Origin: Xenococcus sp. PCC 7305
GTDB taxonomy: Bacteria > Cyanobacteriota > Cyanobacteriia > Cyanobacteriales > Xenococcaceae
NCBI RefSeq assembly: GCF_000332055.1
Contig: NZ_ALVZ01000184.1
Span: 1 to 43,918, forward strand
DNA: 43,918 bases
Direction of reading: 5' to 3'
Below the pieces are notes generated by a model that was given only the letters and a program-made list of their open reading frames with translations, was not told where the DNA came from and did not search any database. How positions within the stretch are numbered: position 1 is the stretch's first letter; each line of letters starts with the position of its first letter. The position numbers and the translations under genes were made by a program. Below are positions 1 through 43,918 of this stretch, in pieces.

Positions 1-1948
1 CCGCTGCGATCGCTTGTTCCAAAGATTTAGCCGCCTCGGGAAAATCCTCGATCTTGCCATAGGTTTCGGCAATAGTTGTCAAAACCTCAGCTTTGAAATA
101 TGAATCGCTAATAGATTCGACAATTGCTGATGTTTGTTGCAAATTTCCATTTTTCAGAAAAGCTATTGCTGCTTTCGCTCTATACTCATAGCTTACTCGC
201 TCACTTAAATCTGGAAGTTCCCATCGCACCTGCTGAATTTGCCCCTGCGGACTATACCACCAACCCAACCCCACCAAACCAAACACCAAAACCATCCCAA
301 CAGCTACCAACTGCTTATACAACCTTCGCCAACTGCGCTGTAAAAGTTTTTCCTTATTCTTATGATTCGCTCCCCAAACCAGAAAAGGTTTTTGCTGCCG
401 AATTAACCCTAATTCCCGCCAATTAAACAGATAACGAGAACTCCGCCGATTCCCCAACCATTCATTAACCCTGCGATCTAGCAATTGATTAGCCTTGTCC
501 GCACTAGTCAACTCTTTCCCTGCCACTTCCCGCAAAGCAGGAATCAATCTTTCATGAGCCAACTCATAAAGCTCAGTCCCATCCTGTTGGACAGGAGTCA
601 ACAAACGCACCCCAGGATTCGCCAACCACTGCGTCGCTTCCCTAATCTCACTCGCGGTTAAAGTTCCCTGCATTTTCTGCTGAAGATCTTCAATCGTCAA
701 AGCACCAACCCGCACATTGCGATCCAAATCAGTCATTGCGAACAAAACCTTAATCGCTGCTTGTTTCTGAACCTCTGTAACCCTTGCTTCCAGAGTTCTA
801 TTTAGAAACCGTGTCATCAAACCCTCAATCCCACCAATCTTCTGAAAAGCATTCCGACTAAAAGCTTGCAATTCCTTGCTATCTTGTCCCTCAATTGTCC
901 AAGCCAAAACCTGTAAATCCACAGGAGAAATCAAACCATCTTCCCGACTAGCTAATTCTTCTGCCGTTAACTGACGCACAAAACCTTCATCAAATTTCAG
1001 TTCTTCTGCCAAGGCAATAACTTGCAGAACTTTAGTCGCTTCTTCTGGCGTAAATCTCTCTAACCTAAACACTTCCTGGGGACTGAGGGAATAACCCAAA
1101 GCTTTCTGTATTTCTATCAGTCTGTCTGCCAAATCTCCCCGAATCGAAATCAAAATCTTAATCGGTAAAGGATTCGACGCGAGATACCAATCCTTTAAGC
1201 CATTGATAAAAGGCTTGCGATCAGATTTTTGCTTGCAATGGACAAAAAATTGCTCAAATTGATCAAATATTAAAATTAAAGACTTATCTGTCGCAGCAAC
1301 TGCTAAAGAGAAAATCTCTAACAAATTCTGCTGATCATTTGCTGTTTCCGAGATCTTCAACTCTTTAACTAAAGTCTGATAAACCGTCTCAAAAGGATCG
1401 CGATTACTGAAGCGAATATAAATCCCTTGAGCAGAAATTTCTTCTCTGGCTAATTGCGGTAAGATCCCCGCCTGCAAAAAAGAACTTTTCCCCACCCCAG
1501 ATTCCCCCATCAGAATCCCAAAACGAAAACTATTACTCGTCAGCGATTCCAAACATTCGCGTAAATCTTTCTCCCGCTGCAATTGAGCAAATATTTCCGC
1601 ATCATCCTCACCAAAAGCTCTTAATCCTTTTATTGCCTTACGTTCAGTGAAATCAGGAAGAGCAGGTGGTTTCTTTTGAATCTTTCTGATAGCAATTACT
1701 AAAGCAGTTACAAAAATAGCTAATGCCACAAACCAAAAAATTGCTGGATATTGTTTGGGAAATTCAATATCAAATGTTGATTTTAAACCTTGAGCGGCAA
1801 TTCCTCCAGGAAAAAAGAATAAAATCCAAATTGCTTCAAAGAGTAGCAACAAAGAAAACAAATTCTTAGTGACGATTAACTTTGCTATCTCTTCAACAAA
1901 AGATTCCATGCTCTTCCTGAGCTGGTTGACATTATCTAAATGATTCAT
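1..1948 (-). CDS. Membrane-anchored STAND-type NTPase, 3' end cut off by the window
   Basis: The minus strand reads open from ATG at 1948 to position 1 with no stop, giving at least 649 residues; the C-terminus lies outside the window. Two hydrophobic segments lie in the first ~85 residues. An NTPase core follows, with Walker A GESGVGKS at about residues 147-154 and a Walker B-like LILIFDQFEQF around residue 229, typical of STAND/novel-STAND ATPases. A third hydrophobic segment (QLVAVGMVLVFGLVGLGWW) leads into helical TPR-like repeats that continue off the edge. STAND proteins act as signal-triggered switches in defence and regulation; the ligand here is unknown. Its neighbour is a DUF29 gene. 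The NTPase call is strong; the biological role is open. Confidence 0.85.
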   Translation of the reverse strand, partial: MNHLDNVNQLRKSMESFVEEIAKLIVTKNLFSLLLLFEAIWILFFFPGGIAAQGLKSTFDIEFPKQYPAIFWFVALAIFVTALVIAIRKIQKKPPALPDFTERKAIKGLRAFGEDDAEIFAQLQREKDLRECLESLTSNSFRFGILMGESGVGKSSFLQAGILPQLAREEISAQGIYIRFSNRDPFETVYQTLVKELKISETANDQQNLLEIFSLAVAATDKSLILIFDQFEQFFVHCKQKSDRKPFINGLKDWYLASNPLPIKILISIRGDLADRLIEIQKALGYSLSPQEVFRLERFTPEEATKVLQVIALAEELKFDEGFVRQLTAEELASREDGLISPVDLQVLAWTIEGQDSKELQAFSRNAFQKIGGIEGLMTRFLNRTLEARVTEVQKQAAIKVLFAMTDLDRNVRVGALTIEDLQQKMQGTLTASEIREATQWLANPGVRLLTPVQQDGTELYELAHERLIPALREVAGKELTSADKANQLLDRRVNEWLGNRRSSRYLFNWRELGLIRQQKPFLVWGANHKNKEKLLQRSWRRLYKQLVAVGMVLVFGLVGLGWWYSPQGQIQQVRWELPDLSERVSYEYRAKAAIAFLKNGNLQQTSAIVESISDSYFKAEVLTTIAETYGKIEDFPEAAKSLEQAIAA

Positions 1949-2165
1949 CGGTTTGCCTGATTCAAATTACCTTGCCGAAACAAAATAATCTAAGGGAAAA
2001 TACTTAATTACTACATCATCTAAAAAGCGCCAGCTCAAGTCAACTGCACGAACGGCGCAACAAAAGACAGAACACCCAAGCTATAAGGTATGAAGTTTAA
2101 TTGAAAAGTTTTGTTACGACAATAAACAGAGAAAATTCACAAAATGTTTTACTCTACTCTTAATC

Positions 2166-2600
2166 TCACCCAAAATAATCACTTTCCATAATTTGCTGCA
2201 CTTCGACAAAATTATCTTCGGGAATATCAAAATCAAAAGACATAGTAGAGATGGCATCTTGATATAAATCTGAATATTCAGCTTTTAAATAATTACTGAG
2301 ACTAGGATTTTTCTTGAGTATTCGGTTGATACGGTTACGAAAATTAGTAACCTCTTGCATCCAACCCCTCCGACATTTTTCTCTCTCGGAATCCCAGTAC
2401 TTTAACTTTAGGATATGCTCGATTAATCGCTGCATATAGCTATCAAGAGAACGTTTTTCAGACTTCCCCATGTCATCAATTTCGTCCAGCAAATTATCCC
2501 AATCCATACCCTCAAAATCTCTATTTTGAATAGCTTCTTTGATTTGCTCAACCCATAGATTAAAGTCTGATTCGTGTAATTGTTTTAAATTACTATCCAT
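2166..2600 (-). CDS. DUF29 family protein
   Basis: A 144-residue protein matching DUF29, an all-helical family present in many copies in cyanobacteria. The family pattern is visible as LHESDFNLWVEQ near the N-terminus, then WDNLLDEIDDMGKSEKR and a central LIEHILKLKYW block. The start at 2600 (MDSNLKQLHES) is preferred to the upstream ATGs at 2627 and 2606 because DUF29 proteins begin just before the L-x-E-x-D-F motif. Function is unproven; toxin-antitoxin or mobile-element links have been suggested for the family but nothing here shows them. It lies between the STAND NTPase gene and a lipoprotein gene on the same strand. Confidence 0.85.
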   Translation of the reverse strand: MDSNLKQLHESDFNLWVEQIKEAIQNRDFEGMDWDNLLDEIDDMGKSEKRSLDSYMQRLIEHILKLKYWDSEREKCRRGWMQEVTNFRNRINRILKKNPSLSNYLKAEYSDLYQDAISTMSFDFDIPEDNFVEVQQIMESDYFG

Positions 2601-2629
2601 GACCATCTCTCGTTTCACCCACGTCATTG

Positions 2630-2650
2630 AGACTCATTACTTATTACTTA
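2630..2650 (-). repeat. TAAGTAA heptamer repeat starting at a stop codon
   Basis: On the minus strand two TAAGTAA units and a degenerate TGAGTCT begin exactly at the TAA stop (2650-2648) of the DUF3153 gene. The same heptamer recurs at 13885, 14842, 24441 and 33513. Confidence 0.85.
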
Positions 2651-3436
2651 GGCAGTTCCAGGAAAACGTCTGTATTTGAGCATAAATCCCAGTACCATAA
2701 CCAAAATAATAACGACTGCACCAATACCAATAGGACTGGGTAACCAAAATACAGCCTCGATATGATTCAATTCCCCAGCTTTTAATTGCCAAGTTAGACC
2801 CTGATCTGTCACTAAAGCAAGGGGCTCAAGATTATTGGGAGCGTCAATATTATTGGCGATCCAAGGGGTGTTTAAATCAAATTTCAAATCAAGTAGAGAA
2901 TTGGGAGCAATAGAAATTTTGTCTTGATGTGCCAATAAATTTATAGCCCGTAAATCAATAGTGATATCAAGATGATTGCGCTCGGCGAAGAGTAAATTAT
3001 TCTGTTGCAAAGAAACCTTAGATCCTAATTTGACCAACTCGGCTTCTTCTCCGACAATCACCGCAGAAGTGTCAGGAACATTCGAGTTAAACAACTGATT
3101 AAACTTACTTGATAATTCTTGGCCATTAGTGAAAGGAACAATTAGAACCACCTCCTCAGAGCTCAACTTCTTAACTTTGCCCTGTAACTTACGCGATCGC
3201 GATTCGAGACTTTTGAGCCATGCGATCGCCTCGGACTTGCCTAGGTTAGAAAATTGCTCCCCAATCTTAATATGTTGAACTAATGTGCCACTGTAGGGAC
3301 TATCAAAGTTCAGCCCCACATCATAACGGACACAACCAGTAAGTAAAGTTACGAGACAGAAAAGCAACGGCAACAAAAATCGGCGAGCATTGGCTAAATT
3401 TTGCACTGATTTTCTCAATCCTGATGGCTCACTCAT
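2648..3436 (-). CDS. DUF3153 domain lipoprotein
   Basis: A 262-residue cyanobacterial membrane lipoprotein of the DUF3153 family. The N-terminus has a basic stretch, a hydrophobic run (RFLLPLLFCLVTLLTGC) ending in a lipobox cysteine, and the family opening RYDVGLNFDSPYSGTLVQHI. A second hydrophobic segment (GIGAVVIILVMVLGFML) lies at the C-terminus followed by basic residues, so the protein is probably anchored at both ends with its middle outside the cytoplasm. The start at 3436 is chosen because AGGAG lies just upstream and the lipobox fits; the longer frame to 3589 only translates repeat DNA. Function is unknown. Confidence 0.8.
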   Translation of the reverse strand: MSEPSGLRKSVQNLANARRFLLPLLFCLVTLLTGCVRYDVGLNFDSPYSGTLVQHIKIGEQFSNLGKSEAIAWLKSLESRSRKLQGKVKKLSSEEVVLIVPFTNGQELSSKFNQLFNSNVPDTSAVIVGEEAELVKLGSKVSLQQNNLLFAERNHLDITIDLRAINLLAHQDKISIAPNSLLDLKFDLNTPWIANNIDAPNNLEPLALVTDQGLTWQLKAGELNHIEAVFWLPSPIGIGAVVIILVMVLGFMLKYRRFPGTA

Positions 3437-3521
3437 TAACCTGCTCCTGATCTTACTGATTGCTTGCTGCCAAAACAATAATATTCTCTCTGACAAATTT
3501 AAACAAGAAATAGAGTCAAAC

Positions 3522-3682
3522 GAAGGCAGAAGGAGGAAGGCAGAGGGCAGAAGGTTTGTTTGCTTGAAAGAGGCTTGAACCTCTCCCAAACCTTGTTCGT
3601 CCTGAAGGGCGAGGCTTGTATCCCAAAGGGAGAAGTTAGAATTATTCCCTCTGCCATCTGCCCTCTGCCATCTGCCCTCATC
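3522..3682. repeat. Inverted pair of heptamer tandem repeats upstream of the DUF3153 gene
   Basis: Units of GAAGGCA (3522-3554, about 4.7 units with variants) face four CCTCTGC/CATCTGC units at 3648-3675 in the opposite orientation, about 93 bases apart. The arms are reverse complements in register, so the block can fold into a large imperfect hairpin. The right arm starts only a few bases past the argS stop codon. The spacer contains GAGG-cttgaa-CCTC. Confidence 0.85.
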
Positions 3683-3686
3683 TTAC

Positions 3687-5441
3687 TTACATTCTCTCCA
3701 AAACAGGAATTCCCAATAAAGATAAACCAAGCTTGAGAGTTCTGGCGGTCAAATCTGCCAAAATTAAACGAGAAGTTCTTTGGGGTTCGGCGGCATTTAA
3801 AATCCCACAGCGATCGTAAAACTGATTGAATTTTTGACTAAGTTCAAAAAGATATTGGCACAGACGATTAGGCAACAATTCCTGTTCCACTTCTTGAAGC
3901 ACCTCTGATAGTTGCAAAATATGTTTCGCTAAAATCAATTCTGCTTCTTCACTCAAAACTATCTCAGCTGATTCTAGCTTAGTAAAATCAATATTTCCCT
4001 TGCGACTAATTCCTTGAGGTCTCACATAGGCATACAACAAATAGGGTGCAGTATTACCCTTGAGAGCGAGCATTTTTTGAAAGCTAAATTTATAATCAGT
4101 CGTTCTATTTTGACTAAGATCAGCATATTTAACCGCACTAATACCGACAATTTGCGCAACGCGATCAATAAATTCGGTAGTTTCTGATCTTTCTTCTTCC
4201 TCTAATCTAGCTTCGATATCCTGACGGGCTTGGACGATCGCTTCATCCAATAGAGATTTTAGTTTAATAGTCTCTCCAGAACGGGTTTTCAGTCTTTTGC
4301 CATCTTCCCCTAAGACCAAACCAAAGGGAACATGAATTGCTTCGACATTCTCAGGCAATAATCCTGATTTTTTAGCAACTTGAAACACCCCCGCAAAATG
4401 ATTACCTTGTCCCGAATCCGTCACATAAATAATCTTGTCAGCATGGTCTTCTGCTACTCGATAGTTAATTGCTGCTAAGTCTGTAGTTGCATAATTAAAG
4501 CCACCATCAGTTTTTTGGACAATTAAAGGCAAAGGATCGCCGTCTTTATTAGTAAAGCCTTCGAGAAAAACACATTTGGCTCCTGCATCTTCTTCCAGTA
4601 AACCTTGCTCGTCTAGTTTGGCAAGGACATCAGGTAAAAAAGGATTATAAAAGGATTCGCCTCTTTCGGTGAGATTAATATCTAATAAATCGTAAATTAC
4701 CTGAAATTCTCGACGGGATTGCTCGCAAAGTAGACCCCAAGCATGACGACTATCTTCGGCTCCTGCCTGCAAATTTACAACTTCATTTCTGGCAGTTTCT
4801 TTAAATTCAACATCTTCATCAAAACGGATTTTTGCCTTTTTATACAGAGAAACCAAATCTCCAATGTCTAAGGCATCGGCTGTGGTTAAAGCTTCGGGAT
4901 AAGCTTCTCGCAAATAGGCAATCAACATACCAAATTGGGTTCCCCAGTCACCAATATGATTGAGACGCAACACATCATAACCACGAAATTCGAGAATACG
5001 AGCGATACAATCACCAATAATCGTCGATCGCAAATGTCCCACATGCATTTCTTTGGCAATATTGGGACTGGAAAAATCGACTACGATCTTGCTTGCTGGT
5101 TCTACTTTTTCAATTCCTAAATTGCGATCACCTTGAATTTCAGTAAGTAGTCCTGCTAGGTATGTAGGTTTAACAGTAAAGTTAATAAACCCAGGCCCTG
5201 CAATTTCAGGGGTTTCCCAGGTGTCATTTGCGGGAAGATTGGCTATGATTTTTTCTGCGATCGCCCTAGGGGATTGTTTTAGCTTTTTTGGTAGGGATAA
5301 AGCTACATTAGACTGATAATCACCAAATTTAGGATTGTTAGTTGCGGCTACCAAAGGATCTGTCGCTGCCAACTCATCACCAAAAGCAGCGACTAAAGCA
5401 TCTTTAACCGCAATTTCAAATAATTCGCGTAGGGATTTCAT
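3687..5441 (-). CDS. argS: Arginyl-tRNA synthetase
   Basis: Class I aminoacyl-tRNA synthetase of 584 residues that charges tRNA-Arg. It shows the N-terminal ArgS-specific tRNA-recognition domain, the HIGH-type signature in [19 protein letters not shown] at about residues 130-148, the active-site run [12 protein letters not shown], and a C-terminal DALR anticodon-binding domain ([16 protein letters not shown] onwards) ending in [10 protein letters not shown]. Like many ArgS enzymes it lacks a canonical [14 protein letters not shown] takes its place. Length and motif order are normal. The stop is followed after five bases by a heptamer repeat array. Confidence 0.98.
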
Positions 5442-5515
5442 AGTGATAAATTATAGAAACTTATTTTAATAATTAAAGTCTTGTACAGACATAGAACCTT
5501 AATTTATCATCAATT

Positions 5516-5851
5516 ATGACGAAGTCTTTATTTACTTTCACCCTAGGAATTGGCTATTTAATACTCGCTACATTTGCCTCCTTAGCAGAAACCTCATCTG
5601 CTGTAACTCAAGAATATCCAGAAGAATATAGTCAAAATTATCACCAAGAATGTAAAGCTACTGCGATCGCAGAAGGGTTGCCAGATATTGAAGCGGAGAC
5701 TTTATGTAACTGTACTCTCAGAGAATTTCAACAAAAATATACTATCGATGAATTTAAAGATCTCAACAAGCGATCAGAAACTGATACTGCTGCCTCGGAT
5801 GCTTTGATTGAAGTTGGAGAATTATGCTTTGAAGAGATTTTATTTGAATAG
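5516..5851 (+). CDS. Small exported cysteine-containing protein, function unknown
   Basis: A 111-residue protein with a clear signal peptide (MTKSLFTFTLGIGYLILATFASLAET, cleavage probably after the SLA). The mature part holds four cysteines, in QEC, LCNC and LCF, in a mostly helical context, which suggests disulfides in the periplasm or thylakoid lumen. It resembles short conserved cyanobacterial hypotheticals but I do not recognise a named family. It is divergent from argS and its stop is 3 bases before the start of the yggU-like gene, so the two are probably cotranscribed. Confidence 0.65.
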   Translation: MTKSLFTFTLGIGYLILATFASLAETSSAVTQEYPEEYSQNYHQECKATAIAEGLPDIEAETLCNCTLREFQQKYTIDEFKDLNKRSETDTAASDALIEVGELCFEEILFE

Positions 5852-5854
5852 AAG

Positions 5855-6091
5855 ATGAAAATTCAGGTTCAAGTTAAGCCCAATTTTAAAAAGCAAAGTA
5901 TTAAAGAGGATTCTGATGGATTTTTAGTGATAAGGCTCAAGTCGCCGCCTGTAGATGACAAAGCGAATAAGGAGTTGATCGCTATTTCGGCTAAAAAATA
6001 TCAAGCTTCTAAGTCTCAGATTATAATTTTGTCGGGAACTACGAATAAGCATAAAGTAATTGAAATTAATAAAATGAGGCAATGGAACTAA
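5855..6091 (+). CDS. DUF167/YggU family protein
   Basis: A 78-residue protein of the DUF167 (YggU) family, a small conserved alpha/beta fold of unknown biochemical function. The family signature is visible: an opening strand IQVQVKPNFKK, then the block RLKSPPVDDKANKELI, and a closing strand SGTTNKHKVIEI. It starts 3 bases after the preceding small exported protein. Its last ten bases overlap the start of the DUF4917 gene in another frame, so an accessory gene has become translationally coupled to a conserved one. Confidence 0.85.
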   Translation: MKIQVQVKPNFKKQSIKEDSDGFLVIRLKSPPVDDKANKELIAISAKKYQASKSQIIILSGTTNKHKVIEINKMRQWN

Positions 6092-7125
6092 AAAAATATA
6101 GTGATGTGATCGAGTACTTGAGAAAGAAAAAAAGACCGACTCATTTACTTTTAGGAAATGGATTTAGCATGGCTTACGACTCAGAGATTTTCTCTTATAA
6201 CGCGCTTCATCGCTTTATTGATAAGTTAGATAATGAGCTTCTTACAAGACTCTTTGAAATTGTAAACACGAAAAATTTTGAGTTGGTTCTACAGCAGTTA
6301 GAAAACTTTTGTGAGTTAATTGATGCATTTGGAACAGACCCAACACTGAAGGATAAAGTACAGGTAGCTAGCAAAACACTTAAAGAGAGTCTTATCGAAG
6401 CAATAGAAGAACTACATCCTGAGCACGTATTCAAAATTCCACAAGAAAAAAGTCAAGCTTGTTCAAAATTCTTAAGTCAATATTTATCTAATGATGGGCA
6501 CATTTTTACAACTAACTATGATGTTTTGCTTTATTGGGTATTAATGAGAAATAGTCTGGCAAGTCATATCGATGGTTTTGGCAGAGATGTTGAATATTCA
6601 GATAATTTTGATCCAGACGACGAACCCGAAGCTTCTGAACTTCGCTGGGGCAGAAACAAAAGTAAACAAAACGTTCATTATATGCATGGTGCATTACATA
6701 TTTTTGATACAGGAGTAGAAATAATCAAGGAAGAATATGATTGCGAAAACTACATAATGGATAAAATTAAGAAGAGACTGTTAAGAAAGCAATATCCTGT
6801 TTTTGTAACAGCAGGAACTAGCAGCCAGAAATTAGAACATGTAATGCATAACAGATATCTTAGTGAATGCTATGAATCACTTTGTAATATAAGTGGCTCA
6901 TTGGTTGTGTTTGGTTTTGGTTTCGGTGAATATGACGAACACATCATAGAGGCAATCAATAAAGCATCTAGATTGAAAAAAGACAGAAAATTTAAAGACA
7001 AGTTGTGGAGTATCTATATTGGAGTCAATTCTTCAAGAAGCCAAAATCACATAGAAAAAATATCAGATAAGTTTGAATGTAAAGTCAATATATTTGATGC
7101 AAAAACTGCCCGAGTGTGGGGATAA
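6082..7125 (+). CDS. DUF4917 protein with SIR2-like motifs
   Basis: A 347-residue protein that fits the DUF4917 family. Motifs in order: LLLGNGFSMAYD near residue 23, IFTTNYDVLLYWVLM near residue 137, YMHGALHIFDTG near 200, then FVTAGTSSQKLEH, and a late GFGFGEYDEHI near 290. The GNG-S, TNYD, HGA and late G-F-G-x-x-D order matches the layout of SIR2-like NAD-binding folds, several of which act as abortive-infection NADases; enzymatic activity here is inference. The gene is AT-rich with no GCGATCGC site, overlaps yggU by ten bases, and is followed by toxin-antitoxin genes, consistent with a horizontally acquired defence patch. Confidence 0.8.
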   Translation: MELKKYSDVIEYLRKKKRPTHLLLGNGFSMAYDSEIFSYNALHRFIDKLDNELLTRLFEIVNTKNFELVLQQLENFCELIDAFGTDPTLKDKVQVASKTLKESLIEAIEELHPEHVFKIPQEKSQACSKFLSQYLSNDGHIFTTNYDVLLYWVLMRNSLASHIDGFGRDVEYSDNFDPDDEPEASELRWGRNKSKQNVHYMHGALHIFDTGVEIIKEEYDCENYIMDKIKKRLLRKQYPVFVTAGTSSQKLEHVMHNRYLSECYESLCNISGSLVVFGFGFGEYDEHIIEAINKASRLKKDRKFKDKLWSIYIGVNSSRSQNHIEKISDKFECKVNIFDAKTARVWG

Positions 7126-7181
7126 AAACAGTGATCACATGGTCTTAATGAATTAGCGACCGTGATAAAAACTTAATCTGA

Positions 7182-7205
7182 ACTTAATTAAATGTTAAAT
7201 TAAGT
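7182..7205. promoter_or_regulatory. Palindrome just upstream of brnT, probable BrnA operator
   Basis: ACTTAATT (7182-7189) and AATTAAGT (7198-7205) form a perfect 8-bp inverted repeat with an 8-base spacer, ending two bases before the brnT ATG. BrnA antitoxins repress their own promoter, so this is a reasonable operator; that is inferred from position and symmetry. Confidence 0.5.
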
Positions 7206-7207
7206 AT

Positions 7208-7495
7208 ATGAATTTTGAGTGGGATGAAGAAAAAAACGCGATTAATCTTGCCAAGCATGGTTTTGACTTTGCTGATGCGTCAAAAATCTTTGATTTTCCA
7301 ATGGTTGTGGATCTGGATCTCCGAGAAAACTATGGTGAGGACAGATGGATTGGCATTGGTTTACTCAATGGAAGAGTTGTTGTAATTGTTTACACTGAGA
7401 TAAACGAGCAATTAATCCGAATCATTTCACTAAGAAAAGCACTATCTCATGAAAGAAAACGATATGAAAAATACATCAAAAACAGATTGGGCTAG
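7208..7495 (+). CDS. brnT: BrnT family ribonuclease toxin
   Basis: A 95-residue BrnT toxin, a RelE-fold RNase that blocks translation. The family start FEWDEEKNAINLAKHGFDF is present at residues 3-21, followed by the DLRENYGEDRWIGIG strand region and the C-terminal RIISLRKALSHERKRYEKY, which carries the conserved basic and histidine residues. Length is normal and the frame is intact. It overlaps brnA by 32 bases, the standard toxin-first order of brnTA. No damage is visible, so the module is probably functional. Confidence 0.93.
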   Translation: MNFEWDEEKNAINLAKHGFDFADASKIFDFPMVVDLDLRENYGEDRWIGIGLLNGRVVVIVYTEINEQLIRIISLRKALSHERKRYEKYIKNRLG

Positions 7496-7724
7496 AATCG
7501 ACGCCATGACTGATGAGGAAATTGATACATCCGATGTTCCTCCCCTAACGGATGAATTTTTTTCTAAGGCAAAACTTCGTCTTCCTAACCCATCAAATAC
7601 AACTGTTTCTGTTGAAGTAGATACCGAGACTTTGGAATGGTTTCGAAAACAAGGAGAATCAGCTAGTCAACAGATGAGTGCGGCATTAAAAATTTATGCA
7701 GCAGCACATAAATATTCAGGTTAA
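7464..7724 (+). CDS. brnA: BrnA family antitoxin
   Basis: An 86-residue antitoxin that neutralises BrnT and represses the operon. The N-terminal part (KTDWARIDAMTDEEIDTSDVPPLTDEFF) is the family's toxin-wrapping segment; the C-terminal part (TVSVEVDTETLEWFRKQG then MSAALKIYAAAHK) is a ribbon-helix-helix-type DNA-binding domain. Starts at 7449 and 7464 are both possible; 7464 is chosen because it begins directly before the conserved segment. It lies inside the 3' end of brnT. Confidence 0.9.
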   Translation: MKNTSKTDWARIDAMTDEEIDTSDVPPLTDEFFSKAKLRLPNPSNTTVSVEVDTETLEWFRKQGESASQQMSAALKIYAAAHKYSG

Positions 7725-7735
7725 AACCTAAGTCT

Positions 7736-7896
7736 ATGGAATCAGCGCCAACTGAAAAACCAACAATTTTTCGCACAGAGCGAGAGCTAGCGATCGTAAA
7801 AGTCAGCACAGCATCCGAATCAATTCGCAGTTCCGAGTTTGTTTTGTCTGGACTGAAAATGATCCAACTGATGTTGAAATTGTTGATTATCACTAA
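7736..7896 (+). pseudogene. higB: Decayed higB toxin, C-terminal half only
   Basis: In the frame open from 7756 to the TAA at 7894-7896 the translation reads DRKSQHSIRINSQFRVCFVW then TENDPTDVEIVDYH, a near-perfect match to the conserved C-terminal half of HigB/RelE-type toxins. No start codon or N-terminal half is present in that frame: a TGA lies at 7753-7755. An N-terminal-like piece (ESAPTEK) sits in the frame starting at 7736, so a frameshift near 7790-7800 and a 5' truncation both seem likely. The higA gene starts 10 bases downstream, the usual higBA spacing. HigB activity is therefore lost while the antitoxin remains. Confidence 0.75.
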
Positions 7897-7906
7897 AATA
7901 AGCATT

Positions 7907-8218
7907 ATGAATCGTCCAATTAATCGTATGCGTCCAGTTCACCCAGGAGAGATTCTTCGTGAGGATTTTCTGAGTCCTATGAATATGAGTGTTAATGCCT
8001 TAGCACTAGCTCTGAATGTTCCTGCTACTCGTATTCACGAAATTGTCAAAGAGCGTCGTTCAATTACTGCTGATACGGCGGAGCGTCTAGCTCGCTACTT
8101 TGGCGGTGATGCAGTATCTTGGCTCAACCTTCAGGCTATTTATGATCTCAAAACACTTACAACGCGCGATGAAATTATGAGGCGGGTTGAACCACGTACC
8201 AAAGAATCTATAGCCTAA
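7907..8218 (+). CDS. higA: HigA family antitoxin
   Basis: A 103-residue XRE-type DNA-binding antitoxin. It begins MNRPINRMRPVHPGEILRED, the HigA hallmark, and has a helix-turn-helix (VNALALALNVPATRIHEIVK) followed by ERRSITADTAERLARYFGG and the end block WLNLQAIYDLKT. A longer frame from 7736 exists but its extra 57 residues are translated from the higB remnant in the wrong frame, so the ATG at 7907 is taken. The antitoxin is full length although its toxin partner is broken. Confidence 0.92.
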   Translation: MNRPINRMRPVHPGEILREDFLSPMNMSVNALALALNVPATRIHEIVKERRSITADTAERLARYFGGDAVSWLNLQAIYDLKTLTTRDEIMRRVEPRTKESIA

Positions 8219-8229
8219 GTGCGATCTTA

Positions 8230-8265
8230 TTTATTCTTCCTTTATCTATCTTCCAAAAGAATAAA
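8230..8265. terminator. Stem-loop between convergent higA and DUF6887 genes
   Basis: TTTATTCTT (8230-8238) pairs with AAGAATAAA (8257-8265) across an 18-base loop. It lies between two converging genes, 11 bases past the higA stop, so a bidirectional terminator is plausible. The stem is AT-rich and not strong. Confidence 0.4.
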
Positions 8266-8274
8266 GTGATGGAC

Positions 8275-8469
8275 TTAATCTTGTTGAAGGCGGCGATGCT
8301 GCTCAACAAGTGCAGAAAACTGCTCAGCATTTACCTCTTCATAGACTTGCTCTTGAGGCTGAGCATCAACACGATCCATTAATCCCTGAAATGCTGTTTT
8401 GTCATTTCGATGCTCTAGAACATATTTTTTTAGTTCTCCCATTGTCATCGTTTGAAAGTCAGACTTCAT
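8275..8469 (-). CDS. DUF6887 family small protein
   Basis: A 64-residue protein starting MKSDFQTMTMGELKKYVLEH, the opening typical of DUF6887, a short helical family common in cyanobacteria and often next to a DUF6888 gene. The start at 8469 is set by GGAGG seven bases upstream; the frame continues to 8490 but without a better site. The role is unknown; the paired, multicopy distribution of the families recalls toxin-antitoxin modules, which is inference. A DUF6888-like remnant lies directly upstream. Confidence 0.7.
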   Translation of the reverse strand: MKSDFQTMTMGELKKYVLEHRNDKTAFQGLMDRVDAQPQEQVYEEVNAEQFSALVEQHRRLQQD

Positions 8470-8500
8470 CGATAAACCTCCAATTTCCATTAGGATAGAT

Positions 8501-8623
8501 TTAAATCAAAATTTCTCCTCCTGCAAGAATAATTGTATTTCCAGTTCTTTCATCTAGTCCAATTGAAAAGAGTTCGTGAAGCTGCGGACAGAAAGGACGA
8601 TGACTTATACAATAGGAAGTTGC
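8501..8623 (-). pseudogene. Possible DUF6888 remnant
   Basis: The minus strand between the TAA at 8626-8624 and the TAA at 8503-8501 encodes LHELFSIGLDERTGNTIILA and then GGEILI, resembling the strand-rich core of DUF6888 (an ERTGN-x-IILAG run). There is no ATG in the open stretch and the product would be only about 40 residues, so it is probably a 5'-deleted copy. It ends 31 bases before the DUF6887 start, the expected place for its partner. Confidence 0.45.
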
Positions 8624-8666
8624 TTATTGCTCTTTGAATATTTATCTGTTATATAGTTCTTCATCC

Positions 8667-11411
8667 ATGACCGTAAAGCAACCTAATCTATCTACTCAAT
8701 ACAACCCCAAATCAACAGAAGCTAAATGGCAGGAATTTTGGGAGTCGCAAGAAATATTCAAAGCTGATCCTAATCATGATGGGGAACCCTATTGTATCGT
8801 CATCCCACCTCCCAACGTTACAGGGAGCTTGCATATGGGACATGCTTTCGAAGCATCTTTGATCGATACTTTGACTCGTTACCATAGAATGCTGGGGCGG
8901 AATGCTTTATGGCTGCCAGGAACAGATCACGCAAGTATTGGAGTAAGCACTGTATTAGACAAAAATTTACGGGCAGAAGGCAAAACCCGTCAAGATTTGA
9001 GCAGAGAAGAATATTTAAAGCGAGCGTGGCAGTGGAAAGAGGAATCGGGCGGTAAAATTGTCAATCAACTCAGAAAAATTGGGGTTTCTGTTGATTGGAC
9101 AAGAGAAAGATTTACCATGGACGAGGGGCTATCCAAAGCTGTTAAAACTGCATTTATCCATCTCTACGAAGCAGGATTAATCTATCGTGGTAACTATTTG
9201 GTAAATTGGTGCCCTGCTTCTAAATCAGCAATTTCCGATGTAGAGATTGAAAACCAAGAAGTGGCTGGACATCTCTGGCATTTTCGCTACCCTTTAACCG
9301 ATGGCAGTGGTTATGTAGAAGTAGCAACAACTCGCCCCGAAACAATGTTGGGAGATACCGGAGTTGCCGTTAACCCAGCAGACGATCGCTACAAAGATTT
9401 AATTGGTCAAACTCTTACTTTGCCAATCATCGGTCGAGAAATTCCGATTGTTGCCGATGAATTAGTTGATCTCGAATTTGGAACAGGTTGTGTGAAAGTG
9501 ACTCCTGCCCATGATCCCAATGATTTTGAAATGGGACAACGCCATAATTTACCCATGATCAATATCATGAACAAAGATGGCACCCTCAATGAAAATGCAG
9601 CAGAGTTTGTGGGGCAAGATCGCTTCGTTGCCAGGAAAAATGTCGTGGCGAAACTAGATGAGCTGGGGGTTTTAGTAAAAATCGAAGAATATAGTCATAG
9701 TGTGCCCTTCAGCGATCGCGGAAAAGTCCCGGTAGAACCACTCCTCTCTACCCAATGGTTTGTCAAAATGGAATCTTTGAGCAGTAAAGCCTTAGATTTC
9801 CTGGATAATAAGCAGGAGCCTCGCTATATTCCTGAACGCTGGCAGAAAGTGTATCGGGATTGGTTAGTAAAAATCAAAGATTGGTGTATTTCCCGTCAGC
9901 TATGGTGGGGACATCAAATTCCTGCTTGGTATATTGTCTCGGAAACTAAGGGAGACATTACTGACAATACGCCTTTTGTCGTTGCCCATAGTGAAGAGGA
10001 AGCCCAAGAAAAAGCGATCGCCGAATACGGCGCAGATATTACCCTAAAACAAGATCCCGATGTTCTTGATACCTGGTTTTCCTCGGGTTTATGGCCGTTT
10101 TCTACTATGGGATGGCCTGATGACACTGCGGATCTTGCAACCTATTACCCCACTACAACCTTGGTCACCGGGTTTGATATTATTTTCTTCTGGGTGGCTC
10201 GCATGACAATGATGGCGGGATATTTTACCGATCAGATGCCGTTTCAGGATGTTTATATTCATGGTTTGGTCTTGGATGAAAAAGGCCAAAAGATGTCCAA
10301 ATCCAAAGGCAATGGCATTGATCCTTTGTTAATGATTGATAAATATGGTGCTGATGCCTTGCGCTTTACTTTAATTAAAAAAGTAGCTGGTGCAGGACAA
10401 AATATCAGTTTTGATTATGATCGCAAAAAAGAGGAATCCTCTTCAGTAGAAGCTTCCCGTAACTTTGCCAACAAAATCTGGAATGCGGCGCGTTTTGTCA
10501 TGATGAACCTCGATGACAAAACCCCCCAGGACTTCCCTGCTATAGATGCGCCTGAGTTGGCAGCAGATTTTGAATTATGCGATCGCTGGATTCTGTCTCG
10601 TTTTAATCAAACTGTGCAACAAACTAGAGCTAATATCGAAAATTATGCTTTAGGAGAAGCCGCCAACGGCCTGTATGAGTTTATCTGGGGAGATTTCTGT
10701 GATTGGTATATTGAACTGATCAAATCTCGTCTCTGGCAGGACGCAACATCCAAAGAACGTTTAGCCGCCCAATCAACGCTCGCCCATATCCTAGACGGTA
10801 CTTTAAAGTTACTGCATCCTTTGATGCCTCACATTACCGAGGAAATTTGGCAAACTTTAACCCAATCAGAAGGCACCAAAACCTTAGCTATCCAGTCTTA
10901 TCCTGAGATCTCTCCTGAGTTGCTGCAACCGCAACTAGAAAAAAGCTTTGAGCTACTTTTTGGGGTAATTCGCACCATTCGCAATCTCAGAGCCGAAGCG
11001 TCAATTAAACCAGGGGCAAAAATCAGCGTCATTCTCCAAACAGAAAGCACAGAAGAAATTGCAAGCTTACAACCCGTAACGAATTACATTAAAGGTATTG
11101 CCAAACTAGAGCAACTTACGATTACAAATAGTCTAGAAGAAGATCCTGGACAAGTAATTGTAGGGATCTTTGGCACAATTCAAGTAATTGTTCCCTTGTC
11201 TGGAATGGTTGACATTCCTGCTTTGCGTAGTAAATTGGAGAAAAATCTAGCAAAAGTGGAAAAAGATCTTAAATCCTTGTCAGGTCGTCTAAATAACCCA
11301 GGCTTTGTTAATAAGGCGCCAACAGAAGTTATTCAAGCTGCAAAGGATGCTCTGGCTGAAGCTGAAAAACAAGCAGAAATTTTACGCGATCGCCTAGATC
11401 GTCTCCAGTAA
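8667..11411 (+). CDS. valS: Valyl-tRNA synthetase
   Basis: Class I synthetase of 914 residues that charges tRNA-Val. Visible are the HIGH-type motif in [15 protein letters not shown] near residue 50, the long editing domain ([16 protein letters not shown]), the tryptophan-rich catalytic stretch [17 protein letters not shown], the KMSKS motif in [14 protein letters not shown] near residue 550, the anticodon-binding domain, and a C-terminal ValS-specific coiled coil ([16 protein letters not shown] onwards). The ATG at 8667 is preferred to 8634 because the conserved N-terminus ([19 protein letters not shown]) starts just after it. A stem-loop with a T-run follows. Confidence 0.97.
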
Positions 11412-11435
11412 TCCACTCTTCATGACCAATACTTA

Positions 11436-11454
11436 AAGGTCGATGGCCTTTTTT
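11436..11454 (+). terminator. valS rho-independent terminator
   Basis: AAGGTC (11436-11441) pairs with GGCCTT (11445-11450), including one T-G pair, with a 3-base loop and runs into TTTTTT. It lies 24 bases after the valS stop. Confidence 0.65.
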
Positions 11455-11500
11455 CCCCTTGAATTATCTACCGCTCAAATCTCGCCCACTCAATTCGCTG

Positions 11501-11947
11501 ATGCTATACCTAGCACAAGTTCAAAAAAACCCGATTTCTCAACAAATAGAACTACAAACCTTGGCTTGTCAAACCACAGAAACAGTTTGGGAAGTTGATA
11601 AGTCTGATGTTTTTCCTTTAGCTAAAGATAGTTCTCTTGGGGAAGGAGTTTTGGTCTTAGTCGAGAGAGAATCTAATGGTGAAATAATTAGTATCCAAGA
11701 AGCCAAAGAATGGTTATTGGGCTTATTGCAACAATATTTGACCAAAAATGCGATTAATCCTCAATTTGTTGAATCCGAGCAGAATAAAATTGAGCAGTGG
11801 CGTCAGGAAATTACTTCGCAAAATCTAGAATTAAATCGCCGTTTTTTAGAAATAGAAACTCGTCGTGAGGAGTTACAGCAATTGGAGCAGTCTTTGAAAC
11901 AGGAAAAGGAACATCTAGAAGAATTGGCAAAAAAATTGCAGCAATGA
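11501..11947 (+). CDS. Cyanobacterial coiled-coil hypothetical protein
   Basis: A 148-residue protein resembling conserved cyanobacterial hypotheticals that begin M-L/I-YLAQVQK. The N-terminal half is a small mixed domain (QIELQTLACQTTETVWEVD then GEGVLVLVE). From about residue 90 to the end it is one long charged coiled coil (NRRFLEIETRREELQQLEQS and beyond). The start is placed at the ATG at 11501; a TTG at 11459 would begin just past the valS terminator and add residues that do not look conserved. No function is known. Confidence 0.65.
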   Translation: MLYLAQVQKNPISQQIELQTLACQTTETVWEVDKSDVFPLAKDSSLGEGVLVLVERESNGEIISIQEAKEWLLGLLQQYLTKNAINPQFVESEQNKIEQWRQEITSQNLELNRRFLEIETRREELQQLEQSLKQEKEHLEELAKKLQQ

Positions 11948-11960
11948 TCTAAGGGGAAAA

Positions 11961-11990
11961 GGTTTTAGGTTTTAGGTTTTAGGTTTTAGG
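11961..11990 (+). repeat. GGTTTTA heptamer array
   Basis: Four perfect GGTTTTA units plus GG, beginning 13 bases after the preceding stop codon. A single degenerate copy (CAGGTTTTAG) appears near 38003. Confidence 0.95.
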
Positions 11991-12106
11991 TGTTGGGGAA
12001 ATCCCAAAAAACCATAACTCTCTAGATTTATCCTTCTTGCCCTACGGGCGCAGCCGCCTTGTTAAACAACGTGAATTCGATGAGTACAAAATTTACTAGT
12101 TCTGAA

Positions 12107-12138
12107 TAGGGACTTAGGGATTTGGGGATTTGGGGAAA
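12107..12138 (+). repeat. TAGGGAYT octamer array
   Basis: Four 8-bp units: TAGGGACT, TAGGGATT, TGGGGATT, TGGGGAAA. The same octamer family occurs at 43663-43710, and in reverse orientation at 24356-24387 and 43857-43888. Confidence 0.9.
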
Positions 12139-12269
12139 AGCCTATTACTTCGTGGTTCAACTTGGGAAATTTAATCAAAAGGAAAATTCGTCGAACTGAC
12201 GTTAAACAACATTAAGATTCTTTACCTGATAAATACAGTTATGTTTTGCGGGCTGCCGTTGAACTATTA

Positions 12270-12296
12270 TTGACAATTGGAATAAGAAAATATAAT
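12270..12296 (+). promoter_or_regulatory. Probable sigma70-type promoter of chlB
   Basis: TTGACA (12270-12275) and TATAAT (12291-12296) both match consensus exactly, with a 15-base spacer, slightly shorter than the usual 17. Transcription would start near 12303, about 58 bases before the ATG. Confidence 0.6.
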
Positions 12297-12360
12297 CAGT
12301 AATATAAAAACTGATAATAGAATTTTTCAGACGTGATTGCTTGCTATAAGGAGAAATCTT

Positions 12361-13887
12361 ATGAAATTAGCTTATTGGATGTATGCGGGGCCTGCCCACA
12401 TCGGAACGCTGCGAATTGCTAGTTCTTTTAAAAATGTTCATGCTATTATGCATGCTCCCTTGGGAGATGATTATTTTAATGTCATGCGCTCTATGTTGGA
12501 GCGGGAACGAGATTTTACTCCGGTTACAGCCAGTGTTGTCGATCGCAAAGTATTAGCTCGTGGCTCTCAGGAAAAAGTAATTGATAATATCACCCGCAAG
12601 GATCAAGAAGAAAATCCTGATCTGATTGTGCTTACCCCCACCTGCACTTCAAGTATTTTGCAGGAAGATTTACAGAATTTCGTGGATCGTGCTCAACTGG
12701 AGTCTAAAGGAGATGTTCTTCTAGCTGATGTGAATCATTATCGAGTTAATGAATTGCAAGCTGGCGATCGCACTTTAAGTCAAATCGTCGAGTTCTACAT
12801 TAACAAGGCTCGGAAAAAAGGAGAATTACCCCAGGGTAAAACTGAAAAACCCTCGGTCAATATTATTGGGATTTCGACTCTTGGTTTTCATAATAACCAC
12901 GACTGCACCGAACTCAAACGCCTAATGGCTGATTTGGGCATCGAGGTTAATGCGGTGATTCCTGATAAAGCATCAGTCCATGATCTTAAAAATTTATCTC
13001 GTGCTTGGTTTAATTTAGTTCCCTATCGGGAATTAGGGCCGATGACGGCGGAATATTTGGCTAAAGAATTTGAGATGCCCTATGTCGATATTACGCCTAT
13101 GGGAGTTGTGGAAACTGCTCGTTGTATTCGTAAGATTCAGGAAGTACTCAACGCTCAAGGTGCCAATGTTGATTACGAAGATTACATCGAGAACCAAACC
13201 CTCCATGTTTCTCAAGCTGCTTGGTTCTCTCGTTCTATTGACTGCCAAAACCTCACTGGTAAAAAAGCTGTCGTCTTCGGAGATAGCACTCATGCGGCGG
13301 CAATGACGAAAATTTTGGCGCGGGAAATGGGAATCCATGTTGTCCTAGCCGGAACCTATTGTAAATACGATAAAGATTGGTTTAGAGAACAGGTTGGCGA
13401 ATATTGTGACGAGATTTTGGTAAGTGAAGATCACGGGGAAATTGGCGATGCGATCGCAAGAATTGAACCTGCTGCTATTTTCGGTACGCAAATGGAACGT
13501 CATGTGGGAAAACGTCTTGATATTCCTTGTGGGGTAATCGCAGCACCAATTCATATTCAAGATTTTCCTGTAGGCTACAAACCTTTCTTGGGTTATGAGG
13601 GCACCAATCAAATGGCAGATCTGGTCTACAATTCCTTTACTTTGGGTATGGAAGATCATCTGTTGGAAATCTTCGGTGGTCATGATACCAAGGAAGTTAT
13701 TACCAAAGGAATTTCTGCTGGTTCTGATTTGAATTGGACAAAAGAAGCTCAAACTGAATTAAATAAAGTTCCTGGTTTTGTGCGCGGCAAAGTGAAACGC
13801 AATACGGAAAAATTTGCCCGAGAAAGAGAGTTTAGTGAAATTTCTCTTGAGGTGATGTATGCAGCGAAAGAAGCTGTTGGAGCATAA
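12361..13887 (+). CDS. chlB: Light-independent protochlorophyllide reductase subunit B
   Basis: A 508-residue ChlB. With ChlN it forms the nitrogenase-like NB catalytic component that, with ChlL, reduces protochlorophyllide in the dark. The N-terminus [20 protein letters not shown] is diagnostic. Residues 36-37 are DD in APLGDDYFN, which includes the aspartate that ligates the NB 4Fe-4S cluster in this family; the cysteine in [14 protein letters not shown] is also present. The ATG at 12361 is chosen over 12337 because of AAGGAG at 12348-12353. No chlN or chlL is in the window. The stop codon is the first unit of a heptamer array. Confidence 0.97.
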
Positions 13888-13919
13888 GTAATAAGTAATA
13901 AGTAATAAGTAATAAGTCT
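13885..13919 (+). repeat. TAAGTAA heptamer array beginning at the chlB stop
   Basis: Four perfect TAAGTAA units followed by TAAGTCT. The first TAA is the chlB stop codon itself (13885-13887). Confidence 0.95.
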
Positions 13920-14229
13920 TTATTTATTGCTCATTTATTTGACTTGTTTCCCTTTGAATTTAGTTTTATGGTCTAAAAAGCGATCGCAGTTCTGGCAATG
14001 GAATTTTGCGATCGCTTTTTCTCTGAAATGTAAAAAGAATAGATCCAAATTATATTGGTCCAATATAGAGTTGCTCTGCCATTTTCCTTCGCTTAGCAAC
14101 TTTCAGTTTTTTTTTAGGTTTACCTATGGGTAAATAAAAGAATCTTGTTTAGAATTGGCTTGGAAAACACCATGCCCTTTGAGGTCTAAATCTCATCCCT
14201 TCGTTCCTCGATAAAATCCACCAGCTCCT
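13888..14229. other. Gene-free stretch between chlB and the Cdv3-like gene
   Basis: No supported gene in 342 bases; the 68-residue frame at 13927 has no coding character. It holds the rest of the TAAGTAA array, a HIP1-based hairpin (13975-14020) and a small palindrome TTTACC-tatg-GGTAAA (14119-14134). Confidence 0.65.
13975..14020. terminator. Hairpin built from two HIP1 sites, probable bidirectional terminator
   Basis: AAAAAGCGATCGCA (13975-13988) is perfectly complementary to TGCGATCGCTTTTT (14007-14020), a 14-bp stem with an 18-base loop flanked by A and T runs. It would terminate chlB transcription; each arm contains one GCGATCGC. Confidence 0.6.
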
Positions 14230-14853
14230 ATGTTATACCAAGAAAACTCTATAGATACAGTAAATATAGAAGGGAAAGATCCCAATTTTGCCCGACAAGA
14301 AATAGTATCTAATTCGATTAACTTGACCTCCGATATTCAAAAACAGTTAGATTCTTTCAAGGATTATATTTTAGAAAGCAAAAAAATTCCTTTGACAGAC
14401 TTTATCGTTATTGACAAAGGTTTAGTTTTAGAAAATATTGAACAATTAAAAGCCAATTTACCTTCTGCACTGGCGATCGCGAATGAAGTTCTCCAGCAAA
14501 AACAAGAAATCATTGACAAAGCGGAAGATTATGCCCGCAAAAGCCTGCTTTCAGCAGAGCAAAAAGCCGAAAAAATATTGCAAGATTCTGTTATCATACG
14601 CCAAGCGGAGCTAAGAGCAGCCCAGATACAACAAAATGCCGAGGAAGAATGTGCACAACTATTACAAACCACCCAAGAGGAAATAGAAAGGCTGCGGGAG
14701 TTAACAGCGATCGAATACGAAGAGATTCAAAAAGGTGCTGATACCTACGCCACAAATGTCTTGAGTGACTTGGAAGGGCAACTTGTACAAATGTTGGAAG
14801 TAACTCGTAATGGTCGTCAACAACTAGATCCGCTGCGCCAAAGTAATGAGTAA
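14230..14853 (+). CDS. cdv3: Cdv3-like / DivIVA-like cell division coiled-coil protein
   Basis: A 207-residue protein resembling cyanobacterial Cdv3, a DivIVA-like factor needed for normal septum placement. The recognisable part is YILESKKIPLTDFIVIDKG then LENIEQLKANLPSALAIANE at about residues 45-90, followed by a long coiled coil rich in A, E, K and Q up to about residue 170 and an end block GADTYATNVLSDLEGQLVQM. minCDE, which acts in the same process, lies elsewhere in the window. The last three codons and the stop are formed by AGTAATG-type repeat units. The family call rests on remembered motifs. Confidence 0.65.
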   Translation: MLYQENSIDTVNIEGKDPNFARQEIVSNSINLTSDIQKQLDSFKDYILESKKIPLTDFIVIDKGLVLENIEQLKANLPSALAIANEVLQQKQEIIDKAEDYARKSLLSAEQKAEKILQDSVIIRQAELRAAQIQQNAEEECAQLLQTTQEEIERLRELTAIEYEEIQKGADTYATNVLSDLEGQLVQMLEVTRNGRQQLDPLRQSNE

Positions 14854-14869
14854 TTAGAGTAATAAGTAA
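14842..14869 (+). repeat. AGTAATG/AGTAATT repeat overlapping a stop codon
   Basis: AGTAATG AGTAATT followed by a broken copy ending AGTAATAAGTAA. It encodes the final S-N-E and the stop of the Cdv3-like gene and ends at 14869, two bases before the ridA ATG. Confidence 0.8.
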
Positions 14870-14870
14870 A

Positions 14871-15266
14871 ATGAGCAACAAAAAAGTGATTCGTACCGAC
14901 AAAGCACCTGCTCCTGTGGGTCCTTATAATCAAGCTATCTCGGCTTCAGGAAATATGATTTTTCTAGCAGGTCAGATCGCTCTTGATCCGCAAACGGGCG
15001 AGATTGTCGGCGCATCAGATGTGGCTCAACAAACCGAACAGGTAATGAAAAATATTGCTGCGGTTTTAACTGAGGCTGGGGCTGATTGGTCGAACGTGGT
15101 TAAAACTAGTGTTTTCCTTGCCGATTTAGGCGATTTTGCCACAGTCAACCAAATTTATGGTAAGTACTTTGATGAAGCTACAGCTCCGGCTCGCGCTTGT
15201 GTGGAAGTTTCTCGTTTACCTAAAGATGTTCTAGTCGAAATAGAATGTATTGCTGTTATTGATTGA
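14871..15266 (+). CDS. ridA: RidA family enamine/imine deaminase
   Basis: A 131-residue Rid (YjgF/YER057c/UK114) protein that hydrolyses reactive 2-aminoacrylate and related enamines. Motifs: APVGPYNQAISASGNMIFLAGQ, the central block AAVLTEAGADWSNVVKTSVFL, and the C-terminal RACVEVSRLPKDVLVEIE, in which the substrate-carboxylate-binding arginine (residue R of ARACVEV) and the final glutamate are conserved. Length is standard. It starts 17 bases after the Cdv3-like gene and may share its transcript. Confidence 0.95.
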   Translation: MSNKKVIRTDKAPAPVGPYNQAISASGNMIFLAGQIALDPQTGEIVGASDVAQQTEQVMKNIAAVLTEAGADWSNVVKTSVFLADLGDFATVNQIYGKYFDEATAPARACVEVSRLPKDVLVEIECIAVID

Positions 15267-15306
15267 TTAAAGTAAAAGGGAACTTTCTCCAAGGGCGAAA
15301 CCCAAG

Positions 15307-15756
15307 TTATGCAGCGTTAGACTTACTCTTAGGTAATGATACCGAACGAGCCATTTCCCGGAATTTATTTAAACTTGCTCCTGGGCGACGATTAGGATTT
15401 GGTTTAGGAATCAAATAATTATTAGCAAAAGTGTTTTCGTCAGTTTCACTTTGGTTACTATTCTTCTGGTAAACAGCATTAATAATTAATTGCTCCACAT
15501 TATCAACTGCTCTATAGACTTTTGCTGTCGAAGCGACTGAAGTAGCTTGGGAATTGATTGGTTCTTCTTGCCCTTTGCTGTCCAATTTTGTCTTCGGAGC
15601 TGACCCAGTTACGACAACAGCTTCATTATTTACATCTGTGCTTGATTGATCATCGTCGATTTCCAGAAAAAATCCCTCAGATTTTTTTCCCCAAGGCAGT
15701 AGATTTTTGACGAAAGAAACTATGTTCTTGACGAAAGAAATTATTTTATTAAACAT
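15307..15756 (-). CDS. Cyanobacterial hypothetical protein
   Basis: A 149-residue protein with an amphipathic N-terminal helix (MFNKIISFVKNIVSFVKNLL), a variable acidic and serine-rich middle, a short conserved helix (VDNVEQLIINAVYQK) and a basic end block NPNRRPGASLNKFREMARSV. The ATG at 15756 is preferred because the upstream 37 residues in the longer frame look non-coding; no clear Shine-Dalgarno site precedes it. It is divergent from the phycobilisome cluster, so the two could share regulatory DNA. I do not recognise a named family. The amphipathic helix suggests membrane contact. Confidence 0.55.
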   Translation of the reverse strand: MFNKIISFVKNIVSFVKNLLPWGKKSEGFFLEIDDDQSSTDVNNEAVVVTGSAPKTKLDSKGQEEPINSQATSVASTAKVYRAVDNVEQLIINAVYQKNSNQSETDENTFANNYLIPKPNPNRRPGASLNKFREMARSVSLPKSKSNAA

Positions 15757-16328
15757 TTTTTGGCTTTTAAATAAATTGATTACGATAAGGTGGAAGACTT
15801 TGTAACAAGACTCTAAGGTTGTGAAATACAAGTTCAGACAATCATCTATCTTCAGTTGATTACACAAGTCATGAATGCACGAAATATATTTTATCTTCTA
15901 CCACTAAAATCTAATTCTTAGAGACAAAAATTAATTTTCGCAACAAAAGTTAACAAAATCCAGATTAAATATAAATCAAGGAAAATGGCCTGAGCAGTTG
16001 TCGTGACCCTTAATATTTAAAAAAGTTTTTATAAGTTAAAGTTCAGTAATAAGCCTTTAAGCTTAACTAATCTTCATAAAAATCAATCAATTTTCATTTT
16101 CTTGGGGAATCATTGCACATTGTTTGCACAGACAATTTGATTCAATGGTTTCAGTCTCAAAACCACCGAATTTTCTAACTTTAGGAAATTTTTCAGTGTT
16201 GAAGATTAATTTTTAAAATCAGTACAAATTGTTGACTGTTTTTTCATCTAAAATTGTAAGTCAGCAATTTTAGGGTTCAGTTTTCCCAATCGGATTTTTT
16301 TACAAATCAATATTCAGGAGAATAGTTT
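15757..16328. other. AT-rich upstream region of the phycobilisome cluster
   Basis: These 572 bases between divergent genes contain no supported gene. A long untranslated leader is normal for cpc operons. AGGAG lies just before the cpcB ATG (16315-16319 region). I could not fix a promoter: TTGACT near 16230 has no well-spaced -10 element. Confidence 0.5.
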
Positions 16329-16847
16329 ATGTTGGATGCTTTTACGAAAGTGGTTTCCCAGGCCGATAACCGTGGTCAGTTAGTGAGCGATACGCAAATT
16401 GATGGACTCTTGGCTATGGTAAAAGAAGGTGCCAAACGCACTGATGCGGTGAATCGGATTACTAGTAATTCCTCCGCGATCGTCACTAATGCAGCACGAG
16501 CATTGTTTGAAGAACAACCTCAATTGATTGCTCCTGGGGGTAATGCTTACACCAGTCGCCGGGTTTCTGCTTGTCTGCGGGATATGGACATTGTTTTGCG
16601 CTATGTCACTTATGCCGTATTCCTAGGCGATGCTAGTGTGATGGAAGATCGTTGCTTGAACGGTCTTAGAGAGACCTATGTGGCTTTGGGGGTTCCCACT
16701 TCTTCTATGGCGACTAGCATTCTGAAAATGAAAGAAGCGGCTATTTCGGTAGCAAATGATCGCAACAATATCACCCCAGGTGACTGTAGTGCTTTGATGG
16801 CTGAAATAGCAAGCTATTTTGACAGAGCAGCAGCGGCTGTAAGCTGA
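16329..16847 (+). CDS. cpcB: Phycocyanin-type phycobiliprotein beta subunit
   Basis: A 172-residue beta subunit of phycocyanin type, the exact length of CpcB. Both bilin cysteines are present, Cys82 in SACLRDMD and Cys153 in PGDCSALM, and the methylated asparagine position is Asn72 in [10 protein letters not shown]. The opening [13 protein letters not shown] and closing [12 protein letters not shown] are typical. CpcB and PecB (phycoerythrocyanin) are close in sequence; no pecE/pecF isomerase-lyase is nearby, so phycocyanin is preferred. It is the first gene of a seven-gene co-directional cluster and is followed by its alpha partner after 75 bases. Confidence 0.93.
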
Positions 16848-16922
16848 CATTTGATTAATTCACCTACAATTCACCTAAAAAAGTTTCTATTCATTTAAAA
16901 ATATTCCGGAGATATTATCCTG

Positions 16923-17408
16923 ATGAAGACACAATTAACTGAAGCAGTCGCAACTGCTGATTCCCAAGGACGTTATTTAGGCAACGTTGAGCTGCAAGTT
17001 GCATTTGGTCGCCTGCGTTTGGCTACTGCGGATCTGCAAGCCGCAAAGGCCTTGTCGGCTAAGGCTGAACAATTAGCTCAAGGTGCGGCGAATGCCGTCT
17101 ATCAAGCATTTCCCTACACACTTACCATGAAAGGCAATAACTATGCTTCTGATGACCGTGGTAAAGCTAAATGTGTGAGGGATATTAGCTACTATATTAG
17201 AATTATTCAATACTGTCTGATCGCGGGAGGAACTGGGCCAGCTGACGATTACCTACTAGCAGGCTTGACTGAAATGCACAACAGTTTTGAGTTGGTTCCT
17301 AGCTGGTATGCTGAAGCGCTTAAGTATATAAAAGCCAACCATGGAGTGACCGGAGACCCAGGGCTCGAGCTCAATTCTTACATAGACTACATTATCAACG
17401 CACTCTAA
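16923..17408 (+). CDS. cpcA: Phycocyanin-type phycobiliprotein alpha subunit
   Basis: A 161-residue alpha subunit, one shorter than the usual 162 because the terminal serine is missing (ends YIINAL). The bilin cysteine is Cys84 in [11 protein letters not shown], with Asp87 beside it. Some normally conserved positions differ: [15 protein letters not shown] before the cysteine and [11 protein letters not shown] after it, where typical CpcA has a YLRMVTYCLV-type run. It therefore looks like a diverged paralogue rather than a standard housekeeping copy, and PecA cannot be fully excluded. It pairs with the preceding beta gene, and the rod linker gene starts 12 bases downstream. Confidence 0.9.
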
Positions 17409-17420
17409 AGGAGAAACTAA

Positions 17421-18287
17421 GTGGCAATCACAACAGCAGCATCTCGATTGGGAGTATCTGCCCTTAGCGATCGCAAGCCCCTTGAATTACGTCCCAACTG
17501 GACTCAAGATGATGTGAAATCAGTGATTTATGCTGTTTACCGACAGATTTTCGGCAATGATTATATTATGTTGTCGGAACGGCTAACAGCAACTGAGTCT
17601 TTGCTGTGTAATGGTTCGATTACGGTGCGAGATTTTGTGCGAGCAGTGGCCAAGTCAGAACTGTACAAGCGAAAATTTTTACACGATAACTTTCAAACCA
17701 GGGTAATTGAGTTAAATTTTAAGCATTTGCTAGGTCGTGCGCCCTATGATGAGTCTGAGGTTATTTATCATCTCGATCTCTATCAGAATCAGGGGTTTGA
17801 AGCTGATATCGACGATTACATAGATTCGGCAGAATACGAAGCGAATTTTGGGGAAAATATCGTTCCCTACTACAGAGGTTTTAGCACCCAAGTCCAGCAA
17901 AAGACCGTTGGCTTTCCCCGTATGTTCCAACTATATCGTGGTTATGCAAACAGCGATCGCGCTCAAGCAGCGGGAAAATTATCCCGCCTGGCTAAAGATT
18001 TAGCTGCCAATCGTGCTTCGGCAATAGTTGGGCCTTCGGGTAAAGCAGAAGGATTTGCTTTTCTTCCTGCTCAAAAAGGCGATGCTTCGGTTAGTTCTTT
18101 TGGTGGCTCCAAGGCTTTTGGTTCGGGTCGGCTGTTTCGAGTTGAAGTAGCAGGCATAGGCAAACCTGGTTACCCCAAAGTTCGCAGAGTCAATAAAGCC
18201 GTGATTATTCCTTACGAAGAACTTAGCTCTCATATGAAAAGAGTGCAGCGTCAAGGCGGAAAGATTGCAAGCATTGTCCCAGTTTAG
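17421..18287 (+). CDS. cpcC: Phycocyanin-associated rod linker
   Basis: A 288-residue rod linker that joins phycocyanin hexamers. It begins with GTG behind AAGGAG. The opening [20 protein letters not shown] is the CpcC signature. The PBS linker domain spans about residues 20-150 ([60 protein letters not shown]). A flexible stretch follows, then a C-terminal CpcD-like domain from about residue 237 ([20 protein letters not shown]) to the end. All parts are intact and length is normal. Confidence 0.95.
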
Positions 18288-18358
18288 TTCTTAGTCAAGA
18301 GGCTAAGACAAAAACTTTACCTAAAACCTGATCTATATTTTTTGGAGGAATCTATACA

Positions 18359-18844
18359 ATGAGTATTGTCACGAAGTCCATCGTGAATGCTGACGCCGAG
18401 GCTCGTTACCTGAGCCCGGGTGAACTAGAAAGAATCAAAGGCTTTATTTCTTCTGGTGGTAGTCGTTTACGTATTGCTCAAGTACTTACCGAATCTCGTG
18501 AGCGCATTATAAAAGAAGCGGGAGACGCTCTGTTCAAAAGTCGTCCTGATGTGGTCGCTCCTGGGGGCAATGCCTATGGCGAAGAAATGACTGCAACTTG
18601 TTTGAGAGACTTAGATTACTATTTAAGACTAGTAACCTACGGAATAGTAGCTGGTGATGTTGCCCCGATTGAAGAAATTGGCCTAGTTGGCGTTAAAGAA
18701 ATGTACAAGTCTCTGGGCACTCCGATTGAGGCCGTAGCTCAGGGTATTCGTGAGATGAAGAATATAGCTTTTTCTTTAATGTCTGGGGAAGATGCTGGGG
18801 AAGCTGCTTCCTACTTCGACTATGTTGTTGGAGGTCTACTCTAA
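18359..18844 (+). CDS. apcA: Allophycocyanin alpha subunit paralogue
   Basis: A 161-residue allophycocyanin alpha chain starting [20 protein letters not shown], with the bilin cysteine at Cys81 ([13 protein letters not shown]) and the conserved [17 protein letters not shown]. It differs from typical housekeeping ApcA at several places, for example [34 protein letters not shown] and the end block [11 protein letters not shown]. It lies in a phycocyanin operon rather than next to apcE and apcC, which is unusual. AP alpha normally forms core trimers that pass energy to the terminal emitters; here it could form a base disc for a rod. It is clearly ApcA rather than ApcD-like. Confidence 0.92.
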
Positions 18845-18938
18845 CAAAGAGAGCTAAGAACATTTATCTAGAAAAGTCTTATTTTGCCCTAAGACTACTA
18901 GAACGTTATTCAGACCAGATAGGACTAATAAAAAAACT

Positions 18939-19424
18939 ATGCAAGACGCAATCACTTCTATTATCAACTCAGCTGACGTCCAGGGTCAGTATTTAGGAGC
19001 GCCCGCTTTGGATACGCTCAAGGCTTATTTCCAAACTGGGGAGCTCAGAGTTCGTGCAACTAATACGATTAGTGCCAACGCTGCGGCGATCGTCAAAGAC
19101 GCGGTGGCCAAATCCTTGTTATATACTGACACGACTCGTCCTGGTGGTAACATGTATACCACTCGTCGCTATGCAGCATGTATCCGTGACCTAGACTATT
19201 ATCTGCGCTATGCAACCTATGCCATGCTCGCTGGAGATCCTTCCATTCTGGACGAGCGCGTTCTAAATGGCTTAAAAGAAACTTATAGCTCATTAGGGGT
19301 TCCCGCAGGGACAACTGTACAAGCTATCCAAGCGATGAAAGAAGTTACTACTGGTTTAGTTGGTGATGCGGCAGGCAAAGAAATAGGAGTGTATCTTGAC
19401 TATATCTGCTCTGGCTTAAGCTAA
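18939..19424 (+). CDS. apcB: Allophycocyanin beta subunit paralogue
   Basis: A 161-residue allophycocyanin beta chain starting [20 protein letters not shown]. The bilin cysteine is Cys81 ([16 protein letters not shown]) and the methylated asparagine position is Asn71 ([10 protein letters not shown]). The end block [12 protein letters not shown] is the family standard. It starts 94 bases after apcA. Apart from the first third ([14 protein letters not shown]), it is close to canonical ApcB. No apcC follows. A stable stem-loop separates it from cpcG. Confidence 0.94.
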
Positions 19425-19432
19425 AACCGTCG

Positions 19433-19499
19433 AATTCCTTTTAAGTCGAAATTGCCAGACTTTTTCTGGGACAAAAATTTTAAGATTTTAAAAGGAATT
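19433..19499 (+). promoter_or_regulatory. Long stem-loop between apcB and cpcG
   Basis: AATTCCTTTTAA (19433-19444) and TTAAAAGGAATT (19488-19499) form a perfect 12-bp stem. Within the 43-base loop, CCAGA and TCTGG form a second small hairpin. It starts 9 bases after the apcB stop. Phycobilisome operons often use such structures to attenuate or stabilise transcripts so that linkers are made in smaller amounts than subunits; that role is inferred. Confidence 0.6.
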
Positions 19500-19560
19500 T
19501 TTGGCAAATTGTATTGATATCTATGTGAAGCTTTATTTAAGACTGGAGGTTTATATAAAC

Positions 19561-20256
19561 GTGGCTACCCCTTTACTTGCTTATGTTCCTTCCTGCTCCA
19601 ACCAGCGCGTAGATGCTCTGGGTGCTCGGGATGACGAAGCTATTATTTATTCAACTGATGATCTGTTTTCTCCCACCGAGATGGGTAATCTCATTGATGC
19701 TGCCTATCGTCAGATATTTTTTAGGGCATTTGAGTGGGATCGCGAAGTTTTCTTGGAATCCCAACTGCGAAACCGACAAATTACAGTACGTGATTTCATT
19801 CGTGGCCTCTTACTTTCAAATACTTTTATTGATAGTTTTTACAATAAAAACAATAATTACCGCTTTGTGGAACATTGTGTACAAAAAGTTTTGGGACGTA
19901 AAGTTTATAGTAATTCGGAGAAAATTTCTTGGTCGGCAGTAGTCATGACTCAAGGAGTCAAAGGGTTTGTTGATCAGCTCCTCGATAGTGATGAATATAT
20001 CGAAAATTTTGGGGAGAATACTGTTCCCTATCATCGCCGTCGGATTCTCCCAAGTCGGGCCATGGGAGAGACTCCCTTCAACATTACTTCTCCTCGTTAT
20101 GATGCCTACCATCGCGATCAATTAGGCTTTCCTAAAGGGATTTGGCAAGAGGCTGTTCGCAACTTTATTCCCTACGATAAAAAGCCCAAAACCGGCGATC
20201 CTCGTTTGTTCCTCAAAATGGCGAAAAGTCTGAACTCTAAAGTTACAAATAAGTAA
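19561..20256 (+). CDS. cpcG: CpcG-type rod-core linker
   Basis: A 231-residue rod-core linker. The GTG start at 19561 gives the family N-terminus (V/M)[16 protein letters not shown] and has GGAGG about 12 bases upstream; the longer TTG frame from 19501 is translated hairpin DNA. The PBS linker domain is clear: [72 protein letters not shown]. The C-terminus is short and basic ([13 protein letters not shown]) and lacks the hydrophobic helix of CpcL-type, photosystem I-associated linkers. It should therefore attach a phycocyanin rod to an allophycocyanin disc, such as the one encoded just upstream. Confidence 0.92.
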
Positions 20257-20271
20257 GCTGTAATTAATATT

Positions 20272-21306
20272 ATGAACAGTACTTTAATTGATACAACCAT
20301 TGACAGAATATCAGGATCAACTATCGGATTAGATGAAGATCACAGCCCTGTAGAACTATTTTTGCCTACTTCGTCAGCGGAAATAGCAATAGTAATTCGT
20401 GCTATTTATCGTCAGATATTAGGTAATGCCTATATTATGGAAAGCGAACGTTTAACCGTTGCAGAATCTCTATTACAAGGAGGAGAGATCAGCGTCAGGG
20501 AATTTGTCCGTTGGCTAGCCAAATCAGAGCTATATAAATCTCGGTTTATCAACAATTGTCCACGCTATCGTTCTCATGAATTAAACTTTAAACATCTTCT
20601 CGGACGTGCTCCCGATGGATATAGCGAAACTCTTTTCCACAGTCAAATATTAGATAGTCAAGGTTACGAAGCTGATATTGATTCTTATATTGATAGTGAT
20701 GAGTATCAAAATGTTTTTGGGGAGAATATAGTTCCTTATTATCGGGGTCATAAAACCCAAACAGGGAAGAAATTATTGGGATATACCAATATGTTTAAAA
20801 TGTTGGACAGCGTCTCAACAAGTGACAAAGCAGGAAAAACGGGTAATGCTCCTAGGCTGACTGCTCCAATTATTTATAATAATCCCAACGGTAATGTTCC
20901 TCTGACGGATATTAAAGAACTTCTCCAAAGAGTTCTCAAAACTCAAACTCGTTCTAAATTCAACAAAACTCAGTCTATTTCTGCTGTCCCACAGCCAAAA
21001 TCAGAATCAGCGCAACTAGACTCAGAAATAGCTAAACTGGAAACTCAACTAGCAGAACTACAATCCTTGGCTTCTATTGGTTCTGCCGGGATTAGTCAAT
21101 GGCAATCTTACTATATTGACATTACTGATGTTAAGAGCACTAACTCATCCTACGATAGTTTAAACTTTAGGAATCGGACTAATAGTTCTCAAGATAAACA
21201 AAAACAGATTGCGGCTCTCAAACAACAAGTGGCTCAAGCTCAAAGCTTAGCAGCTCTAGGGAAAGCACGTCTTAATAAATGGCGTGATCGTGTTTTTACC
21301 AAATAG
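20272..21306 (+). CDS. Rod linker with unusual duplicated coiled-coil C-terminus
   Basis: A 344-residue linker. Residues 35-165 form a CpcC/CpeC-like PBS linker domain ([67 protein letters not shown]). Instead of a CpcD domain, the tail carries two related segments: residues 250-279 (IAKLETQLAELQSLASIG then AGISQWQS) and 310-339 (IAALKQQVAQAQSLAALG then ARLNKWRD), 60 residues apart. Each is a heptad-type helix, then L-A-x-(I/L)-G, then a W-containing turn. It starts 15 bases after cpcG, so is probably cotranscribed. I do not recognise this tail from standard rod linkers. Confidence 0.85.
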   Translation: MNSTLIDTTIDRISGSTIGLDEDHSPVELFLPTSSAEIAIVIRAIYRQILGNAYIMESERLTVAESLLQGGEISVREFVRWLAKSELYKSRFINNCPRYRSHELNFKHLLGRAPDGYSETLFHSQILDSQGYEADIDSYIDSDEYQNVFGENIVPYYRGHKTQTGKKLLGYTNMFKMLDSVSTSDKAGKTGNAPRLTAPIIYNNPNGNVPLTDIKELLQRVLKTQTRSKFNKTQSISAVPQPKSESAQLDSEIAKLETQLAELQSLASIGSAGISQWQSYYIDITDVKSTNSSYDSLNFRNRTNSSQDKQKQIAALKQQVAQAQSLAALGKARLNKWRDRVFTK

Positions 21307-21355
21307 ACTCGCCGGATGACGGTGCTAAAAAGCAATATATAAAACAACTTTTGAT

Positions 21356-23770
21356 TTATTTTAGATAAACAACCGTAACGCCAGAGCCTCCTTCTTTTTG
21401 AGGTGCCAGCTCGTACTTTGCCACTTGGGGATGACGTTGCAGAAATTCATGAACTCCTTGGCGCAAACGGCCTGTTCCCTTACCGTGAATAATCCAAAGT
21501 ATTCCTGATTCTGTAGCTTGCGCGATCGCAGATTCAATATCCACTTCCGAATTAGCAACTCTACTTCCCCGAATATCTAAGGTATTTTGGGATGTGCGAA
21601 CTGTTACGGGTGTTTGTTTTGTAGTAGTCGCAGTGGGAGTTTTCTTCTTAGTTGTAGTTTTCTCCTTAGCGGCTGGTTCGACTTTTTTGCCGTCTAGAGA
21701 TTCAATTTCGGTTACCCCAACGGTCATTTTCATTAAACCGAAACGGACAGTCAATTGGGAGTTTTCCTCAATGCTCAAAACTTCCCCTGTTTGATTGAGA
21801 CGGGGTATTCTAACTTTTTCTCCTACTTGGGGATGATAGCCAGGTTTAGGCGCTTTTGGCTTAGCAATAGCTTGTTTACTAGCAATTTTATTCAGAGCTT
21901 CTGTTGCTTGCTGGGCTTTTTGGGCAGTTTGATTCCCTTGTTGCAAACGACGAATCACTTGAGCGATTTCTGCTTTAGCCTCAGCGATCGCTTTCTGGAC
22001 TGCTTTTTCTTGAGATAGTTTTAATTCTTGTTCTCTAGCTTGCAGGGATTCCGCTCTTTGTGAAACTTCTTCGTAGAAAAGTTCAGTTTGACTTAATAGT
22101 TTTCCTGCTTCCTCGGCTTTGCTTTCTTGTTCTCGCCGTTGATTTTCCAAGGCAGCAATCACTTGGTTAACATCATCGGTTTTACCAATACCCACTAAGT
22201 TTTGCGCATCGGTGACAATCTCAGAATCCAAGCCTAGACGTTGGGCAATGGTGAGAGCATTGGAACGACCAGGAATCCCCCATAATAAGCGATAGGTGGG
22301 TTGTAAACTACTATCATCGAATTCTACCGAAGCATTTTCAAATCTCTCATCTTGGTACTTAAGGGCTTTTAGTTCGCCATAATGGGTTGTGGCAACTGTT
22401 AACAAGCTATGTTCTGCTAAATATTTTAGTAATGCGATCGCCAGGGCACTACCCTCAGCAGGATCTGTTCCTGCGCCCACCTCATCAAGCAGAACTAAAG
22501 AGTTAGAACAATTTGCCTTCAGTTCTTCTTGGGGCTTAAGCGCCTCAATAATGCGACTGATACGACGTATATGACCAGAAAAAGTTGATAAACTCTGTTG
22601 TAGAGATTGCTCATCACCAATATCGGCCAAAACAGTATTAAACCAAGGTATTTCTACAGGAACCTTAGCCGGGACAAAAATACCAGCTTTTGCCATCAAA
22701 GCTGCTAAGCCAATAGTTTTCAGGGTGACGGTTTTGCCTCCTGTATTGGGCCCTGTAATTGCGACAACACGAGTTTGAGGTTCGATTTTGACATCAATGG
22801 GAACCACCGCTGTGCCGGATTCGTGTTTTTGCTGCCAAACTAAAAGAGGATGCTGTAATCTGCGCAGAGTTACAGTTTCCGATCGCTCGATAAAACGTGG
22901 AGGATTAGCTTCTAACCACAGACTATAACGAGCTCTGGCTGTTGCTAAATCTAAGACAGTTGCGATCGCCAGCAATTCTTCTAAATCTTCTTGAACCTCC
23001 GTAATTTTCTCGGTTAACTCTCTTAAGACAATTTCTTCTTCTCTTTTTTGCTGTTTTTCTGCTTGTCGTAGAGCGTTACCCGCATTGACAACCGAGCTAG
23101 GCTCAATATATAGCGTTGAACCTGTACTGGAAACATCATGGACAATTCCAGGGATAGTTTCTTTTTGCCCTGGTTTAACGGGAATCACAAAGCGATCGCT
23201 TCTTTGAGTGATTACGGCTTCTTGTACCGAACCTAAATTACTTTGAATAATCCGTTGTAGGCTTTGGCGAATCTGTCGCCGCAAGCTTTTTACCTTGGCT
23301 CGGATACCCGCAATTCTCGGGTTTGCTCGATCTGTGATCTCTCCGCGATCGTCAATACAATGATGAATCTGTTGTTCAATTTCGGGATAGGTTCGGACGG
23401 GAAAAATTAATTCATTTAAGACTGGTAATTCTTCTGTTTTACTATCGATAATGCGGCGTAGATAGCGTATACCAGCTAAGGTTGTGGCAATATCTAAAAG
23501 TTCCTGCGCAGAAAGAATTCCTCCAATTTTTGTTCTTTCTAGAGCAACCCCAATATCTTTAACTCCTCGGAAAGTCCATCCTGAGTCCAATTCTTGTTCT
23601 AGATTATAGATTTCTGTGGTTTGAGCTAATAATTGTAAGCTGACTTCTTTGCTTTGGGGCAATTGTAAGTTTTGCGCTGCCACAGCACCGATTTTAGTTT
23701 CGGCAAAAGTAGCCAGATGTTCACACAAGCGATGCCATTCTAATAAATTTAAAGTTTCTGTCGTAATCAA
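21356..23770 (-). CDS. mutS2: MutS2 family ATPase/endonuclease
   Basis: An 804-residue MutS2. It lacks the mismatch-recognition N-terminal domain of MutS and starts with the core clamp region. The ABC-type ATPase contains Walker A ITGPNTGGKTVTLKTIG near residue 340, DEVGAGTDPAEGSALA (Walker B and signature) near 435 and a TTHYGELK switch. A long coiled coil and a KOW-like patch follow, then a threonine/lysine-rich linker and the C-terminal Smr nuclease domain (LDIRGSRV, IIHGKGTGRLRQGVHEFL). MutS2 limits recombination or rescues stalled ribosomes in other bacteria. It converges on the phycobilisome cluster. Confidence 0.96.
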   Translation of the reverse strand: MITTETLNLLEWHRLCEHLATFAETKIGAVAAQNLQLPQSKEVSLQLLAQTTEIYNLEQELDSGWTFRGVKDIGVALERTKIGGILSAQELLDIATTLAGIRYLRRIIDSKTEELPVLNELIFPVRTYPEIEQQIHHCIDDRGEITDRANPRIAGIRAKVKSLRRQIRQSLQRIIQSNLGSVQEAVITQRSDRFVIPVKPGQKETIPGIVHDVSSTGSTLYIEPSSVVNAGNALRQAEKQQKREEEIVLRELTEKITEVQEDLEELLAIATVLDLATARARYSLWLEANPPRFIERSETVTLRRLQHPLLVWQQKHESGTAVVPIDVKIEPQTRVVAITGPNTGGKTVTLKTIGLAALMAKAGIFVPAKVPVEIPWFNTVLADIGDEQSLQQSLSTFSGHIRRISRIIEALKPQEELKANCSNSLVLLDEVGAGTDPAEGSALAIALLKYLAEHSLLTVATTHYGELKALKYQDERFENASVEFDDSSLQPTYRLLWGIPGRSNALTIAQRLGLDSEIVTDAQNLVGIGKTDDVNQVIAALENQRREQESKAEEAGKLLSQTELFYEEVSQRAESLQAREQELKLSQEKAVQKAIAEAKAEIAQVIRRLQQGNQTAQKAQQATEALNKIASKQAIAKPKAPKPGYHPQVGEKVRIPRLNQTGEVLSIEENSQLTVRFGLMKMTVGVTEIESLDGKKVEPAAKEKTTTKKKTPTATTTKQTPVTVRTSQNTLDIRGSRVANSEVDIESAIAQATESGILWIIHGKGTGRLRQGVHEFLQRHPQVAKYELAPQKEGGSGVTVVYLK

Positions 23771-23929
23771 AGTTTTACTGTTGGTTCTCTTGAGCGATCG
23801 TTTTTAGCATTTTCCTCTTATATAACAATTATTAAAGATTTTTGTAGTTATTGGTAGTTAGTTTGTTCAATCGAAGGCAAAGGGCAAGCAGGTACTAAGA
23901 GAGAGGGCAAAAGATTAGAAACTAAATTT

Positions 23930-23945
23930 AGTGATCTTGATCACA
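23930..23945. promoter_or_regulatory. CRP/SyCRP1-type binding palindrome
   Basis: AGTGATCTTGATCACA fits the CRP-family consensus TGTGA-N6-TCACA at 9 of 10 defined positions. It lies about 160 bases upstream of the small membrane protein gene at 24106 and about 160 bases upstream of mutS2, so its target is not certain. Confidence 0.55.
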
Positions 23946-23949
23946 ATGG

Positions 23950-23969
23950 TGAGATTCAGTATAATCTCA
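23950..23969. promoter_or_regulatory. Small palindrome next to the CRP-like site
   Basis: TGAGATT (23950-23956) and AATCTCA (23963-23969) form a perfect 7-bp inverted repeat with a 6-base spacer, four bases after the CRP-type site. It could be a second operator or a hairpin in a leader transcript. Confidence 0.4.
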
Positions 23970-24105
23970 TTAGTTACAAAAGTTAAGGATTTTTTATATA
24001 ACTTATAGTTAATTACAATATTATTTTAAAGCAATCAAAATAATACCCCTTACCTAGTATCTAAATCAATATTAAATATCAAACAATACAAAAGAGTCAC
24101 TTTTC

Positions 24106-24330
24106 ATGATAGAGCTTTCTTTAATCAGTCTGAGTATTGCGATCGCCGCATTCTATATTAGCAGCAAACTAGAAGATGATGTTTTCAGTGCAGCTATGGG
24201 TTTTACTGCAATGGCTTTTTTACTTCTCAACCTAATACTTGCTCCTTGGTTACTCAAAATAGTTGGCATCGCTATTCTGTTTGCGGTTAGCAGTTTGAAT
24301 CGATGGTCTGTCAAAAACTTCAGATATTGA
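24106..24330 (+). CDS. Small two-helix membrane protein, function unknown
   Basis: A 74-residue protein, almost entirely hydrophobic: one segment at residues 3-19 (ELSLISLSIAIAAFYIS), a short acidic turn SKLEDDVF, and a long hydrophobic stretch from about 28 to 64 that could hold two more helices, ending in a basic tail (RWSVKNFRY). Codon use and the HIP1-bearing GCGATCGCC inside it match the surrounding genome. No family recognised. A CRP-type palindrome lies upstream. Confidence 0.5.
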   Translation: MIELSLISLSIAIAAFYISSKLEDDVFSAAMGFTAMAFLLLNLILAPWLLKIVGIAILFAVSSLNRWSVKNFRY

Positions 24331-24355
24331 AGCAGATCTGACAGGGAAATATTAT

Positions 24356-24387
24356 CCCTAATCCCCTATTTTCCTAATTCCCCACAA
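24356..24387 (-). repeat. Octamer array, reverse orientation
   Basis: CCCTAATC CCCTATTT TCCTAATT CCCCACAA on the plus strand are reverse-complement relatives of the TAGGGAYT octamers at 12107 and 43663. Confidence 0.85.
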
Positions 24388-24440
24388 CTGCTCAAACCTA
24401 TCAGAACTTTTTTGGAGAACTACTAGTGCCGCTGCGCGGA

Positions 24441-24464
24441 AGTAATAAGTAATGAGTAATAAGT
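24441..24464 (+). repeat. AGTAATA heptamer array
   Basis: AGTAATA AGTAATG AGTAATA followed by AGTC. The end sequence AATAAGTCTT is shared with the array after chlB. This copy is not at a stop codon. Confidence 0.9.
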
Positions 24465-24596
24465 CTTGATAAATCAGCTTTTTGCCCTTCGTTGATAGAT
24501 AGCTTATTTACACCCGCGTCCACTAGTTAAAATTCTTAGAGCGTAACTTTTTGATAAAATACCTAATGTTAAGTTAAGTTAAGGATAATTAATCTT

Positions 24597-24797
24597 ATGT
24601 CTTTATTGATGGAAGTTGCCGCAACAGGCAGTGAGTTTCCTGTTTATTTTGTCGCCGTATATGTGGTTGGCTTTATTGCCGCTGTCGTCATAGGCTCATT
24701 TGCTTGGTACAATTCCAAGCGACCTGCTGGTTGGGAAAATTCGCAGCGTCCTGATTTTGTCCCCGAAATTGATACAGAAAAAAAAGACAAAAAATAA
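24597..24797 (+). CDS. psb35: Psb35-like photosystem II assembly protein
   Basis: A 66-residue single-pass membrane protein with one helix (FPVYFVAVYVVGFIAAVVIGSF, the core FVAVYVVGFIAAVVIG) followed by the signature WYNSKRPAGWENSQRP and a charged tail. This pattern matches the small cyanobacterial thylakoid protein named Psb35 (Ssl2148 type), found with photosystem II assembly modules near CP47. Length fits. It stands alone with three TTAAG pentamers just upstream (about 24571-24585). The protein type is clear; the name rests on memory. Confidence 0.65.
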   Translation: MSLLMEVAATGSEFPVYFVAVYVVGFIAAVVIGSFAWYNSKRPAGWENSQRPDFVPEIDTEKKDKK

Positions 24798-24854
24798 AAA
24801 TAATTGATATGGTGACACCCTTTTACCTTTTACCTCTTTTCTTTCAATCGCAGT

Positions 24855-25508
24855 CTAACTAACAAGAGTTAGCCAATTTTCCACTTCTTGCCAACCTTTT
24901 CCTTGACGAACCACTTGCGGTTCTTCGGTGGTGAAGTCAAGAATCGTTGAAACATCAAAACCTGGCTCCGTACTGTCATCGATAATAATATCGACTAAAT
25001 TCTCTAGATCATCGAATAATCGGGCTTTTTCTACCCCAATAGTCGGAAAATCTCCGTCTTCATCGGGTAAATGTGCCGAACTGGAGACAATCGGATTGCC
25101 CAATGCTTCCAGTAATTCCTGACAAATCAGGCGATTAGGAACCCTGATTCCTGTCGTTTTGCGCTTGGGACTCATAACCAATTTGGGAACTAGTTTGGTA
25201 GCAGGAAGTAAAAAAGTATAAGGGCCAGGAACTAAATGTTTCATAATGCGGTAGGCGCGATCGCTGACCTGGGCATATTGAGCAATATTAGACAGAGAGG
25301 AGCACAGAAAAGTTAGGGGTTTTTCGTTGGATAGTTGTTTGATTCTTCTGACTTTTTGTACCGCAGATTTATTACTGAGATCGCAACCGATCGCATAGAC
25401 CGTATCTGTGGGATAAAGCATCACCGCACCACTCTTCAATGCTGATGTGATTTGGTCGATAGTTCTTCTCTGGGGATTTTCAGGATGAAGTTCGTATAAT
25501 TTAGCCAT
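24855..25508 (-). CDS. Sua5/YciO/YrdC family protein
   Basis: A 217-residue member of the YrdC superfamily, whose best known members make threonylcarbamoyl-AMP for the t6A modification of ANN-decoding tRNAs. Motifs: YPTDTVYAIGCDLSN near residue 32, the K-R-x-x-K run in VRRIKQLSNEKPLTFLCSSL, LVPGPYTFLLPAT, RKTTGIRVPN and [12 protein letters not shown]. The length and the opening KLYELHPENPQRRTIDQI resemble the YciO branch, whose activity differs from TsaC, so true t6A synthesis is not assured. Convergent with psb35 and divergent from larC. Confidence 0.9.
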   Translation of the reverse strand: MAKLYELHPENPQRRTIDQITSALKSGAVMLYPTDTVYAIGCDLSNKSAVQKVRRIKQLSNEKPLTFLCSSLSNIAQYAQVSDRAYRIMKHLVPGPYTFLLPATKLVPKLVMSPKRKTTGIRVPNRLICQELLEALGNPIVSSSAHLPDEDGDFPTIGVEKARLFDDLENLVDIIIDDSTEPGFDVSTILDFTTEEPQVVRQGKGWQEVENWLTLVS

Positions 25509-25550
25509 TATTAATTTTCAATCTTTATTTTTTAATTTCCAATTCACAAA

Positions 25551-26807
25551 ATGATTAAAGTTGCTTATTTAGAATGTCCAACAGGTATTGCTGGGGATAT
25601 GTTCTTAGGAGCTTTAGTTGATGTTGGAGTACCTTGGGAGTATTTGCAACATCATCTTGCTAATTTGGGCATAGAACAAGAATATCAGTTGGAGCGGGAG
25701 CAAGTTCATCGTCAAAGCCAATTAGCAACAAAAGTTCGAGTGAAATTAGCTCACGGAACTGATCCTCAAGGGAAACATCATCATCACCATCATGCTCCGG
25801 CAAGACATTTACCAGAAATAACTAGCATCATTAAAGCTGCTAATTTACCCAACAGAGTCCAAGATTGGAGTTTGCAAACATTTTATCAATTAGCTGTGGC
25901 AGAAGCTGCTGTCCATGGTATCCCACCAGAAAAAGTACATTTTCACGAAGTGGGGGCAACCGACGCCATTATCGATATTGTTGGTACTTGTTTGGGTTTA
26001 GATTGGCTAGATATTACTGAGTTATATTGTTCTCCAATGCCCACTGGCGGCGGAACAGTCAAAGCAGCCCATGGCATTTTGCCAGTTCCAGTTCCCGCAA
26101 CGCTCAAACTCTGGCAATTAAGAAATGTGCCAACTTACAGTAATGGAATCAACAAGGAATTAGTTACTCCCACAGGAGCTGCGATCGCAACAACCTTGGC
26201 CAAAAGTTTCGGCGAGCCCCCTGCGATGACCATTGAAAAGATTGGCTTAGGCGCAGGGACAAGAGATTTAGAGATACCAAATATTTTGCGTTTGTGGATC
26301 GGGAAAAGGGAGAAGAGGAGACGGGAAAACGGGGGGATTCTTGGGGAGAGTAAGTTTGCCCAGGAGACGGTTATGGTGTTGGAGACCCAGATTGATGATC
26401 TAAATCCCCAGGCGATCGCCTACACCCTGGAGCAATTATTAGCTGCGGGAGCATTAGATGTATTTACCCAACCCGTGGGCATGAAAAAATCGCGATCGGG
26501 TATTTTGCTAACAGTAATCTGCTTCCCGGAAAAAGCAGAAATTTGCCAGGAAATTATTTTCCGTGAAACCACAACCTTAGGAATCCGGAAAAAGACTCAA
26601 ACTAGAAGTATTTTAGATCGCCAAATAAAATTAGTTGCCACTAAATATGGTGAAGTAAGAGTCAAAATTGCTAGTTGGGGCAAAGCAGAAGAGCGCCAAA
26701 TTATTAACATTCAACCTGAATATGAAGACTGCGCCAAACTCGCTAAAAAACACCATGTTCCTTGGCGAGAAATCTACCAACAAGCAATTTCACAGTACTC
26801 ACTTTAA
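25551..26807 (+). CDS. larC: Nickel-pincer cofactor synthesis protein LarC
   Basis: A 418-residue LarC, the CTP-dependent enzyme that inserts nickel into the pincer nucleotide cofactor used by lactate racemase-type enzymes. Motifs: AYLECPTGIAGDMFLGALVD at the start, a histidine-rich loop (KHHHHHHAPARHLPEI) near residue 74, VHFHEVGATDAIIDIVG near 130, the TPTGAAIATTLA stretch, ETQIDDLNPQ near 280 and KKSRSGILLTVIC. Here larC is one frame, unlike the larC1/larC2 frameshifted arrangement in Lactobacillus. A purine-rich insert at about residues 255-273 sits at the same junction. LarB and LarE genes are not in the window. Confidence 0.93.
   Translation: MIKVAYLECPTGIAGDMFLGALVDVGVPWEYLQHHLANLGIEQEYQLEREQVHRQSQLATKVRVKLAHGTDPQGKHHHHHHAPARHLPEITSIIKAANLPNRVQDWSLQTFYQLAVAEAAVHGIPPEKVHFHEVGATDAIIDIVGTCLGLDWLDITELYCSPMPTGGGTVKAAHGILPVPVPATLKLWQLRNVPTYSNGINKELVTPTGAAIATTLAKSFGEPPAMTIEKIGLGAGTRDLEIPNILRLWIGKREKRRRENGGILGESKFAQETVMVLETQIDDLNPQAIAYTLEQLLAAGALDVFTQPVGMKKSRSGILLTVICFPEKAEICQEIIFRETTTLGIRKKTQTRSILDRQIKLVATKYGEVRVKIASWGKAEERQIINIQPEYEDCAKLAKKHHVPWREIYQQAISQYSL
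26301..26358 (+). repeat. Purine-rich repeat-like insert inside larC
   Basis: A nearly pyrimidine-free G/A run (for example GGGAAAAGGGAGAAGAGGAG) interrupts the otherwise mixed coding sequence and encodes a lysine/arginine/glycine-rich linker (KREKRRRENGG). Its G3-4A2-4 texture resembles the octamer repeats found between genes. Confidence 0.5.
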
Positions 26808-27084
26808 ATGATGTCTAAATAACAGCTTGGGCAAATCAACTTTGACATGGCCTCCGCGTAAAATATCAACTACCTCGATCCTTATATCTGATAGACTCCC
26901 CAACTTATTTCACTCAAAAATAGATAGGATAAGAGATATAAAGATCAAGATTCAACTCCATAGAGATCCTTTGAGGAAAAGGCTTGAGGGAGAATTCAAT
27001 CTACAAATAATGAGACAATAGATACCATAGGCATCCTAGATGACCTGTAATATAAATGCCCATACTATAGAGGAGAACTACTAA

Positions 27085-29682
27085 ATGCTAGAAGCCTATC
27101 GCCAACATAAAGCTGAGAGAGAAGCCCAAAGAATCCCTCCTTTGCCTCTTACCGCAGAGCAAACATCTCAACTTTGCGAACTATTAAAAAATCCTCCGAC
27201 AGGAGAAGAAGAGACTCTACTTACCTTGCTAACTGATAGAGTCCCTCCTGGAGTGGATGATGCAGCTTATGTGAAAGCTGGTTTCTTAACGGCTGTTGCC
27301 AGAAAAGAAATTGCCTGCCCCCTCATTTCTCCCCAAGAAGCAGTAAAGCTGCTCGGGACAATGGTCGGAGGTTATAATGTTCAGTCTTTAGTAGAACTAC
27401 TCAAGTCCGATGATCCAAGTATTGCAGCAGAGGCAACTAATGCCCTCAGCAAAACCCTACTTGTGTTTGATGCTTTTAATGATGTTTTAGCTTTGTCTGA
27501 TGCCAACTCCTATGCCAAACAGGTAATTGACTCCTGGGCTAATGGGGAATGGTTTGTTTCTCGTCCCAAACTATCAGAAAGCATTACGGTTACTGTTTTT
27601 AAAGTACCAGGAGAAACCAATACTGATGACTTGTCTCCTGCACCCCATGCCACTACTCGTCCCGACATTCCCCTCCATGCTTTGGCAATGCTGGAAGCAA
27701 AAATGCCTGATGGGTTAGAGACGATCGCAAAGCTTAAAGAAAAAGGTCATCCTGTGGCCTATGTGGGAGATGTTGTAGGGACAGGATCATCTCGCAAGTC
27801 GGCAATCAACTCGGTTTTATGGCATCTAGGCATGGATATTCCCTTTATTCCCAACAAAAAAGCAGGGGGTTATATCTTAGGAGGCAAAATTGCACCGATC
27901 TTTTTCAATACTGCTGAAGATTCTGGTGCCTTGCCCATCGAATGTGATGTCTCCCAGACAAATACTGGGGATGTGATTACAATCTACCCTTATAAAGGCG
28001 AAATTACCAACGAAAATGGGGATGTGATTTCAACGTTCACCCTCAAACCCGATACGATACTCGATGAAGTCCGCGCTGGTGGTAGAATACCCCTGCTTAT
28101 TGGGAGAGCTTTGACCGACAAAACTAGAGAAGCTTTGGGCTTAGAGCCTTCTACTCTGTTTATGCGCCCTTCGATGCCAGAAGATACAGGCAGAGGTTTC
28201 ACCCTAGCACAGAAAATGGTGGGGAAAGCTTGTGGCCTAGCTGGGGTTCGTCCCGGAACTTCTTGCGAACCTATCATGAATACTGTGGGCTCTCAAGATA
28301 CTACTGGACCCATGACTCGCGATGAATTGAAAGAACTTGCTTGTCTGGGTTTTAATGCTGATTTGACTCTGCAAACTTTTTGCCACACCGCAGCTTATCC
28401 CAAGCCAGTTGATATCACGACTCACAAAAATTTGCCCGATTTCTTTGCCAATCGCGGCGGGGTAGCTTTGCGCCCTGGAGATGGCATCATCCATTCCTGG
28501 TTAAATAGAATGTTGTTGCCCGATACTGTCGGTACTGGTGGTGACTCTCATACTCGTTTTCCTCTGGGTATTTCGTTTCCTGCGGGTTCAGGGTTAGTTG
28601 CTTTTGCCGCTGCATTGGGTGTGATGCCGTTAGATATGCCCGAATCTGTTTTGGTACGTTTTACTGGGGAACTTCAACCTGGTGTAACCCTCAGAGATAT
28701 TGTGAACGCGATCCCTTGGGTGGCCATGCAAGAAGGAAAACTAACCGTTGAGAAAAAGAATAAGAAAAATGTCTTTAACGGACGCATTATGGAAATGGAA
28801 GGTTTGCCGAATCTAAAAGTGGAGCAAGCTTTTGAGTTGACTGATGCGACGGCTGAGCGTTCTTGCTCGGGAAGTACGATCAAACTCAGCGAAGAAACCG
28901 TGGCGGAATATTTGCGTTCTAATGTGGCATTACTAAAAAATATGGTGGCTCGTGGTTACACCGATGCTCGGACAATTATGCGTCGCGTGGCCAAGATGGA
29001 GCAATGGTTAGCAAATCCTGAACTGATGTCTGCTGATGCTGATGCTGAATATGCAGATATCGTAGAAGTGAATCTGGACGAGATTAAAGAGCCTATTGTG
29101 GCAGCTCCTAATGATCCTGACAATGTGAAGTTAATGTCGGAATGTGCAGGAGACAGAGTAGACGAAGTATTTATTGGTTCTTGCATGACCAATATTGGTC
29201 ATTACCGTGCCGCAGCGAAAATTCTTGAGGGTTCAGGAGTAGTCAAAGGTCGCTTGTGGGTTTGTCCTCCTACACGCATGGATGAGAAACAATTGCGGGA
29301 AGAAGGAGTTTACGGGATTTTTGCAGCAGCAGGTGCTCGTACCGAAATGCCTGGATGTTCTCTCTGTATGGGAAATCAAGCTCGTGTGGAGGATAACTCC
29401 ACGGTTTTCTCAACTTCTACTCGTAATTTCAACAACCGTATGGGTAAAGGAGCACAGGTTTATTTGGGTTCTGCTGAATTGGCTGCGGTCTGTGCTTTGC
29501 TGGGCAAAATTCCTACGGTTGAGGAGTATATGGCGATCGTCAAAGAGAAGATTGCGCCTTTTGAGGGTGATTTATATCGTTATCTGAATTTTGATCAGAT
29601 TGCCGATTTTGAAGATGAAGGTCGTGTTATTGCTTTGGAGGATATGCCTAAGATTGAGGATATTTTAGGTATGCCTGTCTAA
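27085..29682 (+). CDS. acnB: Bifunctional aconitate hydratase 2 / 2-methylisocitrate dehydratase
   Basis: An 865-residue AcnB, which interconverts citrate and isocitrate in the cyanobacterial TCA pathway. The N-terminal HEAT-like domain (residues 1-150) and swivel domain come first, the AcnB-type order. Cluster-binding cysteines are Cys700 in [13 protein letters not shown] and Cys758 and Cys761 in [13 protein letters not shown]. Further motifs: [40 protein letters not shown] and [19 protein letters not shown] site precedes the ATG by about ten bases. Length is normal. It stands alone, followed by an octamer repeat. Confidence 0.98.
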
Positions 29683-29715
29683 TTCGTGGAGCTTTCTAAG
29701 ATTTTGATTTAGATT

Positions 29716-29747
29716 GACACGGAGACGCGGTGACACGGAGACGCGGC
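29716..29747 (+). repeat. GACACGGA/GACGCGGT octamer array
   Basis: GACACGGA GACGCGGT GACACGGA GACGCGGC: two alternating 8-bp units repeated twice, about 30 bases after the acnB stop. GC-rich in contrast to its surroundings. Confidence 0.95.
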
Positions 29748-29794
29748 GAGAGTAAGATGAAAAAAACGCTAGATGATAATAAACAACTCAGAAA

Positions 29795-30172
29795 ATGGCG
29801 AATATTCGTTCTTTTAAGGAATTGAGAGTTTGGCAAAATGCTATCAATGTAGCGATGGAGATTTTTGAACTAACAAAATCTTTTCCGCCAGAAGAACGTT
29901 TTTCTCTCACTGACCAAATTCGTCGTTCCTCGCGTTCTGTAGCTGCTAATATTACCGAATCTTGGAGAAAACGCAGATATCCTGCTGCTTTTGTGAGTAA
30001 GCTTAACGATGCCGAAAGCGAAGCAGCAGAAACTCAAACTTGGATTGAAATTGCTAAAAGATGTGGTTATTTAAGTCAAGACAAAGCTGACTACCTTGAT
30101 TCAAGAATAGAAGAAATATTAGCACAGTTGGTTACAATGGCTTCACAACCTGAAAAATGGAAAATCAGGTAA
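29795..30172 (+). CDS. Four-helix-bundle protein (S23/IVS-encoded family)
   Basis: A 125-residue all-helical protein of the family first seen in 23S rRNA intervening sequences and related to the accessory (Avd) protein of diversity-generating retroelements. The signature SFKELRVWQNAINVAMEIFE at residues 5-24 and QIRRSSRSVAANITESWRKR at residues 49-68 are clear, with the closing helix IEEILAQLVTMASQPEKW. No reverse transcriptase or variable-repeat gene is nearby, so a retroelement role is not supported. Such genes are frequent solitary accessory genes in cyanobacteria and their function is unknown. Confidence 0.88.
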   Translation: MANIRSFKELRVWQNAINVAMEIFELTKSFPPEERFSLTDQIRRSSRSVAANITESWRKRRYPAAFVSKLNDAESEAAETQTWIEIAKRCGYLSQDKADYLDSRIEEILAQLVTMASQPEKWKIR

Positions 30173-30282
30173 GTAATTATGTTTAGTTGTAAAATAAAAC
30201 AACTCATTATCTTTCATTAGGATAATATATAGTGGCCTGCAAATTTTAAATTAATAAGTTAAGGTCGGGGTTGAAAATGTAG

Positions 30283-30615
30283 ATGCCAAGAAATATAGAT
30301 TATGACAAAGAAGAAATCCCAATAGACTTTAGCGAAATAAATGAAAAAGAACAACTAATTCCGTTTATGTATAAAAGGAATTCTTTTGGGTTTGAAAAAG
30401 AATTGAGACTTATTTGTAAAGATAAATCATCCAATTCTAAAGGCACTAAAATAAGATGTACATTGAATACTCTTATAAAGGATATTTATATTTCCCCAAA
30501 ATATAATGAAAGAGAGAAAAAAATTGTTCAAACGATTGTTGATAAATTTAAAAATTCAATCAGACCAAATATAGAAATAAAACAATCAAAATTAGCGGGA
30601 AGCCCAAGGCATTAG
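30283..30615 (+). pseudogene. C-terminal fragment resembling DUF2971
   Basis: A 110-residue frame resembling the last third of DUF2971 proteins: FMYKRNSFGFEKELRLICKD (the conserved K-x-x-x-F-x-x-E-x-E-x-R core) followed by TLNTLIKDIYISPKYNEREK and VDKFKNSIRPNIEIKQSKL. The N-terminal two thirds of the family, with its FR-S-x-D motif, are missing and no matching frame is visible upstream. The piece is far more AT-rich than its neighbours and has no HIP1 site. It is most likely a truncated transferred gene; expression as a short protein cannot be excluded. Confidence 0.6.
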
Positions 30616-30733
30616 AAGACCAACACATTCTATAGTTTTTATAAGAATTTTCTTGGATAAAGGCGATCGCAGATACCCTGGAAGTATAGAGAGAAAACTC
30701 TCCGCATATATTCTCTACAGGAGGGAGGTCACG

Positions 30734-32101
30734 ATGGCGATCGCAACAATTAATCCAGCTACAGGCAAAACATTAGCAACTTTTCCCGCTTTAACTACCG
30801 AAGAAATTGAACTAAAATTGGCCTTGGCAGATACTACCTATGGCAAATATCGTCAGACCAGTTTTGCCCAGAGGAGTCAATGGCTAAATAATGCCGCAGC
30901 TATTTTAGAACGTGATACGGATAAGTTTGCCAGGATAATGACTTTGGAAATGGGCAAGCCCCTCAAAAGTGCGATCGCAGAAGTTAAGAAATGTGCTTTG
31001 GTCTGTCGTTTCTATGCTGAGAAGGCCCCTGAATTTTTGGCTAATAAAGAGATCACGACGGAGGCAACTAGTAGTTATGTGGCTTATCATCCCCTGGGGA
31101 TTGTCTTGGCAGTTATGCCTTGGAATTTTCCTTTTTGGCAAGTTTTTCGGTTTGCGGCTCCGGCTCTGATGGCAGGAAATGTAGGTCTGCTTAAACATGC
31201 TTCTAATGTGCCTCAATCGGCTTTGGCGATCGCAGATATTATTCATGAGGCAGGTTTTCCTGAGGGTGCATTTCAAACTTTACTCATAGGTGCGGGCCAA
31301 GTAGGCGCCATTATGAAGGATGATCGTGTGAAGGCAGCAACGCTGACAGGTAGTGAACCGGCTGGGGCTAGTTTGGCTGCGATCGCAGGGAGTCAGATTA
31401 AAAAAACTGTTTTGGAATTGGGTGGAAGCGATCCTTTTATTGTGCTCGAATCTGCGGATATTGATCGAGCAGTAGCAACAGGAGTGCAGGCAAGAATGCT
31501 GAATAATGGGCAATCTTGTATTGCGGCGAAAAGATTTATTGTGGCCGAAAGTATTAGCGATCGCTTTACCGAGAAGTTAATTGCCAAGTTTAAGGAGCTT
31601 CGGGTTGGCGATCCGATGGAGCCTGATACTGATATTGGGCCTTTGGCAACTGCACAAATTTTGTCTGAGTTGTCAGATCAAGTGGAGAATGCGGTGCGAC
31701 AAGGAGCCCAACTTTTAATTGGGGGTCAACCTGATAGTGCTCGCCCTGGAAATTATTATCTTCCAACTATTTTGACTGATATTGATTTGACTGCGACGAC
31801 TAGTAAGGAGGAGTTCTTTGGCCCTGTGGCATTGCTATTTACGGTTAAAGATCTTGATGAGGCGATCGCCCTGGCTAATGATATTCCTTTTGGCTTGGGT
31901 GCCAGTGCTTGGACGAATAATCCTGATGAGCAGCAAAGATTAATTGATGAGATCGAAGCTGGAGCTGTTTTTATTAATAGTTTGGTGAAGTCTGATCCTC
32001 GGCTACCTTTTGGGGGTATTAAGCGTTCTGGCTATGGCAGAGAACTGGGAGTTGAAGGAATTCGTGAGTTTGTGAACCAGAAAACCGTATGGGTCAATTA
32101 A
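30734..32101 (+). CDS. gabD: NAD(P)-dependent succinate-semialdehyde dehydrogenase
   Basis: A 455-residue aldehyde dehydrogenase, the length and type of cyanobacterial succinate-semialdehyde dehydrogenases that close the TCA bypass by making succinate. Motifs: the oxyanion asparagine in MPWNFPFWQVFR, the catalytic glutamate in LELGGSDPFIV, the catalytic Cys262 in NNGQSCIAAKRF, and EEFFGPVALLF. The ATG at 30734 has a strong AGGAGGGAGG site; the longer frame to 30653 is not needed. The nearby acnB belongs to the same pathway, although unrelated genes lie between. Substrate choice is inferred from similarity. Confidence 0.85.
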   Translation: MAIATINPATGKTLATFPALTTEEIELKLALADTTYGKYRQTSFAQRSQWLNNAAAILERDTDKFARIMTLEMGKPLKSAIAEVKKCALVCRFYAEKAPEFLANKEITTEATSSYVAYHPLGIVLAVMPWNFPFWQVFRFAAPALMAGNVGLLKHASNVPQSALAIADIIHEAGFPEGAFQTLLIGAGQVGAIMKDDRVKAATLTGSEPAGASLAAIAGSQIKKTVLELGGSDPFIVLESADIDRAVATGVQARMLNNGQSCIAAKRFIVAESISDRFTEKLIAKFKELRVGDPMEPDTDIGPLATAQILSELSDQVENAVRQGAQLLIGGQPDSARPGNYYLPTILTDIDLTATTSKEEFFGPVALLFTVKDLDEAIALANDIPFGLGASAWTNNPDEQQRLIDEIEAGAVFINSLVKSDPRLPFGGIKRSGYGRELGVEGIREFVNQKTVWVN

Positions 32102-32163
32102 ATAATAATTCCCCATAGATAAACTACTTCTTGAAGTGGGTCGACAACTATATACAGGTTATT

Positions 32164-33510
32164 CTAAATACTATCTGTAATACTACTAAAGTGAAAATTA
32201 TTGACCTTACAAGCAGGGATAACACTTGTGCCACAACGTTTAGTCATGCCTACTGCTTCAATATTTTTCAACATAGCAGGTAAACTTTGATTAAAGCGAA
32301 GATTTTTAATTGGATAGGCAATTTTCCCCTCTTCAATCCAAAAAGTCCCATCTCTAGTCATGCCGGTAACTTCGAGTGTACGTGGATTAACATAACGAAC
32401 ATACCAAGCGCGAGTAACTAAAATTCCTTTTTCAGTGCCCGCAATCAAATCATCGACAGTTTTTTCGCTGCCAGCCATAACAATAGGAAAGAAGGAACCA
32501 TTGGCTTCTTTTCCTTTCTGCTGCGCCCAATAGCAGCTATAGGACAGAGCTTGAGGACTACCATCTCGGACAATTTCTAAGTAACTATTTCCTAGGCCGT
32601 TACCAAAAAATCTTCCTGACTGTAAGAGCGGATGAGTCGGATTGCGTTGTATCTGAACAAGAGGACTGAATAACTCTTCGCCAACACGGTTACCCATTGG
32701 TTGCCCAGCTTCATCAGTGCAGGACATAAAAGAGCGTCCCTCATCGGCAGCCCGTGCATCCATATTCCAAATAACCCAGGGCAATAAACCTGCCATGGCG
32801 TTCGGTTCAAAAATAACTGTATAGTCTCCTGGAGCGACCTCTTGAGGGTTACGAGATAAGATTGCTTTTTGAATGACTTTTTCTGTAGCATCTAAAATAG
32901 GTAATTGTTCCACGCCCCAAGCAGTCAACTGACTCCAGCTCGAACCATTATCTTGACGAGCTGTGAAACTAAAATCGGCACGGGTATTGCGATCGCAACC
33001 TCGCAAACCCGCAGAATTTGCGATCGCCTGTAGAGCAACATTGGTACTAAATGTCCCAGACCCGGCTACTCCTGCTTTGACCGAGAGCTGACAAACCTCT
33101 TGTACAATTTCTCCTCTGGTCAGAGGTGTCAAATCTGCTGTTGCCAAGTCAAAAGCTGGTTGTCGTTCCTCATAGGTTTGAGGGGCCAGTAATTCCACCC
33201 ATTCGGGATCTTCTGGTGCAAAACGCGCCAAATCTTCACAACGTCTTAGGGTTTGTGCGATCGCATCTGGGTCTAATTCGGTAGTCGAAGCGGAAGCACT
33301 ACGCTTGCCAAAATAGCTGGTAATCGTGAGGCTAAATTTATTTTTCTGAATATTTTGACTAATTTGATTTTCAGAGAAGCGACTTAAAGCCGACTCTTGA
33401 CTGCTGAGACTAACAAAGACATCATCTGCCTGAGACTTTTCAATCACAGATTCAAGAATATCAACAGCTTCTTCCTGACCCAGAATAGTTGAGGCAACAG
33501 CTAGATTCAT
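32164..33510 (-). CDS. TldD/PmbA family protein (TldE-like)
   Basis: A 448-residue member of the TldD/TldE (PmbA) family, which works as a two-subunit metalloprotease that processes modified peptides and degrades unstructured peptides. Recognisable parts: ADDVFVSLSSQESALSRFSE, the central SVKAGVAGSGTFSTNVALQA, FEPNAMAGLLPWVIWNMDAR and the C-terminal glycine-rich RSFMSCTDEAGQP and GMTRDGTFWIEEGKIAYPIK. The HExxxH zinc motif of TldD is absent, so this is the TldE-type partner. The start at 33510 is used; the longer frame to 33678 is translated tandem repeat. Confidence 0.88.
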   Translation of the reverse strand: MNLAVASTILGQEEAVDILESVIEKSQADDVFVSLSSQESALSRFSENQISQNIQKNKFSLTITSYFGKRSASASTTELDPDAIAQTLRRCEDLARFAPEDPEWVELLAPQTYEERQPAFDLATADLTPLTRGEIVQEVCQLSVKAGVAGSGTFSTNVALQAIANSAGLRGCDRNTRADFSFTARQDNGSSWSQLTAWGVEQLPILDATEKVIQKAILSRNPQEVAPGDYTVIFEPNAMAGLLPWVIWNMDARAADEGRSFMSCTDEAGQPMGNRVGEELFSPLVQIQRNPTHPLLQSGRFFGNGLGNSYLEIVRDGSPQALSYSCYWAQQKGKEANGSFFPIVMAGSEKTVDDLIAGTEKGILVTRAWYVRYVNPRTLEVTGMTRDGTFWIEEGKIAYPIKNLRFNQSLPAMLKNIEAVGMTKRCGTSVIPACKVNNFHFSSITDSI

Positions 33511-33512
33511 TG

Positions 33513-33678
33513 AGTAATAAGTAATAAGTAATAAGTAAGAGGTAAGAGGCAATGACCAATGGGAATTCATCCCTTCTGCCCTCTGCCATCTCTCTTGGTG
33601 CGCGTTCCCTAGCGCCTTACAAAGGCGCGGGGTCGCACCGCTGCCCTCTGCCCTCTGCCCTCCGCCCTCTGCCTTCAT
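33513..33678. repeat. Composite repeat block: AGTAATA, TCTGCCC and nested palindrome
   Basis: Between the TldE-like start and the ndhJ stop lie AGTAATA units (33513-33547), short TCTGCCC units (33575-33590), a nested palindrome (outer GGTGCG 33597-33602 with CGCACC 33634-33639; inner GCGCCTT 33612-33618 with AAGGCGC 33622-33628), then further CTCTGCC units to 33674. Repeat types found singly elsewhere are stacked here, so the block has probably grown by insertion of one element into another. Confidence 0.85.
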
Positions 33679-34221
33679 TTAATATGCGTCTTGCAACTCG
33701 TAGAAATCGGGAGAGATATAGTCCTTACGTAATGGCCAACCAATCCAATCCTCGGGCATTAAAATGCGCTTCAAATTAGGATGTCCTTCGTAAACGATGC
33801 CATACATATCGTAACTTTCCCTTTCTTGCCAATCTGCCGCTTTCCAAATCCAGTAGACAGAGGCAATAGTTGGATTTTCCCGAGGCAAATATACTTTGAT
33901 TCTGACCTCTTCCGGATTATCACCATTATCACTTAACTTTAGCAAATGATAAAAACTGACCAAATTCTTGCCAGCTCCTTCATCATAAGCTCCTTGGCAT
34001 TGGAGATAATTAAATCCATAGGCGTACAAAGCAGTCGCGATCGGAATCAAAAACTCCGGCTCAACCTTAATTAACTCAACTTCACTGGTATCAGCTTCTA
34101 AAGCTTCATTGCCAAACCCATTTTCGCTCAACCAAGTAGAAACCTGACCTGCTGGCACTATCTGAGAAGTTTCACTATTCTCCTCCGAACTTTTATTATC
34201 TACCTTTGGATCTTCAGCCAC
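33679..34221 (-). CDS. ndhJ: NAD(P)H-quinone oxidoreductase subunit J
   Basis: A 180-residue NdhJ, the 30-kDa-type peripheral-arm subunit of the thylakoid NDH-1 complex (cyclic electron flow, respiration, CO2 uptake). The GTG start at 34221 lies behind GGAGG and overlaps the ndhK stop by 8 bases. Motifs: [20 protein letters not shown], then [20 protein letters not shown] and the family block [20 protein letters not shown] followed by [17 protein letters not shown]. The last codon and stop are followed at once by a heptamer array. Confidence 0.96.
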
Positions 34222-34945
34222 GATCTACCTCCTCTTTCTGAACTTCTTGTAACGCTTCTGTTACTGGCATACCCATTGCCTGAGCGAGTTCCTTTGGTGG
34301 TGCCTGACGGGTTGGAGATTTCATATACTTACCAGTGAGAATCTGTTTAACTGGCTTCATATTATGAGTTGTACTGTAATAACGATGGGTTTGCTCCACC
34401 ATTAATGCTCTTTCTTGCAAAGTCTCATTCGACACTTTTTTACGCAGCTTAATTATAGCGTCAAAAATAGCCTCGGGACGGGGAGGACAACCGGGAATAT
34501 AAACATCTACAGGAATCAACTTATCAACTCCTCTAACCGTGCTAGGAGAATCAACGCTAAACATCCCCCCAGTAATTGTGCAAGCACCCATCGCGATCAC
34601 ATATTTAGGGTCAGGCATTTCCTCGTATAAACGAACCAGAGCAGGAGCCATTTTCATGGTGATAGTTCCTGCGGTAATGATTAAATCTGCCTGACGAGGG
34701 CTAGAGCGGGGAACCAACCCAAAACGGTCAAAGTCAAATCGAGAGCCAAGTAAAGCGGCAAATTCGATAAAACAACAAGCCGTACCATATAGCATTGGCC
34801 AGAGACTAGATAGTTTGGCCCAATTATAGAGATCGTCAACGGTTGTCAAAATAACATTTTCTGACAGATCCTGAGTAACCCTAGTATCATTTATAGGATT
34901 AAGAATTTTTGATTTTTGTTCTTGTTCAAATATATTAGAAGTCAT
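34214..34945 (-). CDS. ndhK: NAD(P)H-quinone oxidoreductase subunit K
   Basis: A 243-residue NdhK, the PSST-type subunit carrying the N2 4Fe-4S cluster next to the quinone site. The ligand cysteines are visible in [12 protein letters not shown] (two adjacent), [11 protein letters not shown] and PGCPPRPEA. The ATG at 34945 overlaps the ndhC stop as ATGA, giving translational coupling; the frame can also start two codons earlier at 34951. A C-terminal tail of about 60 residues (after KKVSN) is usual for cyanobacterial NdhK. Confidence 0.97.
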
Positions 34946-35304
34946 GACCACTCAAGAGCTCCTTTTCTCCAGGCATAGACTAAAGCAACCACCAGAATGG
35001 CGATAAAGATTAGGGCTTCCACAAATGCGAGCAACCCTAAACGATTAAATGCCACTGCCCAAGGGTATAAAAATACTGTTTCCACATCGAAAACAACAAA
35101 TACCAGGGCAAACATATAATAGCGAATGTTAAATTGAATCCAAGCCCCACCTACAGGTTCCATTCCAGATTCATAGGTTGTGACTCGCTCAGGGCCCCCA
35201 GTTCTCGGTCTGAGAATCTTAGAAGCTGTCAAAGCAAGAGCGGGCACGGCACTGCACAGTAGCAGAAAGCCTAGAAAATATTCATATCCGTTGAGAACAA
35301 ACAA
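34942..35304 (-). CDS. ndhC: NAD(P)H-quinone oxidoreductase subunit 3
   Basis: A 120-residue NdhC with three transmembrane helices ([59 protein letters not shown]). The conserved loop [20 protein letters not shown] and the acidic [11 protein letters not shown] in helix two are intact. First gene of the ndhC-ndhK-ndhJ operon, in the standard order. Confidence 0.97.
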
Positions 35305-35441
35305 TTTTTACCTACTTACTCCGTGACAGAAAATACTATAGTGTCTTTAACTTTTATACATTCTAGTACTGATCGTCTTGAAGCTCTAGTTTTTGTTTTT
35401 TAGCTTATGGCATAGCTTACAACTCAGAGCTGCTCACTTTT

Positions 35442-35693
35442 CTAATAATAATCTGTTTCTCTTTGGAGCATAGTTGGGGATTCAAAGTTAGATGGATCTC
35501 GCAAAAAGCTCGTGGATTCCTCTTCTAGACGATTAATATGGTAAGGTTCCAGGGCTTTAGTTTGACGCAGACAAGAGACATAGCCATCCATATGTAGTCT
35601 AATTTCGTCAAATTTATAGCCTCTGCGCCACAAATCCACCATATTGTCCGTTATCTTTTGGTAATGACGTATCGATTGACTGTGCTGCAACAT
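35442..35693 (-). CDS. Small conserved cyanobacterial protein (DUF6761-like)
   Basis: An 83-residue, mostly helical, acidic protein opening QHSQSIRHYQKITDNMVDLW, with a central RRGYKFDEIRLHMDGYVSCL and an ending in RDPSNFESPTMLQRETDYY. The pattern matches a short, widely conserved cyanobacterial family that I recall as DUF6761; function unknown. It is 137 bases from ndhC on the same strand, but upstream of it, so it could be cotranscribed with the ndh operon. Confidence 0.65.
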   Translation of the reverse strand: MLQHSQSIRHYQKITDNMVDLWRRGYKFDEIRLHMDGYVSCLRQTKALEPYHINRLEEESTSFLRDPSNFESPTMLQRETDYY

Positions 35694-36019
35694 GATTAAT
35701 CTATTGAGTTCCTCCCTAATTATTCCCAGTTATTCTTAGTCACACTCTGATAATTTTGTTTTATGGTTACTGTATTAAAATTTGTTGATTTTTTCACTAA
35801 TATCTTACCAAAACGAGTGTCAAGCGCCGTAGTTTAGATAATGGGGATGGAGGAGTTGCGACAACACTTTAATTTGAGATTATTTGGAGATAGCTAAGGG
35901 CTTTTAGGGGCTGATGGAACTGAACGTAACAAGTGTTACAAAATATTTACACTGGCTCTGTTAGCGTTTAATACTAGGATCTTGACATTTAAAATACTAA
36001 TAAATTCATTTAAAACAAC
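35694..36019. other. Intergenic region upstream of the response regulator
   Basis: 326 bases between divergent genes with no supported gene. GTTACAAAATATTTACAC near 35933-35950 holds two (G/T)TTACA elements 11 bases apart, close to but not matching the 10-base spacing of the RpaB HLR1 box. Confidence 0.5.
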
Positions 36020-36712
36020 GTGGGTTCGATACTTATTTCGGTAGTTGAAGGAAATCCTCATTTACGAGCATTGTTAGGTTGGCACTTGCAGGAGGCGGGC
36101 TACAAAGTTAAGCAGTGCGAAAATATCCAACAAGGAAAAAATTCGGTTACTAATCTTCAACCCACTTTAGTAATCATCGATTCTGATCTGCCAGATGGTG
36201 ATGGTCTGGAACTATGTAGTTGGTTAAGGCAACAAGGTGATTATTTGGTCTTAATTTTGTCGGCCCGTAATCATGAGAAGGATATTGTTGCGGGATTAAA
36301 TGCGGGAGCGGATGATTATTTAGCTAAACCTTTTGGGATGAAAGAGTTTATTGCTCGTATCGAGGCTTTAGTTAGAAGAGTAAAAGTAAATGTTGCGCCT
36401 TTGTTTCTAGACTATAGTGAGTTGAAAATAGATTTGGTTCAGCGTCGGGTGCAAGTTCAGGAGCATTTTATCGAGCTGACGCCCCAAGAATTTAGTTTAT
36501 TGTATGTTTTAGCTCAAGCAGGTGGCACTGCCTTAAGTCGTTCCGAATTATTGAGACGGGCTTGGCCAGATGCGATCGATAATCCTCGAACCATTGATAC
36601 TCATGTGTTATCGTTACGCAAGAAAATCGAGTCTAACCCCCGGCAGCCTTATCTGATACAAACAGTTAGAAATGTTGGTTATCGTCTAAACCCCCAATTG
36701 CTAACGGGATGA
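36020..36712 (+). CDS. OmpR/PhoB-family response regulator
   Basis: A 230-residue two-domain regulator starting with GTG (MGSILISVVEGNPHLR). Receiver domain, residues 1-118: phosphoacceptor aspartate in VIIDSDLPDGDG, serine in LILSARN, lysine in YLAKPFG. DNA-binding domain, residues 130-225: ELTPQEFSLLYVLAQAGGTA and RTIDTHVLSLRKKIE with TVRNVGYRL. The usual acidic pair of the receiver (E-D-D) is replaced by E-G-N, so Mg2+ binding and phosphorylation may be altered. The close cyanobacterial family beginning EIVEGNPHLR shares this. A link with NblR-type regulators is possible but not shown. No sensor kinase is adjacent. Confidence 0.9.
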   Translation: MGSILISVVEGNPHLRALLGWHLQEAGYKVKQCENIQQGKNSVTNLQPTLVIIDSDLPDGDGLELCSWLRQQGDYLVLILSARNHEKDIVAGLNAGADDYLAKPFGMKEFIARIEALVRRVKVNVAPLFLDYSELKIDLVQRRVQVQEHFIELTPQEFSLLYVLAQAGGTALSRSELLRRAWPDAIDNPRTIDTHVLSLRKKIESNPRQPYLIQTVRNVGYRLNPQLLTG

Positions 36713-36860
36713 TTCTTCACAATTGCCCCTAACAACTTTATGGGAAATATACCCATTCGGGAATTGCATTGATTACGATCACTGTTAAACACTTGATATT
36801 TTGTTATTAATTTAGTTGAAAGAAAAATTCCCAATAGATTTCATTAGGAATAATTTGGTT

Positions 36861-37463
36861 ATGTTTTATCATCCTCCTTCAAAAGGTAATCTTCGCGACT
36901 CAGCTGCTTATATAGCGTTGAAGCGTCAACAAAAAATAGGAGTTATCTTACGGGAAGCAGATCTAGTGTCTCAACGTCAGGTTGAGTTGGCATTGCAAGC
37001 GAAACGGCATTATTCTAATCTTCTTTTAGGAGAAATTCTCGCAATGCAAGGTTGGCTAAAACCAGAAACAGCTGATTTTTTTGTGGAGGAATGGTCTAAT
37101 TTACTTAAACAAAGATGTCGAGAGCCCTTAGGTTATTATTTGCAGCAAGCAGCATTGTTAGAGCAAGAAGATATTGACAAAATATTAGAAGAACAAGTCC
37201 AAACTGGTGTCCGTTTTGGAACAGTTGCAGTCCTACAAGGTTTTATTAAATCCACAACATTGGACTTTTTCTTGATGAATTTATTTCCTCAGAAATTTGC
37301 TGATTCTCCTTTTGCCAATATGCGGAGCTCTCGTACTGTTAAACCAGGATATTCTCGACCTAAATCAGTGACATCCCCTAATTTCAACGATTATTCCCAT
37401 TATCATCGGGAAAATTCTGAAATAGATGAGGTTGAGCCTTCTAAAATCATCTGGATTGGCTAA
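36861..37463 (+). CDS. Protein with GspE/PilB N-terminal-like (MshEN-type) domain
   Basis: A 200-residue protein whose first ~130 residues resemble the MshEN/GspE N-terminal module: IGVILREADLVSQRQVELAL, then LLLGEILAMQGWLKPETADFF, then EDIDKILEEQVQTGVRFGTV with GFIKSTTLDFFL. Two tandem helical repeats of the type L-x-x-x-x-L-V-x-x-x-Q-x-x-x-A-L are visible. The C-terminal 60 residues are serine/proline-rich and look disordered. No ATPase domain follows. MshEN domains bind c-di-GMP in some ATPases; that function here is inference. The ATG at 36861 is preferred to a TTG at 36816. Confidence 0.6.
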   Translation: MFYHPPSKGNLRDSAAYIALKRQQKIGVILREADLVSQRQVELALQAKRHYSNLLLGEILAMQGWLKPETADFFVEEWSNLLKQRCREPLGYYLQQAALLEQEDIDKILEEQVQTGVRFGTVAVLQGFIKSTTLDFFLMNLFPQKFADSPFANMRSSRTVKPGYSRPKSVTSPNFNDYSHYHRENSEIDEVEPSKIIWIG

Positions 37464-37503
37464 GAGAGTTAAGAGTTAAAAGGTTCTTCTCTATCCTAGT
37501 TCC

Positions 37504-37923
37504 CTATTCAAATAGCCATTTATTGACTCGTTGAAGGCTTTTCCAGTCAGGTTTTCTCGTTAGGCCTTCATCAATGTTTTCTTTGATAGTATCTTTGATG
37601 CGTTGATCAAAACCGATCGCTTGCTCGACAATTTCAATATGTTTGCGGACTCCTTTTTCTCCGGCATCTAGCATAGCTAATGCCAAATTAACTTGGGCTT
37701 GAGGATCTCTAGGCTCTAGTTTGACGCTTTTGCTGGCAGCTTTCAGGGCTTTTTGGGGTTTATCTACTAACATGTATAACCAAGCAAGACATGTCCAAGC
37801 AGCAGAGTTCTTGGGATCGCGATCGCAAACTTCTTGAAAGGTGGGAATTAAATTCTCAGGTTCTTCCCCAGCTTGATATTTCTCTAATCCTTGATCAAAT
37901 AGGGTTTCTAGTGATTCACTCAT
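37504..37923 (-). CDS. Tetratricopeptide repeat protein
   Basis: A 139-residue helical protein with about two TPR units: residues 37-70 (PKNSAAWTCLAWLYMLVDKP) and 71-104 (PRDPQAQVNLALAMLDAGEK), followed by a charged helix ending in WKSLQRVNKWLFE. Cytoplasmic scaffold-type protein; partners are unknown. It is convergent with the gene ending at 37463 and lies downstream of the sufA-like gene, separated by repeat DNA. Confidence 0.8.
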   Translation of the reverse strand: MSESLETLFDQGLEKYQAGEEPENLIPTFQEVCDRDPKNSAAWTCLAWLYMLVDKPQKALKAASKSVKLEPRDPQAQVNLALAMLDAGEKGVRKHIEIVEQAIGFDQRIKDTIKENIDEGLTRKPDWKSLQRVNKWLFE

Positions 37924-37974
37924 ATAGATTTGTCGACAAAAAATTTCTCAAAAAAATAAAGCAGACTCTTTAAT

Positions 37975-38047
37975 CAGTTAGCAGTTATCAGTCATCAGTT
38001 ATCAGGTTTTAGATCCTTGATAAAAATTCACTGTTTACTGTTCACTT
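37975..38047. repeat. CAGTTAT and TTCACTG heptamer arrays
   Basis: CAGTTAG CAGTTAT CAGTCAT CAGTTAT (37975-38002), then TTCACTG TTTACTG TTCACTT (38027-38047). Two different heptamer families are adjacent between the TPR and sufA-like genes. Confidence 0.9.
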
Positions 38048-38106
38048 ACAAAAGCCCACTTCGTAATACTTTACTGTAATTTAGCGCAAGTAATCATTAA
38101 CCTGAT

Positions 38107-38466
38107 TTAAACACCAAAAGATTTACCGCAGCCACAAGTCTGATTGGCATTGGGGTTCGTGAACTCAAATCCACCGCCTATCATAGCATTGCTATAATCG
38201 AGGACTAAACCATAAAGATAAAGCAAACTTTTGGGGTCGCAGATGATTTTAAATCCGTCATAGTCGAAGACTTCATCATCATCGCGAACTTTACTCAAAT
38301 CTTCAAAATCCATCATGTAGGACATTCCAGAACAACCGCCTTGACGAACGCCCACTCGTAAACAAAGATCCTGATTGCCCTGTTGTTCCCGCAACATCGC
38401 AATATGTTTAAACGCCGTATCCGTTAGTTGAATCCCTCTGGTAGGGGCTTGAGTTGCTTCTGCCAT
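38107..38466 (-). CDS. A-type iron-sulfur carrier (SufA/IscA family)
   Basis: A 119-residue A-type carrier for Fe-S cluster assembly. The three cluster cysteines are Cys45 ([14 protein letters not shown]), Cys111 and Cys113 (TCGCGKSF). Other family marks are [19 protein letters not shown] and [11 protein letters not shown]. Length is normal for cyanobacterial SufA/IscA. It lies 150 bases downstream of minE on the same strand, a frequent neighbour arrangement by chance rather than pathway. Confidence 0.93.
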
Positions 38467-38603
38467 TGAACTTGATAACTCCTATTTTCTTATCAGTTTT
38501 TTTAGTTAAAACTAGAAATTGACTATCAAAAAGTATACTTGCTATCTATGATAGCGATTTCGCGGTACCTTTAGCCAACAGTCAAACTCAAATGTTTAAT
38601 TAC

Positions 38604-38631
38604 CAATGGTCAATGTTCACTGTTCAATGTC
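38604..38631. repeat. CAATGTT heptamer array that includes the minE stop
   Basis: CAATGGT CAATGTT CACTGTT CAATGTC on the plus strand. The minE stop codon is at 38617-38619, so the repeat encodes the last residues of MinE (D-I-E-Q) and its TGA. Confidence 0.9.
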
Positions 38632-38931
38632 GAGATCTGGTGATTTTAACTGTACTCTTTCAGTCAACCTAGTTTTAATCTGGCGAATTGGCAAATTTAC
38701 AGTTAATGCCGTAAGCCGATCATTATTTTCTAACCCAAATTCCATCTCATCTCGGTTGATCTCAACATAACGAGCCACCACATCAAGAATTTCTTCTCGC
38801 ATTGCCGCGATTATATCAGGGGCAATGCTCGCACGGTCATGGGCAATGACTACTTGTAAGCGGCGCTTAGCCTCTTGACGACTGTTTTTATTGCCGTTAC
38901 GTAAAAAAAGCATATCCAAAATATCATTCAT
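38617..38931 (-). CDS. minE: Cell division topological specificity factor MinE
   Basis: A 104-residue MinE that stimulates MinD ATPase and drives Min oscillation. The anti-MinCD part is ARRLQVVIAHDRA-like (KRRLQVVIAHDRASIAPDII) and the topological-specificity domain continues as VARYVEINRDEMEFGLEN and LTVNLPIRQIKTR. The C-terminus (SPDLDIEQ) and the stop codon are made of heptamer repeat DNA, so the tail may be extended or altered compared with relatives. Gene order is minC, minD, minE. Confidence 0.95.
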   Translation of the reverse strand: MNDILDMLFLRNGNKNSRQEAKRRLQVVIAHDRASIAPDIIAAMREEILDVVARYVEINRDEMEFGLENNDRLTALTVNLPIRQIKTRLTERVQLKSPDLDIEQ

Positions 38932-39000
38932 TATTGACTATTAAGTTTAAGTGTTGTTCCCTATTGTTGATGACCGACAAAAGTTAATCTTTTCCCTATG

Positions 39001-39798
39001 TTAACCTCCGAAAATACGACGCAACCGCGATATCAAATTTTCGTTGAGATTCATGAGATCGATGAAAGGAACTTTTTCTCCACCTAAACGCCTGGCAATA
39101 TTGAGGAAGGTCATCCCAGGAATCGACTCACTTTCCCCAATAACTAAGGGTTCACCTTTGTTAGTCGCGACAATGACCTTTTCGTCGTCAGGAACAACTC
39201 CAATTAACGGCACACCCAGCAATTCCAAAACATCTTCTACGCTCATCATTTTATTGTCTTGCACCATTTTTGGCTTGACACGATTTACGATTAAATGAAT
39301 ATTATCTACGCCTTCGGCCTCTAGCAAACCAATAACGCGATCGGCATCTCTGACTGCTGCAATTTCTGGAGTGGTAACAATTAGAGCTTCTTTTGCGGCA
39401 ACGATCGCGTTGCGGAATCCCAACTCAATGCCCGCAGGACTATCGACAATAATATAGTCATAGCCTTTTGCTAAAGCATCAATAATTTTTTTCATCTGGT
39501 CTGGGGAAACAGACTCTTTATTGCGATTTTGGGCCGCGGGGAGTAAAACTAATCCATTTAAACTTTTATGTTTCACTAAAGCTTGAGCAAGACGACATTC
39601 TCCCGCTAAGACATCAATAGCTGTGTAAACAACTCGTTCTTCTAGTCCCAAGAGCAAATCTAAATTTCGCAAGCCAAAATCTGCATCAACTAGAGCAACT
39701 TTATTATTTAGCTTGGCTAAAGCTGCTCCAAGATTAGAAGAAACAGTGGTTTTTCCAACTCCTCCTTTACCGGAGGTAACAACAATTATGCGACTCAT
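39001..39798 (-). CDS. minD: Septum site-determining ATPase MinD
   Basis: A 265-residue ParA/MinD ATPase that places MinC at the membrane. The ATG at 39798 gives the standard start MSRIIVVTSGKGGVGKTTVS with the deviant Walker A (KGGVGKT). Further marks: DADFGLRNLDLLLGLE, IIVDSPAGIELGFRNA, and the C-terminal amphipathic membrane helix ENLISRLRRIFGG. The 15 upstream residues in the longer frame are not family-like. It follows minC by 110 bases that contain a heptamer array. Confidence 0.97.
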   Translation of the reverse strand: MSRIIVVTSGKGGVGKTTVSSNLGAALAKLNNKVALVDADFGLRNLDLLLGLEERVVYTAIDVLAGECRLAQALVKHKSLNGLVLLPAAQNRNKESVSPDQMKKIIDALAKGYDYIIVDSPAGIELGFRNAIVAAKEALIVTTPEIAAVRDADRVIGLLEAEGVDNIHLIVNRVKPKMVQDNKMMSVEDVLELLGVPLIGVVPDDEKVIVATNKGEPLVIGESESIPGMTFLNIARRLGGEKVPFIDLMNLNENLISRLRRIFGG

Positions 39799-39876
39799 AC
39801 TTTCAGTGATTGGTGTAATGTAAGTTAATTTAAGAAAGTTCAAGCTTTCAAACTTTAAGCTTCAGTAATCAAAACT

Positions 39877-39904
39877 TCTGCCATCTGCCATCTGCCATCT
39901 GCCT
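39877..39904. repeat. TCTGCCA heptamer array after minC
   Basis: Three perfect TCTGCCA units plus TCTGCCT. On the minus strand the array begins directly after the minC TAA as ATGAAGGCAGATGGCAG. Confidence 0.95.
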
Positions 39905-39908
39905 TCAT

Positions 39909-40754
39909 TTAATATTTAGGGTTCTTGATGCTATTGGTTTCTTGCCAATAATTACCGTCAACAGAAAAAGCATAGGTTTTCCCAAACGAGTCTGACCTTG
40001 CAAGGCTAATTCCTTTATTGGAGATAAAAGCAGTTTCTGGTTGGAAACTCTCGGGTCGGACTTTTGGCGCTCTCGCGACCTGATCGGCAATGCGTAATTG
40101 AGTAAACTCCATCTGTAATGCCATAATCCGAGACTTGCGATTTCCCGCCGAGCCTGCATGGGCAACTCCTCGAAGACGACCCCAAACAAACAAATCCCCA
40201 TCCGCGATCGCAGAACCTCCTGGATTCAAATCCCCACAAATAATAATGGTTCCTGGATGACGAACTTCGACCCCAGAGCGAATGGTATTCCTCAAATATA
40301 AGGGCTCCGCCATCAATTCTGAAGTATTAGGGTTTTTTGCCTCAGAATTCAAGCTTGCTTCTCCTGGCTTATTTTGTTCAACAGAATAACCCGCAGTAGC
40401 TGCTGCCACAGCGGTTTGCCTTCTATTGGTACATACTGTGGCTAGGATCAATTCAACCTCTTTTAGGGTTTCCGCGATCGTATGTAACTGCCTAGAATCT
40501 AGTAGACGGTCTTTTGCCACCAAAGATACAGAACCCCCATTGTGCCAAAATTGCTCTCTACTTTTTAAACGATGTTTTAATTCTTGCCAAGTTTCTGACC
40601 AAGATAATTCTCCCTTACTGTCAGTTTCATCAGGCAACAACAACATTAAGTTTTTGCCTTCTTTTTTTAGCCGAACTTGGGAAGAATGACTAATTGCGGG
40701 AGAGATAGCAACATCACTAGTCATATTAGCTGCCAAATCAGTCTCTAAAACCAT
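39909..40754 (-). CDS. minC: Septum site-determining protein MinC
   Basis: A 281-residue MinC, the FtsZ polymerisation inhibitor positioned by MinD. The N-terminal FtsZ-binding domain is diverged, as usual in cyanobacteria (WQELKHRLKSREQFWHNGGS). A variable linker follows (EQNKPGEASLNSEAKNPNTS), and the C-terminal beta-helix is clear: RSGVEVRHPGTIIICGDLNP, GGSAIADGDLFVWGRLRGVA and HAGSAGNRKSRIMALQME. First gene of minCDE. The final Tyr codon and TAA run straight into a repeat array. Confidence 0.94.
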   Translation of the reverse strand: MVLETDLAANMTSDVAISPAISHSSQVRLKKEGKNLMLLLPDETDSKGELSWSETWQELKHRLKSREQFWHNGGSVSLVAKDRLLDSRQLHTIAETLKEVELILATVCTNRRQTAVAAATAGYSVEQNKPGEASLNSEAKNPNTSELMAEPLYLRNTIRSGVEVRHPGTIIICGDLNPGGSAIADGDLFVWGRLRGVAHAGSAGNRKSRIMALQMEFTQLRIADQVARAPKVRPESFQPETAFISNKGISLARSDSFGKTYAFSVDGNYWQETNSIKNPKY

Positions 40755-40910
40755 ATAAGTAACTGGATTTTAATTAAATACGAAATGGTTAGGTTAGAGA
40801 ATATATAAATTAACCTACATTTTCAACAGTAATGCTAACTTATGTTTAACAAGGTTGTATTGATTCATAATTAAATTAATCATCATTTAATGATTATGGA
40901 GGAAAGTCGC

Positions 40911-42236
40911 ATGTTTTCCCCTTTTTATATTCCTAGTAAATTATTGTTTAGTATTGGATTCTTAGTTCTATTTACTAATCCTGCCTTAGCCAAATTATCT
41001 ATCGAAGAAATTAATTCCGTTGCCAGACAAACAACTGTCTTGATTGCTCCAGGACTAACTGATGAATTTGTCACTGAACTAGAAGCCAATCGCAACAATC
41101 CTTTGGCTAAGCAGAGCAATCCTGATGGCATTTGGAACCCAGGTTCGGGGGTCATTATTGGTCGCGAGAGCGACACCTATTATGTATTGACGGTCTCTCA
41201 CAACTTCAAACAAAGATATTTGGAGAGTAATGTTCCTCACGGAATTCGTACTAGTGATGGAGCAGTTCATTTGGTCGTTGACGTCGATGATGGCAGAAAT
41301 TGTCCTTTGCAAGCAAATCTGACAATCAAGCAATTAATTCGTTTAGGTTGTTACTCCCTCAATATTCCTGGTCGTGTGGCAGGAACCGATCTTGCGATAG
41401 TTAGTTTTCAAAGTAACAAAGATTATGCGATCGCGTCTTTGGGTGATCTTCAGCAAACAAGTATTGGCGATCGGGTCTATATTTCTGGTTGGCCAGACCC
41501 GGAAAAAGAAAAAGACCCTAATACAGGTAAATGTCGTGGCAAGGTAACTCAGCGTAAACGGCGTTTAGCCTGGACAACTATTACTAGAACCATAGCTACA
41601 GATCATAGTGAAAACGGTTATAGCCTATTTTATCTGGATGTTACAAGTCCTGGAATGAGTGGAGGCCCTGTTTTTGATCGAGATGGGTTTGTTGTGGGCA
41701 TTCATGGGCGGGGCTCTGCGGATAAAGGAAATATCGTTAGGAAAAACTGCTCCTATGATCCCAAATTGGTTAATAATCTGCTTTTAGCCTCAAGAAATCT
41801 GGAATCAAGGGATTTTGGACAAATTACCCAGGCGGCAGTGAGCTATACAACTCCTACATTACATAATCAATTCAGTAGTGGACAAAATGCTAGTAGTATT
41901 CTAGAAACCTGGAATCAATTGGGACTAAAACTCTTATTCAATTTCGACCCTCCCAGCAGGGACTTGATCGATTCGGCTTTGACCAATATTGTTTTTTCGC
42001 CAGATAATTTGCCTCGTAGCAGTCAAGATGGAGCCTTAGAATTCTCTCCTGAGGACGATTTTGTTGGCAAAGTCGACCTAGACACACCCCAGGATGTAAT
42101 TGACGATATTTATAATTTGTACATTCAACTAGTGAAAAAATTGGCAGAAATTAAAGATGAGACCCAAACTATTGAAGAGAGCAATCAAAATCGTCTAGAA
42201 GAATTGAGAGAACTAATTGAACAAATACGACCATAA
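40911..42236 (+). CDS. Exported trypsin-like serine protease
   Basis: A 441-residue secreted protease. The signal peptide ends at NPALA (LLFSIGFLVLFTNPALAK). The catalytic triad is visible: His97 in VLTVSHNF, Asp160 in VAGTDLAIVSF, Ser250 in SPGMSGGPVFD. Two cysteine pairs, around NCPLQ/GCYSL and KCRGK/NCSYD, suggest disulfides. After the protease domain (to about residue 275) comes a ~165-residue extension that ends in a coiled coil (AEIKDETQTIEESNQNRLEE). There is no PDZ domain, so it is not HtrA/Deg. The ATG at 40911 is chosen because GGAGG lies eight bases upstream. Confidence 0.88.
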   Translation: MFSPFYIPSKLLFSIGFLVLFTNPALAKLSIEEINSVARQTTVLIAPGLTDEFVTELEANRNNPLAKQSNPDGIWNPGSGVIIGRESDTYYVLTVSHNFKQRYLESNVPHGIRTSDGAVHLVVDVDDGRNCPLQANLTIKQLIRLGCYSLNIPGRVAGTDLAIVSFQSNKDYAIASLGDLQQTSIGDRVYISGWPDPEKEKDPNTGKCRGKVTQRKRRLAWTTITRTIATDHSENGYSLFYLDVTSPGMSGGPVFDRDGFVVGIHGRGSADKGNIVRKNCSYDPKLVNNLLLASRNLESRDFGQITQAAVSYTTPTLHNQFSSGQNASSILETWNQLGLKLLFNFDPPSRDLIDSALTNIVFSPDNLPRSSQDGALEFSPEDDFVGKVDLDTPQDVIDDIYNLYIQLVKKLAEIKDETQTIEESNQNRLEELRELIEQIRP

Positions 42237-42364
42237 GTTAATCGAATTTAGAATTAGAGTCAAGGTCGATCGTTTTGTAGAGCTGAGGTCTTGGGTTTTA
42301 ATCCTATCGGGATTGTTAATAATCAATTCAAGAATATGTTTCAAATCGAATTTTACAATAATTT

Positions 42365-43567
42365 TTAAGAAACAACTGAAATCTTATGATGAGGAAGAGC
42401 CACAGCAATGCCCACTTCGTCTAAAGTTTGTTTAACTCGCAAACGAAATTCCCGACCCACACTCCATTGTTGACTAGGTTGGGTTTTGATTAACAGACGA
42501 ATGAGAATACCCTCATTGGATATCTCCTCAACTCCTAAGATTTCTGCTGGTTCAAGAAACTTATCTTCCCATAAAGGATCACCTTGCATTTTGGCTGCCA
42601 CTTGAGTCATAATTTCTATCGCTTGGTTGATATCTTCATTCCAAGCAATTCTAATGGTAAAGTTAACCCTCGACCAATTTTTGGTGTTGTTAATGACAGA
42701 TTCAATCTTCCGATTAGGGATAGAGATTAATTGCCCATCGAGATTTCGCAACGAAGTAATAAACAGATTAATCTCTTCTACCGCTCCCTCCATTCCTCCG
42801 CCAAAGTTAACCACATCTCCCAGTGCATAGCGATCTGTGGATAAAATTACGATCCCACGAAGAGCATCTTCTAGTAAACTGCGGGACAGAAAAGCTACAG
42901 CAACAGCAGCAAACCCAGCACTAGCTAGGACAGAAGGATTAAACCCCAGTAGCCAGATACTTAAGTACAGTCCCAAAATGGTGGTGAAAAAAGTTTTGTT
43001 TCGCTTGAGAACCGTAGAATAAGTATTAGCTCTGAGTGTGTAACGATTGGAATCTGTATTGGCTAATTGAGCTTCGGTTGCCCAACGGTTGAGAACGGAA
43101 TCGATAGCGAAAGATCCTAGCTTATCTATTAAGGTTAACCCCGTCCAGAGCAGGATTATCGTTAAAGTTTTTTCTATAAGATAGATTGAAAAAAAGCGTA
43201 TTTGAGGAAATATACAAAGAATTATGGTTAGACCAACAGCTAATAGCAACAGTTCTAAAATCAACATCAACCTGAGAAATAGTTGGCAGATATTTCTTTT
43301 TTGTTTAATCAGAGTTTGATGTTCTAACAACTTCTTGGTCGCCGTAATGTTGAAATTAGCAGCTAGCCAATCTTGTTCTTGAGGCTTTTTCTGAAACAAC
43401 TTCAAGAGCTTGGTGAGCATTAAAGAGGGCAATAACTTTGTTTCGACTTTTTCTCCCTCGGTGTCCTCTGGCTCTGCTCTATTATCTTCTCTTGACTCAG
43501 AGCTATCCTCAGTATCACTCACATTCTGCTCTATATCTGTATTTTGATGAGTGCGGGGGTCTTGCAA
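42365..43567 (-). CDS. MscS-family mechanosensitive channel
   Basis: A 400-residue small-conductance mechanosensitive channel protein. The first ~70 residues are highly acidic and polar (SDTEDSSESREDNRAEPED), then come three to four membrane helices. The pore helix and MscS signature are clear: ASAGFAAVAVAFLSRSLLED followed by RGIVILSTDRYALGDVVNFG, with the beta domain LDGQLISIPNRKIESVINNT and the C-terminal FRLRVKQTLDEVGIAVALPH. It protects the cell from osmotic downshock or regulates volume. It converges on the protease gene. Confidence 0.93.
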   Translation of the reverse strand: MQDPRTHQNTDIEQNVSDTEDSSESREDNRAEPEDTEGEKVETKLLPSLMLTKLLKLFQKKPQEQDWLAANFNITATKKLLEHQTLIKQKRNICQLFLRLMLILELLLLAVGLTIILCIFPQIRFFSIYLIEKTLTIILLWTGLTLIDKLGSFAIDSVLNRWATEAQLANTDSNRYTLRANTYSTVLKRNKTFFTTILGLYLSIWLLGFNPSVLASAGFAAVAVAFLSRSLLEDALRGIVILSTDRYALGDVVNFGGGMEGAVEEINLFITSLRNLDGQLISIPNRKIESVINNTKNWSRVNFTIRIAWNEDINQAIEIMTQVAAKMQGDPLWEDKFLEPAEILGVEEISNEGILIRLLIKTQPSQQWSVGREFRLRVKQTLDEVGIAVALPHHKISVVS

Positions 43568-43625
43568 TTAAAGTTATTTGATCTATCTATTAACTGGTCT
43601 GTGACACAAGAATCCCCCTCGTTCC

Positions 43626-43918
43626 GGGTAGGGCTGTTTCAATATAGATAAAACATGAGTAATAGGGACTTAGGGAAATAGGGAATTGGGGAAATAGAAA
43701 AATAGAGATGAATTAGCTTATTTTTGCCACAATTTAGTCTTGCCTTTCGCGGGTTTTTATTCGGGTTTACCAACTTAAATGAGGAATAACTCGTTGATTG
43801 GAAAAAATCTTGTTCAACAAATTTCGTTAAACTACCGACTATTTGTCGGAATTTTTCCCTAAATCCCGATATCCCCATCTCCCCATCTATCTTTTTTGAG
43901 AATGAAACAGCCCTACCC
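43626..43918. mobile_element. 293-bp MITE-like element with 16-bp terminal inverted repeats
   Basis: GGGTAGGGCTGTTTCA (43626-43641) and its exact reverse complement TGAAACAGCCCTACCC (43903-43918) bound a 293-bp segment with no credible transposase; the 79-residue frame inside is not recognisable. Inside each end lie octamer arrays in opposite orientation: six units at 43663-43710 beginning TAGGGACT, and CCCTAAAT CCCGATAT CCCCATCT CCCCATCT at 43857-43888. The right end coincides with the last base of the window, so target duplication cannot be tested. Confidence 0.7.

Follow-up and report, generated by a model that had tools for sequence, protein, structure and literature searches.

A candidate red-light phycocyanin operon with added allophycocyanin genes

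The stretch of DNA analyzed here (the window; 43,918 nucleotides of Xenococcus sp. PCC 7305) carries an operon that we interpret, with a probability of about 60%, as a second phycocyanin operon of type-3 chromatic acclimation (CA3), inducible by red light and extended by allophycocyanin genes. This reading is built on features of the sequence, namely gene content, an L box, an rca locus elsewhere in the genome, the clade of CpcBA, the origin of ApcAB, a chimeric rod linker and the type of CpcG.

Checking against the ORF list recovered the seven + strand ORFs at 16329-21306 at the positions given in an earlier note on this DNA (Table 1). For cpcG the ORF caller placed the start at TTG 19501, while the sequence and the alignment with relatives indicate GTG 19561. 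As that note had claimed, neither the ORFs nor NCBIfam revealed apcE, apcC, apcD, apcF or a lyase gene within this run, and all the bilin cysteines are retained. The NCBIfam equivalog cut-offs were passed by CpcB (285 bits for a cut-off of 279), ApcA (296 for 270) and ApcB (231 for 228). CpcA scored 244.5, below its cut-off of 269, so that the divergence noted earlier for this subunit is real. CpcG contains PF00427 alone. The second linker is related to two-domain and seven-domain linkers of the family; its AlphaFold model (mean pLDDT 41.5) was set aside. A scan for promoters and terminators was uninformative (17 promoter sites where shuffled sequences gave 12.6, and 4 terminator sites where they gave 5.0). 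The same gene run recurs in another context in Xenococcus sp. MO_188.B8 (G001), the only other Xenococcus genome, where a contig end interrupts cpcG. This indicates that it is not an assembly artefact.

Table 1 Features of the candidate operon.
Feature	Position	Strand	Description
Perfect L-box direct repeat TTGCACA-TTGT-TTGCACA	16113..16130	+	Predicted RcaC site
Accessory cpcB	16329..16847	+	Phycocyanin beta, 172 aa, Cys82 and Cys153
Accessory cpcA	16923..17408	+	Phycocyanin alpha, 161 aa, Cys84; under NCBIfam equivalog cut-off
Chimeric rod linker cpcC	17421..18287	+	PF00427 of classic type, PF01383 of accessory type
apcA copy	18359..18844	+	161 aa, Cys81; source, housekeeping apcA of the genus
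apcB copy	18939..19424	+	161 aa, Cys81; source, housekeeping apcB of the genus
Accessory-clade cpcG rod-core linker	19561..20256	+	GTG start, 231 aa, no membrane helix
Second linker	20272..21306	+	Single PF00427 domain and helix-rich tail

Elsewhere the genome encodes an apcE-apcA-apcB-apcC locus (C221, where an 882-aa ApcE-type protein precedes apcA, apcB and apcC), a classic cpc operon and a CpcL-cpcBA operon; two cpcBA pairs are thus present besides that of the window. Searches of the 234-contig assembly with PF00502 and PF00427 returned the C221 frame as the one ApcE-type frame and no second (far-red) ApcE. Judged from this inventory and from the CpcBA tree described below, the seven-gene run is an extra, paralogous antenna set, in agreement with the earlier note.

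L boxes and CA3 regulators

The operon is preceded, with a gap of 198 bp to the cpcB start, by a direct repeat of the form TTGCACA-N4-TTGCACA, which we take to be the L box of CA3. Only two exact copies were found in the 5.93-Mb genome, ahead of the window operon and ahead of the classic cpc operon, and the reversed pattern, used as a control, gave none. The classic locus (C223) has the order cpcBA-cpcC1-cpcC2-pcyA-rcaE-rcaF-rcaC. Its PcyA scores 331 bits (cut-off 206) and the GAF domain of its sensor matches RcaE (PDB 7ckv, 1.2e-60), although the top PDB match of this sensor, outranking RcaE, is 8k9o, named just histidine kinase. The names RcaF, for a receiver domain alone, and RcaC, for a receiver/DNA-binding/Hpt/receiver layout, are putative assignments from domain layout and context. 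In Waterburya (the named record being Waterburya agarophytonicola KI4) rcaE-rcaF-rcaC lie directly after the allophycocyanin-bearing operon. Since the perfect L box is shared with the classic cpc operon that adjoins the rca genes, red light is predicted to induce the window operon. In the account given in PMC8256508, RcaC and the L box act at pcyA and cpc2. Neither the L box nor the rcaE-rcaF-rcaC locus figures in the earlier note. Clustering of conserved neighbours gave groups consisting mostly of shadow ORFs of linker genes, the informative one being that of response regulators.

A search of four genomes allowing one mismatch identified 14 sites, seven of them perfect (two in G000, three in G001, two in G018 and none in G003) and seven with one mismatch. 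Six of the seven perfect boxes precede cpc operons, the exception being on contig C73 of G001.

Accessory phycocyanin and its linkers

In the tree of CpcB plus CpcA, the window proteins fall within a separate clade of patchy distribution (20 of 96 rows, support 100/100), and the L-box classic cpcBA copies belong to another clade. Its place in the tree marks the accessory CpcBA as an old, distinct lineage. Its genes form a module, cpcG / cpcB-cpcA-cpcC1-cpcC2, in 23 distinct operons. This tally leaves aside the weaker class-level matches G550, G456, G424, G559 and the second match of G627; G394 has no accessory CpcA and the G271 copy is classic. Nineteen of the 23 operons contain cpcC1, which is absent from all three allophycocyanin-bearing operons. 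An L box with at most one mismatch precedes 12 of the 23 (perfect in eight) and none was found within two mismatches in ten, so the accessory module is not always under CA3; the LEGE 06147 operon (G003) has no L box ahead of it even within four mismatches.

The rod linker CpcC is a chimera. Residues 1 to about 200 (PF00427) fall among the family's classic CpcC (98/92) and residues about 206-288 (PF01383) among accessory CpcC (100/99); AU tests disfavoured both a classic C-domain (p 0.006) and an accessory N-domain (p 0.037). These domain trees indicate that the protein is a fusion of a classic N-domain and an accessory C-domain. The whole-protein tree is misleading, as it places the window CpcC between the two types until the domains are split. 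The CpcC alignments exclude the split cpcC frame of Alkalinema (L122). The chimera is found in the genus of the window and not in Waterburya.

Alignment of 14 accessory CpcG with the genome's own CpcG and own CpcL showed that the window CpcG keeps a soluble core-binding extension, which aligns with that of the ordinary rod-core linker. By eye, the hydrophobic C-terminal helix of the own CpcL has no counterpart in it. The window CpcG does not end in the VPYR tail kept by most relatives, and this could weaken docking. This soluble extension and the lack of a membrane helix make attachment to the ordinary core likelier than a core-free antenna, and a CpcL-like antenna of the latter kind was ruled out on these grounds. 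The earlier proposal that these genes could build an antenna detached from the normal core is thus not supported.

Origin of the apcAB copies

In the ApcAB tree the window pair joins the housekeeping copies of its genus (100/100), and its identity to the genome's own housekeeping pair is about 90%. The earlier note had cited divergence of cpcA and apcA for a paralogous set; a uniformly divergent set is not supported, as divergence holds for CpcBA and not for ApcAB or the N-domain of CpcC. Identity at this level leaves a far-red kind of ApcAB unsupported. With dN/dS of 0.02-0.09, purifying selection on the copies is strong.

Xenococcus and Waterburya share the presence of apcAB inside the operon and the loss of cpcC1. 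A joint clade of their operon ApcAB was nevertheless rejected (p 3e-15 for protein, 3e-37 for DNA), indicating that the pairs come from each lineage's own housekeeping apcAB; apcAB seems, from these trees, to have been added separately in the two genera. A single insertion before the genera split, or the transfer of one operon, followed in each lineage by gene conversion from its housekeeping pair, is rather unlikely in comparison, and the function would then be the same. It would account for the common position and order (cpcC, then apcA and apcB) and for the cpcC1 loss, and a joint clade of the window, Xenococcus and Waterburya is unrejected for CpcC (p 0.31), CpcG (p 0.51) and the four proteins joined (p 0.39). 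It has to contend, however, with the ApcAB trees and with a dS of 0.6-1.05 between the copies, which speaks against recent conversion. About 107 bp of the apcB-apcC spacer moreover persist after the operon apcB of Waterburya (score 107 against at most 30 in 200 shuffles) and not in the window, CpcBA of Waterburya group with Phormidesmis (97/94; joint CpcBA clade p 0.03), and the chimeric CpcC of the window genus is absent from Waterburya.

Proposed working of the operon and alternatives

From these features we infer the regulation, the disc order and the destination of the allophycocyanin as follows. In red light RcaE would phosphorylate RcaF and then RcaC, which would bind the L box and switch on the operon jointly with the equally boxed classic cpc operon. 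Next to the core, accessory CpcB and CpcA would form a hexamer; the accessory CpcG would hold it and dock on the ordinary ApcE core through its extension. According to PMC8448738, PF00427 of CpcC goes to the core-distal hexamer and that of CpcG to the core-proximal one. The accessory-type C-domain of CpcC would then sit inside the inner hexamer and its classic-type N-domain inside the next one, of classic phycocyanin; with its domains in different hexamers, the linker would join both disc kinds. The added ApcA and ApcB would most likely enter cores organised by ApcE and ApcC as a red-light supply of isoforms; since no apcC, apcE or lyase is co-encoded, housekeeping partners are assumed. A tentative extension of this reading is a chromatic acclimation that extends to the core, with a red-light composite antenna whose base consists of the induced allophycocyanin and the dedicated rod-core linker, followed by accessory phycocyanin and then by classic phycocyanin attached through the domain-swapped linker, the same operon plan having been reached independently by two genera that inserted their own apcAB and lost cpcC1.

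A different arrangement, which we regard as unlikely, would be phycocyanin rods in which ApcA/ApcB, held by CpcG, make up the innermost disc, with partial or full independence from the tricylindrical core. The placement of apcAB, flanked by the genes for the rod linker and the rod-core linker, would fit, as would the loss of cpcC1 from the allophycocyanin-bearing operons, as if allophycocyanin had replaced a rod layer, and the absence of apcE and apcC from these operons. PMC13259208 describes a precedent, Acaryochloris rods in which a minor allophycocyanin population occupies the base. Such rods, however, accompany the absence of ApcE, the present genome has a full apcE-apcABC locus, the CpcG extension is of the soluble core-binding kind and not a membrane helix, and ApcAB should fit into the ordinary core given their similarity to the housekeeping pair. 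It is even less probable, indeed very improbable, that the genes are redundant duplicates kept for dosage, with an L box inherited along with a copied cpc promoter. The closeness of ApcAB to the housekeeping pair, and accessory and classic promoters that look alike by eye in their first bases, agree with redundancy, but the purifying selection on ApcAB, the conservation of L box and gene order in Xenococcus sp. MO_188.B8 and Waterburya, and the age and distinctness of the accessory CpcBA clade do not.

Comparison with known antenna systems

CA3 is usually described as an exchange of outer rod discs around a constant core. An L-box operon with allophycocyanin and a rod-core linker suggests light-colour tuning of core or base composition. 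In CA3 as usually drawn in PMC11377992, the core and the inner phycocyanin layer are constant across light colours. The cpc2 systems of Fremyella diplosiphon and Synechococcus sp. PCC 7335 resemble the window operon in having phycocyanin and a rod linker under an L-box promoter, and the window genome in having rcaE-rcaF-rcaC and pcyA. They differ from it in that the window operon includes apcA, apcB and cpcG, with CpcBA of another clade than the L-box classic copies. CpcB, CpcA, CpcG and the CpcC C-domain are of the same family as in the accessory module, from which the window differs by the added apcAB, the absent cpcC1, a downstream cpcG, the swapped CpcC N-domain and the extra linker. As a domain swap that arose in nature, the chimeric CpcC predicts which disc kind lies inside and which outside. 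That apcAB seems to have joined the operon repeatedly, in separate genera, points to selection for it.

CpcL rod phycobilisomes likewise combine a dedicated cpcBA with their own CpcG-family linker, but only that linker type has a hydrophobic C-terminal helix (the genome's own CpcL-type copy lies outside the window, on C196). FaRLiP and LoLiP clusters encode far-red or low-light allophycocyanins and are not known to include cpcBA. They share with the window allophycocyanin paralogues under light-colour control, predicted in the case of the window, whereas the window copies are near housekeeping ApcAB; membership of either cluster was ruled out because the allophycocyanins differ, and the LoLiP-like set of this genome, on C228, is without cpcBA. 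A share of allophycocyanin smaller than that of phycocyanin is conceivable here as in Acaryochloris rods. Acaryochloris marina, as presented in PMC13259208, is without ApcE; since the present genome has ApcE, the likeness drawn in the earlier note does not hold. Of phycoerythrin, whose genes would be expected with CA3, contigs C161 and C117 carry at their ends the C-terminal 99 aa of CpeA (177 bits, partial), and CpeA is complete in the sister genome, Xenococcus sp. MO_188.B8.

Genes for phycobilisome proteins in the window and its genome

The seven genes described in the earlier note (cpcB, cpcA, cpcC, apcA, apcB, cpcG and a second linker) were all found on the plus strand, 12 to 136 bp apart, and their family scores, bilin cysteines and domains match its account. 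The window CpcA scores under its NCBIfam cut-off, and a GTG codon is a better placed start for cpcG. The note took the set for a paralogous accessory antenna, unless these were the only cpc and apc genes in the genome. They are not: the assembly (5.93 Mb, 234 contigs including the window, 99.91% complete) gave 21 profile matches each to PF00502 and PF00427, and because further sets lie on contigs C221, C223 and C196 the window genes are extra copies.

Positions of the features discussed (C, contig; L, fetched locus)
Feature	Contig or locus	Position	Strand	Content
Seven-gene operon	C184 (window)	16329-21306	+	
Candidate L box	C184	16113-16130		TTGCACA-N4-TTGCACA
cpcG start	C184	19561	+	GTG
Small protein	C184	15307-15756	-	divergent from operon; end sequence NRRPGASLNKF
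apcE locus	C221			882-aa ApcE-type protein, apcA, apcB, apcC
Classic cpc locus	C223			cpcB-cpcA-cpcC1-cpcC2-pcyA-rcaE-rcaF-rcaC
CpcL locus	C196			CpcL, cpcB, cpcA, then putative cpcE and cpcF
LoLiP-like set	C228, L066	7303-10066	-	ApcA-like, ApcB-like, chlorophyll-binding light-harvesting protein
CpeA piece	L070	13224-13523	-	99-aa C-terminal piece
CpeA piece	L071	64-363	+	identical piece
Seven-domain linker	C113, L074	8317-14340	-	2007 aa, seven PF00427 domains
414-aa linker	C111, L075	7613-8857	-	PF00427 domain

The chlorophyll-binding protein of the set on C228, for which we assume the name LoLiP, scores 390 bits against a cut-off of 335. The same CpeA piece (177 bits) stands at the ends of two contigs, and the phycoerythrin operon was therefore broken by assembly.

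A family of accessory phycocyanin operons, some with a candidate L box

CpcA was scanned against 84,980 species genomes. Among the best 80 of 299 relatives, 19 are 79-94% identical to the window protein and the remainder at most 73%; these 19 and the window form a single clade (support 100/100, CpcB+CpcA tree of 96 rows). In samples of 388 genomes, 9 genomes had matches at the level of the order (E up to 1e-88) and 21 at that of the class (E up to 1e-85); classic copies are among these matches. In all, 23 distinct accessory operons were collected (the window, the 19 and three further). Their usual plan is cpcG divergent from cpcB-cpcA-cpcC1-cpcC2, with cpcG present in 20/23 and divergent in 17/23, and cpcC1 present in 19/23; absences are upper bounds because several loci end at contig ends. 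In Desmonostoc muscorum FACHB-395 (L115) and a relative (L250), accessory cpcB-cpcA has neither linkers nor cpcG beside it and is located near genes for sensors and response regulators. Xenococcus sp. MO_188.B8 (L112) and Waterburya (L118) each have a classic L-box cpc operon only a few kb from the accessory one, unlike our genome, where the two are on separate contigs.

An exact TTGCACA-N4-TTGCACA repeat, which we take to be the L box described by Li et al. (2008), lies 198 bp from the window cpcB. Over both strands together the genome has two exact copies, the second preceding classic cpcB on C223, and none of the control pattern read backwards. The position of the repeat ahead of cpc operons beside rca genes in several genomes supports this identity. 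Of the 23 accessory operons, 12 have an L box with at most one mismatch (8 perfect); two mismatches were counted in 1, three in 2 and at least four in 8. In Waterburya, accessory apcB is directly followed by genes for a kinase whose GAF domain resembles that of RcaE (PDB 7ckv, 2.5e-60), a protein with a single receiver and a regulator similar to RcaC. RcaE of our genome matches 7ckv at 1.2e-60 and, best, 8k9o (6.6e-72), labelled histidine kinase only.

In red light, according to PMC8256508, phosphorylated RcaC binds to L boxes and activates both cpc2 and pcyA. Judged by its sequence features, the window operon would work like, and belong with, the phycocyanin operons controlled by type-3 chromatic acclimation (CA3). 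It differs from them in having apcAB and cpcG. Allophycocyanin and an inner phycocyanin layer are described as present under all light conditions (PMC11377992). The literature searched, which lacks most subscription journals, yielded no account of apcAB in an L-box operon.

Origin of the allophycocyanin genes

Three of the 23 accessory operons hold apcAB: those of the window, Xenococcus sp. MO_188.B8 and Waterburya, all with a perfect L box and without cpcC1. In protein and DNA trees of ApcA+ApcB (24 rows), the window and Xenococcus pairs group with the housekeeping copies of their own genus (100/100), as does the Waterburya pair with its own (95/94 protein, 94/99 DNA). A single clade of the three accessory pairs is rejected (p 2.7e-15 protein, 3e-37 DNA). 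The window and Xenococcus pairs stand together in the DNA tree (95/89) and apart in the protein tree, where forcing them together is not rejected (p 0.41). Against the housekeeping genes of the same genome, dN/dS is 0.02-0.09 and dS 0.62-1.05. Waterburya carries a match to its own apcB-apcC spacer 3' of accessory apcB, with a score of 107 where 200 shuffles reach 30 at the highest; there is none at this place in the window (17 versus 30). These results point to two separate insertions. One insertion with later gene conversion is a possible alternative: p values of 0.31 (CpcC), 0.51 (CpcG) and 0.39 (the joined set) do not reject a joint clade of the apcAB-bearing operons, and that for CpcBA (0.03) is borderline.

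A chimeric CpcC and a proposed order of the discs

In 40-residue windows, identity between the window CpcC and the family's classic CpcC2 is about 80-95% up to about residue 200 and about 40-47% beyond; with accessory CpcC it is about 48-80% at the start and 78-90% at the end. Separate trees place the N part with the family's classic CpcC (98/92) and the C part with accessory CpcC (100/99), with AU p against the alternatives of 0.037 and 0.006. The chimera is shared with Xenococcus sp. MO_188.B8 and absent from Waterburya. In solved phycobilisomes, PF00427 of CpcC sits in the core-distal hexamer and that of CpcG in the core-proximal one (PMC8448738). We infer that the CpcC C-domain would lie in the inner hexamer, in part because PF01383 was not seen in rods without cpcC (same paper). 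This domain placement suggests an outward order in which the accessory disc would follow the core and the classic disc would follow the accessory disc.

CpcG, multi-domain linkers and a small protein

Accessory CpcG can be aligned with the genome's rod-core CpcG across the extension; the genome's CpcL, unlike accessory CpcG, has a hydrophobic stretch at its end. The window CpcG is without the VPYR tail present in most relatives. The second linker has a single domain and belongs to a family with two-domain forms (585-618 aa) and, in the same genus, a seven-domain form of about 2000 aa; in Xenococcus sp. MO_188.B8 the contig ends inside cpcG, before the position of this gene. That sister genome has a 2010-aa open frame (its C217) with parts matching the 2007-aa linker. 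Three-domain linkers of Gloeobacter were termed unique to that genus (PMC12525769). Given the seven-domain linker in Xenococcus and two-domain forms in relatives, multi-domain rod linkers seem more widespread than described.

The small protein has no match in Pfam or NCBIfam and has relatives in 21/27 family genomes. Both its ends recur in the 414-aa linker, on either side of the PF00427 domain, hinting at a possible phycobilisome role.
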